Shown here: piece by piece, positions 1-64,000 of the stretch
How positions within the stretch are numbered: position 1 is the stretch's first letter
Layout of the letters: the number at the start of each line of letters is the position of its first letter
Assembly (NCBI RefSeq): GCF_004209775.1
Contig: NZ_CP035914.1
Location: 1,116,001 to 1,180,000 of the forward strand
DNA from: Synechococcus sp. WH 8101
Lineage (GTDB): Bacteria > Cyanobacteriota > Cyanobacteriia > PCC-6307 > Cyanobiaceae
Length of the DNA stretch: 64,000 nucleotides
Direction of reading: 5' to 3'
Made by a program: the position numbers and the translations under genes
The notes under the pieces: model-generated
Databases searched by the model: none
Told to the model about the DNA's origin: nothing
The model's input: the letters and a program-made list of their open reading frames with translations, nothing else

Positions 1-556
1 TCAGGCGGTCGCGGGAGAGGGGGCGATGGGGATGTTGCACAAAGGCGGCCAGGAGGCTGAATTCTCCGCTGGTGATCACCGTGGCCTGGCCGTCCTTGCG
101 CAGGGTGCGCGCGGCGAGATCGAGTTCGTTGTCGCCGAACTGGATCGATCCACCCTCCGCCAGGGGAGTGCCGGCGGGCATGGCGGTGCGGCGGCGCAAC
201 ACCGCTTCGATGCGGGCGGAGAGCTCCCGGGGCAGGAACGGCTTGGCCAGGTAGTCGTCAGCCCCCTGCTCAAGTCCGATGATCCGATCGATCCCATCGC
301 CTCGGGCGGTGAGCATCACCACCGGCAGGTCGTCGTCGGCATCACGCAGCCGGCGCAGGGCTGTGAGGCCGTCATCGCCAGGCATCATCAGATCGAGCAC
401 CACCAGGTCGGGGCGCTGGAAGTCGAGGCGAGCCTCGAATTGCTTCACATCGCTGAGGCAGCGCACCTCGTAGCCCTGATCGATCAGGTAAGTGCCCACC
501 ATCTGGCGCAGCTCTGGATCATCATCCACCACCCAGATCATCGAGGTGCGTGTCAT
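1..556 (-). CDS. OmpR-family response regulator (C-terminus beyond the window)
   Basis: Translating the minus strand from the ATG at 556 gives an N-terminal receiver domain. It has the acidic pocket (WVVDDDP), the phospho-acceptor Asp in LVVLDLMMPGDDG, the Thr in MLTARG and the Lys in YLAKPFLPREL. A linker and the start of an OmpR/PhoB winged-helix domain (ITSGEFSLLAAFVQHPHRPLS) follow before the window edge. Such proteins are phosphorylated by a partner histidine kinase and then bind promoter DNA. No kinase gene is visible here, so the stimulus is unknown. The gene is divergent from the EF-hand gene at 698. The family is certain; the specific orthologue is not assigned. Confidence 0.9.
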   Translation of the reverse strand, partial: MTRTSMIWVVDDDPELRQMVGTYLIDQGYEVRCLSDVKQFEARLDFQRPDLVVLDLMMPGDDGLTALRRLRDADDDLPVVMLTARGDGIDRIIGLEQGADDYLAKPFLPRELSARIEAVLRRRTAMPAGTPLAEGGSIQFGDNELDLAARTLRKDGQATVITSGEFSLLAAFVQHPHRPLSRDRL

Positions 557-697
557 CGCCGGGGCCGCTATCACTCGGAACTGATCGTATGGAGACCGGC
601 AGCGCCTGTCCGCAGGAATCGGACCCTGTCACAGCTCGTGGGCTCTCGGTTGCGGATCAGACATGACCGGGCTTGGTGTCGTCCATAGGCTGGTGCT

Positions 698-1147
698 ATG
701 TCGCGTGTTTCTGCCACCCTTCTGGCTGTCGGTCTGGCGCTGTGCCCCACCGCCGTTTCGGCCGCACCCGATGGCGTCCGTGCCTATGGCCGCCGCATGG
801 AGGCTCTGTTCGTGCGGATGGATGCCAATCGCGATGGTCGGCTGGAGCTGCACGAGGTGCGCGGCCAGCCCTACCTGGAGCGCCGGGTGCTGCGCCGTGA
901 TTCGCCCGGTTTTCTGCGCATGGAGGATCTGCGTGGTCCGGCAGGCGCCCCCAGCGGTCAACGGCTGCAACGCCGTTTTCGCCAGGCCGATCGCAACGGC
1001 GATGGTCGTCTCGATCGTCAGGAGGTGCGCCGGTTGCCCTGGTTGGCGCGTCACTTTCAGAGTCTTGACCTCAATCAAGACGGTGGCCTCACCCTGGCGG
1101 AGCTGTGGCTGTTGCAGCGCGCCCTTGCTCCTCGCCCCCAGCCGTGA
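698..1147 (+). CDS. Secreted EF-hand calcium-binding protein
   Basis: This 149-residue protein starts with a signal peptide (hydrophobic LLAVGLALCPTAVSA, cleavage likely after AAA/SAA near residue 23), so it should act in the periplasm or outside the cell. Three EF-hand loops are visible: MDANRDGRLELHE (about 41-53), ADRNGDGRLDRQE (about 97-109) and LDLNQDGGLTLAE (about 124-136), each with Asp/Asn at positions 1, 3 and 5 and Glu at 12. It is probably a calcium sensor or buffer. It stands alone, divergent from the response regulator and convergent with the membrane-protein gene at 1158. The partner is unknown. Confidence 0.8.
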   Translation: MSRVSATLLAVGLALCPTAVSAAPDGVRAYGRRMEALFVRMDANRDGRLELHEVRGQPYLERRVLRRDSPGFLRMEDLRGPAGAPSGQRLQRRFRQADRNGDGRLDRQEVRRLPWLARHFQSLDLNQDGGLTLAELWLLQRALAPRPQP

Positions 1148-1157
1148 TCCGCTGTGG

Positions 1158-1544
1158 CTAGCGCTGCGGTCGGCTGCGTTTCGCCGCTGGCGTCAGGGCC
1201 TGGCTGAAGGCCCGGAGGATGCGCACACAGCCGCTCACCAGGGCGATCAGGCCCACAAGGAGCAGCGCGGCGAGCAGCAGCACGGCGCCGATTCCGAGCA
1301 GGGCCTCGAGCAACTGGCTGAGGCCACGGATCAGATCGGCGATCGCTTCACTCACCACCACCAGGGCATCGATGCGTTGAGGCAACCAGCTCAGGAACGC
1401 GAGCAGGCCCACCCCCAGTGCCAGCAGCAGCACTCCCTCCAGACCCTGACGCCAGGGAGCACGCTGCCGTGGCCGAGGTCCCTTGGCGAACACCTTGCGC
1501 TCGCGACTCCGGGCTTGGATCGGTCCAGAACGACGCTGCTTCAT
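1158..1544 (-). CDS. Small membrane protein of unknown function
   Basis: The protein has 128 residues. An Arg/Lys-rich N-terminus (about residues 1-32) is followed by a hydrophobic segment (LEGVLLLALGVGLLAFLSWL) and a longer one around residues 75-110 (LLGIGAVLLLAALLLVGLIA), and it ends with a basic tail. The layout suggests two membrane helices with positive ends on the cytoplasmic side. It overlaps the gene at 1541-1786 by four bases (ATGA), so the two are probably translated together. I do not recognise a family. Confidence 0.65.
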   Translation of the reverse strand: MKQRRSGPIQARSRERKVFAKGPRPRQRAPWRQGLEGVLLLALGVGLLAFLSWLPQRIDALVVVSEAIADLIRGLSQLLEALLGIGAVLLLAALLLVGLIALVSGCVRILRAFSQALTPAAKRSRPQR

Positions 1545-1786
1545 ACCACCAACGGGTGCCCGGCGCCGCGCATCCAGCGCTCAAACTCCAGCACCACCAG
1601 TTCGTTGGGGCAATCGATCAAGGTCAGATCGCCGACTGTGCAGTCGCCGTAGCCGCTGTGATGCAGGGTGAGGTGATAGCCGGAGCCACTGAGTCCGCAC
1701 ACCTCAGGGTCACTGCGCACCACCACATCGAGTGCCGCACCGATGCGCGCCACCCGTCGCCTCAGATCTGACCAGCTGGATGCCAT
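1541..1786 (-). CDS. Conserved small protein of unknown function
   Basis: This 81-residue soluble protein contains CGLSGSGYHLTLHHSGYG and ends in a hydrophobic/charged helix (ELVVLEFERWM). It has no signal peptide or membrane segment. Its stop overlaps the start of the membrane-protein gene downstream by four bases, which supports a two-gene operon. I recognise no named domain. Confidence 0.6.
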   Translation of the reverse strand: MASSWSDLRRRVARIGAALDVVVRSDPEVCGLSGSGYHLTLHHSGYGDCTVGDLTLIDCPNELVVLEFERWMRGAGHPLVV

Positions 1787-1819
1787 GGCAGGGTCCGGCG
1801 ACGACCCTAATTCTCTTCC

Positions 1820-2428
1820 TCAGGGGGCGTTCGTCAACGCTTCCTTGACCGCCTGCTCTGCTGCGGGCGGTGCGCTGGGGGGCTGCACCGGCACCATCAC
1901 CGCCACAACGGCCACGAGCGCCAGCGCCGAAGCGCCCAACAGGGGGGCGCCGAAGCGGCGTCCTGCGGGAATCGATTCGCTGAGGTCGCGGCGGGCCAGG
2001 GGCTGCAGGCTGGGGCTGGGCCAGGCCACCTGCACGTTCGGATCAAGCCGCAGCGCATCGAGGCAGCGCATCAGATCGGCCAGTTCAGCATCATCGAGCT
2101 GGATCGTGAGTGGTTCCACCCCCGGTTGGCTGCTGCGCAGTTGCAGTTGATGCCCTGTGGCGTTGGGGCCGATGCTCACTGGATCCTGCTCGGCACCGAA
2201 GTGGCGGGCGACGCCGGAGAGCAGGTGGCGGCTGTAGGCGGTCACCACCTGGAGCAGGGCTTCGAGATGCTCCCGTTTGCCCTCCAGTTCCGGTGCACCC
2301 ACCAGCTGGAGTCGCCAGGTGGAGAGAATGCCGATCACACCGCTGCCCTGATCCGAGGAGAAATCGGGCAGACCCTCCACCACCAGGCGTACCGCCGACT
2401 GGTCATAGCGATAGGTGAGCTTGAGCAT
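1820..2428 (-). CDS. DUF4335 family protein
   Basis: The protein has 202 residues from the ATG at 2428; a longer reading to 2482 would overlap the upstream gene, so the internal ATG is preferred. It opens with LKLTYRYDQSAVRLVVEG, typical of the cyanobacterial DUF4335 family, and has one C-terminal hydrophobic segment (APLLGASALALVAVVAVMV) followed by a Pro/Ala tail, suggesting a tail-anchored membrane protein. It lies four bases after the DUF3038 gene; the two families commonly occur as neighbours in cyanobacteria. The function is unknown. Confidence 0.75.
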   Translation of the reverse strand: MLKLTYRYDQSAVRLVVEGLPDFSSDQGSGVIGILSTWRLQLVGAPELEGKREHLEALLQVVTAYSRHLLSGVARHFGAEQDPVSIGPNATGHQLQLRSSQPGVEPLTIQLDDAELADLMRCLDALRLDPNVQVAWPSPSLQPLARRDLSESIPAGRRFGAPLLGASALALVAVVAVMVPVQPPSAPPAAEQAVKEALTNAP

Positions 2429-2432
2429 GACG

Positions 2433-2957
2433 TCAGGGAGTCGGATCGAGAAGGCTGGCGCGCAGCCGGTCGACGCCGCCACTGCCGGCGGCGAGGGCCA
2501 GGGTGAGCACCAAGTGTTTCTGCAGCGGTCGGGACTGCTCCGGATCCAGCATCCGCTGCACGGCGCCGCGGCGCGGGTTCATCCGTTCGGCTACCAGATC
2601 ACGCAGGCGCTGATCGAGCAGATCCCAGCGCTGTTGGGTGAGTGCCTCCGGCTCACGGCTCGACAGCAGTTGATGCAACAGGGGGTAGAGCCGATCGGCC
2701 ATGGCACAGAGCAGTCGAATCAGCGCTTCGGTTTCAGCGCCACTTACCACGCCGCGGCGCGTCGATCGACGCAGGGGATTGTGGCAGCGGCGCTTCCACA
2801 GCTCGACCCGGTTCGGGAACAGATCCGAGAACCCGAGCTGCTGGGTGGCCCAGAGCATGGCTTCACCGCCATTGAGGTCGAGGGCTTCAACGGTGAGCAG
2901 CAGCAGGTCAAGACGTTCAAATCCCCGTCTGCTCAGCTCGGCGGTCGCGTTCGTCAT
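2433..2957 (-). CDS. DUF3038 family protein
   Basis: The 174-residue protein matches cyanobacterial DUF3038 in character: a Leu-rich N-terminus ([21 protein letters not shown]), an [14 protein letters not shown] segment and a helical remainder. No membrane segment is seen. It is the first gene of a tight pair with DUF4335 and diverges from apt, whose possible upstream ATG codons overlap this start. The biochemical role is unknown. Confidence 0.75.
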
Positions 2958-3000
2958 GGCTGCGATGATGACAGGGCTCTGGCCTTTACGTCACCTCTCC

Positions 3001-3519
3001 TTGGATCTTCGCCAGCTCATCCGGGACATTCCCGATTTTCCCAAACCCGGAATTCTGTTTCGGGATATCAGCCCCCTGCTGCGGGACCCGGCGGGATGGT
3101 CGGAAGTGATGCGGCGCCTCGGCGATGTGTGCGACCAGTTGCAGCCGGATCTGATCGTGGGGATCGAATCCCGTGGCTTCATCGTGGGCACCGCCCTCGC
3201 CACCGATCGGAAACTGGGTTTCGTGCCGGTGCGCAAGCCGGGCAAACTGCCGGGTGAGGTGATTGCCATCGACTATTCACTGGAATACGGCAGCGATCGC
3301 CTCGAAATGCATGCCGATGCCCTGCGGGACGGGGCACGGGTGTTGATCGTGGATGACCTGCTCGCCACCGGCGGCACGGCCAGCGCCACCGCCAGCCTGG
3401 TGCAACAGGCCGGGGGCCAGTTGGTGGGCTGCGGCTTCGTTGTGGAACTGGCCGGTCTGGATGGACGCCGTCGCCTCCCCGATGAGACCCCGGTGGAATC
3501 CCTGATCATTTACAGCTGA
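3001..3519 (+). CDS. apt: Adenine phosphoribosyltransferase
   Basis: The enzyme converts adenine and PRPP to AMP and pyrophosphate in purine salvage, in the cytosol. Diagnostic features are the N-terminal [21 protein letters not shown], the ESRGF segment and the PRPP-binding loop [13 protein letters not shown]. The TTG at 3001 gives 172 residues beginning [11 protein letters not shown], the usual family length. ATG codons at 2956, 2965 and 2968 would add a short unconserved extension that runs into the divergent DUF3038 start. The 3' end overlaps the convergent DUF2949 gene by ten bases. Confidence 0.93.
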
Positions 3520-3728
3520 CCCAGTCGCTGCTGCCATTCCAGGACCTCTTGATATTGCAGGAGGTTGAGCAGGCCGAAGCTCCAGAGCACGATCGGCAGG
3601 GGTGCCTGTTCCAGCTCCGCCTGGCGCAGGCCCAGCTCCAGGGCGTTGTCGCTCAGGCCCAATTTCTGTTGCAGAAACGTGAGTAGCTCCGCTGATGGTT
3701 TCGGTTGGGGCTGCGTGCAGAGCACCAT
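3510..3728 (-). CDS. DUF2949 family small protein
   Basis: This 72-residue protein carries the cyanobacterial DUF2949 pattern: [19 protein letters not shown], then [19 protein letters not shown], then a C-terminal LEWQ segment. It is soluble and helical with no signal peptide. It is a single gene convergent with apt, with a ten-base overlap of coding ends. The function is unknown. Confidence 0.75.
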
Positions 3729-3788
3729 GGCGGCACTGGTTCGCTGCTTCAGTCTGGTGGCCGTTGCCCGAATGTCATCGCTGCAGGG

Positions 3789-4922
3789 TCACGAGTGATG
3801 GGGCAAGGGCCCATCGGTCATCGCCGCTAAGGCAAGCCGCCGCAGGCCCGGGGAGCGTTGGAGCAGGGCGAGAGCGATGCGGCGCAGACCGAGGAGCAGG
3901 GGCTGGCGGTTGGAGAACAGACGAACCAGGGCATCGGTGGCCAGGCCCACCAGAATCAGATCCGGCAAGCGGCGTCGACCGTAAAGGCGGGCGATCCGGC
4001 TGGGGGGCACGGCTGAAGACGCGTGGCCTTCCACCAGATCGAGCAGGGTGGCCACATCACGCCAGCAGAGATTGAGCCCTTGGCCGCCGACGGGATGGCA
4101 GCGGTGGCCCGCTTCCCCCACCAGCAGCCGATGACCCTGTTGCAAGCGTGGCGCCAGGCTCAGTTGGAGGGGAACGGCGCTGGGCTGATCCAGCAAGGCC
4201 TCGACCTCAAGCCCGGCGGGAAGCACGCTCGCCAGTTGATCGAGCAGGCGCGGGCCAGGTAAGGATGCCCGCTCCTGGCAACGCGCAAGCGGAGCACTCC
4301 AAACGATCTGGAACGTGTTGTCACCGAGGGGCAGCACCGCCAGGGGACCCTCGGCCCGGAACAGCTCGTAGGCCAGCTGCGGATCGGGGTCACGCAGACG
4401 CACCTTCAGGGTGAGGCAGCCCTGGTAGTAAGGGAGGCTCCAGAATGGCAGCTGCCACTGCTTGCGATGGGGTGACCCTGGGCCGTCGCAGGCGATCTCG
4501 AGATCAGACTTGCCGCTGGCGGCGTCTGGAGTGGCCTGGCTGGCCAGACTTAACTCCACCGCGGCTTCACTGCGCAAGCGATCAAATAGCAGCGTCATCA
4601 AGGGCTGGTGGTCGAGGATCCAGCCGATCGCGGCAACGCCACGGTTGGAACCGATCAGGTCGTTGGGGCCAAACATCACGACGCGATGCAGCTCCTGATC
4701 CTCAAGCCGCAGGGCCTGAAACGGGATCAGATGCTCAGCGAGCGCCCCCCAGAGGCCAAGGCGCTCCAACAGGCGCCGCGAGGAATGGGTGAGGGCATAG
4801 GCGCGACTGCGCGCCAGAATCTGGGTCTCGCTAAGAGGATCCTGAAGGATCACCGAGCAATGGCGTTGAGCCAGCCCGAGGGCAAGAAGAGCTCCAGTCG
4901 GTCCAGCCCCGGCGATGCTCAC
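3789..4922 (-). CDS. FAD-dependent UbiH/VisC-type monooxygenase
   Basis: This flavoprotein hydroxylase is of the UbiH/UbiF/VisC type. The N-terminal Rossmann motif is SIAGAGPTGALLALGLAQ, and the second FAD-contact motif is GEAGHRCHPVGGQGLNLC near residues 265-282. Family members hydroxylate aromatic rings in quinone synthesis; in cyanobacteria the substrate may belong to a quinone pathway, but it is not shown here. The GTG at 4922 falls only a few residues before the Rossmann motif. The frame stays open upstream (DVNLTQDALLRVSIAGAG) without an ATG, so a non-standard start further up is possible. Length is typical. Confidence 0.82.
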   Translation of the reverse strand: MSIAGAGPTGALLALGLAQRHCSVILQDPLSETQILARSRAYALTHSSRRLLERLGLWGALAEHLIPFQALRLEDQELHRVVMFGPNDLIGSNRGVAAIGWILDHQPLMTLLFDRLRSEAAVELSLASQATPDAASGKSDLEIACDGPGSPHRKQWQLPFWSLPYYQGCLTLKVRLRDPDPQLAYELFRAEGPLAVLPLGDNTFQIVWSAPLARCQERASLPGPRLLDQLASVLPAGLEVEALLDQPSAVPLQLSLAPRLQQGHRLLVGEAGHRCHPVGGQGLNLCWRDVATLLDLVEGHASSAVPPSRIARLYGRRRLPDLILVGLATDALVRLFSNRQPLLLGLRRIALALLQRSPGLRRLALAAMTDGPLPHHS

Positions 4923-5032
4923 GCGCAGGAGCGCGTCCTGCGTGAGGTTGACATCGCTCAGGGGCTGGGTGACCAGGGGAGGGGCAGAGACTGCAGTGAG
5001 TCTGCATGATGTGCCCCTGGCATTGCGGCTGA

Positions 5033-5323
<291 letters not shown>

Positions 5324-5986
5324 TTAAGAAATTTTTCGCGCTCGTGACAAACGGAGCTGGCAAAGCTCTTCGAATGCGGGCTTGAGCAAATAGGGATACT
5401 CCCCCACCCAGAGGCGCAGGCCCGGTAGCCAGGCGTCACTGAGGGCGGACACGCGGGAGAAATCCTTGCGGTCGCTGAGCACCAGGCATCGCAGTCGCGC
5501 TCCAGCGCGAATGCTGGCGTGCTTCTTTTGCATCGGAAAACTGAGTCGGCCCAGATAGCCGTCCTCATCCGCCAGTTCCAGCACCATCCAGGTGCGCCGC
5601 TGTTCCACCAGCTCCAGGTCGCCGTGTTGGTCGGCCTGTTCGCGCCGGTTCTCCACCCGCTCGCGGGTATAGGCCTCGGCCACCTCACCATCGAACAGGG
5701 CGGCTGCCGGATAGCGGCGCAGGGTGGCATTGCGCTGCCCTGCCTCCAAAATCGGCCCCCAGAGGATGTAGAGCAGCAGGGCAACTCCCGCCACCAGCCA
5801 CACCGAGCCCCAGCGATTGAAGGACAGGGTCTGGCTGATCAACAGGGTGATGACGCCGCCGATGGTGGAAATCAGCACCCGCTGGAGGATTTTGCGCGGG
5901 TTGCCCAGGGCAGCGGTGAACTGGTTGCTGGTGGCCACCGCAGGGATCAGCCGCTGCAGCTCACCAGGACGAAGGGGGATCAGCAT
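5324..5986 (-). CDS. Conserved cyanobacterial membrane protein of unknown function
   Basis: The protein has 220 residues. The N-terminus (LIPLRPGELQRLIPAVATS) leads to two membrane segments, about 38-53 (VLISTIGGVITLLISQTL) and 60-78 (GSVWLVAGVALLLYILWGP). A soluble C-terminal domain with alternating strands follows (WMVLELADEDGYLGRLSFPMQ). Homologues in cyanobacteria are sometimes labelled as phosphate permeases, but no transporter motif is visible. It lies between the Hlip gene and dapB on the same strand. Confidence 0.7.
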   Translation of the reverse strand: MLIPLRPGELQRLIPAVATSNQFTAALGNPRKILQRVLISTIGGVITLLISQTLSFNRWGSVWLVAGVALLLYILWGPILEAGQRNATLRRYPAAALFDGEVAEAYTRERVENRREQADQHGDLELVEQRRTWMVLELADEDGYLGRLSFPMQKKHASIRAGARLRCLVLSDRKDFSRVSALSDAWLPGLRLWVGEYPYLLKPAFEELCQLRLSRARKIS

Positions 5987-6015
5987 GACCGGATCGCAGG
6001 CATGGACAGCTCAGT

Positions 6016-6867
6016 TCAAAGCAGCCGTTCGAGGCCGTACACCAGCCCGTCGAGTTGGCGGACGCGCCGCACGCTGAGCAACACGCCGGGCATGTAGGCG
6101 GAGCGATCGATGGTGTCGTGGCGGAGGGTGTAGGTCTCGCCGGGGGCTCCGAACATCACTTCCTGATGGGCCACCAGCCCGGGCAGGCGCAGGGAATGGA
6201 GGCGCAGGCCGCTGGGACGGAGGCCACCACGACTGCCCTGCAGCGATTCGTGCTCCTCCACCTCGCTGGGATTGAAGCGTTTGCCCAGCTCTTCCATCAG
6301 TTCGGCGGTTTTGATGCAGGTGCCGCTGGGGGCATCGGCCTTGCGGTTGTGGTGCAGTTCCGTGAGCTCGGCGTGGTCGTAGAACCGTGCCGCCGCCGCT
6401 GCAGCCTGTTGCAGCAGCACCATGCCCACCGAGAAGTTAGGGATCACCGCCCCGCCCATCGAGGCCTTCTCGGCGAACAGCTGCAGCTCCTTCAGTTGCT
6501 CAGGGGAGAGGCCGGTGGTGCCGATCACCGGATGCACCCCGTAGGCAATCGCCGCGCGGGTGTGGTCATAGACCACGGAGGGGTGGGTGAAGTCCACCAT
6601 CACGGCCCCCTGCCCAGGGCCCGCCTGACGCACCTCCTGGCTCACGGCACAGAGGCAACCCTCCAGATCGGCGGTCACTGCCACCTCCAGGCTGCCCAAC
6701 CCCAGCGCTTCACCCACATCGACGCCCTCCTTGCCGCTGGTGGTGTCGACGGCGCCTGCGAGCCTGCAATCAGGGGAGGCCTCCACGGTTTTCACCACCT
6801 CTGCCCCCATCCGCCCCAGGGCACCCACCACCACCACGGGAATCGGGTTGGCTGTTGCGGTTGTCAT
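6016..6867 (-). CDS. dapB: 4-hydroxy-tetrahydrodipicolinate reductase
   Basis: The enzyme reduces the product of DapA with NAD(P)H to tetrahydrodipicolinate, in the lysine and diaminopimelate pathway. The N-terminal dinucleotide fold is [19 protein letters not shown]. The catalytic region [12 protein letters not shown] contains the paired His, the Lys and the PSGT anion-binding loop. Its 283 residues are slightly longer than E. coli DapB and usual for cyanobacteria. It is divergent from chlH; the roughly 120-base gap holds both promoters. Confidence 0.95.
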
Positions 6868-6987
6868 CGCATCGGACTGGCTGGCAAGAGCCTATGGGGC
6901 CGGGCAGCTCTGTAACACCAGGCCCTCAACCCTCGCAGCAAGAACACGAACGCCCGTAGGCTTCTTCACATTGCTCAAACCACGCCG

Positions 6988-9900
6988 ATGTTCACGCAGG
7001 TTCGCTCCTCCGACCGCCGGATTGCTCCTGCCGAGAACAACAGCCATCAATCGGTGATGAAGGCGGTCTATGTGGTGCTTGAGCCCCAGTACCAGAACGC
7101 CCTCACCCAGGCCGCCCAGAGTCTCAATGCCCAGAACGGCCCTTTGGGGCTCGAACTGAGCGGCTATCTGATCGAGGAACTGCGCGACCCCGACAACTAC
7201 GCCGATTTCCAGGCCGATGTGGCTCAAGCGGATGTGTTCATCGCTTCGCTGATCTTCATCGAGGATCTGGCCCAGAAAGTGGTCGAGGCCGTCGCTCCCC
7301 ATCGGGATCGGCTCAAGGCCGCGGTGGTGTTCCCCTCCATGCCGGAGGTGATGCGCCTGAACAAGCTGGGGAGCTTCTCGATGGCCCAGCTCGGTCAGAG
7401 CAAGAGCGCCATCGCCGGTTTCATGAAGAAGCGGAAGGAGTCGGGTGGGGCCGGGTTCCAGGACGCCATGCTCAAGCTCCTCAACACCCTGCCCACCGTT
7501 CTCAAGTATCTGCCGGTGGAAAAGGCGCAGGATGCGCGCAGCTTCATGCTCAGTTTCCAGTACTGGCTGGGCGGCACCCCCGACAATCTGCGCAATTTCT
7601 TGCTGATGTTGGCGGATAAATACGTGTTTCCGCCGTCGGCTGGGGAGGAGCGCCCGGAGCTGGTGGTGGCCGATCCCGAAGTGTTTCCCGATCTGGGGAT
7701 CTGGCATCCGCTGGCCCCCTCGATGTTTGAGGACCTCAAGGAGTACCTCAACTGGACAGCCAGCCGCAGCGACCTGAGTGAAGCGGCCCGCACTGGGCCC
7801 GTGATCGGTCTGGTGCTGCAGCGCAGCCACATCGTCACCGGGGACGATGCCCATTACGTGGCCGTTGTGCAGGAGCTGGAATTCCGCGGTGCCCGCGTGA
7901 TTCCGATCTTCTGCGGCGGCCTCGATTTCTCCAAGCCGGTCAACACCTTCTTCTACGACCCGCTCAATCCGGATCAGCCCCTGGTGGATGGGGTGGTGTC
8001 GCTTACCGGTTTTGCCCTCGTGGGTGGTCCGGCTCGACAGGATCACCCCAAGGCGATTGACGCGCTCAAGCGCCTGAACCGCCCCTACATGGTGGCGTTG
8101 CCCCTGGTGTTCCAGACCACCCAGGAATGGGAAGACAGCGACCTCGGCTTGCACCCCGTACAGGTGGCCTTGCAGATCGCGATTCCTGAGCTGGATGGCG
8201 CGATTGAACCGATTGTGCTCTCCGGCCGTGATGACGCCACCGGCAAGGCCCACACCCTTCAGGATCGGGTGGATGCGATCGCTGAACGGGCGATCCGCTG
8301 GTCGTCGTTGCGGATCAAGCCCCGCGCTGAGAAGAAACTGGCGATCACCGTGTTCAGCTTCCCGCCCGACAAGGGCAACGTGGGAACGGCCGCCTATCTC
8401 GATGTGTTCGGCTCCATCCATCGCGTGTTGGAGGAGATGAAGGCGAAGGGATACGACGTGCAGAACCTGCCCCGCGATGGCAAAACCTTGATGGAGGCGG
8501 TGATCAACGATCCCGAAGCCCTGCAGGGAGCACCGGAATTGTCGATTGCTCATCGCATGAGCGTGGAGGAATACGAACGACTCACGCCTTACTCCGAGCG
8601 TCTTGAGGAGAACTGGGGTAAGCCCCCCGGCAACCTCAACAGCGATGGCCAGAACCTGCTGATCTATGGCCGCCACTTCGGCAACGTGTTTGTTGGCGTG
8701 CAACCCACCTTCGGCTACGAGGGGGATCCGATGCGCCTGTTGTATTCGCGAAGCGCCAGCCCCCACCACGGTTTTGCCGCCTACTACACCTATCTGGAGA
8801 AGATTTGGAAGGCGGATGCGGTGCTCCACTTCGGCACCCACGGCTCCCTGGAGTTCATGCCCGGCAAGCAGATGGGCATGAGTGAAACCTGCTATCCCGA
8901 TTCCCTGATCGGCGCCCTGCCCAATCTTTATTACTACGCTGCCAACAATCCGTCGGAGGCGACGATTGCCAAACGTCGTGGCTATGCCTCCACGATCAGC
9001 TACTTGACGCCACCGGCGGAGAATGCCGGCCTCTACAAAGGCCTGAAGGAACTGGGTGAGCTGGTGGGCTCCTACCAGCAGCTGCGTGAAGGCGGTCGCG
9101 GCGTGCAGATCGTCAACGCGATCGTGGAAACGGCGCGCCAGTGCAATCTGGATAAAGACGTTGAACTGCCTGAAGGCGATGCCGCCAGCCTCGATCTCGA
9201 GGGCCGCGATGCCGTGGTGGGTGCGGTGTATCGCCAGTTGATGGAGATCGAGAGCCGGCTGCTGCCTTGCGGCCTGCACACGATCGGCAAGCCGCCCACG
9301 GCGGAGGAAGCGATCGCCACCCTGGTGAACATCGCCGCCCTGGAGCGCGAAGAGGAGGGGATCCGCTCGCTTCCGGGTTTGCTGGCGGAGGCACTGGGTC
9401 GCAAGATCGACGACATCTACCGGGGCAACGACGACGGTGTGCTCGCCGATGTGGAGCTCAACCGCACGATCACCGAAACCTCCCGAGCTGCCGTCGGCGC
9501 GATGGTGCGCTCCCTCACCGGTCTGGATGGTCGGGTGAATCTGCGCGGCAACTTCGGCTGGTTGCTTGATTGGCTCACCAAGTTCGGTTTCAAGTTGCCG
9601 ACCCCCTGGCTGCGTGCCTGTTGCAGCGCCGGTTTCACCAGTGTGGATTCAGTGGCGCTCGACAAGCTCTTCGCCTATCTGCGCTTCTGTCTTGAGCAGG
9701 TTTGCGCCGATATGGAAATGCAGAGCTTGCTGCGGGCACTCGATGGTGAATACGTGTTGCCCGGTCCTGGTGGTGACCCGATCCGCAACCCCGGTGTGCT
9801 GCCCAGTGGCAAGAACATTCATGCCCTCGATCCCCAGGCCATTCCCACCCGGGCCGCCGTGGCGGCAGCCAAGGGCGTCGTCGACAAGCTGATCGAGCGT

Positions 9901-11001
9901 CAGCGTGAAGAGCAGGGTGCCTGGCCGGAAACGATCGCCTGCGTGCTCTGGGGCACCGACAACATCAAAACCTACGGTGAGTCGCTCGCCCAGATTCTCT
10001 GGTTCATCGGCGTGCGTCCGGTGCCGGATTCCCTCGGCCGGGTGAACAAGCTGGAGCTGATCAGCCTGGAGGAGCTGGGCCGACCCCGCATCGATGTAGT
10101 GGTGAATTGCAGTGGTGTGTTCCGCGATCTGTTCATCAACCAGATGGCCCTGATCGATCAGGGCGTGAAGATGGCCGCAGAAGCCGATGAGCCCCTCGAG
10201 CAGAATTTCGTGCGCAAGCACGCGCTGGAGCAGGCCGAGAAGGAAGGTACCAGTCTGCGCGACGCCGCCTGCCGAGTGTTCTCCAATGCCAGCGGCAGCT
10301 ACAGCTCCAATGTGAATCTGGCGGTGGAGAACAGCACCTGGGAAGAGGAGGGTGAACTGCAGGAGATGTATCTCTCCCGCAAAACCTTCGCCTTCAACGC
10401 GGATAACCCCGGGGAGATGAATCAGAAGCGTGAGGTGTTCGAATCGGTGATGAAAACTGCCGATGTGACCTTCCAGAATCTTGATTCCGCTGAGATCTCG
10501 CTCACCGATGTGAGCCATTACTTCGATAGCGACCCCACCAACCTGATCAAGGGGCTGCGAGAGGATGGCAAGGCTCCCACCAGCTACATCGCTGATACCA
10601 CCACCGCCAACGCCCAGGTGCGCTCCCTCAGTGAGACGATTCGCCTCGATTCCCGCACCAAGCTTCTCAATCCCAAGTGGTACGAGGGCATGCTCAACTC
10701 GGGTTATGAAGGCGTGCGTGAAGTGGCCAAGCGCCTCAACTTCACCCTGGGTTGGAGCGCCACGTCAGGCCAGGTGGATAACTTCGTGTATGAGGAAGCC
10801 AACGAAACCTTCATCAACGACCCGGAGATGCGCAAGCGGCTGATGGAGCTCAATCCCCACAGCTTCCGTCGCATCGTTGGCACCCTGCTGGAAGTGCATG
10901 GCCGTGGTTATTGGGAAACGTCCGACGCCAACATCGAGCAACTGCAGGAGCTGTATCAGGAAGTGGAAGACCGGATTGAGGGGGTGGCCCCGGCCGCTTG
11001 A
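6988..11001 (+). CDS. chlH: Magnesium chelatase subunit H
   Basis: ChlH is the large porphyrin-binding subunit that, with ChlI and ChlD, inserts Mg2+ into protoporphyrin IX, the first committed step of chlorophyll synthesis. The 1337-residue length is typical. The N-terminal DUF3479 part ([19 protein letters not shown] onward) is followed by the CobN/Mg-chelatase core, with conserved [19 protein letters not shown] and [15 protein letters not shown] segments. The first residues ([11 protein letters not shown]) are unconserved, so the ATG before [10 protein letters not shown] is an alternative start. It is a single gene in strong core context; ChlI and ChlD are not in the window. Confidence 0.97.
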
Positions 11002-11013
11002 GGCCGGGAGCGT

Positions 11014-11439
11014 TCAGGAGTTGCAGCGGCAATCACAGAGGCTGTCGAGATCGGGGCGTCCGGTCAGGCGAAGGCGTTGGCTGGCCCAGATTGCATAGAT
11101 CCGATCCACGATCGGTGCGATCAGGGGCCATGCAGTTGGTGCATAAAGCCAGCCCAGCCCGACCAGCCGATAGGCCTCCCGGAACACCGCCACATCCCGC
11201 AGTACCGTGCCATCGCTGCGCAGGGCATGAATGCGTGCCATGCCGTCGCGGTAGCTGATCCCTCCCCAGCGTTGGGGGTCGTAGTCGGGAGCATTGAGAT
11301 CGACAAATCGGATCGCACCGCGCTGATCACGCCGCTTCAGACCCTTCACCTCCCGTCGGCACAGGGGGCAGGCACCGTCGTAGAGCAGGGTCAGGGCTGG
11401 CTCGGCCTGAGGGATCAAAGGATGGTGCGCAACTGGCAC
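11014..11439 (-). CDS. DUF393 / DCC-family thiol-disulfide oxidoreductase-like protein
   Basis: A Cys-x-x-Cys near the N-terminus in LLYDGACPLCRREV is the DCC family signature (DxxCPLC). The following RFVDLNAPDYDPQRWGG and YAPTAWPLIAPIVDRIYAIWA segments also fit DUF393. The GTG at 11439 gives 141 residues; no ATG is available in frame near the domain start. The C-terminus is Cys-rich (LCDCRCNS), which is unusual. Family members are thought to be redox proteins with a thioredoxin-like active site, but substrates are unknown. It converges with chlH and diverges from the GGDEF gene at 11458. Confidence 0.8.
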   Translation of the reverse strand: MPVAHHPLIPQAEPALTLLYDGACPLCRREVKGLKRRDQRGAIRFVDLNAPDYDPQRWGGISYRDGMARIHALRSDGTVLRDVAVFREAYRLVGLGWLYAPTAWPLIAPIVDRIYAIWASQRLRLTGRPDLDSLCDCRCNS

Positions 11440-11457
11440 CGTTTCTAGGATGCGGTG

Positions 11458-13437
11458 ATGGTGCTTGGGCAGCGCATGCGATGGCCATTCGGGCCAGTTG
11501 CCAATTTCAGGCTCGGATTGTTGCCCTGGGTTGTGCTGTCGCTCGGGTTGGGGATCACAGCTCTCTGGTGTGCGGATCAGCGCAATTTCCAACGCCTCGA
11601 ACATGAGCGGATCGAGCGGGACCTCAGTCAGGAGATCAGCCAGGCGATCAGCGAACGCCTTCAGACCAACATCGTGACGCTCGACTCGGTGGTGGGGTTG
11701 TTCAATGCCTCCGAGCAGGTGAGCCTGGCCGAATTCACCACCTTTTATGACACCCTGAATAGCCGAGGTTCCACGCTGAAGGGCATCCAGGGCCTCGGCT
11801 ATGCCGCTGTGGTGCCGGACAATAACGTCGCCGCGTTTGAGCAACAGATCCGCCGTGAAGGGCAACCGGATTTCACGATCAAACCTCCCCGCCCAAGGGA
11901 GCTCACCACGGCGATCGTGTATCTCCAACCCAATGATTGGCGCAATCAGCGGGCGGTGGGTTACGACATGTATTCTCAATCCACCCGTCGCGCTGCGATG
12001 CAGCTGGCGGCCCTGACCGGGGAGCCGGTGCTCAGCGGTCCGGTGCGTCTGCTCCAGGAAACCAATCTCCAACCCCAGGTGGGAGCGCTTCTGTATCAGG
12101 CGATCTATCGCCAGCCTGAGGCGGTGTTCCCCTCCAGCGAGGATCGCCTCAGGCGACTCCGGGGTTGGGCCTATTCGCCGTTGCGGATCGGTGATCTGAT
12201 CCAGGGTGCGCTGGCCACGGTGCAGGCGCCGGCCTTAGAGAACGCTGCGGTGGTGATTTACGACAGCGATCGCACCATCAAGCGGAATCTTGTTTTTGAC
12301 AATCGCAACCTCACCGGCAGTGACCGGTTGACCCATCCCACCTGGCGCAATCTCACCGTGGCTAATCGCAACTGGGAGATCGGCGTGCAACTCGATCACC
12401 GCAGCATCGATCCCGACGGATGGAGCCAGGGGCTGCTGCTCCAGGCGTTGCTGGGCCTGAGTCTCAGCGCCCTGGCGGCCGTGATCAGTCAGCGCCTGCT
12501 CGCCAGCCACCTGGAGCTGCGCGAGGCGCTGGCGCGGGAGCAGGATGCCGCCAAGGAGCAGGCCCTCGCCGCCACGGTGTTTGACACGACACCCATCGGC
12601 ATCGTGGTCACCGATCCCAACGGCATCATCGTGCGGGTGAACCCGGCCTTCACGCAACTGAGTGGCTATTCCGATCGAGAGGCCCGGGGACAGAAAACCA
12701 ACCTGATGCGCTCCGGTCGCCACGAGGCGAGTTTTTATGAGCAGATGTGGACGGCAATCATTCAACGCTGTTTCTGGAACGGCGAAATCTGGAATCGCCA
12801 TCGCAATGGTCAGATCATGCGCCATGAACTGACGATCACCGCCGTTCTTGATGCTCGCCATCAAATTACCAACTTTGTCGGCTTGTTGAATGACGTCAGC
12901 GATCGTTATCGCCAGCAGGAGCAGATGCAGTATCTCGCCACCCATGATCCGCTCACCGGTCTGGCGAACCGTGCCCTGCTCGCCGAAGAACTGGAACGCA
13001 GCCTTGCCCTCGCCAGGCGGGAGAACCGCGGTGTGGGGTTGTTGTTCATGGATTTGAATGAGTTCAAACCGGTGAACGATCGGTATGGCCACGCCGCCGG
13101 AGATCTGCTGCTCCAGGCTCTGGCCCGGCGCCTGAAAGAGTGCCTGCGTGACAGTGACACCCTCTGCCGGCAGGGTGGGGATGAATTTGTGGTTCTGGTG
13201 CCGAACGCCCCATCGATCGAGAGTCTGCTGGTGTTGGCGCGGAAACTGCACCACGCCATTGAGCAGCCGTTTGAAGCGATCACGGGCCTGCCTGAACCGG
13301 TGCGCATCTCCGTCAGCATCGGTGTGGCCCGCTGGCCGGATCACGCTGGCGATGCCGACAGCCTGATCCGTACGGCCGATGCGGCGATGTATCGCGCCAA
13401 ATTGATGCAGGAGCCCCGCATCCTGGTGGCGGACTGA
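11458..13437 (+). CDS. Membrane sensor diguanylate cyclase (CHASE-PAS-GGDEF)
   Basis: The protein has 659 residues with a membrane helix near 18-38 and an extracytoplasmic CHASE domain (about 70-260, including GIQGLGYAAVVP and DWRNQRAVGYDMYS). A second helix lies near 315-340, then a PAS domain (FDTTPIGIVVTDPNGIIVRV) and a GGDEF domain from LATHDPLTGLANR. The active loop RQGGDEFVVL is intact, so cyclic-di-GMP synthesis is expected. There is no EAL or HD-GYP domain. CHASE domains bind small extracellular ligands; the ligand is unknown. An in-frame GTG lies one codon upstream. The gene is divergent from the DUF393 gene. Confidence 0.9.
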   Translation: MVLGQRMRWPFGPVANFRLGLLPWVVLSLGLGITALWCADQRNFQRLEHERIERDLSQEISQAISERLQTNIVTLDSVVGLFNASEQVSLAEFTTFYDTLNSRGSTLKGIQGLGYAAVVPDNNVAAFEQQIRREGQPDFTIKPPRPRELTTAIVYLQPNDWRNQRAVGYDMYSQSTRRAAMQLAALTGEPVLSGPVRLLQETNLQPQVGALLYQAIYRQPEAVFPSSEDRLRRLRGWAYSPLRIGDLIQGALATVQAPALENAAVVIYDSDRTIKRNLVFDNRNLTGSDRLTHPTWRNLTVANRNWEIGVQLDHRSIDPDGWSQGLLLQALLGLSLSALAAVISQRLLASHLELREALAREQDAAKEQALAATVFDTTPIGIVVTDPNGIIVRVNPAFTQLSGYSDREARGQKTNLMRSGRHEASFYEQMWTAIIQRCFWNGEIWNRHRNGQIMRHELTITAVLDARHQITNFVGLLNDVSDRYRQQEQMQYLATHDPLTGLANRALLAEELERSLALARRENRGVGLLFMDLNEFKPVNDRYGHAAGDLLLQALARRLKECLRDSDTLCRQGGDEFVVLVPNAPSIESLLVLARKLHHAIEQPFEAITGLPEPVRISVSIGVARWPDHAGDADSLIRTADAAMYRAKLMQEPRILVAD

Positions 13438-13440
13438 GCC

Positions 13441-14271
13441 CTAACGCCAGAGCGCATCGGCCATCTGCGCCACCTGCCGGATCGGCCCTACATCGTGCAC
13501 TCGCACCATATCCACGCCAACGGACGCACACTGGGCTACCACGGCAGCCGTTCCCCACAGGCGTGCCTTGGCCCGTGGCTCCTCCAGCACCGCACCGATG
13601 AAGCGTTTGCGCGATGGACCCACCAGCAGCGGCATGCCCGCATCGCGCAGGCGAGGCAGGCCGCGGAGCAGCGCCAGATTTTGCTCGGTGGTCTTGGCGA
13701 AGCCCAGACCTGGATCCCAGATCAGCTGTTGCGGCTGCACGCCACAGGCCAGGGCCCGTTCCGTCGCCCGCTGCAGGGCCTGATGCACCGCCTCCACCAC
13801 ACCGAGGCTGCCGTAGTCGGTGAAGTCATCCATCGTGCGGCTGTCGCCGCGGGAATGCATCAGCACATAGGGGCAGCCCGCTGCAGCGATCAGGGGGAGC
13901 ATCGCCGGATCACGCGTACCGCCGCTCACATCATTGATCCAGTCGGCACCGGCTTCGAGGGCGGCTGATGCGACCGGGGCAAGAAAGGTGTCCACCGACA
14001 GAATCGCGTCTGGCTGGCTGCGACGGATGGCGCGAAGCACCGGCAGGAGCCGGGCCAGTTCCTCCTCGCTGCCCACCTCAACGGCACCGGGGCGGGTGCT
14101 CTGGGCTCCCAGATCGAGCACATCGGCGCCAGCGGCCAGCATCCGCTCCGCTCTGGCGATCGCCCGCTCCGGTTGATCGAACTGACCGCCGTCGCTGAAG
14201 GAATCGGGTGTGAGGTTGAGCACCCCCATCACCCCGGTGCGTTGGCCCCATCCTGCCGGCCAGCGCTGCAT
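13441..14271 (-). CDS. folP: Dihydropteroate synthase
   Basis: The enzyme condenses para-aminobenzoate with dihydropterin pyrophosphate to dihydropteroate in folate synthesis. Signatures are GVLNLTPDSFSDGG near residue 16, the DLGAQSTRPGA segment, DWINDVSGGTRD, and the C-terminal LLVGPSRKRFIG. Its 276 residues are usual for the family. It lies three bases after tpiA on the same strand, so the two are probably co-transcribed. It converges with the GGDEF gene. Confidence 0.95.
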   Translation of the reverse strand: MQRWPAGWGQRTGVMGVLNLTPDSFSDGGQFDQPERAIARAERMLAAGADVLDLGAQSTRPGAVEVGSEEELARLLPVLRAIRRSQPDAILSVDTFLAPVASAALEAGADWINDVSGGTRDPAMLPLIAAAGCPYVLMHSRGDSRTMDDFTDYGSLGVVEAVHQALQRATERALACGVQPQQLIWDPGLGFAKTTEQNLALLRGLPRLRDAGMPLLVGPSRKRFIGAVLEEPRAKARLWGTAAVVAQCASVGVDMVRVHDVGPIRQVAQMADALWR

Positions 14272-14274
14272 GGC

Positions 14275-15006
14275 TCAGCTCTTCTGGTAATTGGCGATCC
14301 GGCCGAAGCTTTCCGGATCGAGCGATGCCCCACCCACGAGCACGCCGTCGATGTCGCTCATCGCCATCAGTTGATCGATGTTGCCCGGCTTCACCGATCC
14401 GCCGTATTGGATGATCAGATCAGGAGAGCCCACCCAGCTGCGGATCAGGCCACAGATCCGATTCGCTTCGCTGGCCTCGCAGGTTTTGCCGGTGCCAATC
14501 GCCCAGATCGGCTCATAGGCCACCACCAGTTTGGCGGGATCAAGGCCCTCCAGGCCCTGTTCCACCTGGCGGCGGATCACCCGCTCCGCTTCACCGCGGC
14601 TGCGTTGTTCATCGCTTTCGCCCACACACACGATCGGGATCAGGCCATGGCTCTGGGCCGACCGGCCCCGATGGTTGATCTGTTCGTCGCTTTCGCTGAA
14701 GTATTTGCGCGGCTCGCTGTGACCCACGATTGCGTATTGCACGCCGTGCTCCAGCAGCATGGTGGGAGAGATTTCACCGGTAAAGGCCCCTTCCCCCTCC
14801 CAGTGCACGTTCTGGGACGACAACTCCAGGCGGGAACCCTGGCCCATTTCCGCCAGAGTGGAGATGGCCGTGAAGGGCGGTGCCACCACCAGATGGCGAT
14901 CATCCGGTGTGTTGGCGATCAGCGGCAGAAACACGGTCATCCATTCCCTGGCCTGGGCACAGGTCATGTGCATCTTCCAGTTGCCAGCGATCACCGGTTT
15001 GCGCAC
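14275..15006 (-). CDS. tpiA: Triose-phosphate isomerase
   Basis: The enzyme interconverts dihydroxyacetone phosphate and glyceraldehyde 3-phosphate in glycolysis and the Calvin cycle. Catalytic features are visible: Lys in AGNWKMHMT, His in [12 protein letters not shown] and Glu in [13 protein letters not shown], plus the phosphate-binding [13 protein letters not shown]. Its 243 residues are typical of bacterial TIM. It is followed closely by folP. Confidence 0.96.
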
Positions 15007-15039
15007 GCTTGCGTCCTCTGCAGCTCAGCAGCAGCCAAC

Positions 15040-15237
15040 TTACGGCCCAGGCTGAAGCGGCTCCTCAACGCTGGCGACCTCCGGGCCCAGCTGCACACGA
15101 TCACCGATTTGCAGCTGCCGCCCCCGCCGCTGTTCCACCGCGCCGTTCACCGACACATCCCCCGCCTGGATGCGCAGCTTTGCTTCACCGCCAGTGGCCA
15201 CCCAACCCTGCCATTTGAGGAATTGATCGAGCCTCAT
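15040..15237 (-). CDS. Small S4-domain RNA-binding protein
   Basis: From the ATG at 15237 this is a 65-residue protein made almost entirely of an S4 RNA-binding fold: MRLDQFLKWQGWVATGGEAK, then LRIQAGDVSVNGAVEQRRGR. Family members (YbcJ/YaaA-like) bind structured RNA such as rRNA. Longer upstream readings are unconserved and overlap the divergent ABC gene region. It is 33 bases from tpiA on the same strand and probably heads that small operon. Confidence 0.85.
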   Translation of the reverse strand: MRLDQFLKWQGWVATGGEAKLRIQAGDVSVNGAVEQRRGRQLQIGDRVQLGPEVASVEEPLQPGP

Positions 15238-15277
15238 GACCCCTGAGCACACCGGATGCCATTGATAGTGTGGCGCG

Positions 15278-17023
15278 ATGCTCACCCCATCTGAAGCCGG
15301 TTTCCGCCGGTTGTTGCCGCTCCTGCGACCCCATGGACGCCGGCTTGTCTGGGGTGGTCTGAGCATGGCCGTGTTTGTGGGCAGCTGGCCGGTGCTGATG
15401 CACCTGGTGGGTCAGTTCATCCCTGCCCTCGGCTCCGGTGACCTCCAGGTGGTGGTGCCTGTGCTGGGCCTGGTGCTGGTGGTGTTTCTCGTGCAGAAAC
15501 TGGCCCAGTTTCTCCAGGATTCTCTGTTGGCCGGTCCGGCGTTGCAGGTGAGTCAGGCGCTGCGGCGCGATCTGTTTGAGCGGTTGCAACGGGTGGAGCT
15601 CGGTGCGCTCGAGAAGCTGTCGGCCGGTGATCTCACCTATCGCCTCACCGAGGATGCGGACCGGGTGAGTGAGGTGATTTACAAAACCCTGCACGACACG
15701 ATCCCCAGTGCCCTGCAGCTGGTGGCGGTGCTCGGTTACATGCTCTGGCTCGACTGGAAGCTCACCCTGGCGATCCTGTTGCTTGCCCCCCTGATCGCCT
15801 GGTTGATCAGCCTGTTCGGTGCTCGGGTGATGGCGGCCACCGAACGCAGCCAGAAGAAGGTGAGCGAATTGGCCGGTCTGCTCGGTGAAGCGATCGAGGG
15901 GTTACCGCTGGTGCGGGCCTTTGCGGCCGAACCGTGGTTGCAGGGGCGGTTTGAAGAGGAGATTGATCAGCATCGTCAAGCGCGATACAACACCTATCGG
16001 CTGGTGGCGCTGCAGCATCCGGTGGTGGGGGTGATCGAGGTGCTCGGGATCGCCTTTGTGCTGGTGTTGGCGGCGATCCGGATCAGCAGCGGCGATCTCG
16101 ACAGTCAGGGGTTGAGCAGTTATCTCACCGGACTGATCGTGTTGATCGATCCGATTGCGCACCTCACCACCAACTACAACGAATTTCAGCAGGGTCAGGC
16201 GTCACTGCGGCGCTTGCGGGCGATCGAGAAGGAACCCGCGGAAGCGGCCGATCCCCAGCCAGCTCTGCCGCTGGGTCGGCCCCGCGGTGATCTGGACCTG
16301 GAGCGGGTGGAGTTTGCCTATCAGGAGGGCCAGCCTGTGTTGCACGATCTCAGCCTGCAGGTGGCGGCCGGTCAGGTGGTGGCCCTGGTGGGTCCGTCCG
16401 GCGCTGGCAAGAGCACCCTGTTTTCGTTGTTGCTGCGCTTCAACACGGCCCAGAGTGGTCGGGTGCTGCTCGATGGAAAGGACCTGGCCCAGGTGAAGGC
16501 CCGGGAGCTGAGGCAGCAGGTGGCCCTGGTGCCTCAGCGCAGCAGTGTGTTTTCTGGAACGATCGCTGAGGCGATTCAGTTCGGGCGCCAGGCCAGCCAG
16601 GAGCAGCTGGTGGAGGCGGCGCAGCTGGCCAATGCCCATGATTTCATCATGCGCTTACCGGAGGGTTACAACACCCGCTTGGAGGAGCGGGGCACGAATG
16701 TGTCGGGGGGGCAGCTGCAGCGGTTGGCGATTGCCCGGGCCGTGCTTGGTAACCCGGCGGTGCTGTTGCTCGATGAGGCCACCAGCGCCCTTGATGCGGA
16801 AGCGGAGGCAGCCGTGCAGCTGGGTTTGCGCCAGGCGATGCGCGGCCGCACGGTGCTGGTGATTGCCCATCGCCTGGCCACGGTGCAGGAAGCGGATCGG
16901 ATTGTGGTGATGGAACACGGGCGCATCCGCGAGCAGGGCAGTCACGATGAGTTGATGCAGCGGGGCGGCCGCTACCGCGAACTCTGCGAGCGTCAGTTCA
17001 TTCGCGACTTGCAGAACGTTTGA
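15278..17023 (+). CDS. ABC exporter, fused permease and ATPase (MsbA/MDR type)
   Basis: This 581-residue half-transporter has a six-helix ABC membrane domain (about 1-320), then an ATPase with Walker A VGPSGAGKST, Q-loop VPQRSSVFSG, signature NVSGGQLQRLAIARA, Walker B VLLLDEATSALD and switch His in VIAHRLATV. All key residues are present, so it should be an active exporter working as a dimer. The type exports lipids, peptides or drugs; the substrate is not deducible. The DUF4177-like gene follows after four bases. Confidence 0.92.
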   Translation: MLTPSEAGFRRLLPLLRPHGRRLVWGGLSMAVFVGSWPVLMHLVGQFIPALGSGDLQVVVPVLGLVLVVFLVQKLAQFLQDSLLAGPALQVSQALRRDLFERLQRVELGALEKLSAGDLTYRLTEDADRVSEVIYKTLHDTIPSALQLVAVLGYMLWLDWKLTLAILLLAPLIAWLISLFGARVMAATERSQKKVSELAGLLGEAIEGLPLVRAFAAEPWLQGRFEEEIDQHRQARYNTYRLVALQHPVVGVIEVLGIAFVLVLAAIRISSGDLDSQGLSSYLTGLIVLIDPIAHLTTNYNEFQQGQASLRRLRAIEKEPAEAADPQPALPLGRPRGDLDLERVEFAYQEGQPVLHDLSLQVAAGQVVALVGPSGAGKSTLFSLLLRFNTAQSGRVLLDGKDLAQVKARELRQQVALVPQRSSVFSGTIAEAIQFGRQASQEQLVEAAQLANAHDFIMRLPEGYNTRLEERGTNVSGGQLQRLAIARAVLGNPAVLLLDEATSALDAEAEAAVQLGLRQAMRGRTVLVIAHRLATVQEADRIVVMEHGRIREQGSHDELMQRGGRYRELCERQFIRDLQNV

Positions 17024-17027
17024 GCTG

Positions 17028-17459
17028 ATGAAACCATCTGAACCACACAACTCTGGTCATGGGGAGGGGATGGACGACGCAGCATTGCCTAAACCTGAGT
17101 CTGCATCTGAATCTTTCTCGAGGCATGACGGCTGGGAGTATCGAGTGATTCATATCAACATCAATGAGAAATCAACGCGAGATTCGAGCACCACTCCCAA
17201 TCCAGAAGCCGCCAGTCAAAAATTGCAGGGTGCCCTGAGCCCTGAATTCATTAAAAGGGAGTTTCCAGGCCTTTACCCCAATCCCAAGCCGGGGTCTGGG
17301 CATCCCGCGATGCAATTGCAGAATTTCTTGAATGATCTAGGTCTGCAGGGATGGGAGCTGATTGAAATTAGTCCGGTTGGGAGTTTGTTGATGTTCTTCC
17401 TGAAGAGAAAGCGGTTGTCTTCTCCTCAAAAAAACAGCGACTCCGAGGGGCAGGGGTAA
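17028..17459 (+). CDS. Hypothetical DUF4177-like protein
   Basis: The protein has 143 residues, soluble, with a polar N-terminus rich in Ser, Glu and Asp. A core of the DUF4177 type is suggested by WEYRVIHININ at the start and FLNDLGLQGWELIEISPVGS with FFLKRKR at the end (the N-terminal WEY and GWEL pattern). Between them is a poorly conserved insert. It lies four bases after the ABC exporter gene. Function unknown; the family match is by pattern only. Confidence 0.6.
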   Translation: MKPSEPHNSGHGEGMDDAALPKPESASESFSRHDGWEYRVIHININEKSTRDSSTTPNPEAASQKLQGALSPEFIKREFPGLYPNPKPGSGHPAMQLQNFLNDLGLQGWELIEISPVGSLLMFFLKRKRLSSPQKNSDSEGQG

Positions 17460-17484
17460 GATTTCGAGGGTTTCAGACGATCTG

Positions 17485-17718
17485 ATGGCTCCCGAAAATT
17501 CCGAACAGAACCCCGTGCTCACGTTCGAGGGCAAGCGTTACGACCTCAATGCCCTGCCCGATGAGCTGAAGGAGCTGGTGCGGGGCATGCAGGTGGCCGA
17601 CGCCCAGCTGCGCATGCATGAAGACACTCTCAAGGTGCTCGCCGTTGGCCGGCAGTCGATGGCGATGCAGCTGAACGAGCGCCTCAAGGACATCACCCCT
17701 CTTCCGGACGGGAACTGA
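17485..17718 (+). CDS. DUF6447 family small protein
   Basis: This 77-residue soluble protein has LTFEGKRYDLNALPDELKEL, then a coiled-coil-like helix with VADAQLRMHEDTLKVLAVGR. The layout matches small cyanobacterial and marine-bacterial DUF6447 proteins. It overlaps the 3' end of the convergent alanine symporter gene by 26 bases. Function unknown. Confidence 0.7.
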   Translation: MAPENSEQNPVLTFEGKRYDLNALPDELKELVRGMQVADAQLRMHEDTLKVLAVGRQSMAMQLNERLKDITPLPDGN

Positions 17719-19021
17719 AGCGGTAGGCGCCGGTGAGTCGGAAGACCACCGGCGAGAGCAGCAGCAGTGCCACCAGGTTGGGCAGGGCCATCAGGCCGTT
17801 GAGGATGTCGGCCACGGTCCACACCGTGCTGAAGGTGGCGACAGCGCCCACCACCACCACCGCAACCCAGACGAGGCGGAAAATGGTGAGGGGGAGGCCC
17901 ACACCCACCAGAAATTCCAGGCAGCGCTCGCTGTAATAGCCCCAGCCCAGGATGGTGGTGGCGGTGAACAGGATCGTGGCGAAGGTCACTAGGTGATCAC
18001 CCCCTGGCAGGCCCCAGGCGAAGGCGGCCTTGGTCATGTCCACCCCGGCCAGGCCTTCGCTGTATTGGCCGCTGATCACAATCACCAGGGCGGTCATCGT
18101 GCAGATGATCAAGGTGTCGATCACCGTGCCGAGCATGGCCACCGCACCCTGCAGCACCGGATCACCGGGGCGGGCGGCGGCTTGAGCGATTGGGGCCGTG
18201 CCCAGGCCGGCTTCATTGGAGAACACACCACGGGCGATGCCCTTCTGAATCACCACTCCCACCACTCCGCCGGCGGCGGCCTGGCCGGTGAAGGCATCGC
18301 GCACGATCAGGCCGAGGGCCGCTGGAATCGCCCCGAGGTGGGTGATGAGAATCCAAAGAGCCCCAACGATGTAGATCACCGCCATGAAGGGCACCACCAG
18401 ACCGGCGATCCGTCCGATCCGCTCGATGCCGCCGATGATCACTGCGAAGGTGATCGCCGCCATCACCACGCCGGTGAGCAGGTTGGGGATGCCGTAGTCG
18501 TCCAGGGCGTTGGCGAGTTCATGGGCCTGAACGCCGTTGCCAATGCCGAAGCCGGCGAGGGTGCCGAAGATGGCAAACAGGGTTCCAAGCCAGGCCCAGT
18601 GCGGGCCAAGACCGTTGCGGATCGCATACATCGGGCCGCCCACGTGTTCGCCGAGTGCATCGGTTTCGCGGAAATGCACCGCGAGGAGCGACTCACCGAA
18701 TTTGGTGGCGGTGCCGAAGAGGGCCACCAGCCACATCCAGAACACGGCGCCTGGACCTCCCACTCCGATGGCGGAGGCAACACCGGCCACATTGCCGGTG
18801 CCGATGGTGGCCGCTAAGGCGGTCATCAATCCCTGAAAGGCGCTCACATCGCCTTCGCCGTTGGAGCGGCGAATGGAATCGAGCATCGCCTGCACCGCAA
18901 AACCGAGGCGGCGCAGGGGCATAAAGCGCAACCCGATCATCAGATATACGCCGGTGAAGGCGATCAGGGTCAGGGTGACCGGTCCCCAGACCCAGCCGTT
19001 GATGGCATTGAGAAATTCCAT
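17693..19021 (-). CDS. Sodium:alanine symporter (AGCS family)
   Basis: The 442-residue integral membrane protein has about eleven hydrophobic segments. The AGCS family motifs include MTALAATIGTGNVAGVASAI (about 66-85), GGPMYAIRNGLG, and FSNEAGLGTAPIAQAAA. Members import alanine or glycine with Na+ (or H+), in the cytoplasmic membrane. It is downstream of the DUF3386 gene on the same strand, separated by 65 bases that contain small hairpins. Substrate specificity cannot be told from sequence. Confidence 0.92.
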   Translation of the reverse strand: MEFLNAINGWVWGPVTLTLIAFTGVYLMIGLRFMPLRRLGFAVQAMLDSIRRSNGEGDVSAFQGLMTALAATIGTGNVAGVASAIGVGGPGAVFWMWLVALFGTATKFGESLLAVHFRETDALGEHVGGPMYAIRNGLGPHWAWLGTLFAIFGTLAGFGIGNGVQAHELANALDDYGIPNLLTGVVMAAITFAVIIGGIERIGRIAGLVVPFMAVIYIVGALWILITHLGAIPAALGLIVRDAFTGQAAAGGVVGVVIQKGIARGVFSNEAGLGTAPIAQAAARPGDPVLQGAVAMLGTVIDTLIICTMTALVIVISGQYSEGLAGVDMTKAAFAWGLPGGDHLVTFATILFTATTILGWGYYSERCLEFLVGVGLPLTIFRLVWVAVVVVGAVATFSTVWTVADILNGLMALPNLVALLLLSPVVFRLTGAYRFSSRPEEG

Positions 19022-19044
19022 GCAGCGGCTGACCCCCAGCGAAA

Positions 19045-19079
19045 TCTTTAATTTTTCGATTAAAGCGAAAAAATCCTGA
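19045..19079 (-). terminator. Weak hairpins between the DUF3386 gene and the symporter gene
   Basis: A 7-bp stem CTTTAAT/ATTAAAG with a TTTTCG loop lies at 19046-19065. A second short stem, CCTGAT/ATCAGG, follows towards 19090. They sit between same-strand genes, so they may cause partial termination or mark an RNA end. The calls rest on complementarity alone. Confidence 0.35.
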
Positions 19080-19086
19080 TCAGCAA

Positions 19087-19767
19087 TCAGGCGGCGCCCA
19101 GGGGCTCACAGTCGAGGAACTGGAAGACCTGCTCGGACGCGGGGGTGTCGCCGTGGGCTTCACTGCGGACACGACGCTCCTGCAGCACCCAGGGGCCACC
19201 CTCCTGGAGCGGAACAAAGGTGTCGGTGAAGTGATTCAGGCCGCTGCGGGCTTCACCGGTGGCGGGATCGGCGTAGGCGCTGGTGTAGGTGTGGCTCAGG
19301 TAGCCAGCGCCGGTGTCGGTGGTGGAGCCGGTGTGGATCGTGACCACGGTGCCGTGAATGTGGCGATGCACCATCGTCACCACTCGGTTGTGGATGCGGT
19401 AACGATCACCGGCATTCTTGCCACCGACGATCACCTCCAACCCCTCATCGGTGCTGTCACCGGCGGTGAAGGTGTTGTCGCCATGCACCTGATCGAAACT
19501 GCGCCGCACCCGGTGAATCGCCACTTCCCAGAGCTGGGAATGGATCGCCTTCTCCACCTCAGGATCCTCGATTCCTTCCACCGTGGCCTTCAGGTCGGCG
19601 CCCACCTGGAAGCGCCCCTCGAGGTGGCGATCACCCTGCTGCCAGAGGCATCGGCCGCGATAGCCGCCGAACTCCGGATCCCAGGTGTAGCGATTCTCAT
19701 AGGCCGCCCGGAAGGCATCCCGGCAGTCGGCTCCCTGAACAGGGGCAGCGGAGGTGGCGATCGTCAC
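19087..19767 (-). CDS. DUF3386 family protein
   Basis: The protein has 226 residues, soluble, without a signal peptide. The opening FRAAYENRYTWDPEFGGYRG and the later HTGSTTDTGAGYLSHTYTSA and FTDTFVPLQ segments fit the cyanobacterial/plant DUF3386 family. It resembles lipocalin-like beta proteins, but no ligand is known. The gene is downstream of carB on the same strand by 27 bases. Confidence 0.7.
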   Translation of the reverse strand: MTIATSAAPVQGADCRDAFRAAYENRYTWDPEFGGYRGRCLWQQGDRHLEGRFQVGADLKATVEGIEDPEVEKAIHSQLWEVAIHRVRRSFDQVHGDNTFTAGDSTDEGLEVIVGGKNAGDRYRIHNRVVTMVHRHIHGTVVTIHTGSTTDTGAGYLSHTYTSAYADPATGEARSGLNHFTDTFVPLQEGGPWVLQERRVRSEAHGDTPASEQVFQFLDCEPLGAA

Positions 19768-19794
19768 GGGCGCTCGTTTGAGAGAGATTTGACC

Positions 19795-22700
19795 CTAACG
19801 AGCCGTCGTTGAGGCGTGCACATCCTGGAGCGCATGGATCTCCAGTTGTTGATGTTGCAGGGCATCGATGCCCTCCACTGCAGCGCGGGCGGCGGCGAGG
19901 GTGGTCACCGTCGGCACGTTGTAGTCCAGAGCGGCACGGCGGATGTAGCGATCATCGTGGGCGGCCTGGCGTCCGATGGGAGTGTTGATCACCAGTTGCA
20001 CGCTGCCGGAGCGGATCAGATCCTCGATGTTGGGCCGGCCCTCATGCACCTTGAGCACGGGCGTCACCGCGATCCCCGCATCCGCCAACACCGTGGAGGT
20101 GCCGGCGGTGGCGTTGATCTGGAAGCCGAGGTCGATCAGCCGGGCGGCAATCGGCACCAGGGCCGGTTTGTCGCGGTCGTGGGTGGAGAGGAACACGGTG
20201 CCACTGGTGGGCAGTCCGTCACCGGCTCCTAGTTCGGCTTTGGCGTAGGCCATGCCGAAATCGGCGGCGGAGCCCATCACCTCACCGGTGGATCGCATCT
20301 CTGGACCCAGCAGCGAATCCGCTCCCGGGAACCGGCGGAAGGGCAGCACCGCCTCCTTCACCGCCTGAAGGGGGGGCACCGGTTCGCTGAGCAGGCCCAC
20401 TTGTTCGAGGCTTTCGCCGGTCATCAGGCGGGTGGCGATCCGCGCCAATGGTTGACCGGTGGCCTTGGCCACAAAGGGGACGGTGCGGGAGGCGCGGGGA
20501 TTGGCTTCGATGATGTAAACCACCTCCCTGCCGCTGGCATCGCGCTGGACGGCGAACTGCAGATTGATCAACCCCTGCACCTTCAGGGCCAGAGCCAGGG
20601 CTTCGCTCCAGCGGCGGATCGTGGCCAGGGCCTCCGCCCCCAGTGACACGGCAGGCAGGCAGCAGGCGGAATCGCCGGAGTGGATCCCCGCCGGTTCGAT
20701 GTGTTCCATCAAGCCACCGATCACCACTGTGCCGGAGGCGTCGCAGAGGGCATCCACATCCACTTCCGTGGCGTTCTCCAGGTATTGATCGATCAGCACC
20801 GGGTGATCCGGTTCCACCTGCACCGCTTCGGCCATGTAGCGATCCAGCTCCTGTTGATCGAACACCACTTCCATCGCCCGGCCGCCGAGCACATAGGAGG
20901 GACGCACCACCACCGGGTACCCCACAGCTGCCGCCACCTCCCGGGCCTCGGCTTCGCTGCGGGCCAGTCCGTTGCGCGGTTGACGAATCTCCAGCTGCCG
21001 CAGGATCGCCTCGAATTGCTCCCGGTCTTCGGCGCGATCGATCGATTCCGGTGAGGTGCCGAGGATACGGGTGCCGGTTTTGAGGCCTTGCTCAGTCGCC
21101 AACCAGCGCAGCAGGGGCAGGGCGAGTTTCAGCGGGGTCTGGCCACCGAACTGCACGATCACCCCCTCCGGTCGTTCCGTTTCAATCACGTTGAGCACGT
21201 CTTCGAGGGTGAGCGGCTCGAAATAGAGCCGATCGCTGGTGTCGTAATCGGTCGACACCGTTTCTGGATTGCTGTTCACCATCACCGTGGCGAAGCCGCG
21301 CTCCTGGGCGGCAAAGGAGGCGTGACAGCAGCAGTAGTCGAATTCGATGCCCTGGCCGATGCGATTGGGGCCACCCCCGAGGATCATCACCTTGGCGCGC
21401 TCCTCAGGCTGCACTTCGCTCTCTGGCGCCAGGGTCTCCAGGTGACCGTCGGCATTGAGGCGCTGCACCGGTCGTTCGTAGGTGGAGTAGTGATAAGGCG
21501 TGGTGGAGGCGAATTCAGCCGCGCAGGTGTCCACGGTTTTGAACAACGGCCGCACCCCGAGGCGGTCACGCTGACTGCGTACCGCCAGCTCCTCAGAACC
21601 CACGGCGAAGGCGATCTGCCGATCGGAGTAGCCCAGCTGCTTGAGTTCGAGCAACGCCTCCGCCGAGAGTTGCTCCAGCCGTTGCCCCTGCAGCAGCCGT
21701 TGCTCCGCCGCGATCAGCTGGCGCAGTTTGGCTAGGAACCAGGGGTCGATGCGGCTCAGCTCATGGATCTCGCTATCGCTGCGACCGGCCACCATCGCCG
21801 CCCGCACCGCCAGGATTCGATCGGGTGATGGGGTGCGCAGGGCCCGTTCCAGATCGGTTTTGCTCCATTCGGGCTCTTCGCGATCACATCCCCAGCCGGA
21901 GAGACCCGTTTCCAGGGAACGCAGCGCCTTCTGGAAGGATTCCTCGAAGCAGCGCCCGATCGCCATCGCCTCGCCCACCGATTTCATCGCTGTGGTGAGA
22001 ATCGCCGGTGATCCCTTGAATTTTTCGAACGCGAAGCGGGGAATCTTGGTGACGACGTAATCGATCGTGGGCTCGAAACAGGCGGGTGTCTTGCCGGTGA
22101 TGTCGTTGAGGATTTCATCGAGGGTGTAGCCCACCGCCAGCCGGGCGGCGATCTTGGCGATCGGGAATCCGGTGGCCTTGCTCGCGAGGGCGGAGGACCG
22201 ACTGACGCGGGGGTTCATCTCGATCACCACCACATCGCCGTCGTCGGGATTGATGGCGAACTGGATGTTGCTGCCGCCGGTGGCCACGCCGATTTCACGA
22301 ATGATGGCGATCGCTTGATCGCGCAGGCGTTGATATTCCCGATCGGTGAGGGTCTGGGCCGGCGCCACGGTGATCGAATCGCCGGTATGCACCCCCATCG
22401 GATCGAGGTTTTCGATGCTGCACACGATCACGACGTTGTCGGCCAGATCGCGCATCACCTCCAGCTCGAACTCCTTCCAGCCCAGCAATGACTGCTCGAT
22501 CAGAATCTGGGAGACGGGGCTGGCATCCAGGCCGCTTTTGCAGATGGCGGCATAGTCCTCCGGGTTGTACGCGATGCCGCCACCGCTGCCGCCGAGAGTG
22601 AAGGCGGGGCGAATGATCCGGGGAAAGCTGCCGATGGCGGCACCCACCGCTTCCGCTTCCTCCAGGCTGGAGGCGATGCCCGAAGGGCAGACCTTCACGC

Positions 22701-23118
22701 CGATGCGCTCCATCGCCTGTTTGAACAGCTGGCGGTCTTCCGCTTTCTGAATCGCCTGGAGATCGGCCCCGATCAGCTCCACGCCGTAGCGCTCCAGCGT
22801 GCCGTTCTCCGACAGAGCAACGGCGAGATTGAGGGCGGTTTGTCCACCCATGGTGGGCAGCAGGGCGTCGGGGCGTTCCTGTTCGATCACCCGGGTCACC
22901 ACCTCAGGGGTGAGCGGCTCCACGTAGGTGCGATCGGCCATGTCCGGATCGGTCATGATCGAGGCGGGGTTGGAATTCACCAACACCACCTCGAAACCAT
23001 CGGCGCGGAGCGCTTTGCAGGCCTGCGTTCCGGAGTAATCAAACTCGCAGGCCTGTCCGATCACAATCGGGCCGGATCCCAGGAGCAGAATGCGACGCAG
23101 ATCAGACCGCCGTGGCAT
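19795..23118 (-). CDS. carB: Carbamoyl-phosphate synthase large subunit
   Basis: CarB makes carbamoyl phosphate from bicarbonate, ammonia (from CarA) and two ATP, feeding pyrimidine and arginine synthesis. The ATG at 23118 gives 1107 residues, normal length; a longer reading to 23436 only adds an unconserved leader. Both ATP-grasp halves are seen: [20 protein letters not shown] in the first and [20 protein letters not shown] in the second. The C-terminal allosteric MGS-like domain ([20 protein letters not shown]) is present. CarA is not in the window. Confidence 0.97.
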
Positions 23119-23241
23119 GGTCCTCTTGGGATAGGCAAACCTGTTAAGCCTCCCACGCGGATGCACCGCTGAGTGTTCAGGCTGCGAAGGTTGCAGGATC
23201 GAGTCGCTAGCGTGAGGAGATCGGCACGCAAAAACGAGATC

Positions 23242-23877
23242 ATGAGCGAGCTCCAGCGCCTGAAGGGGCTGCTGCCACCGGAGATGCAGAGCTGGGTGTT
23301 CGTGGAGGCGGCGGCTGCTGTTGATCCGCCCCTGATCACCCTGGAGGAGATCGGCCGCGATGAGGTGGAGATTCAGGTGGATCTCGAGCCCTGGGACAAC
23401 CTCGCGCTCGACCACCGCAACCTGCTCTTCTGGCATGAGGTGGGTCGGATCCAGAACGACACGATTCCGCGCGACGGTTGGGAGATGGCGGCCCTGGCTA
23501 TCGGCCTCGGTGGCGCCATCGGGGAGCTCTGGGTGCAGGATGGCTTGTTGCTGGTGATGGCCCTGGGGTTGTCTGGTTTTGCCGGTTATCGCCTCTATCT
23601 CAAGAACAACGCCGAGAAACGGCTGCGGGATGCGATTGCCGCCGATGAGCGGGCGATCGACCTGGCTTGCCGCTTCGGCTACAGCGTTCCCAATGCCTAC
23701 AAAAGTCTGGGTGGTGCGCTGAAGGATCTGATCGAGCAGACGCGTAAGAAGAAGAAGCGGGGCTTCTACGAAGATCGTCTGGAAGCTCTACGCAAGAGTG
23801 CAGGCAAGGCCCGGGCTGAAATGGCCCAACAGCAAGGATCCCGTCAGTCCGTGACCAGCGAGAACGTTTATGGCTGA
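23242..23877 (+). CDS. DUF3318 family membrane-associated protein
   Basis: From the ATG at 23242 the protein has 211 residues starting [20 protein letters not shown], typical of cyanobacterial DUF3318. A central hydrophobic hairpin (about 95-130, [16 protein letters not shown] and [19 protein letters not shown]) and a basic C-terminal helix ([19 protein letters not shown]) follow. Function unknown. It overlaps rsfS by eight bases, so the two are probably translationally coupled. Confidence 0.8.
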
Positions 23878-24268
23878 TGGCAGCGCCCCAGCCCCGGAGC
23901 TGGAGAGTGTTCAACTGGCGGAACTCGCCGCTGATGCCTGCGACGATCGCAAAGCCACAGACATCGAGCTGATCCGGGTCGATGCCGTCTCGAGCCTGGC
24001 AGACTGGCTTGTGATCGCTGGCGGACAGAGTGATGTGCAGGTGCGGGCGATCGCCCGTTCCGTGCATGATCGCCTCGAAGCGGAGGCCGGCCGGCTGCCG
24101 CTGCGCAAGGAGGGCCTCAACGAAGGGCGCTGGGCCTTGCTCGATTACGGCGAGTTGATCGTGCACATCCTCCAGCCCGGTGAGCGGGGCTATTACGACC
24201 TGGAGGCGTTCTGGAGTCACGGTGAGCGCCGACCTTTCGTAGCGTCGGCAACGACACCGGAGTCCTGA
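23870..24268 (+). CDS. rsfS: Ribosome silencing factor
   Basis: RsfS (Iojap/YbeB) binds ribosomal protein L14 and blocks subunit joining when nutrients are scarce. The 132-residue protein has the family core DADCDDRKATDIELIRVD-like start, SLADWLVIAGGQSDVQVRA, LRKEGLNEGRWALLDYGELI and VHILQPGERGYYDLEAFW. It overlaps the DUF3318 gene and is followed by the CGLD27 gene, a layout common in picocyanobacteria. Confidence 0.93.
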   Translation: MADGSAPAPELESVQLAELAADACDDRKATDIELIRVDAVSSLADWLVIAGGQSDVQVRAIARSVHDRLEAEAGRLPLRKEGLNEGRWALLDYGELIVHILQPGERGYYDLEAFWSHGERRPFVASATTPES

Positions 24269-24306
24269 GCTGCGCACGCTGCGTTCAGGCCCGCCTGATT
24301 GCCCCG

Positions 24307-24798
24307 ATGGCTGCCACTCCTTGCCCTGTTCCGCCGGATCAACGCCCCCAGGAGGAGTTTGAGCAGCTGTGCCGCTCCTGGTTCTTCGCCTGGCCCACCC
24401 GGGTGCCCCAGGGGCTGGACCGGGCCCTGCTGGTGAGTTGGTTGGTGTTTCTGCCGATCACCGTGCTCGTGGCCAGCGGCAGCTGGACCCTCCGCCATGA
24501 CCCGCCACGTCTTTTGGCGGCAGGTGCAGTGGCGGCCCTGGTGTTGCCCATGCTGCTGCTTGTGCGCCAGTGGCTGGGTTGGAGCTACGTGCACAAGCGC
24601 CTGCTCTCAGAGATGGTGGAATACGAGGAATCCGGTTGGTACGACGGCCAGGTGTGGGAAAAACCCCTGGCCTGGCGTGAGCGGGATCTGCTCATGGCAC
24701 GCCATGAAGTGCGGCCGATCCTGGGGCGGTTGGCCCGCTCGATGGCCTGGACCACGGGGTTGCTGCTGGTGGGAGCGAGTCTCTGCCAGGCTCTTTGA
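24307..24798 (+). CDS. CGLD27 (DUF1230) membrane protein
   Basis: The 163-residue protein belongs to the CGLD27/DUF1230 family conserved in cyanobacteria and chloroplasts. Marks are VPPDQRPQEEFEQLCRSWFF, two or three membrane segments (LLVSWLVFLPITVLVASGS; LAAGAVAALVLPMLLLV), and the conserved YVHKRLLSEMVEYEESGWYD and WEKPLAWRERDLL. In plants the family is linked to chloroplast function and iron-limitation responses; the exact role is unknown. Its stop region overlaps the possible TTG start of the asparaginase gene. Confidence 0.88.
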   Translation: MAATPCPVPPDQRPQEEFEQLCRSWFFAWPTRVPQGLDRALLVSWLVFLPITVLVASGSWTLRHDPPRLLAAGAVAALVLPMLLLVRQWLGWSYVHKRLLSEMVEYEESGWYDGQVWEKPLAWRERDLLMARHEVRPILGRLARSMAWTTGLLLVGASLCQAL

Positions 24799-24818
24799 AG
24801 GCTGTTGACGTCGAGCAC

Positions 24819-25802
24819 ATGGCATTGCCTGCAGGCTTTGGGAGTGGTGGTGCGTCGGTGGCTGGCCCAAGCCCGCTGGAGGTGCGCCTCCGGCGGGGCG
24901 GTTGTGTGGAGTCGGTGCACCGCGTGCATGCGGTGGTGTGCGATCAGCGGGGCCGGATCCTGATGCGGGCTGGACGCCCCGATCACGAAACCTTCATCCG
25001 GTCTGCCCTCAAACCCTTCCAGGCCCTACCGCTGCTCAGCAGTGGTGCGGCCGAGCAGTTCGATTGCGGCGAGAAGGGGGTGGCGATCGCCTGTGCCTCC
25101 CACGCCGGCACGCCCACCCATGCCCGCGAGGCCTTTCGGCTGCTGTGGAATGCCGATCTGGAGGTGTCGCAGCTGCAGTGTCCTGTTCCGATAGGGGCGA
25201 GTAGCCCGCTGGAACACAACTGTTCCGGCAAGCACGCGGCCTTCCTGGCCACCTGCCGCAAGATGGCCTGGCCAACCGAGAGCTACCTGCAGGGAGATCA
25301 TCCTGTGCAGCGGGAGGTGCATCGGCGTGTGGCCGAGTTACTCGGTTTGCCCGCTGCGGAATTGGTGGCCGCCCGCGATGACTGCGGCGCTCCGACGCTG
25401 CGCTTGCAGCTGGCTCAGATGGCGCTGCTTTATGCCCACCTCGGTGCTTCCACCCAGGCGGAACTGGAGCAGATCAGCCGAGCGATGCTCGCCCACCCGG
25501 AGCTGGTGGCGGGAGAGGGTCGCTTTGACACCGAACTGATGCAACGGGCCCACGGTCAGGTGTTGAGCAAAGGGGGAGCGGAAGGCATCCAGTGCCTGAG
25601 CCGAATTGGCGAAGGCCTCGGTGTGGCGATCAAGGTGGAAGACGGCTCCAGGCGTGCCAAGCAAGCGGTGGCCCTGCATCTGCTGCGCCAACTCGACTGG
25701 TTGACCCCTTCGGGGCTGCAGGAGCTCGAGGAGCAGGTGCTGATCCTCAATCCCGGTGTGAGCCTGGAGGTGGAGGGGGCGCTTCGTTTCCAGGAGGGCT
25801 GA
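24819..25802 (+). CDS. Asparaginase (type II-like family, PF06089)
   Basis: This 327-residue protein belongs to the family once called L-asparaginase II. Visible motifs are RSALKPFQALPLL, IACASHAGTPTHAREAF, the EHNCSGKHAAFLATC segment and RDDCGAPTLRL. The expected reaction is asparagine to aspartate and ammonium. It could start at TTG 24795, overlapping the previous gene by four bases; the ATG at 24819 is chosen. It is the last core gene before tRNA-fMet. No signal peptide is seen, so it is cytosolic. Confidence 0.85.
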   Translation: MALPAGFGSGGASVAGPSPLEVRLRRGGCVESVHRVHAVVCDQRGRILMRAGRPDHETFIRSALKPFQALPLLSSGAAEQFDCGEKGVAIACASHAGTPTHAREAFRLLWNADLEVSQLQCPVPIGASSPLEHNCSGKHAAFLATCRKMAWPTESYLQGDHPVQREVHRRVAELLGLPAAELVAARDDCGAPTLRLQLAQMALLYAHLGASTQAELEQISRAMLAHPELVAGEGRFDTELMQRAHGQVLSKGGAEGIQCLSRIGEGLGVAIKVEDGSRRAKQAVALHLLRQLDWLTPSGLQELEEQVLILNPGVSLEVEGALRFQEG

Positions 25803-25854
25803 CCCCCCAGCCCATGGTGTCGGGTGACACCAAGTTGTAGGATGTGGAGGCCGA

Positions 25855-25931
<77 letters not shown>

Positions 25932-25936
25932 CTTGA

Positions 25937-25972
25937 AAGCCCCCGGGAGGACCACCTTCCGGGGGCTTTTTG
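25937..25972 (+). terminator. Rho-independent terminator of tRNA-fMet
   Basis: A strong G+C hairpin, AGCCCCCGG pairing with CCGGGGGCT around a loop GAGGACCACCTT, is followed by TTTTT. It begins six bases after the encoded CCA. Confidence 0.85.
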
Positions 25973-26053
25973 CTGTTGGGGACTGGGATCTTCCAGGTCT
26001 GACAGGACGAGGTCCCCACCCCAACACCTGACAGGGGTAACCCCTCGTTTACA

Positions 26054-26086
26054 GAAAACTCTGGTAATGCCACTACCAGAGTTTTC
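26054..26086. repeat. Perfect 13-bp inverted repeat upstream of the integrase gene
   Basis: GAAAACTCTGGTA is repeated inverted as TACCAGAGTTTTC with a 7-base spacer (26067-26073). It lies 90 bases before the integrase start. It could be an integrase or excisionase binding site, an operator, or a weak terminator (four T then C on either strand). A second dyad with GTTGGGG/CCCCAAC arms lies just upstream (about 25975-26027). Confidence 0.7.
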
Positions 26087-26175
26087 AGGCTGTTGCCAAG
26101 CTCAAGGGGGAGGAGAGGTGGCTCGATCGTGATCAGAGCCCTTCAAACGCTCACCCTCAGCAATTAGTAAGGCTT

Positions 26176-27705
26176 ATGGCCTCAGCCTCCAGTGCTTATC
26201 GCCGGGTCCACTCCCAGAAGGACGCCTTCGCGATCAGGAATGACGCTCTACGCAAGATGGGATGTCGTTTCCGCATGATAAAGCGGAAGCGCATCAGGGT
26301 GATTCGGATCCTTGACTACAAGCCCGTATGGGATGGGCTCAGGAAGCACCCCGTCGAGTTTGCATCCCCGTTCCGCTGGCAGGACGAGGATTGGTTGACT
26401 GGGCCCAACGAGATCAAGGCCATCAAGGAGTGCGCTCAACTCTGCGAGGAGTCTCACGAAGCCGGTCGCTGGCTCGGGACTCGCATCGACTGGCGTCACC
26501 ACAGCATCGATGTCGAGTCAGGGGCCACCGGTCTGCTCTCCTGGAGCAGCTTCGCGCACTACGTCATGGACTACATCGACCGTGAGCTGGTCCGAGAAGG
26601 AAGCAAAAAGAATTACGTGGGGTTCCTCAACAAGATGGCGTCATGGAGCGGTCCTGTGATGTCTGCCAGGATTGAGCAGTGGATTGAGGAGACTGATCCC
26701 ACTCAGCATCTCGGGGCTTACAAGAACAAACGGGATTTGATCAACAAAATCATCCAATCCAAGGCGATGCCGTTGGATGACCTGTATCAACGCATGGTGG
26801 AGCAGGTGGCGAAGGTTGAAGGTGGTCATGGCAGGAAAAGAAAAGCAGTCGATCGCCAAAAGCCCAGGGCGATTCCGCGCGATGAAGACTTTGAGCGTTG
26901 GCTTGATGCTTTCCCGGCGCATTTGGCTCCTTTACGCACGGTGTTTGCTTTGATCGCCACCTATGGACTGCGTCCTCATGAGGTTTGGCATCTGGATTGG
27001 ATTCGCGACACCGGTATCGCCCATATTCGATTCGGCAAGACTGGTGAACGCGTACTGACTCCAGTTCCGTTCCGCTGGGTCCAGCGTTACTCGCTTCCTG
27101 ATCAGTTGCAGCAGGCTCAGCGTTGGATGCGCAGCCACTCAAAAGTGTTCACCAGACCCTGGCCAAAGCGATCCGCCGAACCTGTCTTCCATCCCGGTGA
27201 TCGTCTCGTCCCCCTGATCGAGAGGCGCAATGGCCTGATGGATTGTTGGAACTCGGAGGAGCTGGGAGAGCAGATCGCGGTCTGGATGGAGATGGCTGGG
27301 GTTCCTGAGCTCTGGGGTGAAACCGTTGAGGGGCGAGGTGAGAGGGAAGACGGTCTATCGAGGGCTCGCTCCTACGACCCACGCCATGCCTTCGCGATCC
27401 GTTGCTACCTCAGCGAAGAAACCATGGCAGAACCAGATCAGACTTTTGCTGATTGGATGGGGCACAGCCTTCACGTTCACAAGGACACCTACCGGCGCTG
27501 GATTCCTCTTGAGCGGCAAGTCGAGGCGACTGAAGCACGATTACAACGTCGCACTGAACGCCTCGCTGACAAGACGTTCAAGGATTCATACCAAGAAAAA
27601 GGGGCCGCCACTGAGGTGGCGACCCCCTCGATGGATGAGGCGACCTATCGCGAGTTTCTTGAGTTTCAGAAGTTCAAAGCCTTTCAGGCCATGCAGAATC
27701 CCTAA
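26176..27705 (+). CDS. Tyrosine-type site-specific integrase
   Basis: The 509-residue integrase has an N-terminal DNA-binding part (about 1-230) and a C-terminal catalytic domain. The catalytic residues are recognisable: first Arg in LIATYGLRPHEVW, the second-Arg box SYDPRHAFAIR (Tyr in place of the usual first His), His in ADWMGHSLHVH and the nucleophile Tyr in KDTYRRW. It is adjacent to tRNA-fMet and points away from it, typical of an island or prophage that uses the tRNA 3' end as attB. Its stop overlaps the convergent HTH gene by four bases. Confidence 0.93.
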   Translation: MASASSAYRRVHSQKDAFAIRNDALRKMGCRFRMIKRKRIRVIRILDYKPVWDGLRKHPVEFASPFRWQDEDWLTGPNEIKAIKECAQLCEESHEAGRWLGTRIDWRHHSIDVESGATGLLSWSSFAHYVMDYIDRELVREGSKKNYVGFLNKMASWSGPVMSARIEQWIEETDPTQHLGAYKNKRDLINKIIQSKAMPLDDLYQRMVEQVAKVEGGHGRKRKAVDRQKPRAIPRDEDFERWLDAFPAHLAPLRTVFALIATYGLRPHEVWHLDWIRDTGIAHIRFGKTGERVLTPVPFRWVQRYSLPDQLQQAQRWMRSHSKVFTRPWPKRSAEPVFHPGDRLVPLIERRNGLMDCWNSEELGEQIAVWMEMAGVPELWGETVEGRGEREDGLSRARSYDPRHAFAIRCYLSEETMAEPDQTFADWMGHSLHVHKDTYRRWIPLERQVEATEARLQRRTERLADKTFKDSYQEKGAATEVATPSMDEATYREFLEFQKFKAFQAMQNP

Positions 27706-27911
27706 ATTGCTCCCATTTTCAGAAGGGTGCGGGTGTGATGCCAAACCCATTGGGGGCAGGCATCCGACAGGGGGTTCAGCTTGCGGAAGTGTTGCCCTTC
27801 CTTGAAATATCCAGCTTTACGCAAGTTTCGCAGAGTGTTGGGATGGCAACCCAGCTGCCCAGCCATGTCCTTGGTTTTTATCCAAGCCTTGTCCGCTATG
27901 TGTTGAGGCAT
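27702..27911 (-). CDS. Small HTH protein, excisionase-like
   Basis: From the ATG at 27911 the 69-residue protein has a MerR/Xis-type winged helix: WIKTKDMAGQLGCHPNTLRN, then LRKAGYFKEGQHFRKLNP. Such proteins beside an integrase commonly direct excision or repress the element. A longer reading to 28034 overlaps the lysozyme gene end and is unconserved. The excisionase role is inferred from position and fold. Confidence 0.7.
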   Translation of the reverse strand: MPQHIADKAWIKTKDMAGQLGCHPNTLRNLRKAGYFKEGQHFRKLNPLSDACPQWVWHHTRTLLKMGAI

Positions 27912-27982
27912 GGATCCATCGTTCAGGTTGCTGACAACGTATGGAGGGCCGTTCGCCTCTCCCCCCAGCTCCTCGCCCTTGC

Positions 27983-29272
27983 TCAGTCGTCGGCCTGAAT
28001 GAACCAGCCGCTGGCGGGTCCCTCGATCAGCCAACGGGCGTTGAGGCCCTCAAAGGAGTAGCGGATGGAACGTCCTGCGGTGGCGGATCGGGGGCCATAA
28101 CCACCGCTGCGGACGTGCATCTCGCCGGCGGGGTCATGGACGATCCACTGCTCGGTGGTGGTGTCGATACCGACGATGAGGAGCCAGTGCCCACCACCTG
28201 TGGGTTGCTGCCAGCTGCCCTTGTGGAGCACACCGATGGGGATGGGGATACCGCGCTGGAGCTGGGCGATCAGGTGTTGGGGTGTGCCATCGGTGCGGAA
28301 TCTGGCGCTGATGCCCCAATGGCGGAGGGCCTGGATCTGAGCGGCCGCTGAGGTGGTGTCGCCGTGGTGGTTGAGGAGATGGCGGAGGTAGAGGTCGTCG
28401 GGTTGCTGGTGTGGCCCGGATCTGGTGCTGGTCAGGCTCCCAGGTCTGAGGAATTCGAGCAGCATGGCGTTGGTGCTGGAGAAGCACATGCGATCGCCAT
28501 GGGCGGTGTCGCTGTCGTGCTGAGGGAAGTAGGGAACGCTGAGCTGGATCGTGGTGGCTGAGCGCTGGTGCTGGGACTCAGCTCTTGCCTGCTCGGAAGT
28601 GGTTGGCGTCCGGTAGGTCTGCACCCAGGCGTGGCTGGCCTCAAGGACGGGATGGCCCTGAAGGGCGTGCTGGAGCCTGGCGATGGCCTGGCGCTGGTGG
28701 GGCAGAGCGGCGTAGTGGGAGAAGAAATCGGCGAGCTCGATCGCAGTAGTGGTTCCTGCGGGATCGCTGGCTGTTCCGGGAACGGCTGGTGTGTCTGGAT
28801 CAGCAGTGATGGCATGCTCCACTTCCGCAGCGCGCCTGCGGTTCAGGCCGGCGAGAACGCCGCCTGCGCCTTTGTTCCAGCGGGGCAGCTCCTGCGCGAT
28901 GACCAGGGCTGACGGTTCACCGGCCTGGATGCGCCGGCGCAGGCTGCTGCCTTCGACGGCATGGAGCCCGACATTGAAGGCCCAGCTGACCAGGGCACAG
29001 AACTGGTGCTGGGGGAGACCTGGGAGGAGCGCCTCGACGCCTTGTTCAAAACGCGCCAGGTCGCTGGAGAAGAGTCGCTCGCAGTCCGAGCTGGTGTAGG
29101 TCTGATTCGGGTGGACGTCAGGTCCGGTGTGACCCCAGCAGCAGGTCCAGGGAGCACCTCCGGAACCGGGATCGGGATAACTGCGGAGCTCGAGCCCCTC
29201 AAAGGACTGGATCAGCTGACGGGCGGCGGAGCAGATGCGGCGCTGACGCTGAGGCTGACGCGGGTTTGCCAT
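27983..29272 (-). CDS. Phage-type lysozyme fused to a C39-like peptidase domain
   Basis: This 429-residue protein has two parts. Residues about 10-150 match phage lysozyme/endolysin (GH24): the catalytic Glu in QSFEGLELRSYPD, the Asp, a GHTGPDV segment and the FCALVSWAFNVGL helix. After a linker, residues about 245-425 resemble C39-like peptidases: SVPYFPQHDSD, then MCFSSTNAMLLEFL (Cys), GGHWLLIVGID (His) and WIVHDPAGEM (Asp). No signal peptide is seen, so export would need a holin or lysis. It diverges from three small membrane or secreted genes. It may cut peptidoglycan glycan and peptide bonds; both activities are inferred. Confidence 0.82.
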   Translation of the reverse strand: MANPRQPQRQRRICSAARQLIQSFEGLELRSYPDPGSGGAPWTCCWGHTGPDVHPNQTYTSSDCERLFSSDLARFEQGVEALLPGLPQHQFCALVSWAFNVGLHAVEGSSLRRRIQAGEPSALVIAQELPRWNKGAGGVLAGLNRRRAAEVEHAITADPDTPAVPGTASDPAGTTTAIELADFFSHYAALPHQRQAIARLQHALQGHPVLEASHAWVQTYRTPTTSEQARAESQHQRSATTIQLSVPYFPQHDSDTAHGDRMCFSSTNAMLLEFLRPGSLTSTRSGPHQQPDDLYLRHLLNHHGDTTSAAAQIQALRHWGISARFRTDGTPQHLIAQLQRGIPIPIGVLHKGSWQQPTGGGHWLLIVGIDTTTEQWIVHDPAGEMHVRSGGYGPRSATAGRSIRYSFEGLNARWLIEGPASGWFIQADD

Positions 29273-29348
29273 GGGGAACCGGTGAGCAGGAGAAGGACCA
29301 CCAGAGGATTCCGGGGCCGGAACCCTGTGACGGTCCTGTGCAGGTGTT

Positions 29349-30137
29349 GTGTTGCGTGTTCGGCTCGATCGCTTCTTCTCGGCGTCACCGCCCTCTTCTC
29401 CCTCTCCTCCCTCTCCTCCATCTCCTCCATCTCCGGCGTCATCCCTCCCGGTGCCCTCAGCTGCAGAGCAGACGGGGGCAGGAGAACTGCCGGGGGGAAT
29501 GGAGCTCAGGCCGGGTGAGTGGCCAGCCTCGCTCTGGGCCCTGATCCGCGATTGGCTCCGGCCACCGGGGAGTGTTGGTGGAGCGCTGTGGAAGGCGTTT
29601 TCGATCGTCAGCCTGGCGCCTTTGCTGGCGAGCGCCTGGATGCTGTGGCGCTACCCCGAGCAGGTGATGGAGCGATTGCTGCAACGGCAGGAGACTTCGC
29701 TGGCGGCGATCTTCCGGCGCAGACCGGAGAGCCAGCGCCAGGTGATGGAGCTGCTGGGTTCGTATGTGCAGGAGTACCAGCCGACGCAGATCGCGCTGAT
29801 TGCGCGCCATTCCGCCATCGGTGTGGAGGAGATCTGGGCGAATGAATCAACAGCGGGCTGGCCGACAGCGACGGGTGGCTTGATGCACGAGAACATGCAA
29901 CCGGCGCTGGCGGCGATGCTGTTTGAGCTGTGCTGGCAGGGCCCGCTGCGCCACCCGTCGCCAAGGCCGCGTCTGCTCAGGGATGCGCCGAGCCCCTGGC
30001 TGGTGTGCGGCCTGAGCGATGCTGCGGATGTCCGGGGCTATGTGCTGGTGCACTGGCAAGGAGCGGAGCGGATTCCTGCGGGTGCGTTGCAGCGTCTGGA
30101 TGCGGTGAGCAGCGGCATTGAGCGGATTCTGTTTTGA
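29349..30137 (+). CDS. Single-span membrane protein with Pro/Ser repeat N-terminus
   Basis: The open frame gives 262 residues from a GTG, beginning with a low-complexity (SPP)n tract encoded by CTCCTC repeats. The ATG at 29499 (MELRPGEWPASLW) is a plausible shorter start. One membrane helix is visible (AFSIVSLAPLLASAWMLW), then a helix-rich region (RQVMELLGSYVQEY) and a domain ending VRGYVLVHWQGAERI. No family is recognised. It overlaps the next frame and diverges from the lysozyme gene, so a role in lysis or phage biology is possible but unproven. Confidence 0.55.
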   Translation: MLRVRLDRFFSASPPSSPSPPSPPSPPSPASSLPVPSAAEQTGAGELPGGMELRPGEWPASLWALIRDWLRPPGSVGGALWKAFSIVSLAPLLASAWMLWRYPEQVMERLLQRQETSLAAIFRRRPESQRQVMELLGSYVQEYQPTQIALIARHSAIGVEEIWANESTAGWPTATGGLMHENMQPALAAMLFELCWQGPLRHPSPRPRLLRDAPSPWLVCGLSDAADVRGYVLVHWQGAERIPAGALQRLDAVSSGIERILF

Positions 30138-30205
30138 AAGTGATCTCAGGAGCAGCGAGGCAGGAGGGAAGCAAGCAGCAAGGCGTTGGCCAGCAAGGAG
30201 GCGGG

Positions 30206-30427
30206 ATGGGAGCGAGGGACTGGATCGCGGCGGTGCTGCTGAGTGCGGCGCTGGTGACGCCTGTGTCGCGGGCCCTGGAGAGCAACGGGCCGATGGCGGC
30301 TGGTGCGTATGCGATGCAGGCGTCGTGCCGGTTGGCGGACGGGTTGGTGCGTGCCTGCATCAAGGAGCGACGCAGCGGCCGGATCCTGGGGAGTCGCCCG
30401 TTGGTCAGTGAGCTGGAGAAGGAGTGA
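30206..30427 (+). CDS. Small secreted protein of unknown function
   Basis: From the ATG at 30206 there is a signal peptide (MGARDWIAAVLLSAALVTPV) and a short mature part with two Cys (ASCRLADGLVRACIKERR). The frame is open upstream to a TTG at 30134, overlapping the previous gene. Its stop overlaps the GTG of the next gene (GTGA). The three genes look like one operon. Confidence 0.5.
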   Translation: MGARDWIAAVLLSAALVTPVSRALESNGPMAAGAYAMQASCRLADGLVRACIKERRSGRILGSRPLVSELEKE

Positions 30428-30765
30428 GCTGGACCTGTCCCGGAACCCTGGGGGGCGATGGAGGCAATGGAATGGCTGGACAGTGGGTGAAACGGTTGAT
30501 CACCGGTGTGGTGGTGGCGACAGCGTCCTGCGCTGTGCTGCTGTTTGCCGGTTGCAGCGTGGGTGCGCTGCAGGGGAAGCAGTGCGATGACGGCCAGGAA
30601 CGCGCCTTTGCGGTGCTGGGGGGATTGCTGACCACGGTGATGGGCCTGGCGATCAAGCTGGAGGCCCTGGATGGCCCGAGTGCTGCCGATCGGGAGAAGC
30701 AGTTCCGATCTGGTGGTGCATCGGCATGGGGCAGATCTGAGGACGTGATCGATCCGGACCGCTGA
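30424..30765 (+). CDS. Putative lipoprotein or holin-like membrane protein
   Basis: The 113-residue frame starts at GTG 30424, or ATG 30472 (MAGQWVKRLITGVVV). A hydrophobic segment ending LLFAGCSVGALQ resembles a lipobox, and a second hydrophobic stretch (AFAVLGGLLTTVMGLAIKLEA) follows. It could be a lipoprotein, spanin-like protein or holin near the lysozyme gene; none is demonstrated. Confidence 0.5.
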   Translation: MSWTCPGTLGGDGGNGMAGQWVKRLITGVVVATASCAVLLFAGCSVGALQGKQCDDGQERAFAVLGGLLTTVMGLAIKLEALDGPSAADREKQFRSGGASAWGRSEDVIDPDR

Positions 30766-30818
30766 GGCGGAGTCCTGAGCTCGGAACCCGGAACCCTGTG
30801 GCAGCCACATCAGCTGTT

Positions 30819-31031
30819 ATGGATCAGGTTCTGCGCATCGTCTTCTGCAACGGACAGGTGGCGGAACGACGGGGCGATGACGATCAGGTGGCGGCCCTGT
30901 TTGCTGCCGATGCCGGAGGCTTGATCGATTACGTGATCGCCCTGGATCTGATCAGCGGCGCCTGCGCTTTTTTCACCGACGCCACCGACCACCGCTTTGA
31001 CGCCGAGATCGTCCTGAAGCTTGAGTTCTGA
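30819..31031 (+). CDS. Hypothetical protein
   Basis: A 70-residue soluble, acidic protein from the ATG at 30819 (MDQVLRIVFCNGQVAERRGD). It has no recognised domain. An ATG-less extension to 30798 is possible. Confidence 0.45.
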   Translation: MDQVLRIVFCNGQVAERRGDDDQVAALFAADAGGLIDYVIALDLISGACAFFTDATDHRFDAEIVLKLEF

Positions 31032-31211
31032 CGGGGATTTGTGCTGGGATTCAGTGGCTTTGGTAACGGCGCGAACGCCACGGTGGTTGACGCCGGGTCT
31101 AAGAAGGGGATGTAGCAACAGCTACCAAGCGTTCACTCCACCACTTGCGTGGAGCGCAGTTCGATCCAGGCCAAGGAACGGGGACCTGGACTTGCTCCGA
31201 GGAACTGAATC

Positions 31212-31379
31212 ATGACCCTGACCTATCGCGGCCAGACTGTCCAGCAGCGCCACGCTGCCGTGACGATGACCAAGCCTGCCCTGACCTACCGGGGCCAGGC
31301 CGTGGCCGAACGCAAAGGTGCAGCAGCCACGGCAGTTCACCCTGCCCTGACCTATCGCGGCACGACCTATCGCAAGTGA
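31212..31379 (+). CDS. DUF4278 protein with three LTYRG repeats
   Basis: This 55-residue protein is too short for most ORF callers. It contains LTYRGQTVQQR, LTYRGQAVAER and LTYRGTTYRK, the motif that defines the cyanobacterial DUF4278 family, here as three tandem copies. Function unknown. A strong terminator follows 38 bases after the stop. Its 3' tail and terminator recur at about 38.01 kb. Confidence 0.75.
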   Translation: MTLTYRGQTVQQRHAAVTMTKPALTYRGQAVAERKGAAATAVHPALTYRGTTYRK

Positions 31380-31417
31380 GCGGTACTGAGGCGGCTTGCC
31401 GCCTGAGTCAACTGCTG

Positions 31418-31444
31418 AGCCCCGCCTGGAGCGGGGCTTTTTTG
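31418..31444 (+). terminator. Rho-independent terminator after the DUF4278 gene
   Basis: AGCCCCGC pairs with GCGGGGCT around TGGA, followed by six T. A near-identical copy is at about 38080-38103. Confidence 0.85.
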
Positions 31445-31598
31445 ATGGCAAGCCCTGCGGCCTAGAGGGCGCTGTCCTTGTGGCCAGACGATGCTCAACC
31501 AGGCTCAGCAGCAGCTGGTCAACCTCAACGCGCTGAAGACATTGGAGGGGATGGTGACTGGGATGGATGAGGAGTGATCGAAATTCCTAAAACGGAGG

Positions 31599-31772
31599 GT
31601 GAGAACTGAGCAGCGGCGCCAGAAACGCTCAGGCCCGACCGAAGACCTGAAGCAGTTAGCCGGTCCATGGCCAGAGCTGGATGACAACCAGAAGCTCCAC
31701 AGCCCCGAGAACGCTGTGAGACAACGTTGGTGCCGTCAGCTGTGCGAAGGCGGCTATGGATCGGTTACATAG
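31599..31772 (+). CDS. Possible small protein or gene remnant
   Basis: A GTG-initiated frame of 57 residues contains LKQLAGPWPELDDNQKLHSP and ENAVRQRWCRQLCEGGYGS, which reads like real protein rather than noise. The GGAGG is too close to the GTG for a good ribosome site, so it may be a 3'-truncated or 5'-truncated remnant. No family assigned. A 28-residue frame at 31491-31577 (MLNQAQQQLVNLNALK) precedes it. Confidence 0.3.
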   Translation: MRTEQRRQKRSGPTEDLKQLAGPWPELDDNQKLHSPENAVRQRWCRQLCEGGYGSVT

Positions 31773-31815
31773 AACGACCTGCTGGTGAAAGGTGAGGTGT
31801 TGGTCAAGCGAGCAA

Positions 31816-31839
31816 GAAAAAACCCGCCAAGTGGCGGGG
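31816..31839 (-). terminator. Terminator of the repeat-protein gene at 31944
   Basis: On the minus strand CCCCGCCACTTGGCGGG forms a G+C hairpin followed by TTTTTT, about 105 bases past the stop of the minus-strand gene. Confidence 0.75.
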
Positions 31840-31943
31840 TACGAATGAGTTATCGGGAGATCGATGATGATACCCCCTGCATTTCTCTGTAGGGTCTTGT
31901 ATTGCTTTCGGTCAATAGGAATCAGGTTTCCTGGTATTTATAT

Positions 31944-33619
31944 TTAGAAGAAGTCAATGGCTACGAGCGACAGGTTGCCATCGGTCTCAATCTCTTCAAT
32001 AGTGACTCCAGAACCAAATCCAATTGCACTGCCATTGGCGCCGGCAAAGAGGTTGGCTGCTTGATTGTCATAGATAGATTCAGGCTCCATTAGTCCCATG
32101 TTTTTAGCTTGCAGGCTATCCTCGAGAGTTGTAGTGGAAGCCAGAGATTCATGAATAGAGCGGGGATTGATTTTGCCAAGGAGTTCGGTCAGGGCATTGC
32201 CTTTGAATTCACCTGTGTTGGCATGGTCCCGGTCCCAATCAACACGTGGATTCAGGCCAATCAAGTCGTCATGCTCTCCTTTGTAACCCTGTTCTTTCTT
32301 GCCATCTGGGCCGTAATCAATCCAGGGATTGAATCCAATCAATTCATCGTGCTCACCTGAGTAACCCTCAGCTGATTCTCCGTCAGGGCCATAGTCGATA
32401 TCGACTTGAATACCCCGCAGGTCTTCATGTTGTCCAGCGGATGAGCCGCTCCCACCTGTTTGTTCAGGATTTTCCACACTCTGGGACGCATCCTCTGGAT
32501 AATTGTCGTGACTGTCAGGCGTTCCATCGTTGTCAGTGTCTTTATCCTGGAATACAACAGCGCCTTCTGGGCTGCCGTTTTCATTGGTAACTCGCCAGTT
32601 GCCGGTTGGGTTTCCGTCTTTGTCGACTTCTCTTTGCCATCCACAGGTTTCGGTCTCTCCGGTATCTGAATCTTCGCACTCACTGGAGCCCTGAGTGCGC
32701 TCCCATCTTGGTCCTTCCGGCGAATTGCCATTGTTGTTGCTCGGCTGAGCGCTTGAGTGTGAACGATCTTGAGCGGACTCCCGTACTGTGATCTCTCCGG
32801 GTTGGCTTTGTCTGGATTGCTGACTTGTCGCTTCGTGCTGGTCTTGTTGAGGATCACTTCCCGGGTGGCCGCCACTCGCTGGCTGCGCGATTTGAGATTG
32901 GGCTGGTGATGACTGAGTGCCTCGGCTGCCTGTACCGTAGGCACTTGGTTGCCTGGAAGATCCATCCCCAGGGAGAAGCGAATCTCGTTCGAATGGAATC
33001 TGCGAATAATTCCATTTGTACTATTAATACTCTCAAAAGGCACAATCACCTCATCAAAGGATGAAGGCGGGAACAGGGTCTCGGGGTAATCTTCTGAGGT
33101 CCAGTTCGACACCTTATCCTTGACCCAGCTATAGAATCCTCCCGCTAGCGACGCGATTCCTACTCCAATGGCAGCTGACGCAAGAGCAGGAGCAGCTGCA
33201 CCAAGGACTGCTGTTGCGACAGCTGCGCCAACGTAGTTCCCCCCAATGGTCAGTGCTACATCTTCCGCGAAGTCAAGGTAGCCATCGCCCCATCCTCCAC
33301 GCTCGTGATCTTTGGAAACCTCGAGGCCCTCGTTGAGTACCAGGCCAGCTGCTGATTCGATTGCCAGCTTGGCCCCATCATAATATTTTCCATATTTTGT
33401 TTTTTTGAGCAGAACAAGAGCGTCATCAACAATCAAGGTTGCAATCGATGCTCCACTTCCCACGGCAGCACCCCACGCTGTGGGTGCCAGAAAAGTGCTT
33501 TGCTCGACCACAGTGCCTTTAGAATTTGTCTCATCGGCTGCGTCAAGTGTGACCGATGACTGGAAAGCCATGCCAGACTGTTCTTTCTTAGGATTCGCAG
33601 TGAGAGTTTTGAAGGCCAT
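31944..33619 (-). pseudogene. Large Ca-binding repeat protein, split by a frameshift
   Basis: Two overlapping minus-strand frames appear to be one gene. The 5' frame (33619 to about 33020) codes a Gly/Ala-rich N-terminus with hydrophobic helices (AAVATAVLGAAAPALASAAI). Near 33005-33025 the sensible reading moves to the other frame. There it continues through a Gln/Ser/Pro-rich linker, a thrombospondin type-3-like calcium motif (DKDTDNDGTPDSHDNYPED) and three copies of D-Y-G-P-D-G...G-E-H-D-x-L-I-G-x-N-P. It ends GNLSLVAIDFF at 31944. The region is more A+T-rich than its surroundings. The shift may be a mutation, programmed frameshifting or a sequencing error. An exported or surface role is suggested by the repeats. 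Confidence 0.6.
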
Positions 33620-33765
33620 TTCCTAAGTTTTTGAGGTGTATGTCTTCGGGATCTCTCCCTCCGATGCACACACCATCTCCCGAATCACCGGTCCACTCGA
33701 TGACCTGCGTCAAAGGTGCCTGTGACTTTGCTCACAGCGTGGTCCCTGAGTTCCCGCCGCTCCGC

Positions 33766-34050
33766 TCACTTCCCCTGTCCTGCTGGCAGCACATGCGTCA
33801 CCAGATCACCGTTGACCCAGCGGATCACGCCGGAATCCACATCTGCGATCTGGAACATCGACCACGCCTTCGGGTCCCTGGCCCCGCCCTCGCAGTGGAT
33901 CACCTGACCCATCCACCAGTCACGGTCCTGGGGCTCGCCGGGCATCGGGTCATGACGCACGATCACCGTCATGCCCTGCTGCAGGCCTAGGAAGACTGGT
34001 CGCGCCTCCGCTGGAAGTGGCTTCTGCGGAGGGGAGTGATCAACCGACAC
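33766..34050 (-). CDS. DUF3104 family protein
   Basis: The 94-residue protein from GTG 34050 carries the picocyanobacterial DUF3104 core: FLGLQQGMTVIVRHDPMPGE, DRDWWMGQVIHCEGGARDP and FQIADVDSGVIRWVNGDLV. It resembles a small beta-barrel (SH3-like) domain. Function unknown. An internal ATG at 33972 is an alternative start. Confidence 0.75.
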   Translation of the reverse strand: MSVDHSPPQKPLPAEARPVFLGLQQGMTVIVRHDPMPGEPQDRDWWMGQVIHCEGGARDPKAWSMFQIADVDSGVIRWVNGDLVTHVLPAGQGK

Positions 34051-34158
34051 CGTGAGTAGAACACCTGTTCTTGAGGGTAGGCGGAGTTACGCGTTGCTGC
34101 CATGCCAATTCACCCAGCCACCTGCGAGTTGGCAGGCAGCTGGGTGAGGCCCTGCGCC

Positions 34159-34380
34159 TCAGAGCGCCGAGACGGTGACGCCGGGTGTGCCCTGCAGCTT
34201 GCGGGCGATGGCATGGGCGCGCTCAGCGGGAATCAGGCGCTTGGTTTTGACGGGTTTGCCGCGCTTACCGAGCCACTGCAGCTCATAGGGGCTGGTGCCG
34301 CCTTTGGGGACACCGGGCGCATAGCGATGGATGCAGAGGAAGCGGATCGGACAGGAGAGAGGTTGAACAGCACAGGCCAT
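34159..34380 (-). CDS. Small basic protein, RLIPAERAHA family, copy A
   Basis: From the ATG at 34380 the protein has 73 residues: an N-terminal part with Cys (SCPIRFLCIHRYAPG), then ELQWLGKRGKPVKTKRLIPA and ERAHAIARKLQGTPGVTVSAL. It has paralogues at 38121-38342 (nearly identical) and 53961-54176 (diverged), which supports this start and the coding status. I know no named family. The basic RGKPVKxxRLIPAERAHA segment suggests nucleic-acid contact, which is inference. Confidence 0.7.
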   Translation of the reverse strand: MACAVQPLSCPIRFLCIHRYAPGVPKGGTSPYELQWLGKRGKPVKTKRLIPAERAHAIARKLQGTPGVTVSAL

Positions 34381-34567
34381 GGAGCGGAAGTGCGAGGGAC
34401 CCCACCGCAAGACCACGGCCGCGAAACCCTCAGGCAAGGACTCCCCGCAGGGGTGCATGGCTCGATCCTTGCCGGGTGAGCAGGCCCGTGGCTGGATGGG
34501 GTCAGACCTCGCGCTGCTCTGTGGCAGGCAGTGCTCCAAGCCAACGCGGTTGGTTGGACCTGTGAAT

Positions 34568-34726
34568 TCAGAAGTGGGTCCGCAGGGCGTCGGCGCTGTT
34601 GCCCCAGAGCTTGCGTTTGGCGGCCTCGGCATCGGCGATGAACAGCCGCGCTTCTGCGCGGTTGGTGCAGGTGCGTGCCCGTTCTTCCAGCTGCATCAAC
34701 TGCACCAGTTGCTGGGTTGTGGTCAT
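34568..34726 (-). CDS. Small helical protein, copy A
   Basis: A 52-residue protein from the ATG at 34726, which has an ideal AGGAGG seven bases upstream. It is predicted helical and charged: TTQQLVQLMQLEERARTC and AEARLFIADAEAAKRKLWG. The nearly identical copy is at 38532-38690. Function unknown. Confidence 0.65.
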   Translation of the reverse strand: MTTTQQLVQLMQLEERARTCTNRAEARLFIADAEAAKRKLWGNSADALRTHF

Positions 34727-34815
34727 GACCACCTCCTGGTGTTCCTGCATTAAAGTTAACCCTGGGTTAACCCATTGGTGCGCGTTGGCGCGGAGGCTGA
34801 TTGGGATGGAGCTGA

Positions 34816-35268
34816 TCAGGCGGCGTTGTGCTCCTTTTCGGTGCCATGGAAGGGGAAGGGAGCCGGTGCAATGGCGCTCTGCCGGCGCTGGGCGCGGAGA
34901 CGGCCGTATTGCCGTTGCAGCAGCTCGATCACCAGCGTCGGGTGGCGATGGATGAGCTCGAGAAAGGAAGACCGATCCAGGCGCAGCAGCTGCACGGGCG
35001 TGAGCGCCCTGGCCGCCAGTTGATGGTGCTGATGCCGTGAGGCGAGATCGGGATAGGAGAAGAGATCGCCGCTGCGGCAGCGAGAGGCTGAGGCGATGTT
35101 CGGGCCATCGAGTGACACCAGCCCGCGCTCGACGGCAAAGATGGCGCGGACCGGATCGCCTTGCTGCACGATCAGGCTGCCCGTAGGCAGGAACCAGCGA
35201 TCGGCACCACTCTGTTCCGCGATCAGCTCAAGGGGTGTGGGCAGGGTGCGCTGGCTGAGAATCTCCAT
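34816..35268 (-). CDS. Cyclic-nucleotide-binding-domain protein without HTH, copy A
   Basis: The 150-residue protein contains one Crp/Fnr-type sensor domain: LPTGSLIVQQGDPVRAIFAV, ERGLVSLDGPN, then RSGDLFSYPDLASRHQH, and a long C-helix. It stops after the C-helix with no winged-helix DNA-binding domain, so it cannot be a standard Crp regulator. The glycine/arginine phosphate cassette for cAMP is not clear. It may be a decoy, dimer partner or stand-alone sensor. The start is the ATG at 35268; an upstream open frame to 35439 overlaps the next gene. Copy B is 38780-39232. Confidence 0.7.
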   Translation of the reverse strand: MEILSQRTLPTPLELIAEQSGADRWFLPTGSLIVQQGDPVRAIFAVERGLVSLDGPNIASASRCRSGDLFSYPDLASRHQHHQLAARALTPVQLLRLDRSSFLELIHRHPTLVIELLQRQYGRLRAQRRQSAIAPAPFPFHGTEKEHNAA

Positions 35269-35338
35269 CGCCAACGTCAGGGACTTGATGGAGTTGTAGG
35301 CAGAGCAGCGCAGCGGCGCCAGAGCCCGCTGTTGCCAG

Positions 35339-35731
35339 TCAGGGCTTGCTGTCGTTGATCTCCTTGAGCAGCTCCTCAAGCAGCTGGCGTTCGTCTGGAG
35401 TGGGTTGATTGCGCAGGGGTTCAGCCATGTGGAGATCATCGATCAGGCCGTAGAAGCGCACATCGAACCAGAGCAAGAACAACTCGAGTGTGAGCGGTTG
35501 GGGCCAGAAGCTCGGGTCCTCACACCAGCAGCGCAGCTCCTCCTGAAAGATCGGCTGGTAATGCTCCCGCAGGCGCTCGTCTGGGGGGCGGTCCTGATCC
35601 TGGATGGGGATCAGATAGAGGGAGGGTTCGAGATCATCGATCAGGGGCGCTTCTGGTTCCATTTCATGGGCCCAGGCCCGCATGGGGGAACGGGCGCGGA
35701 CGCCGATGGCGCAACGATTAACCACTCCCAT
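35339..35731 (-). CDS. VVNRCA-family hypothetical protein, copy A
   Basis: 130 residues from the ATG at 35731: MGVVNRCAIGVRARSPMRAW, then an acidic middle (EPSLYLIPIQDQDRPPDE) and FQEELRCWCEDPSFWPQPL. It has a nearly identical copy (39303-39695) and a diverged paralogue (41147-41557) sharing VVNRCA, YLIPxxDS, W.x.D.xxWPQ and NxPxxxE positions. The start is fixed by alignment of the three. The family is common in cyanobacterial accessory DNA but has no known function. Confidence 0.7.
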   Translation of the reverse strand: MGVVNRCAIGVRARSPMRAWAHEMEPEAPLIDDLEPSLYLIPIQDQDRPPDERLREHYQPIFQEELRCWCEDPSFWPQPLTLELFLLWFDVRFYGLIDDLHMAEPLRNQPTPDERQLLEELLKEINDSKP

Positions 35732-35898
35732 GCGCCACCACCTCAGAACCACCTCGTCAGCACTGAACGTTGTGTTCAGGTTGACCTGCGCTCAACCGTA
35801 GAAACGGCCATGGCGCCCGTCAGCTGATCTCCAGTAGTGCCATCGGCTTGTGCACGCTGTGATGCAGAACCGGCAAGAAGTGGGGGGCCTGATGCTGA

Positions 35899-36165
35899 TC
35901 AGGCGCTCCGGCGTGCGCTCTGCGGGTGGGGTCGCCGGAGGGGACGGACCTTGCCGCCCTCGATCGTGCGCGCTTTGAGGGCAGAACCGTGACTGTGACG
36001 CCTGGGCTGGGGCTGGGCACCGAGAAGCCGTTGCTGGCTGGCGGGATCGAGCAGAGCCTGGATGTCCTGACCTCCCTGGTCCTGGTAGCGGTACAGCGCC
36101 AGGCCATCGGGGACCTGATCAAAGAGCTGTTTGCGGCCGTCTCGGAGCAGAAAGCAGGGGGCCAT
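35899..36165 (-). CDS. Hypothetical protein
   Basis: An 88-residue frame from the ATG at 36165 (MAPCFLLRDGRKQLFDQVPD), with a Gln-rich middle and an Arg-rich C-terminus. It has a start ATG, sensible hydrophobic/charged patterning and neighbours on the same strand. No family is recognised; another minus frame overlaps it (to 35820), so the choice is moderately uncertain. Confidence 0.4.
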   Translation of the reverse strand: MAPCFLLRDGRKQLFDQVPDGLALYRYQDQGGQDIQALLDPASQQRLLGAQPQPRRHSHGSALKARTIEGGKVRPLRRPHPQSARRSA

Positions 36166-36254
36166 GACGTCAGTGCACAGAAGCAGCGGAGCTGCACCCA
36201 TGGAGACGCCGGATCGCTGAGTCGGCAACGGCCCGATGTGGCAGTTCGCTGGGA

Positions 36255-36479
36255 TCACAGCAGAGGCTGTGAGGCTGGGCAGTCGTTGCGGCGAAAGAGA
36301 CCACCGAGGTAGTGGCGCACGACCGAACGCTCTTTGCAGCCCTGCTGGAACAGAAATCCGGCGATGGCGGCCTGCACCAGGCGGTACTGGTCCCATTGGG
36401 GATGCTCGGAGATGAACAGGCCCATCGCCCGATAGAGATCTTCTGGGAGTTGGTTTTCCACACTCACGTGAACGGGCAT
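36255..36479 (-). CDS. DUF2811 family protein
   Basis: The 74-residue protein from the ATG at 36479 carries the DUF2811 pattern: MPVHVSVENQLPEDLYRAMG, ISEHPQWDQYRLVQAAIAGF, and RSVVRHYLGGLFRR. This resembles a ribbon-helix-helix-like small protein seen in picocyanobacteria. Function unknown. It is upstream of the gene at 35899 on the same strand. Confidence 0.8.
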   Translation of the reverse strand: MPVHVSVENQLPEDLYRAMGLFISEHPQWDQYRLVQAAIAGFLFQQGCKERSVVRHYLGGLFRRNDCPASQPLL

Positions 36480-36799
36480 GGCATCGGGTGTCTCCTGCAA
36501 CACGCTCTCTCGTTTTCAACGACCCCATCTGGCCACAGGGCGAGGAGTGCTGTCAAAAGAGCGGCAGAGGCGAGAGACGCTATTGAGAATCCCCGCTGCT
36601 ACTGGGTTTTAAGTGGTCGTTTGTGCTCTGGGACACAGTGCTTGGAGTTGCCGGCGCCCCGCGTCAAGTGGAAAGAGGCTTTTCCACGGTTCTGGCTGGG
36701 AAGGCCGTGGTCGCGGCTGATTGAGCGGTTCAAGGCTGTGGAAATGGTGTGGAATGCCGCGCGCGAGATGGTGAAAACAGCGCTGTTCACCGCTGCTGA
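36480..36799. other. Intergenic region
   Basis: I see no convincing gene in these 320 bases. Near 36769-36791 there is an imperfect dyad, GGTGAAAACAGCG against CGCTGTTCACC, which could be an operator or an RNA stem. Confidence 0.4.
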
Positions 36800-37192
36800 T
36801 CAGTGCGGAGCAGGGGCATCTGGAGTCGCGATCGATGCTTGTTGCTGCAGGGGGCCATCGCGATCGGAGCGGTAGCTGAGCTGAGCGCTTGGCTGGCGCT
36901 GCTGCAGCCAGTTCAGAACCCGTTCGAGGGATGCGGTGGTGTGGGGTGCACCGGTGCCCATGCCCTCACGGCTGGTGGCGAGGATGCGGAGCCCATCGGG
37001 GCTGAGGCGTTCCAGCAGCACCGTGACCAGGAGAACATCGGGTCCGCAGGCGAGCCTGAGTTCCGCATTGCGGGGATCCAACCACTCGAGGTGACCAGCG
37101 AGTTCGGTGTTGAGTCGCTCGAGATCGGCCTGAAATGTCGGACCGTGCTCCATGCCGCCGAGAACGGCTTCCAGGCGTGCCATCGCATCCAT
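36800..37192 (-). CDS. Hypothetical protein
   Basis: A 130-residue soluble protein (MDAMARLEAVLGGMEHGPTF; LACGPDVLLVTVLLERLSP) with an N-terminal helix and a Gln-rich C-terminal part. The frame is continuous with good codon patterning and diverges from the HEAVH gene at 37338. No family is recognised. Confidence 0.5.
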   Translation of the reverse strand: MDAMARLEAVLGGMEHGPTFQADLERLNTELAGHLEWLDPRNAELRLACGPDVLLVTVLLERLSPDGLRILATSREGMGTGAPHTTASLERVLNWLQQRQPSAQLSYRSDRDGPLQQQASIATPDAPAPH

Positions 37193-37337
37193 CGCTATGG
37201 GCCCATCATCCCCTGCGTGCGCGTGCGCGTGAGCGTGAGAGCAGTGGCAAGAACGACAGAGCGATGCGGATCGTGGAGGGTGTAGCCCGGGCTGGCTGTT
37301 CTGGCTGTGTTCTGCTGAGGACAGAGTCGGTGCAGGG

Positions 37338-37868
37338 GTGAGGGGTCACGTTCCGTTGCTGTTGCCGTTGTTGCCGCAGGCGCTGGCATGGGCGTGGGCA
37401 GGGCTTGTGACTGCCGTCATGGCAGCGTCACCGTCCTGGGCTGGATCCCAGGACAGACAGGGGCAATTGCCAACTCAGGTTCAGCAGCTGGCCCGTGAGC
37501 TCCAGGCCTATGGCTTCCAGATCCGACTGGCGCCGCCACCCAAACGCGGTGCGTATGGATTGTTTGAAAGCAAGAGCCGAACGCTGTGGATTGCGCCGGT
37601 CACGATCCCTCTGGGGATTGCCCGCCAGACCTTTCTGCATGAGGCGGTGCATGCCATCCAGAGCTGCCCGTCGGGTCAGTTGACGCCCCTGGGAGTCAGC
37701 GGCCCTTTGAATCCGGTGGTGGAACGTGAGATCAGCGCGATCCTGCTGCGGAACTATCACCACACCAACCGCTTGCTCGAACGCGAGGCGTTTCTGATGC
37801 AGGCCCAGCCAGATGCAGTGCCCCGCCTGCAGGCGCTGCTCAAACGTCGCTGCAGGACACCGTCTTGA
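37338..37868 (+). CDS. Secreted protein with HExxH zinc-peptidase-like motif
   Basis: The protein has up to 176 residues from GTG 37338, or about 149 from ATG 37419. It has an N-terminal signal sequence (LLLPLLPQALAWAWAGLVTA then AASPSWAG), and the mature part contains QTFLHEAVHAIQSCPSGQL. The HEAVH motif is the classic zinc-binding pair with a catalytic Glu. A third ligand could be the Glu in VVEREISAILLRNY or LLEREAFLM. Family members in cyanobacteria are not characterised. Activity is inferred from the motif alone. Confidence 0.65.
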   Translation: MRGHVPLLLPLLPQALAWAWAGLVTAVMAASPSWAGSQDRQGQLPTQVQQLARELQAYGFQIRLAPPPKRGAYGLFESKSRTLWIAPVTIPLGIARQTFLHEAVHAIQSCPSGQLTPLGVSGPLNPVVEREISAILLRNYHHTNRLLEREAFLMQAQPDAVPRLQALLKRRCRTPS

Positions 37869-38012
37869 CCATCGCCGGCGTGGCAGGACTTGCCACCACC
37901 TTGACGATTCCCTCGGGTATGCAGTGATCGTTTTTTGATTGTCCTGCCAGCACTTCGTCGTTCATCCGGAGATCAAGCACTGCACTCTCAACGGCTCCAG
38001 GTTGCTGCGGTG

Positions 38013-38122
38013 GTGACGGCACGACCTACCGCAAGTGAGCGGTACTGAGGCGACCTGCCGCCTGAGTCAACTGCTGAGCCCCGCCTGGAGCGGGGGTTTT
38101 TTGATGGCAAGCCCTGCAGCTC
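38013..38122 (+). pseudogene. Remnant of a second DUF4278 gene and its terminator
   Basis: From GGCACGACCTACCGCAAGTGA onward this stretch repeats the 3' end of the DUF4278 gene (31353-31467), including GAGCGGTACTGAGGCG and the terminator AGCCCCGCCTGGAGCGGGG with its T run. Upstream coding sequence is lost. The match ends at CCCTGC, where duplicated block B begins. This marks the recombination joint. Confidence 0.8.
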
Positions 38123-38342
38123 AGAGCACCGAGACGGTGACGCCGAGTGTGCCCTGCAGCTTGCGGGCGATGGCATGGGCGCGCTCAGCGGGAATCAGGC
38201 GCTTTGTTTTGACGGGTTTGCCGCGCTTACCGAGCCACTGCAGCTCATAGGGGCTGGTGCCGCCTTTGCGCACACCGGGCGCGTAGCGATGAATGCAGAG
38301 GAAACGGATCGGACAGGAGAGGGGTTGAACAGCGCAGGCCAT
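38121..38342 (-). CDS. Small basic protein, RLIPAERAHA family, copy B
   Basis: 73 residues, differing from copy A (34159-34380) at about four positions (for example APGVRKGG for APGVPKGG, TLGVTVSVL for TPGVTVSAL). The upstream regions diverge more than the coding parts, consistent with selection on the protein. Function unknown. Confidence 0.7.
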   Translation of the reverse strand: MACAVQPLSCPIRFLCIHRYAPGVRKGGTSPYELQWLGKRGKPVKTKRLIPAERAHAIARKLQGTLGVTVSVL

Positions 38343-38531
38343 GGAGCGCAATCGCGAGGGACACCACCGGTGAGGCACGGCCGCGCAACCCTCAGGCAAG
38401 GACACCCCGCAGGAGTGCATGGCTCGATCCTTGCCGGGTGAGCAGGCCCGTGGCTGGATGGGGTCAGACCTCGCGCTGCTCTGTGGGCCGACAGTGCTCC
38501 AAGCCAGACGCGATTGGTTGGACCTGTGAAT

Positions 38532-38690
38532 TCAGAAGTGGGTCCGCAGGGCGTCGGCGCTGTTGCCCCAGAGCTTGCGTTTGGCGGCCTCGGCATCGGC
38601 GATGAACAGCCGTGCTTCTGCGCGGTTGGTGCAGGTGCGTGCCCGTTCTTCCAGTTGCATCAACTGCACCAGTTGCTGGGTTGTGGACAT
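38532..38690 (-). CDS. Small helical protein, copy B
   Basis: 52 residues from the ATG at 38690, with the same AGGAGG site as copy A. It differs by Ser for Thr at residue 2 and is otherwise the same. Function unknown. Confidence 0.65.
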   Translation of the reverse strand: MSTTQQLVQLMQLEERARTCTNRAEARLFIADAEAAKRKLWGNSADALRTHF

Positions 38691-38779
38691 GACCACCTCC
38701 TGGTGTTCCTGCATCAAGGTTAACCCTGGGTTAACCCATTGGTGCACGTTGGCGCGGAGGCTGATTGGGATGGAGCTGA

Positions 38780-39232
38780 TCAGGCGGCGTTGTGCTCCTT
38801 TTCGGTGCCATGGAAGGGGAAGGGAGCCGGTGCAATGGCGCTCTGCCGGCGCTGGGCGCGGAGACGGCCGTATTGCTGTTGCAGCAGCTCAATCACCAGC
38901 GTCGGGTGGCGATGGATGAGCTCGAGAAAGGAAGACCGATCCAGGCACAGCAGCTGCACGGGCGTGAGCGCCCTGGCCGCCAGTTGATGGCGCTGATGCC
39001 GTGAGGCGAGATCGGGATAGGAGAAGAGATCGCCGCTGCGGCAGCGAGAGGCTGAGGCGATGTTCGGGCCATCGAGTGACACCAGCCCGCGCTCGACGGC
39101 AAAGATGGCGCGGACCGGATCGCCTTGCTGCACGATCAGGCTGCCCGTAGGCAGGAACCAGCGATCGGCACCACTCTGTTCCGCGATCAGCTCAAGGGGT
39201 GTGGGCAGGGTGCGCTGGCTGAGAATCTCCAT
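38780..39232 (-). CDS. Cyclic-nucleotide-binding-domain protein without HTH, copy B
   Basis: 150 residues. Substitutions relative to copy A are few (RHQRHQ for RHQHHQ, LLCLDRS for LLRLDRS, LLQQQYG for LLQRQYG). As in copy A, the effector-domain core is present and the DNA-binding domain absent. Confidence 0.7.
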   Translation of the reverse strand: MEILSQRTLPTPLELIAEQSGADRWFLPTGSLIVQQGDPVRAIFAVERGLVSLDGPNIASASRCRSGDLFSYPDLASRHQRHQLAARALTPVQLLCLDRSSFLELIHRHPTLVIELLQQQYGRLRAQRRQSAIAPAPFPFHGTEKEHNAA

Positions 39233-39302
39233 CGCCAACGTCAGGGACTTGATGGAGTTGTAGGCAGAGCAGCGCAGCGGCGCCAGAGCCCGCTGTTGCC
39301 AG

Positions 39303-39695
39303 TCAGGGCTTGCTGTCGTTGATCTCCTTGAGCAGCTCCTCAAGCAGCTGGCGTTCGTCTGGAGTGGGTTGATTGCGCAGGGGTTCAGCCATGTGGAGAT
39401 CATCGATCAGGCCGTAGAAGCGCACATCGAACCAGAGCAAGAACAACTCGAGTGTGAGCGGTTGGGGCCAGAAGCTCGGGTCCTCACACCAGCAGCGCAG
39501 CTCCTCCTGAAAGATCGGCTGGTAATGCTCCCGCAGGCGCTCGTCTGGGGGGCGGTCCTGATCCTGGATGGGGATCAGATAGAGGGAGGGTTCGAGATCA
39601 TCGATCAGGGGCGCTTCTGGTTCCATTTCATGGGCCCAGGCCCGCATGGGGGAACGGGCGCGGACGCCGATGGCGCAACGATTCACCACTCCCAT
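39303..39695 (-). CDS. VVNRCA-family hypothetical protein, copy B
   Basis: 130 residues from the ATG at 39695, identical to copy A over essentially all of its length. Immediately upstream of the start the two copies diverge, so they have different promoters. Confidence 0.7.
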   Translation of the reverse strand: MGVVNRCAIGVRARSPMRAWAHEMEPEAPLIDDLEPSLYLIPIQDQDRPPDERLREHYQPIFQEELRCWCEDPSFWPQPLTLELFLLWFDVRFYGLIDDLHMAEPLRNQPTPDERQLLEELLKEINDSKP

Positions 39696-39806
39696 GCGCC
39701 CGTAGCTGAACCGCGCCTGTCGGTGTCCCAGCGAACCCCCTGCGCTCAACCGTAGAAACGTCCATGGCGCCCGTCAGCTGATGAGGCGAAGCGCGGGTGG
39801 ACCCGA

Positions 39807-40004
39807 TCAGCCCTGCAGCAAGCGATGGGGGCAGCAGGTGGTGTCGAGCGTGGCGATCACGGCACTGTTGTCGGGATGAAGGATCCGGTAGTGCCGTCCG
39901 TCGGAACAGCAACGGGTCTGGGCTTCCTGATGGGCCCAGTATTCGCTGCTGCAACGCCCTTGCTCTCGCCAACCATCGGGATGGAGAACCTGAATGACAA
40001 ACAT
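39807..40004 (-). CDS. Small Cys/His-containing hypothetical protein
   Basis: A 65-residue protein: MFVIQVLHPDGWREQGRCSS, QEAQTRCCSDGRHYRILHPD, ATLDTTCCPHRLL. The start resembles other short cyanobacterial proteins beginning xFxIQVLHxDGW. It has five Cys and several His, so it might bind metal. Family unknown. Confidence 0.55.
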   Translation of the reverse strand: MFVIQVLHPDGWREQGRCSSEYWAHQEAQTRCCSDGRHYRILHPDNSAVIATLDTTCCPHRLLQG

Positions 40005-40165
40005 GAGGTCAGTGTTGGTCGCTTCCTTTCAGTGAAAAACGAGAGCCGGGGAATGGTATGGGATCTGCAGATCGGCTTTGGGATCAAGGCGATTGGCAGT
40101 TGATTTGGTCGTGGTTGTCACCGGTTGATGTGTGCATGTGCGGATCAGAAACTTCGTTCCCTGGT

Positions 40166-40906
40166 TCATTGCAAAGGGTGGCTCCATTGATCGAGCAGGT
40201 TGGAGAAGAGTCTGCGGGCCTGCAGTTCGATCTGGGGGTGCAGCCGGGACCAGTCCTGAAGCAATTGCTCCGGACCATCGGCTCCCATCGCAGCGATGAC
40301 GTAGTCCCGATCCTCTTGGATCCACTGCTCCAGATTTGGACCACTCACTTCGAGATGGCATTGCAGAGCGAACGCATGCTGTGCGATGCGAAAGACCTGC
40401 TCGCGGCAGTGCAAGGAGGAGGCCAGCAATGTCGCTGAGGCGGGGAGGCGAATGCGATCGCCATGCCAGTGCAAAACAGTTTCGCTCGGATTCATGCCCC
40501 TGAGCACGGGTTCCTGCTCCGCGTTCCTGAGCCAATGAATGGCGCCGTAGCCAACTTCTTTCAAGGGCATGGGTGGTTCACCGACCCGCAGAGGTTCCAC
40601 CGAGCCGCCAGCGGCGATGGCGAGGAGCTGGGCCCCAAGGCAGATGCCCAGAATCGGTTGTTGCTTCTGGTGTCTGCATCGGATCCACTCGAGCTCCTGT
40701 TGCAGCCAGGGCAGGGGATCGGAGGTGCTCATCGGGCCACCGAGCACCAGGGCGATACTGCCGTGCGTTTCGGTGTGATCGGGTAGGCGATCGCCGCGAT
40801 CGGTGCGAAAGACCTCAATAGCCAGGCCACGCTCCAGTGCCAGATCTGCGATGAGATCCGGCCCCTCACAGGCAAGGTGTTGAAGCACCAGCAATCGATC
40901 GGCCAT
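40166..40906 (-). CDS. Class I glutamine amidotransferase-like protein
   Basis: The 246-residue protein from the ATG at 40906 has the triad-I amidotransferase fold: LVLQHLACEGPDLIADLALE, ALVLGGPMSTSDPLPWL, nucleophile Cys in PILGICLGAQLLAIAAGG, and the His/Glu pair in AFALQCHLEVSGP. Similar stand-alone proteins (GuaA-like glutaminase domains) transfer or hydrolyse gamma-glutamyl groups. The synthetase partner is absent, so the substrate is unknown. Confidence 0.88.
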   Translation of the reverse strand: MADRLLVLQHLACEGPDLIADLALERGLAIEVFRTDRGDRLPDHTETHGSIALVLGGPMSTSDPLPWLQQELEWIRCRHQKQQPILGICLGAQLLAIAAGGSVEPLRVGEPPMPLKEVGYGAIHWLRNAEQEPVLRGMNPSETVLHWHGDRIRLPASATLLASSLHCREQVFRIAQHAFALQCHLEVSGPNLEQWIQEDRDYVIAAMGADGPEQLLQDWSRLHPQIELQARRLFSNLLDQWSHPLQ

Positions 40907-41146
40907 CAGGGAAACGCCGAGGCCATGACTCAGCAGAATTCGGCAGGACGATGTCACTGTCGGATGAGCCGACCAGGCTTGTTTGTTGTGGTTGCTGCAG
41001 ACCAGGCCAGGAGGCTTGGAGACGATGGGTACCGAAACAGTTGGATGCCCATCGATGGAATTCGCCCTGCTCGCCGGCGTTGTTACGGCCGCTGTGTCGT
41101 TCTGCGCGTTCTGGGATCAGAAGGTATCGCGCTGAGCGGATTGTGA

Positions 41147-41557
41147 TCAATCAGCGAACCCTTGTCCGCCATCAGCACGCCGGAGCTTTCTGGCCATTGC
41201 GTCAAAGGCAGCCTGTTCTTCTGCTGAGGGGTGGTTGCGCAGTTCTTCCTCATCATCTGCGTCGATGACAAGCGGATGAAGGATGGCAGTGAACCATTGC
41301 TGAAACTGTTCCAGGTTCCGATCCTGCGGCCAGAGGTCTCGGTCGTACGACCATGTGCAGAGCTCTTCCTCAAAAATCCACTCACAGCACTCTGCAAGTA
41401 GCTCCTCTCCGTCTTCAGCGGAGTCATATTCGGGGATCAGATACACATGTGGTGGAAATCCAAAGCATTCACATCCTTCCGGTGCCACTGTCATGGCCCA
41501 ATCGATGAGAGGCTGCCGGGCCTGGATGCTGACTGCGCAGCGGTTGACGACTGACAT
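41147..41557 (-). CDS. VVNRCA-family hypothetical protein, diverged paralogue
   Basis: 136 residues: MSVVNRCAVSIQARQPLIDW, then VYLIPEYDSAEDGEELLAEC, FEEELCTWSYDRDLWPQDRN and LRNHPSAEEQAAFDA. It aligns along its length with the two copies at 35339 and 39303 but is clearly older. Function unknown. Confidence 0.7.
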   Translation of the reverse strand: MSVVNRCAVSIQARQPLIDWAMTVAPEGCECFGFPPHVYLIPEYDSAEDGEELLAECCEWIFEEELCTWSYDRDLWPQDRNLEQFQQWFTAILHPLVIDADDEEELRNHPSAEEQAAFDAMARKLRRADGGQGFAD

Positions 41558-41639
41558 GGAACCGGATGCGCTTTGGTGTTTGCTTCTCTTGACGATGACC
41601 TTGTGTTGTCTGTTTTGGGGCGTTCATACAAGCTTTGTT

Positions 41640-42107
41640 AAAGCCGTTTAGTTGGTGGTTACCCCCCGGCGGCGGGGGAAGAGGATGCCACGCGGCGCCA
41701 GGGCTGCGCGAGCCGATCAAGGCGCGATGCGCTGATCGGCCCTTGCCCTCGCGTGTGGGTTCTATTCCTCGCCGCCACCGGGGTGGGTGGTTTGGGTTCT
41801 GCTGGCATAAATGGTCTCCCGCGACTGCGGTGGCCCGGCGCATTGAGGCCGCTCTGAGGTGCATGGAAGCGGCTGTGGTGGCTGCGTTGCTGGCGTTTGG
41901 TGATGTGCCTTGCTCTTGTTGAAATAGCGGCGCTGCTTATGCCTTGGGCGGGAAGATTTGGGCGCATTAAGTTCTAAGAAGAGAGCCCGAAACTACCTGT
42001 TTAGCCTAGCGCATAGTACGCCTGTATTGATAGAATAAGAGGATGCTCAGGGGAGGGTCTCTCGCCCGCTGATTCCCTTGCTGCTGCTGTCTTTTGCTTC
42101 CTGAAAA
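41640..42107. other. Intergenic region
   Basis: No convincing gene is seen in about 470 bases. The right part (41975-42050) is A+T-rich, with TATTGATAGAATAAG at about 42024-42040, and probably holds the promoter for the gene at 42108. Several open frames here have composition unlike real proteins. Confidence 0.4.
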
Positions 42108-42593
42108 TTGGCTCGAAATTTTTGTTCTGGTGCCGCCGCATTGGCGCCGCCTGTTGTTTCGTCAGATCCCTTGTCTGGTTGCACGCAACTGGTGATGGTG
42201 GCTGGTGGCGGCCGTGATCTCACCTGGCCGGTGGAGCGGGTTGCGGCCCATCTGCTTGAGGTCTCCCGTGGCCGCTTGGTTCAGGCCTTGTTCCATGGCG
42301 CAGCCCGCGGCGCCGATCAGGCGATTGCCGCTGCCGCTGAGCAGCTGGGTTGGCCTCAGTGGCCCTGCCCGGCGCATTGGGATCGCCATGGCCGCTCAGC
42401 GGGCCCGATTCGGAATCGGCTGATGCTTGTCACTGCGCTGGAGCGTGTTGCGGCATTGCCGCAGGGCTGCGGCCTGCTGGTGATCGGCTTTCCAGGCGAG
42501 CGGGGCACGCGCTCATTGCTGGAGCAGGCCCGGTGCATGGCGCAGCGCGCCAGTTGCTTTCGGGTCGCGGTGCTGCAGATCCCAGGGGCATAG
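42108..42593 (+). CDS. DUF2493 / SLOG-superfamily (YspA-like) protein
   Basis: A protein of up to 161 residues with MVAGGGRDLTWPVERVAAHL, ALFHGAARGADQAIAAAAEQ, AHWDRHGRSAGPIRNRLML and VIGFPGERGTRSLLEQA. This is the nucleotide-binding-like SLOG fold common on phages and plasmids. The start is uncertain: TTG 42108, or ATG 42195 just before the first motif. It sits upstream of the Gp157-like and Rad52-like genes and may share their transcript. SLOG proteins are thought to bind nucleotide-derived ligands. Confidence 0.75.
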   Translation: MARNFCSGAAALAPPVVSSDPLSGCTQLVMVAGGGRDLTWPVERVAAHLLEVSRGRLVQALFHGAARGADQAIAAAAEQLGWPQWPCPAHWDRHGRSAGPIRNRLMLVTALERVAALPQGCGLLVIGFPGERGTRSLLEQARCMAQRASCFRVAVLQIPGA

Positions 42594-42689
42594 CTGCTTG
42601 TGGCGGTGCTCGGCCTTCTGAGCTGAGCCCCTGCTTTCACCCTCACTTCTCTTCATTCCCTTTTCTCTCCTCACCCCCCCATTCACCGA

Positions 42690-43342
42690 TGTCTGTTGCC
42701 TTTCCCCTCACTGCCCCTCTGGCTGAATCCGCCAAATTGCCCAGCCTCTGGGAGCTCGGCAGTGCCCTTGAGGCCGAAACCCACTGGATCGCCCAGCTCG
42801 CCGAACGCCTCGATACTGGCGATGAGGACGAACGCGCCCTTGCGATTGCGGACCTGGAGGACTCCCTCGCCTCTGAGGAGCACCAGCGGGAGGCGTTTGT
42901 GCGTAAGGCCGATGCCACCTGCTGGGTGATCGAGAGGCTCCGCGCTGAGGCCAGTTACCACCAGAGCCAATCGAAACGCTTTGCTGCCCTGGCCAAAGGG
43001 GAGGACAACCGCGCCGATGCCCTGGAAGCCACCCTGGTGCATCTGCTCGATCGGCTGGAACCCGGCGCCAGCGCCCACCGGCTCCACGATCACTGCCTCC
43101 GCTCGCGGCTGACAGAGGCAATTGAGATCGATGACGCCAGCGCCCTGCCCGCTGAGCTGCTCACCACCCAGACGACAAGCACCCCGAACAAAAGCTCGAT
43201 CAAGGCCCGCATCCGCGCCGTGATTGCAGCAGCCGTGGCGGGCCTGCCCAAACCAGAAGCGGCCCACCTCGCCTTTTCGTTGGCTGCCACAGCGGTGCCC
43301 GGGGCCCGCCTGATCAAGCGACGCCACTGGTCCATCACCTGA
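42690..43342 (+). CDS. Siphovirus Gp157-like protein
   Basis: From the ATG at 42690 the protein has 217 residues: an N-terminal ELGSALEAETHWIAQLAERL, an acidic stretch (DTGDEDERALAIADLED), then RKADATCWVIERLRAEASYH and KRFAALAKGEDNRADALEAT. The acidic helix, then the Lys-containing helix preceding further long helices, resembles the phage Gp157 layout, as does its position just before an annealing protein gene. The C-terminal part (KARIRAVIAAAVAGLPKPEA) differs. It probably assists recombination, but that is inference. Confidence 0.6.
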
Positions 43343-43446
43343 GGCCAGGGGCCTCCTTGCCATGGGGTTTGCAGCAGCGGGCCCCATTTCCACTCCCTTC
43401 TCTCCAGTTCTCTCCACTCACCCACACACGCACTGAAATCATCGCC

Positions 43447-44367
43447 ATGGCCATCACTTCCACAGCCAGCACCAGCCAATCCAGCAAGGCCGCAAGGCCT
43501 TCTTCCAGCGCCGGAGCCGAGCGCTCCGCCATGCCGCGGTTGCCGCAACGCCACCCCTCGGCGCTGCAACTGCTGCGCGAATCGCTCCAGCAGGAAGGCG
43601 ACGCCACCACGCCCGCTCCTGCTGCGCCTCCGCACGTTGCAGCTGCTCCAGCTGTTTCAGGATTCAGTGCCCGCCAACGGGAGCTGCTCGCCGCCCCGCT
43701 CGATCGCGCCAAGGTGCGGCAACGGGAGCAGGGCCGAATGCGCGTCAGCTACCTGGAGGGCTGGCAGGTGATTGCTGAGGCGAACCGGATCTTTGGCTTT
43801 GATGGCTGGGACCGGCTCACCTTGAACGCCAGCTGCGTGGCGGAACACGAGCGGCCCGTGGGCCGGGAACGCAAAAGTGGCTGGGGTGTGACCTACACCG
43901 TCCGGGTGCGGATTGTCGTGATCGCCGGTGAACGCTGCTTGATCCGCGAGGGCTCCGGTGCCGGCCATGGCATTGATCTGGATCAGGGCCTGGCGCATGA
44001 ATCAGCGCTCAAGGAAGCGGAGACCGATGCGACAAAACGGGCGCTGATGAGCTTTGGCAACGCCTTTGGCCTGGCGCTCTACGACAAACAGCAACGCCAG
44101 GTGAGCAGCGGCAGGGAGCAGGGCTCGGCCACCAAGACCGCTCAGCAACAGGTCGAGCCGGTTGATGCCCCCCTGGAGCCAGCGGTGATCACAGGCCTGC
44201 AGACGCGGATCAAGGCGCTGCCCCCATCACGGCTGGAGGCGTTCTCCAGGGGCTTCCGTGTTGCATTCCAGGTGCCTGATACTCAGCCGTCGCTGGCGGG
44301 ACTGATCACGACCAGCGCCCATCAGCGCTGGATCGAGGGGTTCCTGGGGTTGCGCTCAGGTGCGTGA
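43447..44367 (+). CDS. Rad52/Rad22-family single-strand annealing protein
   Basis: The 306-residue protein from the ATG at 43447 has a Ser/Ala/Pro-rich N-terminus (about 1-70), then the Rad52-like core LLAAPLDRAKVRQREQGRMR, SYLEGWQVIAEANRIFGFDG and ATKRALMSFGNAFGLALYD. Such proteins anneal complementary single strands in recombination, often for phages or mobile DNA. The C-terminal part is variable. It follows the Gp157-like gene by about 100 bases on the same strand. Confidence 0.85.
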   Translation: MAITSTASTSQSSKAARPSSSAGAERSAMPRLPQRHPSALQLLRESLQQEGDATTPAPAAPPHVAAAPAVSGFSARQRELLAAPLDRAKVRQREQGRMRVSYLEGWQVIAEANRIFGFDGWDRLTLNASCVAEHERPVGRERKSGWGVTYTVRVRIVVIAGERCLIREGSGAGHGIDLDQGLAHESALKEAETDATKRALMSFGNAFGLALYDKQQRQVSSGREQGSATKTAQQQVEPVDAPLEPAVITGLQTRIKALPPSRLEAFSRGFRVAFQVPDTQPSLAGLITTSAHQRWIEGFLGLRSGA

Positions 44368-44421
44368 TTCGCGCTCCTGGAGCCCTGCAGCAGCTGAAAA
44401 ATGGTATAGATTCAGACCTGT

Positions 44422-44685
44422 ATGGACTTTGAATTCGATCCACGTAAAAGCCAGGCCAATCTGGAAAAGCACGGCATCGATTTCATTGCTGCGCAGGCGT
44501 TATGGGGAGATCCTGCTCTGTTGGAGATCCCCGCCCGCCCGGCCGATGAACCACGTTGGCTTGTGATTGGTCGAATCCAGAGCAAACACTGGTCAGCCGT
44601 GATCACAAGGCGCGGTCAGGCCACTCGATTGATTTCTGTTCGCCGTTCACGCCCTGAGGAGATTCAGCTCTATGAACAGTTCTGA
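44422..44685 (+). CDS. brnT: BrnT-family toxin
   Basis: The 87-residue DUF497 ribonuclease-fold protein has the hallmark FEFDPRKSQANLEKHGIDF, then PADEPRWLVIGRIQSKHWSA and the C-terminal TRLISVRRSRPEEIQLYEQF. BrnT toxins cut RNA and are neutralised by BrnA. The 14-base overlap with the antitoxin gene supports co-translation. Confidence 0.88.
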   Translation: MDFEFDPRKSQANLEKHGIDFIAAQALWGDPALLEIPARPADEPRWLVIGRIQSKHWSAVITRRGQATRLISVRRSRPEEIQLYEQF

Positions 44686-44929
44686 ATTTGATCGACGCTT
44701 TGACAGCGGTGAGTCCGTTCTGGAGGGCTTGGATCTGGAGTCCGCCCGGCGACCTCGCTTGGAGCAGAAACGCGTCAATGTCGATTTTCCGCTCTGGATG
44801 GTGGATCAATTGGATCGAGAAGCGTCGCGTCTCGGTGTAACGCGCCAATCGATCATCAAGGTATGGCTCTCAGAGCGGCTCGAGCATCAACGCGGTGTCG
44901 ACCCCACCCAGGTTTCAGGCAACCGTTGA
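44672..44929 (+). CDS. brnA: BrnA-like ribbon-helix-helix antitoxin
   Basis: The 85-residue protein has an acidic N-terminus (SEFDRRFDSGESVLEGLDLE) that should wrap the toxin, followed by a ribbon-helix-helix DNA-binding part: KRVNVDFPLWMVDQLDREAS and GVTRQSIIKVWLSERLE. It is expected to neutralise BrnT and repress its own promoter. Confidence 0.85.
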   Translation: MNSSEFDRRFDSGESVLEGLDLESARRPRLEQKRVNVDFPLWMVDQLDREASRLGVTRQSIIKVWLSERLEHQRGVDPTQVSGNR

Positions 44930-45025
44930 TGCAGTCCGTGCCCTGGCAAAGGTCAGCGTGACGAACGCATGACTCCAGCGGTGGTGCTTAGCGTTCGCAG
45001 GATGTCCGGGTTGGGGGTTGCGGCC

Positions 45026-45265
45026 ATGCCGATCAATAACCCGCTGACCTGGGCGGACTGCCCAGCAGTCGAACGGAATCCCCAGTGCGTCAGTGGGGCC
45101 TGGGTGTTTCGTGGGACCCGAATTCCGGTGGCGGCTCTGTTTCAGAACCTGGAGGACGGTGTATCTCTGGCTGAATTCGTGGAGTTCTTCCCGGGGGTCA
45201 CGATCGAGCAGGCCCGAGAAGTGCTTGGGCACGCGGCGAGAAGCACCGCTATGGATCAGGCCTGA
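45026..45265 (+). CDS. DUF433-family antitoxin
   Basis: From the ATG at 45026 the 79-residue protein has the DUF433 pattern: CVSGAWVFRGTRIPVAALFQ, then LEDGVSLAEFVEFFPGVTIE and QAREVLGHAARS. These act as antitoxins to PIN-like toxins, with an HTH that binds DNA. It overlaps the toxin gene by one base (TGATG). An upstream ATG at 44969 is a less likely start. Confidence 0.8.
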   Translation: MPINNPLTWADCPAVERNPQCVSGAWVFRGTRIPVAALFQNLEDGVSLAEFVEFFPGVTIEQAREVLGHAARSTAMDQA

Positions 45266-45585
45266 TGCGGATCCTGCTTGATCCAGGCACCCCGGAGCTC
45301 TTGCGGCGCTGGTTGATCAACCATGAGGTGAGCACCGCCGCAGAAGAGGGCTGGACAAGCGCCAGCAGTCTGGACCTGATCCAGCTGGCGCAACAGCGGG
45401 GCTTTGAGGTGCTCATCAGCACCGATGTGAGCCTGAAACATCACCCGAACCTGCAGCGTCCAGCGATCGCGATCCTGGTGCTCTCCACTGGTGAATGGGG
45501 CCGAGTGGGTGTGATCGCAGACAACGTCGCCGATGTGGTGGATGCCTTGCGCCCCGGCGAGTACTGCGAGATGACCATCCCCTGA
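45265..45585 (+). CDS. DUF5615 PIN-like toxin
   Basis: The 106-residue protein has RILLDPGTPELLRRWLINHE, then LDLIQLAQQRGFEVLISTDV and IAILVLSTGEWGRV. The conserved acidic pattern (D in LLDPGTP, D in STDV) marks the PIN-like ribonuclease fold. It pairs with the DUF433 gene as a probable toxin-antitoxin system. Confidence 0.8.
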   Translation: MRILLDPGTPELLRRWLINHEVSTAAEEGWTSASSLDLIQLAQQRGFEVLISTDVSLKHHPNLQRPAIAILVLSTGEWGRVGVIADNVADVVDALRPGEYCEMTIP

Positions 45586-45646
45586 CCCTCCAGACCTGAC
45601 CCCCCAGACCTGACCCCTTGTTCTAGCGGTTTGCCCGGAAGCAACA

Positions 45647-45672
45647 GAAAAGGCCGGCCAAGGGGCCGGCCT
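45647..45672 (-). terminator. Terminator of the gene at 45684
   Basis: AGGCCGGCC and GGCCGGCCT form a strong hairpin, followed on the minus strand by TTTTCTG. Just upstream (45595-45620), CCAGACCTGACCCC occurs as three near-copies in tandem. Confidence 0.75.
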
Positions 45673-45683
45673 GGACTGCGGCC

Positions 45684-45974
45684 TCAGCAGAGCTGTGAGG
45701 AGGCCTGGATTGCCTCGATCAACGCCTCCTGCTCGGCCTCAAGCGCCTGATCGATTTCATCGATTCGGGCGAGGAAGGAGGCGAGCACCGGCATCACATC
45801 CTCTTCCAGGCGGGTGATCTCTTCCTCTCCGTAGGGGTGATCAATCCAGGGCCTGGGGATCAGGAGCCCCCTGGCAGAACGTGAGGCAAGGATCCACTCC
45901 ACGGCGCGGTAGCAGGACTCAACCAGGGCGATCGGATCACCTGGAGAGGCGGAGATCAGGGAATGAAAGGCCAT
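45684..45974 (-). CDS. Hypothetical acidic protein
   Basis: The 96-residue frame from the ATG at 45974 (MAFHSLISASPGDPIALVES) contains ILASRSARGLLIPRPWIDHP and a long acidic helix (DQALEAEQEALIEAIQA). It has its own terminator, which supports a real gene. No known family. Confidence 0.5.
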   Translation of the reverse strand: MAFHSLISASPGDPIALVESCYRAVEWILASRSARGLLIPRPWIDHPYGEEEITRLEEDVMPVLASFLARIDEIDQALEAEQEALIEAIQASSQLC

Positions 45975-46153
45975 GAGCAACTGACGCTTGATGGCGCAGC
46001 GACGGGACGCCTGCAGGAACACCCCGCCCGGCAAGGGGCGATGGCAGACAAGAAGGTGCGATGAGCAGCGGCGCACAGCGGCTCGCTGCGATCGCACCAG
46101 AGCAAGCAGCCCAATCGCCTCGCGTCAGCCCTTGCCCAGGGGTGACCCTGGAG

Positions 46154-46196
46154 AGGCCCGGCGCAGCGTTTCTTGCGGCGCCTCCGGGAGTGGATG
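46154..46196. repeat. Left copy of direct repeat flanking the guanidine cassette
   Basis: AGGCCCGGCGCAGCG, then TTGCGGCGCCTCCGGGAG and TGGATG, matches 53687-53728 in the same orientation with about five differences and one indel. Sequence between the copies is more A+T-rich than either flank. Confidence 0.7.
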
Positions 46197-46290
46197 GTGA
46201 TGAGATACGGCTGATTCACAAAATTGGCTTTGTCGGAGCTTTGTGACTGTTGTTACATGTCTGGCAAGTAACGATCGATAGCTTAAGAAG

Positions 46291-46443
46291 GTGTCCACGA
46301 GAGGATTTTTGGGCTTCCTGAGATCATTTTGCTTGTTCGCTGGCATTTCGCTGTTGTCAGCAGCTGGCTTAATCGCAACCGCACATCCTGATCATCAAGA
46401 CCGTGGTCATCACGAGATACAGCACGACCATGAGCACAAGTGA
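46291..46443 (+). CDS. Tiny secreted His-rich peptide, possible metal binder
   Basis: A GTG-initiated frame codes 50 residues: a signal-like N-terminus (FLRSFCLFAGISLLSAAGLI) then a mature part with DHQDRGHHEIQHDHEHK, seven His in 17 residues. A stop codon lies four codons upstream of the GTG; AAGAAG directly precedes the start. It is the first gene inside the repeat-flanked cassette and ends about 70 bases before the guanidine riboswitch. GdmH needs nickel, so a periplasmic nickel (or zinc) chelator is plausible, but this is inference. Confidence 0.55.
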   Translation: MSTRGFLGFLRSFCLFAGISLLSAAGLIATAHPDHQDRGHHEIQHDHEHK

Positions 46444-46510
46444 TCCGCACTGACTCACGAAAACCGTAGTGGTTGGCACTGTTTCCAGGCTGCGTTTAGT
46501 CCACTCTAAT

Positions 46511-46618
46511 AAAGCGGGAGTAATACCTAGGGTTCCGGCTCAATTGAGCGCTGGTCCGAGAGGTATCGGCCGATTTTTTTCGGTTGCACGGAGGGATAAA
46601 AGCCCGGGAGACCGCTTT
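46511..46618 (+). ncRNA. Guanidine-I (ykkC) riboswitch
   Basis: The conserved core is present in order: CTAGGGTTCCG (46528-46538), CTGGTCCGAGAG (46551-46562) and ACGGAGGGATAAAAGCCCGG (46588-46607). The ends form a 7-bp P1 stem: AAAGCGG (46511-46517) with CCGCTTT (46612-46618). The aptamer binds free guanidinium and switches expression on. The gdmH ATG is 20 bases after the stem. No clear intrinsic terminator is seen, so control could be translational or through the P1 region. Confidence 0.92.
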
Positions 46619-46637
46619 TCTCCATCACACTCTTGTC

Positions 46638-47828
46638 ATGGCATCTGAAATAGGCGCTGAGAGCGCTTTCGATCGATCGCAGTCAACAGAGGGTCAACGT
46701 GCTCTCGAGAAAGAACATTTTCTCCCTCTTACTGGTTGGCAACAGGAAGTTGATCAAGCTCATCGCTTCGGATTAGAAGCTGCTGAAAGTATTGTTGATC
46801 GCAACATTTCCACGTTCTCCAGAGGTGAACTGCCCCACTTTGCGGGTATCAACACCTTCATGAAGGCGCCCTACATCGAAGATGTGAATCGCGTTGGCGA
46901 GTTCGATGTGGCCATCGTTGGTGTACCCCATGACAGTGGCACCACCTACCGTCCAGGGACCCGTTTTGGCCCGCAGGGAATCCGGCGCATTTCAGCGTTG
47001 TACACGCCCTATAACTACGAGATGGGTGTCGATCTGCGGGAGCAGATCACGCTTTGTGATGTGGGCGATATTTTCACGATTCCAGCCAACAACGAGAAGA
47101 GTTTCGATCAGATTTCGAAGGGCATCGCTCACGTGTTTGCCAGTGGTGCCTTTCCGATCATCCTGGGGGGTGATCACTCGATCGGATTCCCTACAGTCCG
47201 CGGCGTCTGCCGACACCTGGGCGATAAGAAAGTCGGCATCATCCACTTTGACCGTCATGTCGATACCCAGGAGATTGACCTCGATGAGCGGATGCACACC
47301 TGCCCGTGGTTCCACGCCACGAACATGGCCAATGCACCGGCCAAGAACCTTGTGCAGCTAGGAATCGGCGGATGGCAGGTGCCCCGTGAAGGGGTGAAGG
47401 TCTGCCGCGAGCGCGGTACCAATGTTCTTACGGTGACTGACATCACCGAGATGGGTCTCGAGGCTGCTGCCCAGATTGCGATTGAGCGCGCTACCGACGG
47501 CACGGATTGCGTTTACATATCATTCGACATCGATTGCATCGATGCTGGATTTGTTCCGGGTACCGGTTGGCCAGAGCCTGGTGGTTTGTTGCCCCGTGAG
47601 GCCCTGAAGCTTCTCGAGCTGATTGTGCGCAATGTGCCGGTGTGCGGTCTTGAAATTGTGGAGGTATCTCCGCCTTACGACATCAGTGATATGACATCAC
47701 TCATGGCCACACGTGTGATCTGCGACACGATGGCTCATCTAGTCGTGAGCGATCAATTACCGCGCAAGGAAAAGCCCAGCTGGATCAGTGATGTCTGCAA
47801 CATGAATGTGGATCAGAAGTGGAGGTAA
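46638..47828 (+). CDS. gdmH: Ni-dependent guanidine hydrolase
   Basis: The ureohydrolase-fold enzyme hydrolyses guanidine to ammonium and urea. Its 396 residues and sequence resemble the Synechocystis Sll1077 type, not ordinary agmatinase. Metal-binding motifs are ILGGDHSIGFPTV, IIHFDRHVDTQE and SFDIDCIDAGFVPGTGWPEP. Guanidine hydrolases have a long N-terminal extension, seen here (about 1-60, HFLPLTGWQQEVDQAHRFGL). A guanidine riboswitch lies upstream and nickel-chaperone genes downstream, both strong support. The ATG at 46638 is used; an upstream TTG at 46584 lies inside the riboswitch. Confidence 0.93.
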   Translation: MASEIGAESAFDRSQSTEGQRALEKEHFLPLTGWQQEVDQAHRFGLEAAESIVDRNISTFSRGELPHFAGINTFMKAPYIEDVNRVGEFDVAIVGVPHDSGTTYRPGTRFGPQGIRRISALYTPYNYEMGVDLREQITLCDVGDIFTIPANNEKSFDQISKGIAHVFASGAFPIILGGDHSIGFPTVRGVCRHLGDKKVGIIHFDRHVDTQEIDLDERMHTCPWFHATNMANAPAKNLVQLGIGGWQVPREGVKVCRERGTNVLTVTDITEMGLEAAAQIAIERATDGTDCVYISFDIDCIDAGFVPGTGWPEPGGLLPREALKLLELIVRNVPVCGLEIVEVSPPYDISDMTSLMATRVICDTMAHLVVSDQLPRKEKPSWISDVCNMNVDQKWR

Positions 47829-47831
47829 GTC

Positions 47832-48212
47832 ATGCATGAAGTCGACATGACGAAATGTTTAGTGCTTTCGATGAATGAATGGCGTCAGCAGCACGATCCG
47901 GATGTTCCGAGTGTCACTCGGGTCAACTTACAAGTCGGTCAATTTACATGTGTGGAGCCAAAACAGCTTGAATTGACTTGGCGTGTTGCCATTTCCAATA
48001 GTTGGCTTGAAGGCGCAGAACTGTCTATTGAGGAAATTCCATTAGTTGCGCGTTGCATTTGTTGCCATAAAACCTACTCCCCAGCTGTTGATAATGCTTA
48101 TAAGTCTCCTTGTTGCGAGCATCCGATGGAGGATATAGTTGCTGGTCGTGAACTACGGATAAAATCTGTTGATTTTAGCTTTACCCCCGAACCTTCCACT
48201 TTGCCTGCTTGA
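47832..48212 (+). CDS. ghaA: HypA-like nickel chaperone for guanidine hydrolase
   Basis: The 126-residue HypA homologue has the nickel-binding N-terminus [10 protein letters not shown] and a zinc site with paired Cys ([19 protein letters not shown]). It is not near hydrogenase genes but three bases after gdmH, so it should load nickel into GdmH together with GhaB. Its stop overlaps the next start by four bases (ATGA). The cassette becomes more A+T-rich from here on. Confidence 0.9.
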
Positions 48213-48919
48213 TCATGCACATGCCACTTAATGACACATTAGGTCTGAATCTGCTTAGCGCTAACATCCATCAGGCTGAGCACAATCGTGAGTCTTTTGA
48301 CGCATGGGAGTTGCTTTGTCTCAATGTCATGAGCAGCCCGGGAGCAGGTAAGACATCGCTTCTTGAGAAATCACTCTCGATGCTTTCACCAGAGCTGTCA
48401 ATGGCTGTTCTTGAGGGGGATATGACAACTCAGCTTGATGCCCAACGTCTAGAAGCTATTGGTGTGCCAGTTGTGCCAATCACTACTGGCCGCTCTTGTC
48501 ATCTCGATGCCTCTATGGTGAATGGAGGTTTAAAGCTACTTTGCGAGAGGCTCAAACCCACAGAGCTTGATATTTTGTGGGTCGAGAATGTCGGGAATCT
48601 TGTGTGCCCAGCTGAGTTTGAGGTTGGCGAGCATCGAAAAGTGGCGCTTCTCAGCGTTACTGAAGGTGACGATAAACCACTTAAGTACCCAATTATGTTT
48701 CGACAGGCTGACGTGGTTCTCATTACAAAGGTGGATTTGCTTCCACATCTTCCTGTTAATGTCAATGCATTTCGTCAAAATATTCTCAATATAAATCCCC
48801 ACGCAACCGTCATTGAAGTGTCAGCGCTTAGTGGCGAGGGTCTTGAGGAGTGGCACCAATGGCTTCGCCAAGCTTTATCAAGCCATTCAGCAAAGGTTTC
48901 TGCTCTGGCTCCTGCTTGA
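48209..48919 (+). CDS. ghaB: HypB-like nickel-insertion GTPase for guanidine hydrolase
   Basis: The 236-residue G3E GTPase has Walker [17 protein letters not shown], switch region [15 protein letters not shown], the nickel/zinc CH pair in [13 protein letters not shown], and specificity [14 protein letters not shown] hydrolysis drives metal transfer from GhaA to the client. The His-rich tail or CxxCGC motif of some HypB proteins is absent. It is part of the same operon. Confidence 0.92.
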
Positions 48920-48956
48920 GCAGATTACTACCAACTCGACTCATTTATCTCAAGCT

Positions 48957-49958
48957 ATGACTAAACAACTGCGCAATCTTCTTTTTGCAGGTCTTTCCAT
49001 TGTACTTGCAGTGGCTTGTTCCAGACCATCCGTTCCAACTTCAGGTGGCACTCCAATCGTCTTGGGTTACAGCAACTGGGCTGGATGGTGGCCATGGGCT
49101 ATTGCGGTAGAGGAGAAAATGTTTGAAAAGAATGGTGTCAATGTCGAAATGAAGTGGTTTGATGGCTATGTGCAATCGATGGAAACCTTCGCTGCTGGGA
49201 AAATCGATGGCAACTCTCAGACTCTTAACGACACAATCTCCTTTCTTCCAGGAGAAAATGGTGGAGAGGTAGTTGTCCTTGTTAATGACAATTCATCCGG
49301 TAATGATCAGATCATTGCTGACTCGTCAATTAAGACAGTTTCTGATTTGAAAGGCAAAACTGTCGCCGTCGAGGAAGGAGTTGTCGATGATTACTTATTA
49401 AGCCTCGCACTTAGGGACGCTGGCATGAATCGTAACGATGTAATCATTAAAGGTATGCCTACCGATCAGGCTGCTACAGCCTTTGCTGCTGGCCAAGTTG
49501 ATGCCGTTGGAGCATTTCCCCCTTATACCGGTACGGCAATGCAACGCCCGGGAGCGCGAGTGATTGCCACTTCCAAGGAATTTCCTGGTGCTATTCCTGA
49601 TCTTCTTACTGTGAGCGGAGATCTTATCAAAGAACGGCCTGATGATGTGCAGAAGATTGTCGACACATGGTGGGATGTTCGCGAATTTATGGTTAAAAAT
49701 CCCAAAAAAGCAGAAGCAATTATGGCCAAGCGAGCTGGCATCCCTACTCAAGAATATGAACAATACAAAAATGGAACACGTTTCTTTTCAATCAAAGATA
49801 ACCTTGAAGCATTCAGTCCTGGTCAAGGTATGCAGCACATGCCTTATGCCGCTGAATCAATGGCTGACTTCATGGTTTCTGTCGGCTTCATTCCTGAAAA
49901 GCCTGACATGAGTAACCTTTTTGACGATAGCTTTGTCGAGAAATCGGCTGCATCCTGA
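48957..49958 (+). CDS. ABC importer substrate-binding lipoprotein (NMT1/SsuA type)
   Basis: The 333-residue protein from the ATG at 48957 has a lipoprotein signal (FAGLSIVLAVACSRPS) and a NMT1/THI5-like periplasmic domain: LGYSNWAGWWPWAIAVEEKM, then KTVAVEEGVVDDYLLSLALR and FAAGQVDAVGAFPPYTG. Aromatic residues (WAGWWPW) could cup a cation. Synechocystis has a like-placed importer after its gdmH-ghaAB genes. Substrate is likely guanidine or a derivative. Its stop overlaps the permease start. Confidence 0.85.
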   Translation: MTKQLRNLLFAGLSIVLAVACSRPSVPTSGGTPIVLGYSNWAGWWPWAIAVEEKMFEKNGVNVEMKWFDGYVQSMETFAAGKIDGNSQTLNDTISFLPGENGGEVVVLVNDNSSGNDQIIADSSIKTVSDLKGKTVAVEEGVVDDYLLSLALRDAGMNRNDVIIKGMPTDQAATAFAAGQVDAVGAFPPYTGTAMQRPGARVIATSKEFPGAIPDLLTVSGDLIKERPDDVQKIVDTWWDVREFMVKNPKKAEAIMAKRAGIPTQEYEQYKNGTRFFSIKDNLEAFSPGQGMQHMPYAAESMADFMVSVGFIPEKPDMSNLFDDSFVEKSAAS

Positions 49959-50785
49959 TGACTGTCACGACCACCGTTGGTACTAAGGGGAGAAACATCA
50001 AGTTTCTCTCCATTTTCCAACTGGGTGTTATGCCATCCAAGACCGTTCGTGGCGGTCTGCAGGTGACATCTCTTCTCGTTCCATTCCTCTTCTGGGTCGC
50101 CATAGCTTCTTTCGATTTGGTGGATGCGAAGTTCCTGCCTTCTCCTCAGGCTGTCTTTCGTTCCCTTCTCTCCATGGCTCAGAGTGGTGTTCTTTTCCAA
50201 GACATAGTGGCCAGCACTGGTCGTGTCTTTGTTGGATTTTTTCTAGCAACACTACTTGCTGTTCCGATTGGTATTTATATGGGTGTTTATCCAGCATTCT
50301 GTTCATTATTAGAGCCACTAATTGCCATGCTAAGGTACATGCCCGCCGCAGCATTTATTCCACTCCTCATTATCTATTTGGGCATCGGTGAGGAGCCAAA
50401 GATAGCACTTATCTTTATAGGGACGCTTTATTTTAATATTTTGATGGTAATGGATGCCGTTAAATTTGTCCCAAAAGAGCTTATTGAGACAACGCTTACA
50501 CTAGGAGGTCGTAGTCGTCATATTTTGGTTCAAGTAGTCGCCCGCTACAGTTTGCCGAATATCATTGATACACTTAGGATTAATATTGCCACCTCCTGGA
50601 ATTTGGTTGTTGTTGCTGAACTGGTAGCGGCTGAGGTTGGTCTTGGCAAACGCATCCAATTGGCGCAGAGATTCTTTCGTACGGATCAGATTTTTGCTGA
50701 GCTTATTGTTCTTGGCCTCATTGGTTTTGCTATCGACATGGGATTTAGGATTTTACTCCGTGTCAGCTGTAAATGGGCTGTTTGA
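49958..50785 (+). CDS. ABC importer permease
   Basis: The 275-residue SsuC/TauC-type permease has about six membrane segments and the ATPase-contact loop around ETTLTLGGRSRHILVQVVAR (EAA motif). Helices include LLVPFLFWVAIASFDLV and IAMLRYMPAAAFIPLLIIYL. It overlaps the binding-protein gene by one base and is followed after three bases by the ATPase gene. Confidence 0.88.
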   Translation: MTVTTTVGTKGRNIKFLSIFQLGVMPSKTVRGGLQVTSLLVPFLFWVAIASFDLVDAKFLPSPQAVFRSLLSMAQSGVLFQDIVASTGRVFVGFFLATLLAVPIGIYMGVYPAFCSLLEPLIAMLRYMPAAAFIPLLIIYLGIGEEPKIALIFIGTLYFNILMVMDAVKFVPKELIETTLTLGGRSRHILVQVVARYSLPNIIDTLRINIATSWNLVVVAELVAAEVGLGKRIQLAQRFFRTDQIFAELIVLGLIGFAIDMGFRILLRVSCKWAV

Positions 50786-50788
50786 ACA

Positions 50789-51544
50789 ATGGAACTTCGA
50801 GCTACAAATCTCTCTAAGCGATTTGGAGATAAATTGGTTCTCGATCAACTCACATTTTCGATTGACTCAGGTGAGTTTATAACATTCGTTGGCAGTTCTG
50901 GGTCAGGAAAAAGCACGATCTTGCGCCTGGTTGCTGGGCTTGATCATCCGAGTGATGGCTTCCTTTCTGTAGATGGTTCGCCTATACAGGGACCTAGCCC
51001 AGACCGAGGAATGGTTTTCCAAAAATACAGTCTTTTCCCGTGGCTTACTGCCGCTGAAAATGTTGCCTTTGGCATGAAATTGCAAAATTTAGATCAAAGG
51101 GAGATTAAAGATCGAACTTCATACTTCCTTGAGGTTGTTGGTCTCTCGGATTCTGGTTCTAAATTGCCTCGCGAACTTTCTGGAGGCATGCAACAGAGAA
51201 TTGCTATTGCACGGTCACTCGCAACTAACCCGAGGCTCTTGCTTCTAGACGAACCCTTCGGGGCATTGGATTTGCAGATTCGAGAATCTATGCAAGATTT
51301 TCTTCTTAGCCTTTGGAGAACTACAGGTTTGACGGTATTGCTTATTACCCATGATGTTGAAGAAGCTCTTGTATTATCCCAATGTATTCATGTTCTTGCT
51401 CCTAATCCTGGGCGTATCATCCGTTCATTGCATGTTGATTTGGATAAGAGTGACCTCGATCAACTCCGTATGAGCAGTACTTTTCTAGCTATGCGACGCT
51501 CTCTTTCATCCACAATGCGGGAGTTGGAGCCGACATTATGCTGA
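50789..51544 (+). CDS. ABC importer ATPase
   Basis: A 251-residue SsuB/TauB-type ATPase with Walker A FVGSSGSGKSTILRLV, Q-loop VFQKYSLFPWLTAAEN, signature ELSGGMQQRIAIARSL, Walker B LLLLDEPFGALD and switch His in LITHDVEEAL. All catalytic residues are present. It overlaps the Rieske gene by seven bases, so the oxygenase is made together with the importer. Confidence 0.9.
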   Translation: MELRATNLSKRFGDKLVLDQLTFSIDSGEFITFVGSSGSGKSTILRLVAGLDHPSDGFLSVDGSPIQGPSPDRGMVFQKYSLFPWLTAAENVAFGMKLQNLDQREIKDRTSYFLEVVGLSDSGSKLPRELSGGMQQRIAIARSLATNPRLLLLDEPFGALDLQIRESMQDFLLSLWRTTGLTVLLITHDVEEALVLSQCIHVLAPNPGRIIRSLHVDLDKSDLDQLRMSSTFLAMRRSLSSTMRELEPTLC

Positions 51545-52608
51545 GTAAGTCTTTTCTTGCGACATCCTTTTATCATGGCCCTGAAGTGCATCATTGGGAT
51601 TGCAATTTTTATGCAAAACAGTTCTGGCATCCCTTGCTAGCACTTTCTCAATTAAAGCAAGGAGAATCTATTGGTTGCATGCTTTTGTCTCAACGCATTA
51701 TAATTACCTGGCCTATTGGTGATCGTCCCCGAGCGTTTCTGAACCGCTGCCCCCACCGTGGTGTTGCTTTCCGTGCTGACAGCGTATCCGCTAAATCTTG
51801 TCGTCGTTTTGTCTGTCCGTACCACGGTTGGACTTATGACTTGCATGGCAATCTTCTTGCGGCTGCACGTGAATCCGAATTTGATGATAATTTTGATCGA
51901 AAGCGCTGGAGCTTGTACGAACTTCCATGCCGTATTGATGGACCATTGATTTGGGCCTCATTAAGTGAATGTGCTCTACGGCTTGATGAACAGTTGCACT
52001 TGATACACGATTTGACTGGGAATGAATGGAATACTTCTCTTCAAATGATCCATCACTCCCGACGACATATTTCGTGCAACTGGAAAATTGCTCACGATAA
52101 CACTCTTGATGATTATCACGTTGCGATTGCTCATCCTAAAACCCTTCATCGCGAGCAAGGTCCTGTTCGCAATTATGTTTACCGCTTTAGTCGCTACTGC
52201 AATTTATTGCAAACCCCATTTTTAGGTGGTGGTCATTTTTTTACCTTTGGTTTTCCGCCTTGGAGTCATGTGCTTGTCTGGCCAGATTCACGCATAGCAC
52301 TAATTGAATTTCTGCCAGATCAGCCCGATTGTTGCGTGATGCAGCTCCGTTTATTTGCGAAACATGACTCCATTGACTCGACCTCCGCAAGTAAATGGTT
52401 AACTCACTTACTCTGTTTCCTGGAAGAAGATAGGATGCTTGTTGAGTCGGCTCAGCATGGGTATGACTCTGAGTTTACACCTGGTCCACCCCACAGACTG
52501 GAACAAAGAATTTTGCATTGGCAAGAGCTTTATCGAGAGCTTTTTGATTCTTCCGGAGTTACTAGTGCGCTACGCAGCCAAGAGGCCATCTCTGAGTTCA
52601 ATATTTGA
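51538..52608 (+). CDS. Rieske non-heme iron oxygenase
   Basis: The 356-residue protein has a Rieske [2Fe-2S] domain with CPHRGVAFRADS and FVCPYHGWTYDLHG (Cys-His and Cys-His ligands) about 70-100. A mononuclear iron centre follows: NWKIAHDNTLDDYHVAIAH, with two His and bridging Asp, and a late acidic ligand (FLEEDRMLVES). This is a single-chain oxygenase of the vanillate/betaine demethylase kind, which oxidise or dealkylate small molecules using a reductase. No reductase is in the cassette. By context the substrate may be an N-substituted guanidine (inference). The 3' end overlaps the convergent TIM-barrel gene by 79 bases. Confidence 0.88.
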   Translation: MLSKSFLATSFYHGPEVHHWDCNFYAKQFWHPLLALSQLKQGESIGCMLLSQRIIITWPIGDRPRAFLNRCPHRGVAFRADSVSAKSCRRFVCPYHGWTYDLHGNLLAAARESEFDDNFDRKRWSLYELPCRIDGPLIWASLSECALRLDEQLHLIHDLTGNEWNTSLQMIHHSRRHISCNWKIAHDNTLDDYHVAIAHPKTLHREQGPVRNYVYRFSRYCNLLQTPFLGGGHFFTFGFPPWSHVLVWPDSRIALIEFLPDQPDCCVMQLRLFAKHDSIDSTSASKWLTHLLCFLEEDRMLVESAQHGYDSEFTPGPPHRLEQRILHWQELYRELFDSSGVTSALRSQEAISEFNI

Positions 52609-53408
52609 ATATCTGCCAGAGGGTTGGCTGTGAATGGTTGAATGGGCATGTAGCCATCAGGTCCAAATTCTGGTGTGATCGTGTTGAGTCTTCCTGCGCA
52701 GGTATTCTTGTTTAGAAATAGCTGCCAACACCGACGATGTGCTTCTAGTGCTTCTGACCATTCAGGGGCGAAAGGGTGGCTCACCGAAGGGCCTTGAGCA
52801 TGGCCAACCCGTGCATGAATATGATCCACTCGCTCGGCCATGACTTTGATTGGTTCTAGGTCAGGGGTCATCAATCTTTCACTCACGGCGCACCAATGGC
52901 TCAAATCTGCAGTCAATCGTAACCGCGGATGACGTGACAGTCGATCGACAATAGCCCATGGGTTGAACAAGCTCCTGCTTCTGTGTGTTTCAATAGATAC
53001 TGCTAATCCGCTTGAATCAATAATGTCTAACAGCTTCTCTAAAAACTTATTCTGTACTGATTCGTCCCAGCTGTCGCTACCCGTGATCAACGTAATCTTT
53101 TGCGGGGTTAGCGCCCTCGCTTTGCTCAGTTGTGTTGCTATTTCTTCCAGATGCTGCTCAGGTTTGTTGTCGAGGTCAGGAACATATCCGCCCCCGCTGG
53201 TCAGTTCAACAATCAGGCTGAGGTTACGCGAATTAAGAGTGCTGATTATCCGATCAACGTCCAGGTTGGCTATTGATCCGTGATTCAGGTTAACTTCTAG
53301 TCCGTTGAAGTTTGATTCATAGGCCCGTCTGACAGCTTCATCCCAGCTACCAGTGAACCCCCACATGCTTTGAAATATTTTTAGTCTGCTAGATTGGCTG
53401 GCAATCAT
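52530..53408 (-). CDS. Sugar phosphate isomerase/epimerase-like TIM-barrel protein
   Basis: The 292-residue protein has the xylose-isomerase-like/AP-endonuclease-2 fold: KIFQSMWGFTGSWDEAVRRA, NFNGLEVNLNHGSIANLD, the metal-site IVELTSGGGYV, SIETHRSRSLFNPWAIVD, LRLTADLSHWCAV and DHIHARVGHAQGP. Metal ligands (Glu, His, Asp) are visible. Members isomerise or cleave sugars and small acids. The convergent position means separate transcription from the guanidine operon; the role is unknown. Confidence 0.82.
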   Translation of the reverse strand: MIASQSSRLKIFQSMWGFTGSWDEAVRRAYESNFNGLEVNLNHGSIANLDVDRIISTLNSRNLSLIVELTSGGGYVPDLDNKPEQHLEEIATQLSKARALTPQKITLITGSDSWDESVQNKFLEKLLDIIDSSGLAVSIETHRSRSLFNPWAIVDRLSRHPRLRLTADLSHWCAVSERLMTPDLEPIKVMAERVDHIHARVGHAQGPSVSHPFAPEWSEALEAHRRCWQLFLNKNTCAGRLNTITPEFGPDGYMPIQPFTANPLADIQILNSEMASWLRSALVTPEESKSSR

Positions 53409-53425
53409 TTGTATGTTCTATTGAA

Positions 53426-53605
53426 TCAATTATTTTTGGGGGTATTTTTCCCATCGAATTCGTCTGGCTGAACGCCAAGATATGCGGCTTCTCTGAATAG
53501 AGCTGCCTTTGCGTTTGCGTCGTTGTCCGCCATGGCTTTGTTAAATCGTACTTTCAGTGATTCGACCAGGGTTTGGCGCTGGCGATCGTTCGGTTTCGTT
53601 TCCAC
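53426..53605 (-). CDS. Small hypothetical protein
   Basis: A 59-residue frame from GTG 53605 (VETKPNDRQRQTLVESLKVR; then FREAAYLGVQPDEFDGKNTP). The frame is open to a TTG at 53662. It ends 17 bases before the TIM-barrel start on the same strand, so the two may be one operon. No family is recognised. Confidence 0.5.
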   Translation of the reverse strand: METKPNDRQRQTLVESLKVRFNKAMADNDANAKAALFREAAYLGVQPDEFDGKNTPKNN

Positions 53606-53686
53606 GCTTGAGAAAGATGCTTCTGCATTCCTGATCCAACCATACCCACATGATTTTCTCAATTTCCAGTTTTGGCCGATCGTCTC

Positions 53687-53728
53687 AGGCCCGGCGCAGC
53701 GCTCTTGCGGTGCTTCCGGGTGTTGATG
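53687..53728. repeat. Right copy of direct repeat flanking the guanidine cassette
   Basis: Imperfect match to 46154-46196, same orientation. The sequence to the right returns to the high-G+C island composition. Confidence 0.7.
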
Positions 53729-53960
53729 CTGCCGGTGGTCCCTGTCCGTACGGTCCGGTGGCGCAGTGCGCTCACCGCGCAGTCATCAGAGCGCCTGCCA
53801 TGGCGATGGCGTGCTCACAACCAGGATGCCCACCGGTGCGGGGCTGGCAAGGATCAGGCCAGGCCGCGGTGTCTGCACAGCGCACCTTCCGGTGCGACGC
53901 GGTCCCTGCCACCCCCACCCCAGCGGGCCTTGGACCTGGTGTTCCACGCCAGTTCTCTCC

Positions 53961-54176
53961 ATGGCACGTTCCTCTGCTCCCTGCTGCGAAGTCCGCTTCC
54001 TGGTGCTGCACACCTACCCGGATGGCATCAAGGCCTATGGCCATGAGCGCCTCACCATCCCGATCGGTCGGCGCGGTAAGCCGGTCAAAAAAATGCGCCT
54101 GATCCCTGCCGAAAGAGCTCATGCTCTGGCACGCAAGCTGCAGGGCCAGTTCGGCACCACGGTGTCGGTGCTCTGA
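53961..54176 (+). CDS. Small basic protein, RLIPAERAHA family, third copy
   Basis: A 71-residue protein: SSAPCCEVRFLVLHTYPDG, then IPIGRRGKPVKKMRLIPAER and AHALARKLQGQFGTTVSVL. It is a diverged paralogue of the proteins at 34159 and 38121, here on the opposite strand. The shared C-terminal half fixes the family and the start. Confidence 0.7.
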   Translation: MARSSAPCCEVRFLVLHTYPDGIKAYGHERLTIPIGRRGKPVKKMRLIPAERAHALARKLQGQFGTTVSVL

Positions 54177-54300
54177 GGGCGATCGCCCTCGCCGTGGCCG
54201 GGAGGTGCATCAGCCTCCCGGTTTTCTGGGCGTATCAGCTGGAACTTGCCTGGATCCCGTCCTGGCGGCAGTGTGAATCCACCCCTGGGGTTGCCTCCGC

Positions 54301-54558
54301 ATGAGCTGGCAGGAGTTCGAACGGCTGGTGGACGATGCCGAGAGCGACCGGGAGCTCCGCTGGGTGTTGCGCCACTGCCGCAGCGCCGAGGACCTGATCC
54401 TGGCGGCCCGCAAGCTCGGCTACCGGGTGACGCGGCTGGATCTGCAGCGGGCGATCGAGGAGGAGCGGCAGGAGCTACGTGGTGATCGTCCGGCTGCAGC
54501 AGCAGCTGAGGCCACCGCACTGACGGGTGGCTGGGATGATGCGCAGGAGCGGCTGTGA
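54301..54558 (+). CDS. Nif11-domain protein
   Basis: The 85-residue protein begins SWQEFERLVDDAESDRELRW, then CRSAEDLILAARKLGYRVTR and LDLQRAIEEE, the pattern of a Nif11 leader domain. In picocyanobacteria this domain leads prochlorosin-type lanthipeptides, but here the tail (AAAAAEATALTGGWDDAQER) lacks Cys, Ser-rich core and the double-Gly cleavage context. It may be a stand-alone Nif11 protein or a decayed precursor. It overlaps the next gene by four bases. Confidence 0.7.
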   Translation: MSWQEFERLVDDAESDRELRWVLRHCRSAEDLILAARKLGYRVTRLDLQRAIEEERQELRGDRPAAAAAEATALTGGWDDAQERL

Positions 54559-54839
54559 TCACCACTCCGCTGCACCAGCAGAAACAGAAGCTGCGGATCA
54601 CCTACCGGGTGCTCTGGCCCAATGAAACCTCCCGGGTGTTCATCTCCGATGCCAGCCGAGCTGACGCCCAGCTGCAGGTGGAGCGCTGGCAGGCCTGGCG
54701 CTCGTTCACCCGCTCGCAGTGGTTCCCGGCACCGTTGACCGCCGATCAGATGCAAGAGCAGGTGGAAGCAGATCTACGCCGCTCCCATCCCCGCGCGCTC
54801 GATCTGGTGGTGGAGCGAATCGAGATGGTGCGCCGCTGA
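54555..54839 (+). CDS. Hypothetical protein
   Basis: 94 residues from a GTG overlapping the Nif11 gene: KLRITYRVLWPNETSRVFIS, then WQAWRSFTRSQWFPAPLTAD. Soluble, no recognised domain. It is likely co-translated with the Nif11 protein. Confidence 0.55.
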   Translation: MITTPLHQQKQKLRITYRVLWPNETSRVFISDASRADAQLQVERWQAWRSFTRSQWFPAPLTADQMQEQVEADLRRSHPRALDLVVERIEMVRR

Positions 54840-54953
54840 GGGCGCAACAAGGAGCGTGATCGCCAATCTCGTTTGGCACGGATGCCCTTGGCGCCACAGA
54901 TCAGTTGTTGCGCTGCCAGACTCATCGGTCTCATGCTGCTCCGGTTGCCAGCC

Positions 54954-55124
54954 ATGATCGTCAACATTGAATGGCAGGACCAGCACGGCCGCTGGCATCA
55001 CCTACAAAGCAAGCAGAACCAGACCGACGCCTATCGCGTCGCCATGCGCCGAGCTGAATCCACCGGCAAACGTCACCGCCTGGTGGATGGGGACGGTCGT
55101 TTGCTGGAGCTGCTCGCCGCCTGA
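54954..55124 (+). CDS. Small hypothetical protein
   Basis: 56 residues from the ATG at 54954: MIVNIEWQDQHGRWHHLQSK, then YRVAMRRAESTGKRHRLVDG. It has the look of a short beta-alpha protein; members with the xWxxVxxxxxxxDAxxxAxR layout are common in cyanobacterial islands. Function unknown. Longer upstream readings are unconserved. Confidence 0.55.
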   Translation: MIVNIEWQDQHGRWHHLQSKQNQTDAYRVAMRRAESTGKRHRLVDGDGRLLELLAA

Positions 55125-55141
55125 GCCTGCGTTGCAGCCCC

Positions 55142-55870
55142 TCAGCTGCTGTGGGCGGCTGCGGCAGCAGCGCGGGGTCCATGGGCGGGAAAGGTGATCA
55201 CAAACTCTCGACCGGCTTGCGCGCAGAGGGGCAGGCCAAACCGGCCACCACAGTTGATGCACTGGATCCGCTTGCGGCCGGAGGGAAGAGAGCGGCAGGC
55301 CGGACAAGCAACAAAGCGCACGCCCTCATGGCGGAATACAGCGGGAGCATCGGCTGGCACAACGCAGACCACTGGGATGCCCTGCCGAAGCAACGCCGCC
55401 GCCTTGGAGCGGGACTCGGTGGAGGCATTGATCACCATCCCCTTGGCGGCTGCCAGCCGGATGGTGGCCTGATTGGCCGGCTTCATTGGGAAGTGGGTGA
55501 ACGACCAGGCCGCCCGCAGATGACGGCAGGCCCGCGCCAGCTGGAGCAGCAGGGCTTGATCGATACGCAGCGGATCGACCGGATCAGGCCATTGATCACC
55601 GGCGACGCAATGACGGAAGAGCGTGCCTGCAGGAAGTTCCCGCATCTGAGCAATAAATTCCCCGGCCTGGACGCCGGTGGCGCCTGCGCTGAGCTGATCC
55701 CAGTGCCAGCGGGTGCGATACCCGGCTTCTGCATAGCAGCCCTGATTGCCAGCCAGGGGACAGGAGGAGGGACAGGTGAGCCGGCTGGTGCTGGAGACCG
55801 CGATCGGGCCGGTTTTGGCATTCCCGGAAGGAAAGGACAGCGCAGCGCGATGGGAGGGATGGACAGCCAC
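55142..55870 (-). CDS. Phage gp88-like / DUF7227-type protein
   Basis: This 242-residue protein from GTG 55870 has LSFPSGNAKTGPIAVSSTSR, TCPSSCPLAGNQGCYAEAGY, RHCVAGDQWPDPV, and a C-terminal Cys cluster (FVACPACRSLPSG, IQCINCGGRFGLPLC) that looks like a zinc ribbon. The N-terminal pattern matches proteins carried by phages and plasmids that I know as gp88-like. Function unknown. Confidence 0.65.
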   Translation of the reverse strand: MAVHPSHRAALSFPSGNAKTGPIAVSSTSRLTCPSSCPLAGNQGCYAEAGYRTRWHWDQLSAGATGVQAGEFIAQMRELPAGTLFRHCVAGDQWPDPVDPLRIDQALLLQLARACRHLRAAWSFTHFPMKPANQATIRLAAAKGMVINASTESRSKAAALLRQGIPVVCVVPADAPAVFRHEGVRFVACPACRSLPSGRKRIQCINCGGRFGLPLCAQAGREFVITFPAHGPRAAAAAAHSS

Positions 55871-56093
55871 GGGTGTGGAGACGCAGGACCCGCCCTGCCC
55901 GCGCGCCGCCCGGCAAGGGCCAGCCCCGTTGTCAGATTGAGGCGCAGCGCAGCGGCGCCCCGATCACCGCAGCGGCTGGCTCGTCTCACCCTTGCCCAGG
56001 CGCGCAGCATGGAGGGACCTGCGGACGACGCCATGACTTGGTGATCCAACGGATCACATCTGGCTACAACCAGGGAAAGCGTTGTGCATTGCT

Positions 56094-56702
56094 GTGGCTT
56101 TCTGGTGGGTGAACCACAAGCAGACCTACCAGCAGCAAACAAGTGGTGGCTATATCTGGTCCCCCAAGGCAAAGGCTGATGGCAGGAGGAATATCACCTA
56201 CGACAACCTCACGTTGTGCAGACAGGGAGATGTGGTGTTCAGTTATGCCCACGCCAAGATTCAACAGATTGGCTTGGTGGAAGCTGAGGCGGTATCTGCG
56301 CCAAAGCCGCCTGAATTTGGCAAGGCAGGAGACGCTTGGGGTGATGACGGCTGGTTGGTTCACATCAACTGGGGCATGCTGAGTCAACCGTTGGTAACGC
56401 TGAACTTTTTTGAGCTGCTGCAACCGCTTATGCCGGAGCGCCATAGCCCGATCAGCACCACCAGCGGGCGAGGTAACCAGGGGGTGTATTTGGCCGGGCT
56501 CAGTGAGCAACTCGGCAAGCTGTTGCTCAAGTTGATCGAGGACCATGCAGATTCGGCTGTCCAGGTGCTGCTGTTGACGCTCTCAGAAGAAGCCATTGAT
56601 GGCTTCATCGGCACTGGATGGGTTCAGTCCGATAAACATTGCGCAAGGCCTAGAGTCATCCCAGAGGCGCCACAACGCATACCGATACGTCCTGCAGTCT
56701 GA
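56094..56702 (+). pseudogene. N-terminal fragment of an McrA-like HNH endonuclease
   Basis: From GTG 56094 the sequence reads AFWWVNHKQTYQQQTSGGYI, WSPKAKADGRRNITYDNLTL and VVFSYAHAKIQQIGLVEAEA, the start of ScoMcrA-like modified-DNA endonucleases. About 170 residues are intact, then the reading ends in unrelated sequence (IDGFIGTGWVQSDKHCARPR) without the HNH domain. The junction at about 56600 is shared with an inverted DUF1643 fragment. It is likely inactive as a nuclease. Confidence 0.65.
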
Positions 56703-56750
56703 AAATATGGCATCGGATTTCACGGCTGCTCCTTTAAAACTTTTCCCCAT
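56583..56750 (-). pseudogene. N-terminal fragment of a DUF1643 protein
   Basis: 55 residues from the ATG at 56750, including TYRYALWRLWDDSRPCAMFI and GLNPSSADE, the diagnostic DUF1643 start. It then ends within five residues. The normal C-terminal part (more than 100 residues) is lost at the same joint as the HNH fragment. Confidence 0.75.
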
Positions 56751-56788
56751 CACCTTCGTTCGAACTAGCACAGTCACAACCACTTGCG

Positions 56789-56807
56789 CCCCCCCCCGGG
56801 GGGGGGG
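56789..56807. repeat. C9G10 homopolymer palindrome
   Basis: Nine C are followed directly by ten G, between the DUF1643 start and the zinc operon. It could form a hairpin or G-rich structure, and is also a place where length errors in sequencing are common. Confidence 0.85.
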
Positions 56808-56847
56808 CACCAGCCGGCGTAATGGCGGCAGGGGTCGACAGAAGCCC

Positions 56848-56872
56848 TTGACAACGTAGAATGATTCTCGTT
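56848..56872 (+). promoter_or_regulatory. Putative promoter with Zur-like box for znuC
   Basis: A TTGACA -35 hexamer (56848-56853) is followed by the palindrome GAATGATTC (56859-56867), extended as TAGAATGATTCTC. The spacing would let a repressor block RNA polymerase. It resembles a weak Fur/Zur-family site. Confidence 0.5.
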
Positions 56873-56939
56873 TGAGCACCTGATTGCTCTTCGCCTCGCT
56901 GCTTGCGTTGATCGTCGATCCAACAATGCCTGATTCGTT

Positions 56940-57650
56940 GTGATGAAGCGTTCGACCCTTGTGGCCGATGGTGTGGAGGTTCGCCATGGATCCCATACCG
57001 TCTTGGCGAACATTTCTCTCAGGCTTGAACCCGGGACCCTCACCGCTCTGGTTGGTCCCAACGGGGCTGGCAAATCCACCCTGATGCAGGTGCTTCAGGG
57101 GCAACGACAGCCGACGTCGGGATCTGTGACGCTTTCCGGTGCACCGATCGGTCGCTGCCGTGACCAGGTGGCGCTGATGCCCCAGCGGGGCCGAATTGCT
57201 TGGTCATTCCCGATCACCGTGCGAGACCTTGTCGCGCTGGCCTCAACCCACAGGTCAGCTCGAAGGCGCGGCTGTTGTGAGGTGGAGGCAGCACTGCAAC
57301 GCGTGGGCATGGCGGCAATGGCATCGCGGCGCCTGGACTCGCTCTCCGGTGGTCAGCAACAACGTGCTCTGCTGGCAAGAGCGCTGGCGCAATCCACCAG
57401 GGTGCTCCTGCTCGATGAGCCCTGCGCTGCGATTGATCCACCTTCACGCGAGCAGTTGCTGCGTTTGATGCAACAACTGGCTGGCTCAGGCCAGACGTTG
57501 TTGGTGAGTGGTCACGACTGGGGGTCAGCGCTCCATCACTACGACCGAGTGATTGTGCTAGACGGTCGGATCGTCGCCGATGGTCCACCGGCTGTTATCC
57601 AGCAAAGCCTCGGTGATCGCTTGGCTGGAGGATGGGAGTGCCGTGGATGA
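56940..57650 (+). CDS. znuC: Zinc/manganese ABC transporter ATPase
   Basis: The 236-residue ATPase of the metal-uptake ABC family has Walker A LVGPNGAGKSTLMQVLQG, Q-loop LMPQRGRIAWSFPIT, signature SLSGGQQQRALLARAL, Walker B RVLLLDEPCAAID and switch His in VSGHDWGSAL. It energises import of Zn2+ (or Mn2+). It overlaps the permease gene by eight bases. Zinc is favoured by the Zur-like boxes and by the binding protein downstream. Confidence 0.88.
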   Translation: MMKRSTLVADGVEVRHGSHTVLANISLRLEPGTLTALVGPNGAGKSTLMQVLQGQRQPTSGSVTLSGAPIGRCRDQVALMPQRGRIAWSFPITVRDLVALASTHRSARRRGCCEVEAALQRVGMAAMASRRLDSLSGGQQQRALLARALAQSTRVLLLDEPCAAIDPPSREQLLRLMQQLAGSGQTLLVSGHDWGSALHHYDRVIVLDGRIVADGPPAVIQQSLGDRLAGGWECRG

Positions 57651-58434
57651 GATCAGCCTCTGGATCCTGCCATTACTGATGGCAGCGCTGGTGGGACTGC
57701 TCTGCCCAATCACTGGCACATTGCTGGTGACACAGCGAAGGGTCTTGCAGGCCAATCTGATCTCCCACGCGGTGTTGCCCGGCCTGGTGGTGGCCGTGGC
57801 CTGCGGGGTCGATCCAGCCATTGGAGGCGTGATCAGTGGCCTCCTGGGTGCCTGGCTGGCAGAGCGCCTGCAGTTACAAGAGGGCGCCAGTCAGGATGCT
57901 GTGATCAACACGGTGCTGGCAGGTTTTCTTGGGCTTGGTGTTCTTCTGGTCCCCTTATTACAGCTCCGACTTGATCTGGAAGCGCTGCTTTTCGGTGACC
58001 TGTTGATTGTGACCGGATCAGATGTCGTGCGCGTCGCTCTCGCCGGCCTTGCCTTGATGACTCTGCTGCTCTCGCGTTACTCACAGCTTGTCTATCTCGG
58101 CGTCGATGCCGATGGAGCTGCAGCGGCGGGTCTACCCGTGCGAGGTCTGCGTCTGTCTCTGGCTCTGGTCACAGCCATGGTGATCGTGAGCGCCATGGCG
58201 GCCGTTGGCGTGATTCTGGTGATCGGCCTGCTCTGCGCCCCGGTGTTGCCTGGGTTGAACACGGCGTTGAGTCTTCGTGTGGCCATGGCACGTGCCGCTG
58301 GGGTGGGGCTGGGGATGAGCGGCGGCGGCTTTCTGCTGGCCCTGCCATTGAATCTGCCACCAGGCCCCCTGATCGGGGTGCTCTGCCTCTTGATGCTGCT
58401 TCTGCCTGGGGGGCGTGGCGCCGAAAAGCGTTGA
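57643..58434 (+). CDS. znuB: Zinc/manganese ABC transporter permease
   Basis: The 263-residue ABC-3 family permease from GTG 57643 has about eight membrane segments, including WILPLLMAALVGLLCPITGT, QANLISHAVLPGLVVAVACG and GVILVIGLLCAPVLPG. The GTG overlaps the znuC stop. Longer readings from 57580 lie inside znuC. It works with ZnuC and ZnuA. Confidence 0.88.
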   Translation: MDEISLWILPLLMAALVGLLCPITGTLLVTQRRVLQANLISHAVLPGLVVAVACGVDPAIGGVISGLLGAWLAERLQLQEGASQDAVINTVLAGFLGLGVLLVPLLQLRLDLEALLFGDLLIVTGSDVVRVALAGLALMTLLLSRYSQLVYLGVDADGAAAAGLPVRGLRLSLALVTAMVIVSAMAAVGVILVIGLLCAPVLPGLNTALSLRVAMARAAGVGLGMSGGGFLLALPLNLPPGPLIGVLCLLMLLLPGGRGAEKR

Positions 58435-58451
58435 GCCATGCAAGCTGGCTC

Positions 58452-58464
58452 GATAATCATTATC
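58452..58464. promoter_or_regulatory. Zur box upstream of znuA
   Basis: GATAATCATTATC is a perfect 13-base palindrome that matches the cyanobacterial Zur/Fur operator TGATAATxATTATCA type. It lies 38 bases before znuA, so znuA and the downstream gene should be repressed when zinc is plentiful. Confidence 0.8.
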
Positions 58465-58489
58465 ATTCCGTGCAGTTGGTCGTCTTGGT

Positions 58490-59383
58490 ATGCCGCTGCC
58501 AATGTCGCTGTCTCTGGCAGCTCTGTTGCTGGCTTCGTCTCCTGCCAAGCCAGCCATCGTTGCTGCCGATGGCGTGCTGTGTGATCTCACCCGAACCCTG
58601 GTTCGCGATCAGGCGAGCGTGTTGTGCCTGATCCCCGCAGGCGCTGATCCCCACACGCTGGCCTTACGTCCTGCCGATCGCAGGAATCTCAACAAGGCCA
58701 AACTGATCCTGATCAACGGTTACAACCTCACACCGGCTCTCAACAACGCGTCCGGTGGCGGACCTGTTGTGCGTGTCGCTGAAAAGGCCGTCCCCAACAG
58801 TGCCAACAACGATCCACATGTCTGGCATGACCCGGCGAACACAACCGCGATGGTGAGCACGGTCGCCTCCCAGTTAGAGCCATTGATGTCTGCTGGGGGC
58901 GATAGGCGCATTCAGCAGCGACGAGCGGCGATGACGTCCGTGCTGCAAGCCCTGGGCACCTGGACAACACAACAGATTCAGACAGTCCCTGAGAAACAAC
59001 GGGTTCTGGTGACAGGTCACCGTGCCTTCTCCGCCTTTGCCAAGCGCTATGGCATTCGCGAGCTTCCCGTGATTGATGATTTCACGACAGGCGGTCGTTT
59101 GCGGCCAGCCAGTCTCTCCACGATCAGCAAAGCGATCCAATCCTCTGGAACGCGAGCCATCTTCCCTGAATCGCTGCCAGCATCGAAAACGATGCGACGC
59201 ATCAGCCGGGCCAGTGGAATCCCCATCGCCAAACAAGCACTCGTGGCTGATGGTTTGGCACCAGGGAAAAGCCTGATTCAGACCGCCACCGCAAATGTAT
59301 GCACATTTGTCGATGCGCAGGGAGGCCGCTGCGACACCAAGGCCGCGTCTCAGCTGCAGCAACGTTGGGCTGCCATTTTCTGA
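58490..59383 (+). CDS. znuA: Zinc ABC transporter substrate-binding protein
   Basis: The 297-residue protein has a signal peptide (MSLSLAALLLASSPAKPA) and a cluster-9 metal-binding domain: LIPAGADPHTLALRPADRRN, DPHVWHDPANTTAMVSTVAS, LVTGHRAFSAFAKRYG and a late TFVDAQGG. The His in DPHT, HVWH and GHRAF are the usual zinc ligands. The His-rich loop common in ZnuA is absent, which may be offset by the His-rich protein encoded next. Confidence 0.88.
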   Translation: MPLPMSLSLAALLLASSPAKPAIVAADGVLCDLTRTLVRDQASVLCLIPAGADPHTLALRPADRRNLNKAKLILINGYNLTPALNNASGGGPVVRVAEKAVPNSANNDPHVWHDPANTTAMVSTVASQLEPLMSAGGDRRIQQRRAAMTSVLQALGTWTTQQIQTVPEKQRVLVTGHRAFSAFAKRYGIRELPVIDDFTTGGRLRPASLSTISKAIQSSGTRAIFPESLPASKTMRRISRASGIPIAKQALVADGLAPGKSLIQTATANVCTFVDAQGGRCDTKAASQLQQRWAAIF

Positions 59384-59419
59384 GTGATGTCGACCAGTGT
59401 TCTGTTCTCTTCCTTTGTG

Positions 59420-60544
59420 ATGAAATTCATGTTTTCCCCAAAACGAAATCTGCTCGTCGCTCTCATACCCCTCAGCCTATGCCTGGCTGGCGACTTGTTC
59501 AACCGTGATGCCAGGGCACACGGTGCTGGCGGTGGTGAGGCTCCATTGCCCGCGGGACAATTTCGTGCCTTGCCCGTTATCACCATTGAGGGCCATGGCG
59601 GTTTTGAAAACAATTTGGAAGGGCGCCCGCAGCACTACGCGATTGATGGCATGTTCGGTGTTGTTTTGGAGTGGGGACTACCAAACAACGGAAGCTTTAC
59701 CCTTGAAGCGCAACTCGGACCTGCGTTGGTATGGGGTGAAGCAGAACATTTTTACGGACGAGTGCATGTCGAATCCGATCATGATGATCACAATGAGCAT
59801 GCGTCAGAACATGAGCATGACGACCATGGAGACCATGCGTCAGAGCATGAGCATGATCATGACGACCACGAAGACCATGCGTCAGAACATGAGGATGACC
59901 ATGGGCATGACGACCATGCGTCAGAGCATGGGGATGAGCATGACGACCATGACAATCATGCCGAACACACTCATGCGCATGGATCAGGCGCACCTTTCCG
60001 GCGCACAGACATCAAGGGATTCCTGCAAGCGCGTTATCAGCCCAATGATCGCCTGGCGTTGTCTGTGGCCTGGGAGCCTTACTACGTCACAGGTGATGAA
60101 GGAGAGGATTTTGGCATTGGCCTGAAGAATGAACTTGGCGCTGAAGTGGTCTATGCCTTCGGCGATGGTGATGTGAACTTTGCTCTAGGCGATGGCCTCG
60201 AGTCAGTCATTGACGGTGTGTTTGTTTCAGTCGAGAACAGAAGCGGCTGGGAATCCGATGGCACCTTTATTGGCAATTACACCGATCCATGGCTTGGCTT
60301 GGGGTTTAATATTGACCTCCTCAATGTCACCCTCTCGGGTGGACCGCGCTTTTACACGCCGGGAAGTTATTCCGGCTTGCCACAGCGTACCGACTGGGGC
60401 GGAGAGATCGAACTGGAATATCCCATTGCAGAGAATGTCGTGCTGTTTGCCCACTGGGAACCCGTTTACAGCACGGAAGGAGGCTCGGGCTGGGGTGTTG
60501 GCTGGCAGCACCATGTTGGAACAGGGCTCAGCTTGTTGTTCTAA
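59420..60544 (+). CDS. Outer-membrane barrel with long His/Asp-rich metal-binding tract
   Basis: From the ATG at 59420 this is a 374-residue protein with a signal peptide (NLLVALIPLSLCLAG). The mature N-terminus starts HGAGGGEAPLP. About residues 120-195 form a tract of repeats like DDHASEHEHDDHGD, coded by tandem near-30-base units, with dozens of His, Asp and Glu. Flanking parts have alternating beta-strand character ending in Phe, like an outer-membrane barrel (VGWQHHVGTGLSLLF). It follows znuA by about 37 bases, so it is likely part of the Zur regulon. It may gather zinc at the cell surface. GTG 59384 and ATG 59387 are alternative starts. Confidence 0.75.
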   Translation: MKFMFSPKRNLLVALIPLSLCLAGDLFNRDARAHGAGGGEAPLPAGQFRALPVITIEGHGGFENNLEGRPQHYAIDGMFGVVLEWGLPNNGSFTLEAQLGPALVWGEAEHFYGRVHVESDHDDHNEHASEHEHDDHGDHASEHEHDHDDHEDHASEHEDDHGHDDHASEHGDEHDDHDNHAEHTHAHGSGAPFRRTDIKGFLQARYQPNDRLALSVAWEPYYVTGDEGEDFGIGLKNELGAEVVYAFGDGDVNFALGDGLESVIDGVFVSVENRSGWESDGTFIGNYTDPWLGLGFNIDLLNVTLSGGPRFYTPGSYSGLPQRTDWGGEIELEYPIAENVVLFAHWEPVYSTEGGSGWGVGWQHHVGTGLSLLF

Positions 60545-60743
60545 GGAAAGCTTGATTCAGGTCGCTGTGCCATTGGTTGCCCGGCCCTGTCACTTTCTGG
60601 CTGGGCCCAGCCGAATGATCACGCCAGGGTGGTGCAAGATATGCCAATCGCTCTCATGCTCCGCCTCCACGGGACCCGCGACAGCCTGCTGGTTGCACTG
60701 ACAGCCCACTGGGCCGATCAGCAGCTGCAGCTGCCGTCAGGAA
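60545..60743. other. Intergenic or decayed sequence
   Basis: I see no intact gene. The sequence may be remnant coding DNA, as the following segment is. Confidence 0.3.
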
Positions 60744-60964
60744 TCAAGCCCACTGCCGCTCGATCAACTGCTTCTTGCTACGGACCTTGGGATTCACCGG
60801 CGGCATCCCCGCAAACTTCGGCGGGATCTCGATCATTGCCTTGTTGATCAGTCCGCCACCGGGTTCGGGTCACTGGCGTAGGCCTCCAGGCCAAGTCGTT
60901 GTGCCTAAAGAGGGATCGCGACCTCGATCAGCTTCTTGCGGCTTTTGACGGGGTGGTCGCTCAT
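60744..60964 (-). pseudogene. Fragments of a DUF1156 DNA methylase
   Basis: MSDHPVKSRKKLIEVAIPL (60905-60964) is the start of DUF1156 adenine-specific methylases, then a stop. Further pieces of the same family appear in other frames: GLEAYASDPNPVAD and LINKAMIEIPPKFAGMPPVN, ending IERQWA at 60744. The catalytic domain and most of the protein are deleted. Intact homologues belong to a defence system. Confidence 0.65.
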
Positions 60965-61111
60965 GGGATGGTCCAGGGATTGATCAGCTACCAGTGCATC
61001 CGTCGCTGCGCCCTCGGGATTGAGGTTGTTGGCCCAGGCCAGAACCCATTGATCCGGCTGCGGGCGCATCAGCTCAGAGATCACGTTGGTGTCGAGAACG
61101 ACCACCGTCAT
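60965..61111 (-). pseudogene. N-terminal fragment of a FitB/VapC-type PIN toxin
   Basis: From the ATG at 61111: TVVVLDTNVISELMRPQPDQ, then WVLAWANNLNPEG, after which PIN sequence stops and runs into the DUF1156 start. The first catalytic Asp is present, but the rest of the active site is lost. Confidence 0.7.
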
Positions 61112-61122
61112 CGTGTTTGCCG

Positions 61123-61578
61123 TCAGCGTGGCTCGCACTCAGCTGCTGCCGGGCTTGAGCTGCGTTCCGGCATATCGAGCTCCATACCACCCAGTTCAGC
61201 GAAATGGGCCTGGATGCAGCTGCCCAGGCTCTCCACCTGAACCTCAGCCTGGCTGGATTCAATCGCTGTTCGCAGGATCGTGCGCGATTCCTCTTCCATG
61301 GATCGGCCATGGCGGGCGGCCTGCAATGCCAGCAGTGCAGTTAACGCTATCGACTCCCGAAAGTAATCGGCATAGGCGAACCGGCGCACCAACATCCGAT
61401 CGACCGCTGCATCGATCGCGGCGGCAAAGGCTTGCCCCAGAGCTTGGTCGCGTTGGCCGTACCAGCGCTTAGTTTCGAGCAAGTCGTCCAGCGCCGTCCA
61501 CAACTCCGCATCCATGGGCAGGGCGTCGCTGCGGGTGTCCAGACGGGCCCGGACGATTTCTCCACGATCTGGAGACAT
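61123..61578 (-). pseudogene. Frame with a FitA-like antitoxin C-terminus
   Basis: The C-terminal part contains LQAARHGRSMEEESRTILRT, the FitA/VapB-like ribbon-helix-helix core, but the usual FitA N-terminus (xVTIRNL) is replaced by unrelated sequence (LLETKRWYGQRDQALGQAFA). It lies 12 bases before the PIN toxin fragment, the normal FitA-FitB order. It looks like a broken or rearranged antitoxin. Confidence 0.55.
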
Positions 61579-61850
61579 TCCTCGATTTCGGCGGGATCGG
61601 TGCTGGCGCAGTAGCGGCCGAGCTGGGCGGCCTGATTCAGTCGGCGGTCGTAGCAGGCGAAGAGAACAGTCTGTTCAGCGTTGACGTGGAGTTCATGGGC
61701 CGCCGCAAGCTGCACACTGTCGTATCCCCGAAGGGCAAGGACGTTGGCAAAGCGCCCAGCAGTTTCCATTACTGGCTGAGTGACCTCAACAAGGGTAAAG
61801 GTCTTCCAGGATTGGATCAGGTGCTGCCGGGCCTGTTCGAGATCTTCGTT
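61551..61850 (-). pseudogene. C-terminal fragment of a PIN-domain toxin
   Basis: NEDLEQARQHLIQSWKTFTL, then VMETAGRFANVLALRGYDSV and LFACYDRRLNQAAQLGRYCA is a PIN toxin C-terminal half (acidic residues in GYDSVQLAA and CYDRRLN). The N-terminal half is absent here, and the frame then fails. Confidence 0.65.
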
Positions 61851-61960
61851 GCTGATGCTGTGCGCCGGCCCTGGTGGCGAAGCCCTCCCTTCACTGTCTG
61901 CCTGGCTGCTGGCTGCACTTAAGCAGAAGCCCCAGACTGGAAAGACTCCGCTCAACGCCG

Positions 61961-62100
61961 ATGAGCACTGCCACAGCCCAACCACTCACGGCGATCCTTC
62001 ACCGAGAAGAGGAGGTGTACGTGGCCGAGTGCCCGGAAGTGGGCACCGTGAGCCAAGGCGACACCGTGGAAGAAGTGCTGCCGTTGGTGATGCTGCCGCT
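61961..62100 (+). pseudogene. N-terminal fragment of a HicB antitoxin
   Basis: From the ATG at 61961: TAQPLTAILHREEEVYVAEC, then PEVGTVSQGDTVEE. This is the HicB partial RNase-H-fold start. After it, the reading frame gives unrelated sequence. No HicA gene is seen. Confidence 0.7.
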
Positions 62101-62323
62101 CTTTGCGGGCCACGCATTGACCCGTTGGGCCCTCCAAGGGTCATACGAGTGGTCATACCAATGGACAGTGCCCAGGAGGCGCGCGCCATTCATCGGTTTG
62201 AGTTCAGGCGCAGACGAAGACAGGACTTGCTGCGGTCGCTGGAAGAGCCCCATCCCGACAGCATCACCATCGGCACCCCAGCACTGGGGGCGCTGTACCC
62301 AATGCTTGAAACCGGCAGCAGAT

Positions 62324-62765
62324 TCAAGCCCCAGCCGCTTCAGGTGCCTCCGAGCAAACCAGATCGGCAGATTTGCAGGCATCACTGAGGACCTGCAGCA
62401 GCACTCGAGGTGACTCCTTGAGCAGCTCCACCCAGTGGCTCAGATAGGCGGCGTGATGCCTTGGCCTCAGCGAAGCCGCACCAGTAGGGCAGGGCTGAGC
62501 CTCGCAGGTGCAGGCCCAGGGTGAGCAGTGCTGGATTGGCGCCGCGGTAGCGGCGGCCTCAGAGCAGATTCACGTGGTGCCCCCCCGAGGCGGCATCCCA
62601 CTCGCGCCGCCAGGGGTTGGTGCCGGCCTCCAGCAAGGCGACCATGGAGGCCACCAGCTTCTCCTCAGGTGAGACCTTGGAGGCAGCACTCGCTCTGGAG
62701 GATCGAGGGGATCGGGAAGGGGAAGCAACAGCCACGGGGGAATAAGCGCAGGACCGCAAGCGCAA
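62324..62765 (-). pseudogene. ardC: Broken antirestriction protein gene (ArdC family)
   Basis: Reading right to left, KVSPEEKLVASMVALLEAGT and NPWRREWDAASGGHHVNLL give the ArdC N-terminal domain start. An in-frame TGA follows, then GRRYRGANPALLTLGLHLRG and SALPYWCGFAEAKA. After a deletion a third piece, HHAAYLSHWVELLKESPRVL and LQVLSDACKSADLVCSEAPE, is the ArdC C-terminal end (stop at 62324). The metallopeptidase core is lost. Intact ArdC helps plasmids or phages evade restriction. Confidence 0.75.
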
Positions 62766-62939
62766 GCCCGGCCGCGCACGCTGAGGATTCCTGCGCGACG
62801 ACTTTTGGGGTCTTCAGGGAGAAACTGATCCCCCGGCAGGTCAGTGCTCGTCGTATTTCTGAGCCATAGGCTGCTGGGCACAGCAGACAAGAGCCTCTAG
62901 CACCATGGTGTCCAGAACCGCTGAGGGAGGAGTGCTGCT

Positions 62940-63491
62940 GTGGGTTTTCGTTTCCGTCGCTCCGCCCGCTTGGGCGCCCTGCGGTTTCACTTCTCCAAAA
63001 ACGGCCTGAGTTCGATCTCAGTTGGTGGCCGGGGTGCCTCGTTCAATGTGCCGGTGAATCGCCGGAGTGGAGCGCGCAGCACGGTGGGCCTGCCAGGGAC
63101 TGGCCTGAGCTGGAGTGTGGAGCATGAGGCAGACGCTGCCAGGGGCTTGCCCAACAGCCGCCGGCTCAAACCAGGGCAGCTGCAGCTGCTCAAACAGGAA
63201 TGCCTGCAGATCCTGCACCAGGAGCTCTTTTCCCCAGACAACGACGCCCACCGGCTCTGGAGCGAGGGACTGGTGAGCCAGCTGCTGCTCGATCCACGCG
63301 TCAAGGGCCGCACCGCTGGATTGCTGGCGCTGATCGAAACCCCAGAAGCGATGCAGGCCTACATCGAGCGGGGCCGGAGCCAGGACGACGTCAAACGGCG
63401 GGCGCAGCGCTGCCTCCAGGCAGCGGAGCTGGCCGGGCGGTTGCTCAATCCCGGTGGCGAGAAATACCTGAATGAGACAACCGAGAAATGA
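62940..63491 (+). CDS. DUF4236-domain protein
   Basis: The 183-residue protein from GTG 62940 starts GFRFRRSARLGALRFHFSKN, then GLSSISVGGRGASFNVPVNR and TVGLPGTGLSWSVE, the full DUF4236 motif. The remaining part (about 65-183) is helical and variable. DUF4236 is widespread on chromosomes and mobile elements; its function is unknown. Confidence 0.82.
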   Translation: MGFRFRRSARLGALRFHFSKNGLSSISVGGRGASFNVPVNRRSGARSTVGLPGTGLSWSVEHEADAARGLPNSRRLKPGQLQLLKQECLQILHQELFSPDNDAHRLWSEGLVSQLLLDPRVKGRTAGLLALIETPEAMQAYIERGRSQDDVKRRAQRCLQAAELAGRLLNPGGEKYLNETTEK

Positions 63492-63677
63492 GTGGTTGTA
63501 CTGATCGCGGCACCCCGTCAACTGCGGGACGCTCGGGACAGCGGGCTGGGAAGCCTGCATCGGCCGTTGTCATGCCAGGCGGGCTTGAGACCCCCGCCTT
63601 TTCTCTGGCCAAGTGCTGCATCGATCACACCAGCGTCCGCGTTTCCGGCCTAGACAATCCTGAGACGCCTGAGACTC

Positions 63678-63872
63678 ATGCCTGCCTTTGCTGTGGCCTG
63701 CACCCCGCGCGGGTCTTCGATTGAGCGGTTGCAGGCTGGTCGCTACCGGGTCTGCGACACCGACCATCACTGCCGGGAGGTGGAGGACGTCTGGACCGCC
63801 TTTGAGCTGGTGCGGGAACTGGAGCTCGAGGGTGCACCGCTGAGCGACACGAACCTTGCTGAGAACAGCTGA
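63678..63872 (+). CDS. Small hypothetical protein
   Basis: 64 residues: MPAFAVACTPRGSSIERLQA, then GRYRVCDTDHHCREVEDVWT. The stop overlaps the next ATG (TGATG), which suggests coupling. No known family. Confidence 0.5.
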   Translation: MPAFAVACTPRGSSIERLQAGRYRVCDTDHHCREVEDVWTAFELVRELELEGAPLSDTNLAENS

Positions 63873-64000
63873 TGCCAGACGAGCGCCGCTATCGCCTCAC
63901 CGATGCTGCGATGCAACCCCACCCTTATCTGGATGTTGATTACCCGTCTCTGCAGGAGGCCCTGGATGCGGCACGCCAATGGAGCCGCAACCGGGCCCTG
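63872..64000 (+). CDS. Hypothetical protein (C-terminus beyond the window)
   Basis: The first 43 codons read MPDERRYRLTDAAMQPHPYL and DVDYPSLQEALDAARQWSRN. It is coupled to the upstream gene. No family can be assigned from this part. Confidence 0.5.
   Translation, partial: MPDERRYRLTDAAMQPHPYLDVDYPSLQEALDAARQWSRNRAL

Follow-up and report, generated by a model that had tools for sequence, protein, structure and literature searches.

The short reading frame and its setting

Between positions 46291 and 46443 (+) of the window, by which we mean the whole 64-kb stretch of DNA analysed here, there is a short open reading frame with the translation VSTRGFLGFLRSFCLFAGISLLSAAGLIATAHPDHQDRGHHEIQHDHEHK*, lying just ahead of a riboswitch and the genes for a nickel enzyme and its chaperones. 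The question that it raises is whether it is a gene at all, and if so what its product might do. The original prediction described a signal-like segment followed by a tail with seven His in 17 residues. Both the segment and the His-rich tail are present in the translated sequence, and the count of seven His is right, but the stretch that holds them is 18-19 residues long, the tail HPDHQDRGHHEIQHDHEH having 7 His in 18 residues. Six further stop-to-stop frames in the 64-kb window reach at least 7 His in 17, and no such frame is found in 60 dinucleotide shuffles; taken alone, His density is weak evidence for a gene.

The window comes from a picocyanobacterial genome of 2.63 Mb. Downstream of the frame, all on the forward strand, are a guanidine-I riboswitch aptamer (46516..46612; Rfam RF00442, 81 bits), a homologue of the Ni-dependent guanidine hydrolase gdmH with an arginase fold (46638..47828; Pfam Arginase, 263 bits; named from its position in the cassette and the literature), a hypA-type nickel chaperone, GhaA (47832..48212; Pfam HypA), and a hypB-type GTPase, GhaB (48209..48919; Pfam cobW). 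GhaB probably starts at ATG 48215 and not at TTG 48209, the N-terminus MHMPL being kept in relatives. There follow the substrate-binding protein, permease and ATPase of an ABC importer (48957..51544, +; Pfam NMT1_2, BPD_transp_1 and ABC_tran), and the cassette also has a Rieske protein downstream. The G+C content is 0.45-0.54 in the cassette and 0.47 in the peptide region, compared with 0.63 over positions 1-40000 of the window, and by composition the peptide region therefore belongs with the cassette.

A peptide family upstream of gdmH

Conserved frames were sought in the DNA upstream of 132 gdmH loci, taken from genomes of the family and named contigs. The search that had been proposed, for His-tailed frames in front of gdmH in other cyanobacteria, turned up nine further distinct relatives, giving ten distinct members with the window. 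The idea would have fallen had neither the frame nor its His residues been conserved in related cassettes; both are kept in ten genomes. At least two members come from cultured strains, Vulcanococcus limneticus LL and Synechococcus sp. HJ21-Hayes. All ten have the same layout, consisting of a hydrophobic N-terminal segment, an A-x-A-type cleavage motif, an invariant HPDH and a His/Gln-rich tail. In the two family alignments AHPDH is invariant, QPTQQG is frequent, and the tail is of the HDHxH type.

The substitutions have the pattern of a coding sequence, with third codon positions taking 86 of 176 in four disjoint pairs (p = 1.5e-5). In the three closest pairs of members dN/dS is about 0.36, 0.45 and 0.52, all below 1, and in the mature part of one pair (L051/L091) pN is 0.021 and pS 0.444; the pairs are short and depend on the alignment, which makes these figures guides. 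The nine relatives at the same place, the third-position excess and the conserved promoter pattern described below raise the frame above chance, and we are nearly certain that 46309-46443 is a real gene. It belongs to a real, new family of small, predicted exported peptides of picocyanobacteria.

Searches with the single sequence (plasmids, genus, genome and viral contigs) gave chance matches alone, and the family has no match at a meaningful E-value in Pfam, NCBIfam or the PDB. When 21 gdmH loci were screened for frames rich in His, the window had the only one of this kind; the set did not include the nearest carriers. The suggestion that the peptide derives from the N-terminus of HupE was ruled out, the mature ends of HupE beginning AHHP or AHGE/AHVE. 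Separately, one of 16 Prochlorococcus loci scanned (L150, about 3100-3250, +) encodes a PsbN-like protein (Pfam PsbN, 26 bits) whose C-terminal tail is rich in His.

Distribution

A profile of the family, run against 400 genomes of the taxonomic family, gave ten strong matches, all among the 125 genomes that have gdmH and each directly upstream of gdmH; one metagenome-assembled genome has the gene at two contig ends, where the tail is the same. Weaker matches (E > 1e-5) were chance-like in those examined. Searches through the genus and through 390 genomes of the wider class yielded no further members, with one extra match (G248, E = 8e-4). The peptide is thus an accessory gene of the picocyanobacterial gdmH cassette, found directly upstream of the riboswitch and gdmH and nowhere else in the genomes searched. 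It is not a core gene, being present in 10 of about 125 gdmH-bearing genomes. Since about 115 of these (about 90%) are without it, the peptide is dispensable for GdmH, and is at best an aid to it.

On a tree of 98 gdmH proteins the carriers cluster but are patchy, with at least 6 changes required compared with 9.7 in shuffles. Support on this tree is weak, and a single origin followed by losses is possible. One locus (L083/L060, from genome G145) has no peptide frame but keeps a perfect NtcA-type promoter, GTAACGGTCGCTAC-N22-TACGGT, at the place expected for that of the peptide gene, some 160 nt ahead of the aptamer; judged by this sequence, it probably lost its peptide gene. Among the loci compared, one contig (L087) from a metagenome-assembled genome assigned to Acidiferrobacteraceae has a gdmH with 92% identity to the picocyanobacterial copy in the window, and is probably mis-binned.

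Predicted promoter and likely start codon

Upstream of the peptide gene is an NtcA-like site, GTGACTGTTGTTAC (46243..46256, +), followed by a -10 box TAGCTT, of the form TAN3T (46279..46284, +), which predicts a transcription start near 46291. We call this predicted promoter P1. Its layout matches that of the canonical NtcA-activated promoter (PMC3898017), a class II arrangement in which GTAN8TAC, or at least GTN10AC, stands at the canonical spacing from TAN3T. In all ten members GT-N10-AC lies exactly 22 nt ahead of TAN3T, and in nine of them 5 of the 6 bases of the site core are matched. The pattern was first noticed by reading and scored afterwards; the summed score is 79, against 51.7 (sd 2.0) for shuffled sequences, a contrast that is inflated by the kinship of the sequences. 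The full pattern of site, 22-nt spacer and -10 box occurs once in the 64 kb, on either strand, at 46243-46284. Of 90 loci that lack the peptide, 3 have such a pattern in the same region, two of the three being from one genome, that of L083/L060 described above. From its upstream sequence, the peptide gene looks like a nitrogen-controlled unit of its own, apparently turned on when nitrogen is short. Such control fits a role in nitrogen scavenging.

The position of P1 also bears on the start codon. GTG 46291, the first codon of the frame as first described, coincides with the predicted transcription start and would be nearly leaderless, so that TTG 46309 is the likelier start. A possible ribosome-binding site, AGAGGA (46300..46305, +), lies at short spacing ahead of it, and the closest relative has a TTG at the aligned position; in the relative L074 the sequence at this place is AGGAAG-CTC-TTG. 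The gene kept in ten genomes therefore likely runs from 46309 to 46443 (+), encoding 44 residues, MGFLRSFCLFAGISLLSAAGLIATA|HPDHQDRGHHEIQHDHEHK, and several members of the family seem, from their sequences, to use a TTG start.

Between the peptide gene and the riboswitch there is a second NtcA-like site, P2, GTAGTGGTTGGCAC (46466..46479, +), conserved at a fixed distance, with a weak -10-like box, CACTCT (46502..46507, +), 22 nt past it; in relatives this box is mostly N-A-N3-T. Almost every picocyanobacterial gdmH locus keeps P2, whether or not it has the peptide, and the end of its -10 box lies about 16-21 nt from the aptamer core across loci. This placement implies that gdmH is probably transcribed separately, leaving the peptide outside riboswitch control. 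It also suggests that gdmH may be under NtcA as well as guanidine control. Ammonium is reported to repress the GdmH operon of Synechocystis (PMC10094980). The DNA from the peptide gene to gdmH has no terminator-like site, and read-through from P1 into the riboswitch is therefore possible. The original placing of the frame inside the cassette is thus half right: it is locked to the gdmH cassette, but with its own NtcA-type promoter it lies outside the riboswitch operon. Being outside guanidine control, the peptide would be made without guanidine.

Predicted export signal and mature peptide

Inspection and Kyte-Doolittle analysis place a predicted signal peptide at 46309..46383 (+), ending in ATA, an A-x-A-type cleavage motif. 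The layout is that of Sec export, with a basic n-region, a hydrophobic core and an A-x-A-type site. All ten members have 1-4 Lys/Arg near the N-terminus, a hydrophobic core with a maximum KD14 of 1.76-2.74, and x-x-A ahead of HPDH, a small residue-x-Ala preceding the mature part throughout. It is very probable on these grounds that the peptide is exported.

The predicted mature peptide of the window (46384..46440, +), placed from the alignments and composition, has 19 residues and starts with the invariant HPDH; it contains 7 His, 5 Asp/Glu and no Cys. Across the family the mature part has 19-34 residues, with 2-5 Asp/Glu each. With His at its N-terminus and Pro, Asp and His next in line, the peptide could be a chelator of a divalent metal, and this composition makes metal binding probable, with less confidence than we give to export.

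Possible function

Our preferred explanation, which we hold tentatively, is that this is an NtcA-driven His-rich peptide, exported to bind metal in the periplasm, where it most likely holds nickel for GdmH and urease. Nitrogen shortage would activate P1 through NtcA, leading to transcription of 46309-46443. Cleavage after A-x-A would release a mature peptide of 19-34 residues, probably unfolded, with His-Pro-Asp-His at its start and an HDHxH-type end. This would bind a divalent metal in the periplasm, most likely holding or concentrating nickel outside the inner membrane for HupE-type uptake, and the nickel would serve both the adjacent GdmH and urease, the enzyme that breaks down the urea produced by GdmH. 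Export, cleavage, NtcA control in the cell and metal binding are steps that we infer from sequence; the choice of nickel as the metal, and its use by GdmH, are speculative.

Nickel is favoured by the neighbouring genes and by the nitrogen control, GdmH and urease both being nickel enzymes of nitrogen scavenging. Collection of nickel for GdmH is plausible, and service to GdmH or urease is a possibility that we rate slightly below the explanation as a whole. Genes for HupE-type importers, assigned by family alone, are present in all 41 genomes examined, CbiM in 1 of 41 and urease in 37 of 41, and all ten carriers lack nickel superoxide dismutase; none of the four usefully separates carriers from non-carriers. 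The His-rich nickel store that some HypB proteins have is absent from the neighbouring GhaB in carriers and non-carriers alike, and the idea that the peptide complements a His-rich HypB was ruled out, no complementarity being seen. The most specific form of the proposal, a nitrogen-regulated nickel collector in which an NtcA-induced exported peptide captures nickel for the guanidine and urea enzymes that release ammonia, is possible but doubtful. If true, it would suggest that metal capture for nickel enzymes is tied to nitrogen starvation, linking nitrogen control directly to metal acquisition, and would put a name to an unannotated exported-peptide family in picocyanobacteria. Peptides this short escape gene callers, and similar ones may be missed beside other metalloenzymes. 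The gene is simple to test, as a single small frame with a single promoter and a neighbouring enzyme of measurable activity.

The strongest alternative, which we consider unlikely but not negligible, is an exported His-rich binder of Cu, Zn or Co, or a guard against metal stress in nitrogen starvation, whose proximity to gdmH reflects joint transfer and NtcA control in common rather than nickel supply. Tails rich in His and Asp bind not just Ni but also Cu, Zn and Co, Cu/Zn binders often have an N-terminal His and H-D-H repeats, and the composition here is not nickel-specific; the patchy occurrence among gdmH genomes and the lack of correlation with nickel genes point the same way. Yet every member is strictly linked to a nickel-enzyme cassette and none was found elsewhere.

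It is improbable that the peptide scavenges nitrogen with no metal role, whether by retaining guanidinium or some other cation close to the binding protein of the ABC importer or as a released antimicrobial. The signal peptide and the nitrogen-starvation promoter pattern would suit such a role, and acidic and aromatic side chains of the tail could contact guanidinium, but His is the conserved feature, Asp/Glu are few in each mature peptide, and the gene is not under riboswitch control.

A regulatory leader for gdmH, either an upstream reading frame or a His-codon attenuator with a functionless product, is very improbable. A short frame rich in His codons does stand upstream of a regulated operon, and P1 transcripts may enter the riboswitch; however, loci that lack the frame keep P2 as well, which makes a separate start for gdmH probable, and the distance between frame and aptamer core ranges from 76 to 194 nt. 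Codons change synonymously, yet the hydrophobic segment, the cleavage motif and HPDH stay the same. In place of the attenuator of a His-operon-type leader, the sequence after the frame has a promoter-like element and no terminator-like site. Finally, the odd start codons, the single-sequence searches without relatives and the lack of a Pfam or NCBIfam match might suggest a chance open frame, a reading contradicted by the conservation, substitution pattern and promoter and scarcely credible.

Comparison with known systems

On our preferred explanation, an exported metal binder, the peptide would work most like the small periplasmic metal binders SmbP or SilE, lying outside both families by sequence, with no Pfam, NCBIfam or PDB match to indicate homology. 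SmbP of Nitrosomonas europaea is a small periplasmic protein of 9.9 kDa that binds Cu(II) and Ni(II) and has a solved, folded four-helix structure (PMC12955753). It comes from a nitrogen-metabolising bacterium, and the peptide, as predicted, would share its small size, periplasmic location and metal binding; in contrast, the mature part here has 19-34 residues and the family profile matches no solved chain. SilE is a disordered periplasmic silver sponge (PMC5008109). It shares with the peptide, as predicted, a small size, export, likely disorder, metal binding and a gene beside the system served. SilE functions in silver resistance and is longer, whereas the context here is nitrogen acquisition and there is no family match.

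HypB with a His-rich N-terminus and Hpn are cytoplasmic nickel stores. They resemble the present case in having a His-rich stretch near genes for nickel-enzyme maturation, but here the His-rich part is a separate peptide, predicted to be exported, and the neighbouring HypB has no store. The NCBIfam model NF040554 (mini_HHHH) likewise describes a very small His-motif protein; membership was rejected, one of ten members matching it, at E = 0.27 only. ZepA is a cyanobacterial exoprotein for zinc uptake (PMC10957091) under the regulator Zur. In role it is similarly an exported cyanobacterial protein that aids metal uptake, with another metal and another regulator.

It is worth adding that the window contains two further features. 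A glutamine-II riboswitch is found at 31127-31190 (Rfam RF01704, 68.7 bits), and at 44969-45585 a DUF433 protein is followed directly by a 106-residue frame, in a layout like that of a toxin-antitoxin pair.

Follow-up and report, generated by a model that had tools for sequence, protein, structure and literature searches.

The guanidine-I riboswitch that precedes gdmH in Synechococcus sp. WH 8101 stands behind a promoter with the geometry of an NtcA-activated class II promoter, and the promoter elements, like the ability of the aptamer ends to pair with one another, are conserved among the copies of its family, the Cyanobiaceae. We consider it fairly probable that promoter and riboswitch together form an AND gate for nitrogen starvation and guanidine, with guanidine acting after transcription initiation. 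More tentatively, we propose that the NtcA promoter sets the first transcribed base within a ligand-stabilised helix (P0), and that guanidine would in this way clamp the 5' end of the mRNA and control its stability, its translation or both; the result would be a family-wide, terminator-free gate that was later given up by Prochlorococcus and by lineages of the RCC307 type.

The aptamer and the gdmH operon

A cmscan search of the 64-kb window (the whole stretch of 64,000 nucleotides analysed, from a genome that is a single contig of 2.63 Mb) returned a full-length match to the guanidine-I model RF00442 (model positions 1-107) at 46516-46612 of the plus strand, with 81.0 bits (gathering score 63; E = 7.5e-13). 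The sole further Rfam match at E<=10 between 46450 and 46680 was a sub-threshold one to a microRNA family. The three conserved ykkC blocks, CUAGGGUUCCG, CUGGUCCGAGAG and CACGGAGGGAUAAAAGCCCGGGAGA, are intact, and the start codon of the arginase-family gene gdmH lies at 46638, so that the original prediction of a guanidine-I riboswitch with all three blocks, directly before gdmH, is upheld. That prediction also included a 7-bp closing stem: the complement exists in the DNA (AAAGCGG at 46511-46517 and CCGCTTT at 46612-46618, with the gdmH ATG 19 nt further on), but only its inner 4 bp (GCGG/CCGC) are conserved. According to the cited part of the structural work, the guanidine-I class is marked by a conserved adenosine, A46, where subtype 2 has a pyrimidine (PMC6031431); in 72 aligned copies every adenosine of the CCGAGAG/CCAAGAG block, which may include A46, is invariant. 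Covariance score and downstream guanidine genes confirm the element as a guanidine-I riboswitch (ykkC subtype 1), with a predicted response to guanidinium. An open reading frame running from 46584 through the aptamer into gdmH was set aside as a chance one, because the spacing of aptamer and start codon, taken modulo 3, varies widely among relatives.

The first gene behind the aptamer, gdmH (46638-47828, plus strand, 396 aa; PF00491, E = 4.5e-78), is annotated as a Ni-dependent guanidine hydrolase of the arginase family and is 84-97% identical to loci in 80 named Cyanobiaceae contigs (the best 80 of 563 loci). On the same strand it is followed by genes for a hypA-type nickel chaperone (47832-48212; TIGR00100 above cut-off), a hypB-type nickel GTPase (48209-48919; TIGR00073 above cut-off), an ABC transporter binding protein of the SsuA/NMT1 type (48957-49958; TIGR01728 above cut-off; the frame is open from 48813 and the start was placed by us at the Met of MTKQLRNLLF), the transporter's permease (49958-50785; PF00528) and ATPase (50789-51544; PF00005), and a Rieske / ring-hydroxylating oxygenase alpha-like protein (51538-52608; PF00355 and PF00848). 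Both ntcA and urease alpha are present in the WH 8101 genome, and urea released from guanidine could therefore be used. Elsewhere in the window, a glutamine-II riboswitch aptamer (31127-31190, plus strand; 68.7 bits, gathering score 33) lies 21 nt upstream of a 55-aa open reading frame with LTYRG repeats (31212-31379).

Element and operon have been described before, and their identity is therefore not new: the marine Synechococcus guanidinase cluster Syn-eCAG_001, in the part of its account cited here, has a ykkC riboswitch immediately upstream, HypAB, a TauABC-like transporter and a Rieske protein, the same aptamer class and gene order as in the window, and its gdmH is reported as orthologous to sll1077 (PMC10119275). 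Operon-wide induction was predicted for that cluster (PMC10119275), and in guanidine-producing Synechocystis the operon's proteins are reported at raised levels (PMC8390497); in WH 8101, too, guanidine would be expected to induce the whole operon.

Promoter geometry and a putative P0 helix

Upstream of the aptamer, an NtcA-type box, GTAGTGGTTGGCAC (GTA-N8-CAC; 46466-46479, plus strand), is followed after 22 nt by a -10 box, CACTCT (NANNNT; 46502-46507, plus strand), and the centre of the NtcA-type box lies 41.5 nt upstream of the predicted start. As a GTAN8NAC-type pattern with a -10 box occurs five times in the window (two plus-strand and three minus-strand matches), we weighed the promoter by its conservation across leaders, using all 110 family matches to RF00442 (34 existing loci and 76 fetched, with L113, whose core CCAGGG had escaped the pattern search, added by hand). 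A GTAN8NAC match begins somewhere from -52 to -44 in 107 of the 110 leaders (all but L044, L112 and L140), compared with 0.045% of shuffles, and the -10 box begins exactly 12 nt before P0 in 105 and is off by one in the remaining five. When the leaders were aligned on GCGG and reduced to 48 representatives differing in more than 35% of their upstream bases, the profile showed GTA at -48 to -46 (92, 88 and 88%), AC at -36/-35 (88 and 88%), A at -11 (96%) and T at -7 (94%), while the T of the TAN3T -10 consensus is without conservation. A strict TAC half-site is found in 16 of the 110 boxes, and the window box reads CAC. A 50-aa open reading frame (46291-46443, plus strand), hydrophobic in one stretch and rich in histidine at its end, stops 22 nt before the NtcA-type box.

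NtcA-activated class II promoters carry GTAN8TAC at about -41.5 according to the cited part of PMC3898017. With that canonical promoter the family shares GTAN8(T/C)AC at -41.5, the 22-nt spacer and the NANNNT -10 box, and differs from it in having mostly CAC for TAC and in a predicted start that falls on the opening base of a riboswitch helix (PMC3898017). The leader promoter has the class II NtcA geometry, and NtcA would be expected to bind it; by the same geometry, transcription is predicted to start on the first base of P0, at about 46514 (plus or minus 1), so that the outer AAA of the 7-bp complement would probably be untranscribed. The original prediction missed this promoter; with it, guanidine becomes just one of two likely inputs. 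Outside the family, 26 of 48 aptamers have a strict NtcA-type box in the 200 nt before them, where 1.2 were expected, these 48 being the best-scoring loci and not all class matches; box-to-aptamer distance is scattered there rather than fixed. Such boxes fit the report, in the cited part of PMC10094980, that sll1077-1082 of Synechocystis is down under excess ammonium. Several other cyanobacteria (L058, L060, L061, L067 and L007/L024) carry divergent pairs of guanidine-I aptamers about 330-390 bp apart, some with strict NtcA-type boxes in between.

The arms of the P0 helix, GCGG (46514-46517) and CCGC (46612-46615, both plus strand), enclose the aptamer, and in nearly all Cyanobiaceae copies GCGG stands before P1 and CCGC next to the aptamer tail. 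At least four pairs can be formed in 106 of the 110 family leaders, against 38% with shuffled 3' arms, while outside the family the figure is 21 of 48 against 28% shuffled; among the remaining family copies, three have 3 bp and one has fewer. With L115 left out for its broken core, the innermost pair is G-C in 107 of 109 copies and U-A in two AT-rich ones, and in three copies the outermost position holds an A-C mismatch; the core is so nearly invariant that covariation support is thin. An extension of P0 beyond 4 bp found no support, the outer three pairs doing no better than slid controls and a slide of +3 scoring higher on covariation. In ligand-free folding of 96 leaders the mean probability of P0 was 0.009, and P0 therefore either needs the ligand-bound fold or does not form. 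The cited part of PMC6031431 describes a P0 helix in the PRPP aptamer and reports it absent from guanidine aptamers. In the present leaders the two ends of the aptamer are complementary over a short stretch, and we infer that P0 would form there on ligand binding.

The registration of promoter and helix also suits an account in which guanidine-stabilised P0 hides the mRNA 5' end from RNase E-type decay, and the ligand works mainly on half-life, not on ribosome access. In its favour, the -10-to-P0 distance is exact in 105 of 110 leaders while the distance from P0 to CUAGGG ranges from 10 to 15, box positions relative to the aptamer are scattered in other cyanobacteria, P0 is hardly formed in ligand-free folding, and a guanidine-III riboswitch is reported, in the cited part of PMC12186494, to act on RNA stability via RNase E. 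A helix of just 4 bp, which shrinks to 3 in three related copies and to fewer in one, speaks against it, and we regard this account, taken by itself, as rather unlikely.

It is also conceivable, if improbable, that not NtcA but a different regulator of the CRP family, or promoter strength, accounts for the conservation of the GTAN8NAC box and GCGG. The low count of strict TAC halves (16/110) and a second, weaker NtcA-model match in the WH 8101 genome would fit; but position, spacer and half-site agree with the NtcA rule as given in the cited part of PMC3898017, strict boxes precede 26 of the 48 other aptamers against 1.2 expected, and ammonium lowers the operon in Synechocystis (PMC10094980, cited in part).

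The missing terminator and the linker

Under one scoring rule for both sets (a -10 kcal/mol threshold and a T-rich end), a terminator-like hairpin on the aptamer tail was found in 8 of the 110 Cyanobiaceae copies, compared with 42 of the 48 best-scoring aptamers of other cyanobacteria. In the latter, the tail AAGCCCGGGAGA of the aptamer also serves as the 5' strand of a terminator hairpin that a T-rich stretch ends; cyanobacteria outside the family thus differ from it both in this mostly tail-built terminator and in having no fixed box-to-aptamer distance. The same rule found no terminator hairpin on the aptamer tail of the window copy, no terminator-like pattern occurs in 46000-47000, and a search of the genomes of 40 relatives gave no Rho above cut-off, the weak matches being, we think, related ATPases; Rho-dependent termination was set aside on that ground. 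The terminator used by other cyanobacteria appears to be lost in the Cyanobiaceae. The earlier remarks that no obvious intrinsic terminator was seen and that the expression platform may be unusual therefore stand, the second for the family as a whole.

Conventional attenuation of transcription, at a terminator overlooked in our scans, would be the usual guanidine-I mode (PMC12186494, in the part cited) and would match the tail hairpins of the 42 other cyanobacterial copies; against a T-rich-ended hairpin in only 8 of 110 family copies and not in the window copy, the lack of a terminator pattern in 46000-47000, a P0-to-start-codon gap of only 22 nt and the lack of a Rho match above cut-off in the 40 relatives, we hold it to be very unlikely. 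That the aptamer is instead a subtype 2 (PRPP or ppGpp) riboswitch, as a P0 helix, known from the PRPP aptamer and reported missing in the guanidine one, might suggest (PMC6031431, in the part cited), was rejected as extremely unlikely, since the core blocks fit the guanidine-I model, the CCGAGAG/CCAAGAG adenosines are invariant in the 72 aligned copies and the downstream genes are guanidine genes, not purine or amino-acid biosynthesis genes. PRPP and ppGpp riboswitches have a P0 made from the aptamer ends, as the present leaders may have, and differ in ligand, core and genes, and, in the cited parts of PMC6031431 and PMC5912903, in having P0 in the binding pocket and terminator control.

Between P0 and the start codon lies a pyrimidine-rich linker (46616-46637, plus strand) without a Shine-Dalgarno-like tetramer, which is the likely expression platform. 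The 96 distinct family linkers compared are 52% C and 12% G, and 84 of them lack such a tetramer, the other 12 all being of one linker type, which contains AGAGG. In ligand-free sequestration tests on the family, linker pairing had a mean z of -0.74, with 12 of 96 at p<0.05, p-values that are too small because the 110 sequences share kinship; linker and start region together were a little more closed than in the shuffled-linker controls (mean open fraction 0.408 vs 0.437; 64/96), mostly via P3 and the tail. The window linker paired with P3 and tail no better than shuffles did (p = 0.37 and 0.78), and its open fraction of 0.45, against 0.42 when shuffled, indicates no sequestration effect. The direct sequestration tests being small or negative, the switching step is one that we infer.

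Two candidate arms were rejected. The linker motifs CUCCC and CCUCCGUG resembled an anti-aptamer arm, with up to 11 bp in L127; as a conserved switching arm, this pairing was weak in family shuffle tests and negative for the window copy, and tail/linker covariation failed for A-type tails, the own tail being better in 12 and worse in 22. The 5' arm of the window mRNA pairs strongly with the linker (GCGGGAGU/ACUCUUGU; 7.5 vs 2.1 pairs), and as a general mechanism this was dropped, the family lying below shuffles with 20 of 96 above.

For the gate that we favour, the following course may be envisaged. In cells short of nitrogen, NtcA with 2-oxoglutarate would start transcription of the leader, and binding of guanidine to that leader would allow gdmH, the nickel chaperones and the importer to be made. 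The ligand-bound aptamer would be closed by the 4-bp P0, formed by the first bases of the mRNA and those just past the aptamer, leaving the pyrimidine-rich, mostly Shine-Dalgarno-less linker free ahead of the start codon; when guanidine is lacking, the linker could pair with P3, with the tail or, in the window copy, with the 5' arm, and translation would be hindered. Guanidine would thus act after initiation, on translation or on mRNA stability, and translation control and 5'-end protection would be compatible with each other.

Distribution, losses and meaning

RF00442 was found in 19 of 60 relatives, in 110 of 400 genomes of the family and, at the level of the class, in 206 of 388 genomes at E<=0.001, with 199 above cut-off. 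Within the genus of WH 8101 (31 genomes), the three genomes that have gdmH (at least 92% identity) are also the three that have the aptamer. Among the best 80 of 563 gdmH loci in named genomes, the aptamer was recognised by pattern in 62 of the 64 non-Prochlorococcus loci. The two others, Synechococcus RCC307 and a related MAG, carry a decayed aptamer before gdmH (L183 1324-1500 and L182; 24.0 and 20.6 bits vs 63), in which the strict NtcA box, -10 box, GCGG/CCGC, P1-like stem and aptamer tail are kept and the binding core has decayed. This uneven decay, in which the NtcA box, the -10 box and P0 outlast the ligand-binding core, supports the AND gate. At the 16 Prochlorococcus gdmH loci (L231-L246) among the same best 80, Rfam detected no aptamer and GTAN8NAC was absent from the 330 nt upstream; these loci have in common a conserved AT-rich stretch upstream.

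In a Prochlorococcus-like genus, that of genome G416, gdmH is present in 54 of 266 genomes and the aptamer in two, both times on a contig separate from gdmH. At the G416 locus (L165 6920-11358), the aptamer precedes genes for a binding protein, a permease and an ATPase; this binding protein shares only 21% identity with that of the window, and next to the set lie an isochorismatase/biuret-hydrolase-like gene and the genes for nitrile hydratase alpha and beta. At a locus of genome G422 (L166 10386-11055), which adjoins metal-transport (znu-like) genes, the aptamer lies directly before a gene whose 183-aa product gave a weak CopG-like match; this type of gene is new for guanidine-I.

Promoter, P0, missing terminator and the RCC307 and Prochlorococcus losses are not treated in the cited part of the Syn-eCAG_001 account (PMC10119275). 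The riboswitch and operon of Synechocystis are covered in PMC8390497 and PMC12186494; as far as the cited parts go, sll1077-1082 of strain PCC 6803 (its gdmH operon) has aptamer class and operon in common with the window and is lowered by ammonium (PMC8390497, PMC10094980). No tie of NtcA to the gdmH cluster was found in the literature searched, consulted in part, and overlap with Itzenhauser et al. (2025, PNAS, e2519335122) is possible. As far as that literature shows, the promoter and the switching part are new, and the riboswitch class and operon were known.

Nitrogen often limits picocyanobacteria, which are major primary producers, and guanidine has only recently been recognised as a nitrogen source. 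Control by NtcA and guanidine together, if true, would explain when cells pay for guanidine import and hydrolysis, and the model predicts a defined start site, two-input induction and unchanged termination. The Prochlorococcus and RCC307-type losses offer natural comparisons. If the proposal is right, one family has kept the sensor and exchanged its terminator for a 5'-terminal helix, and would clearly illustrate how one expression platform can replace another.
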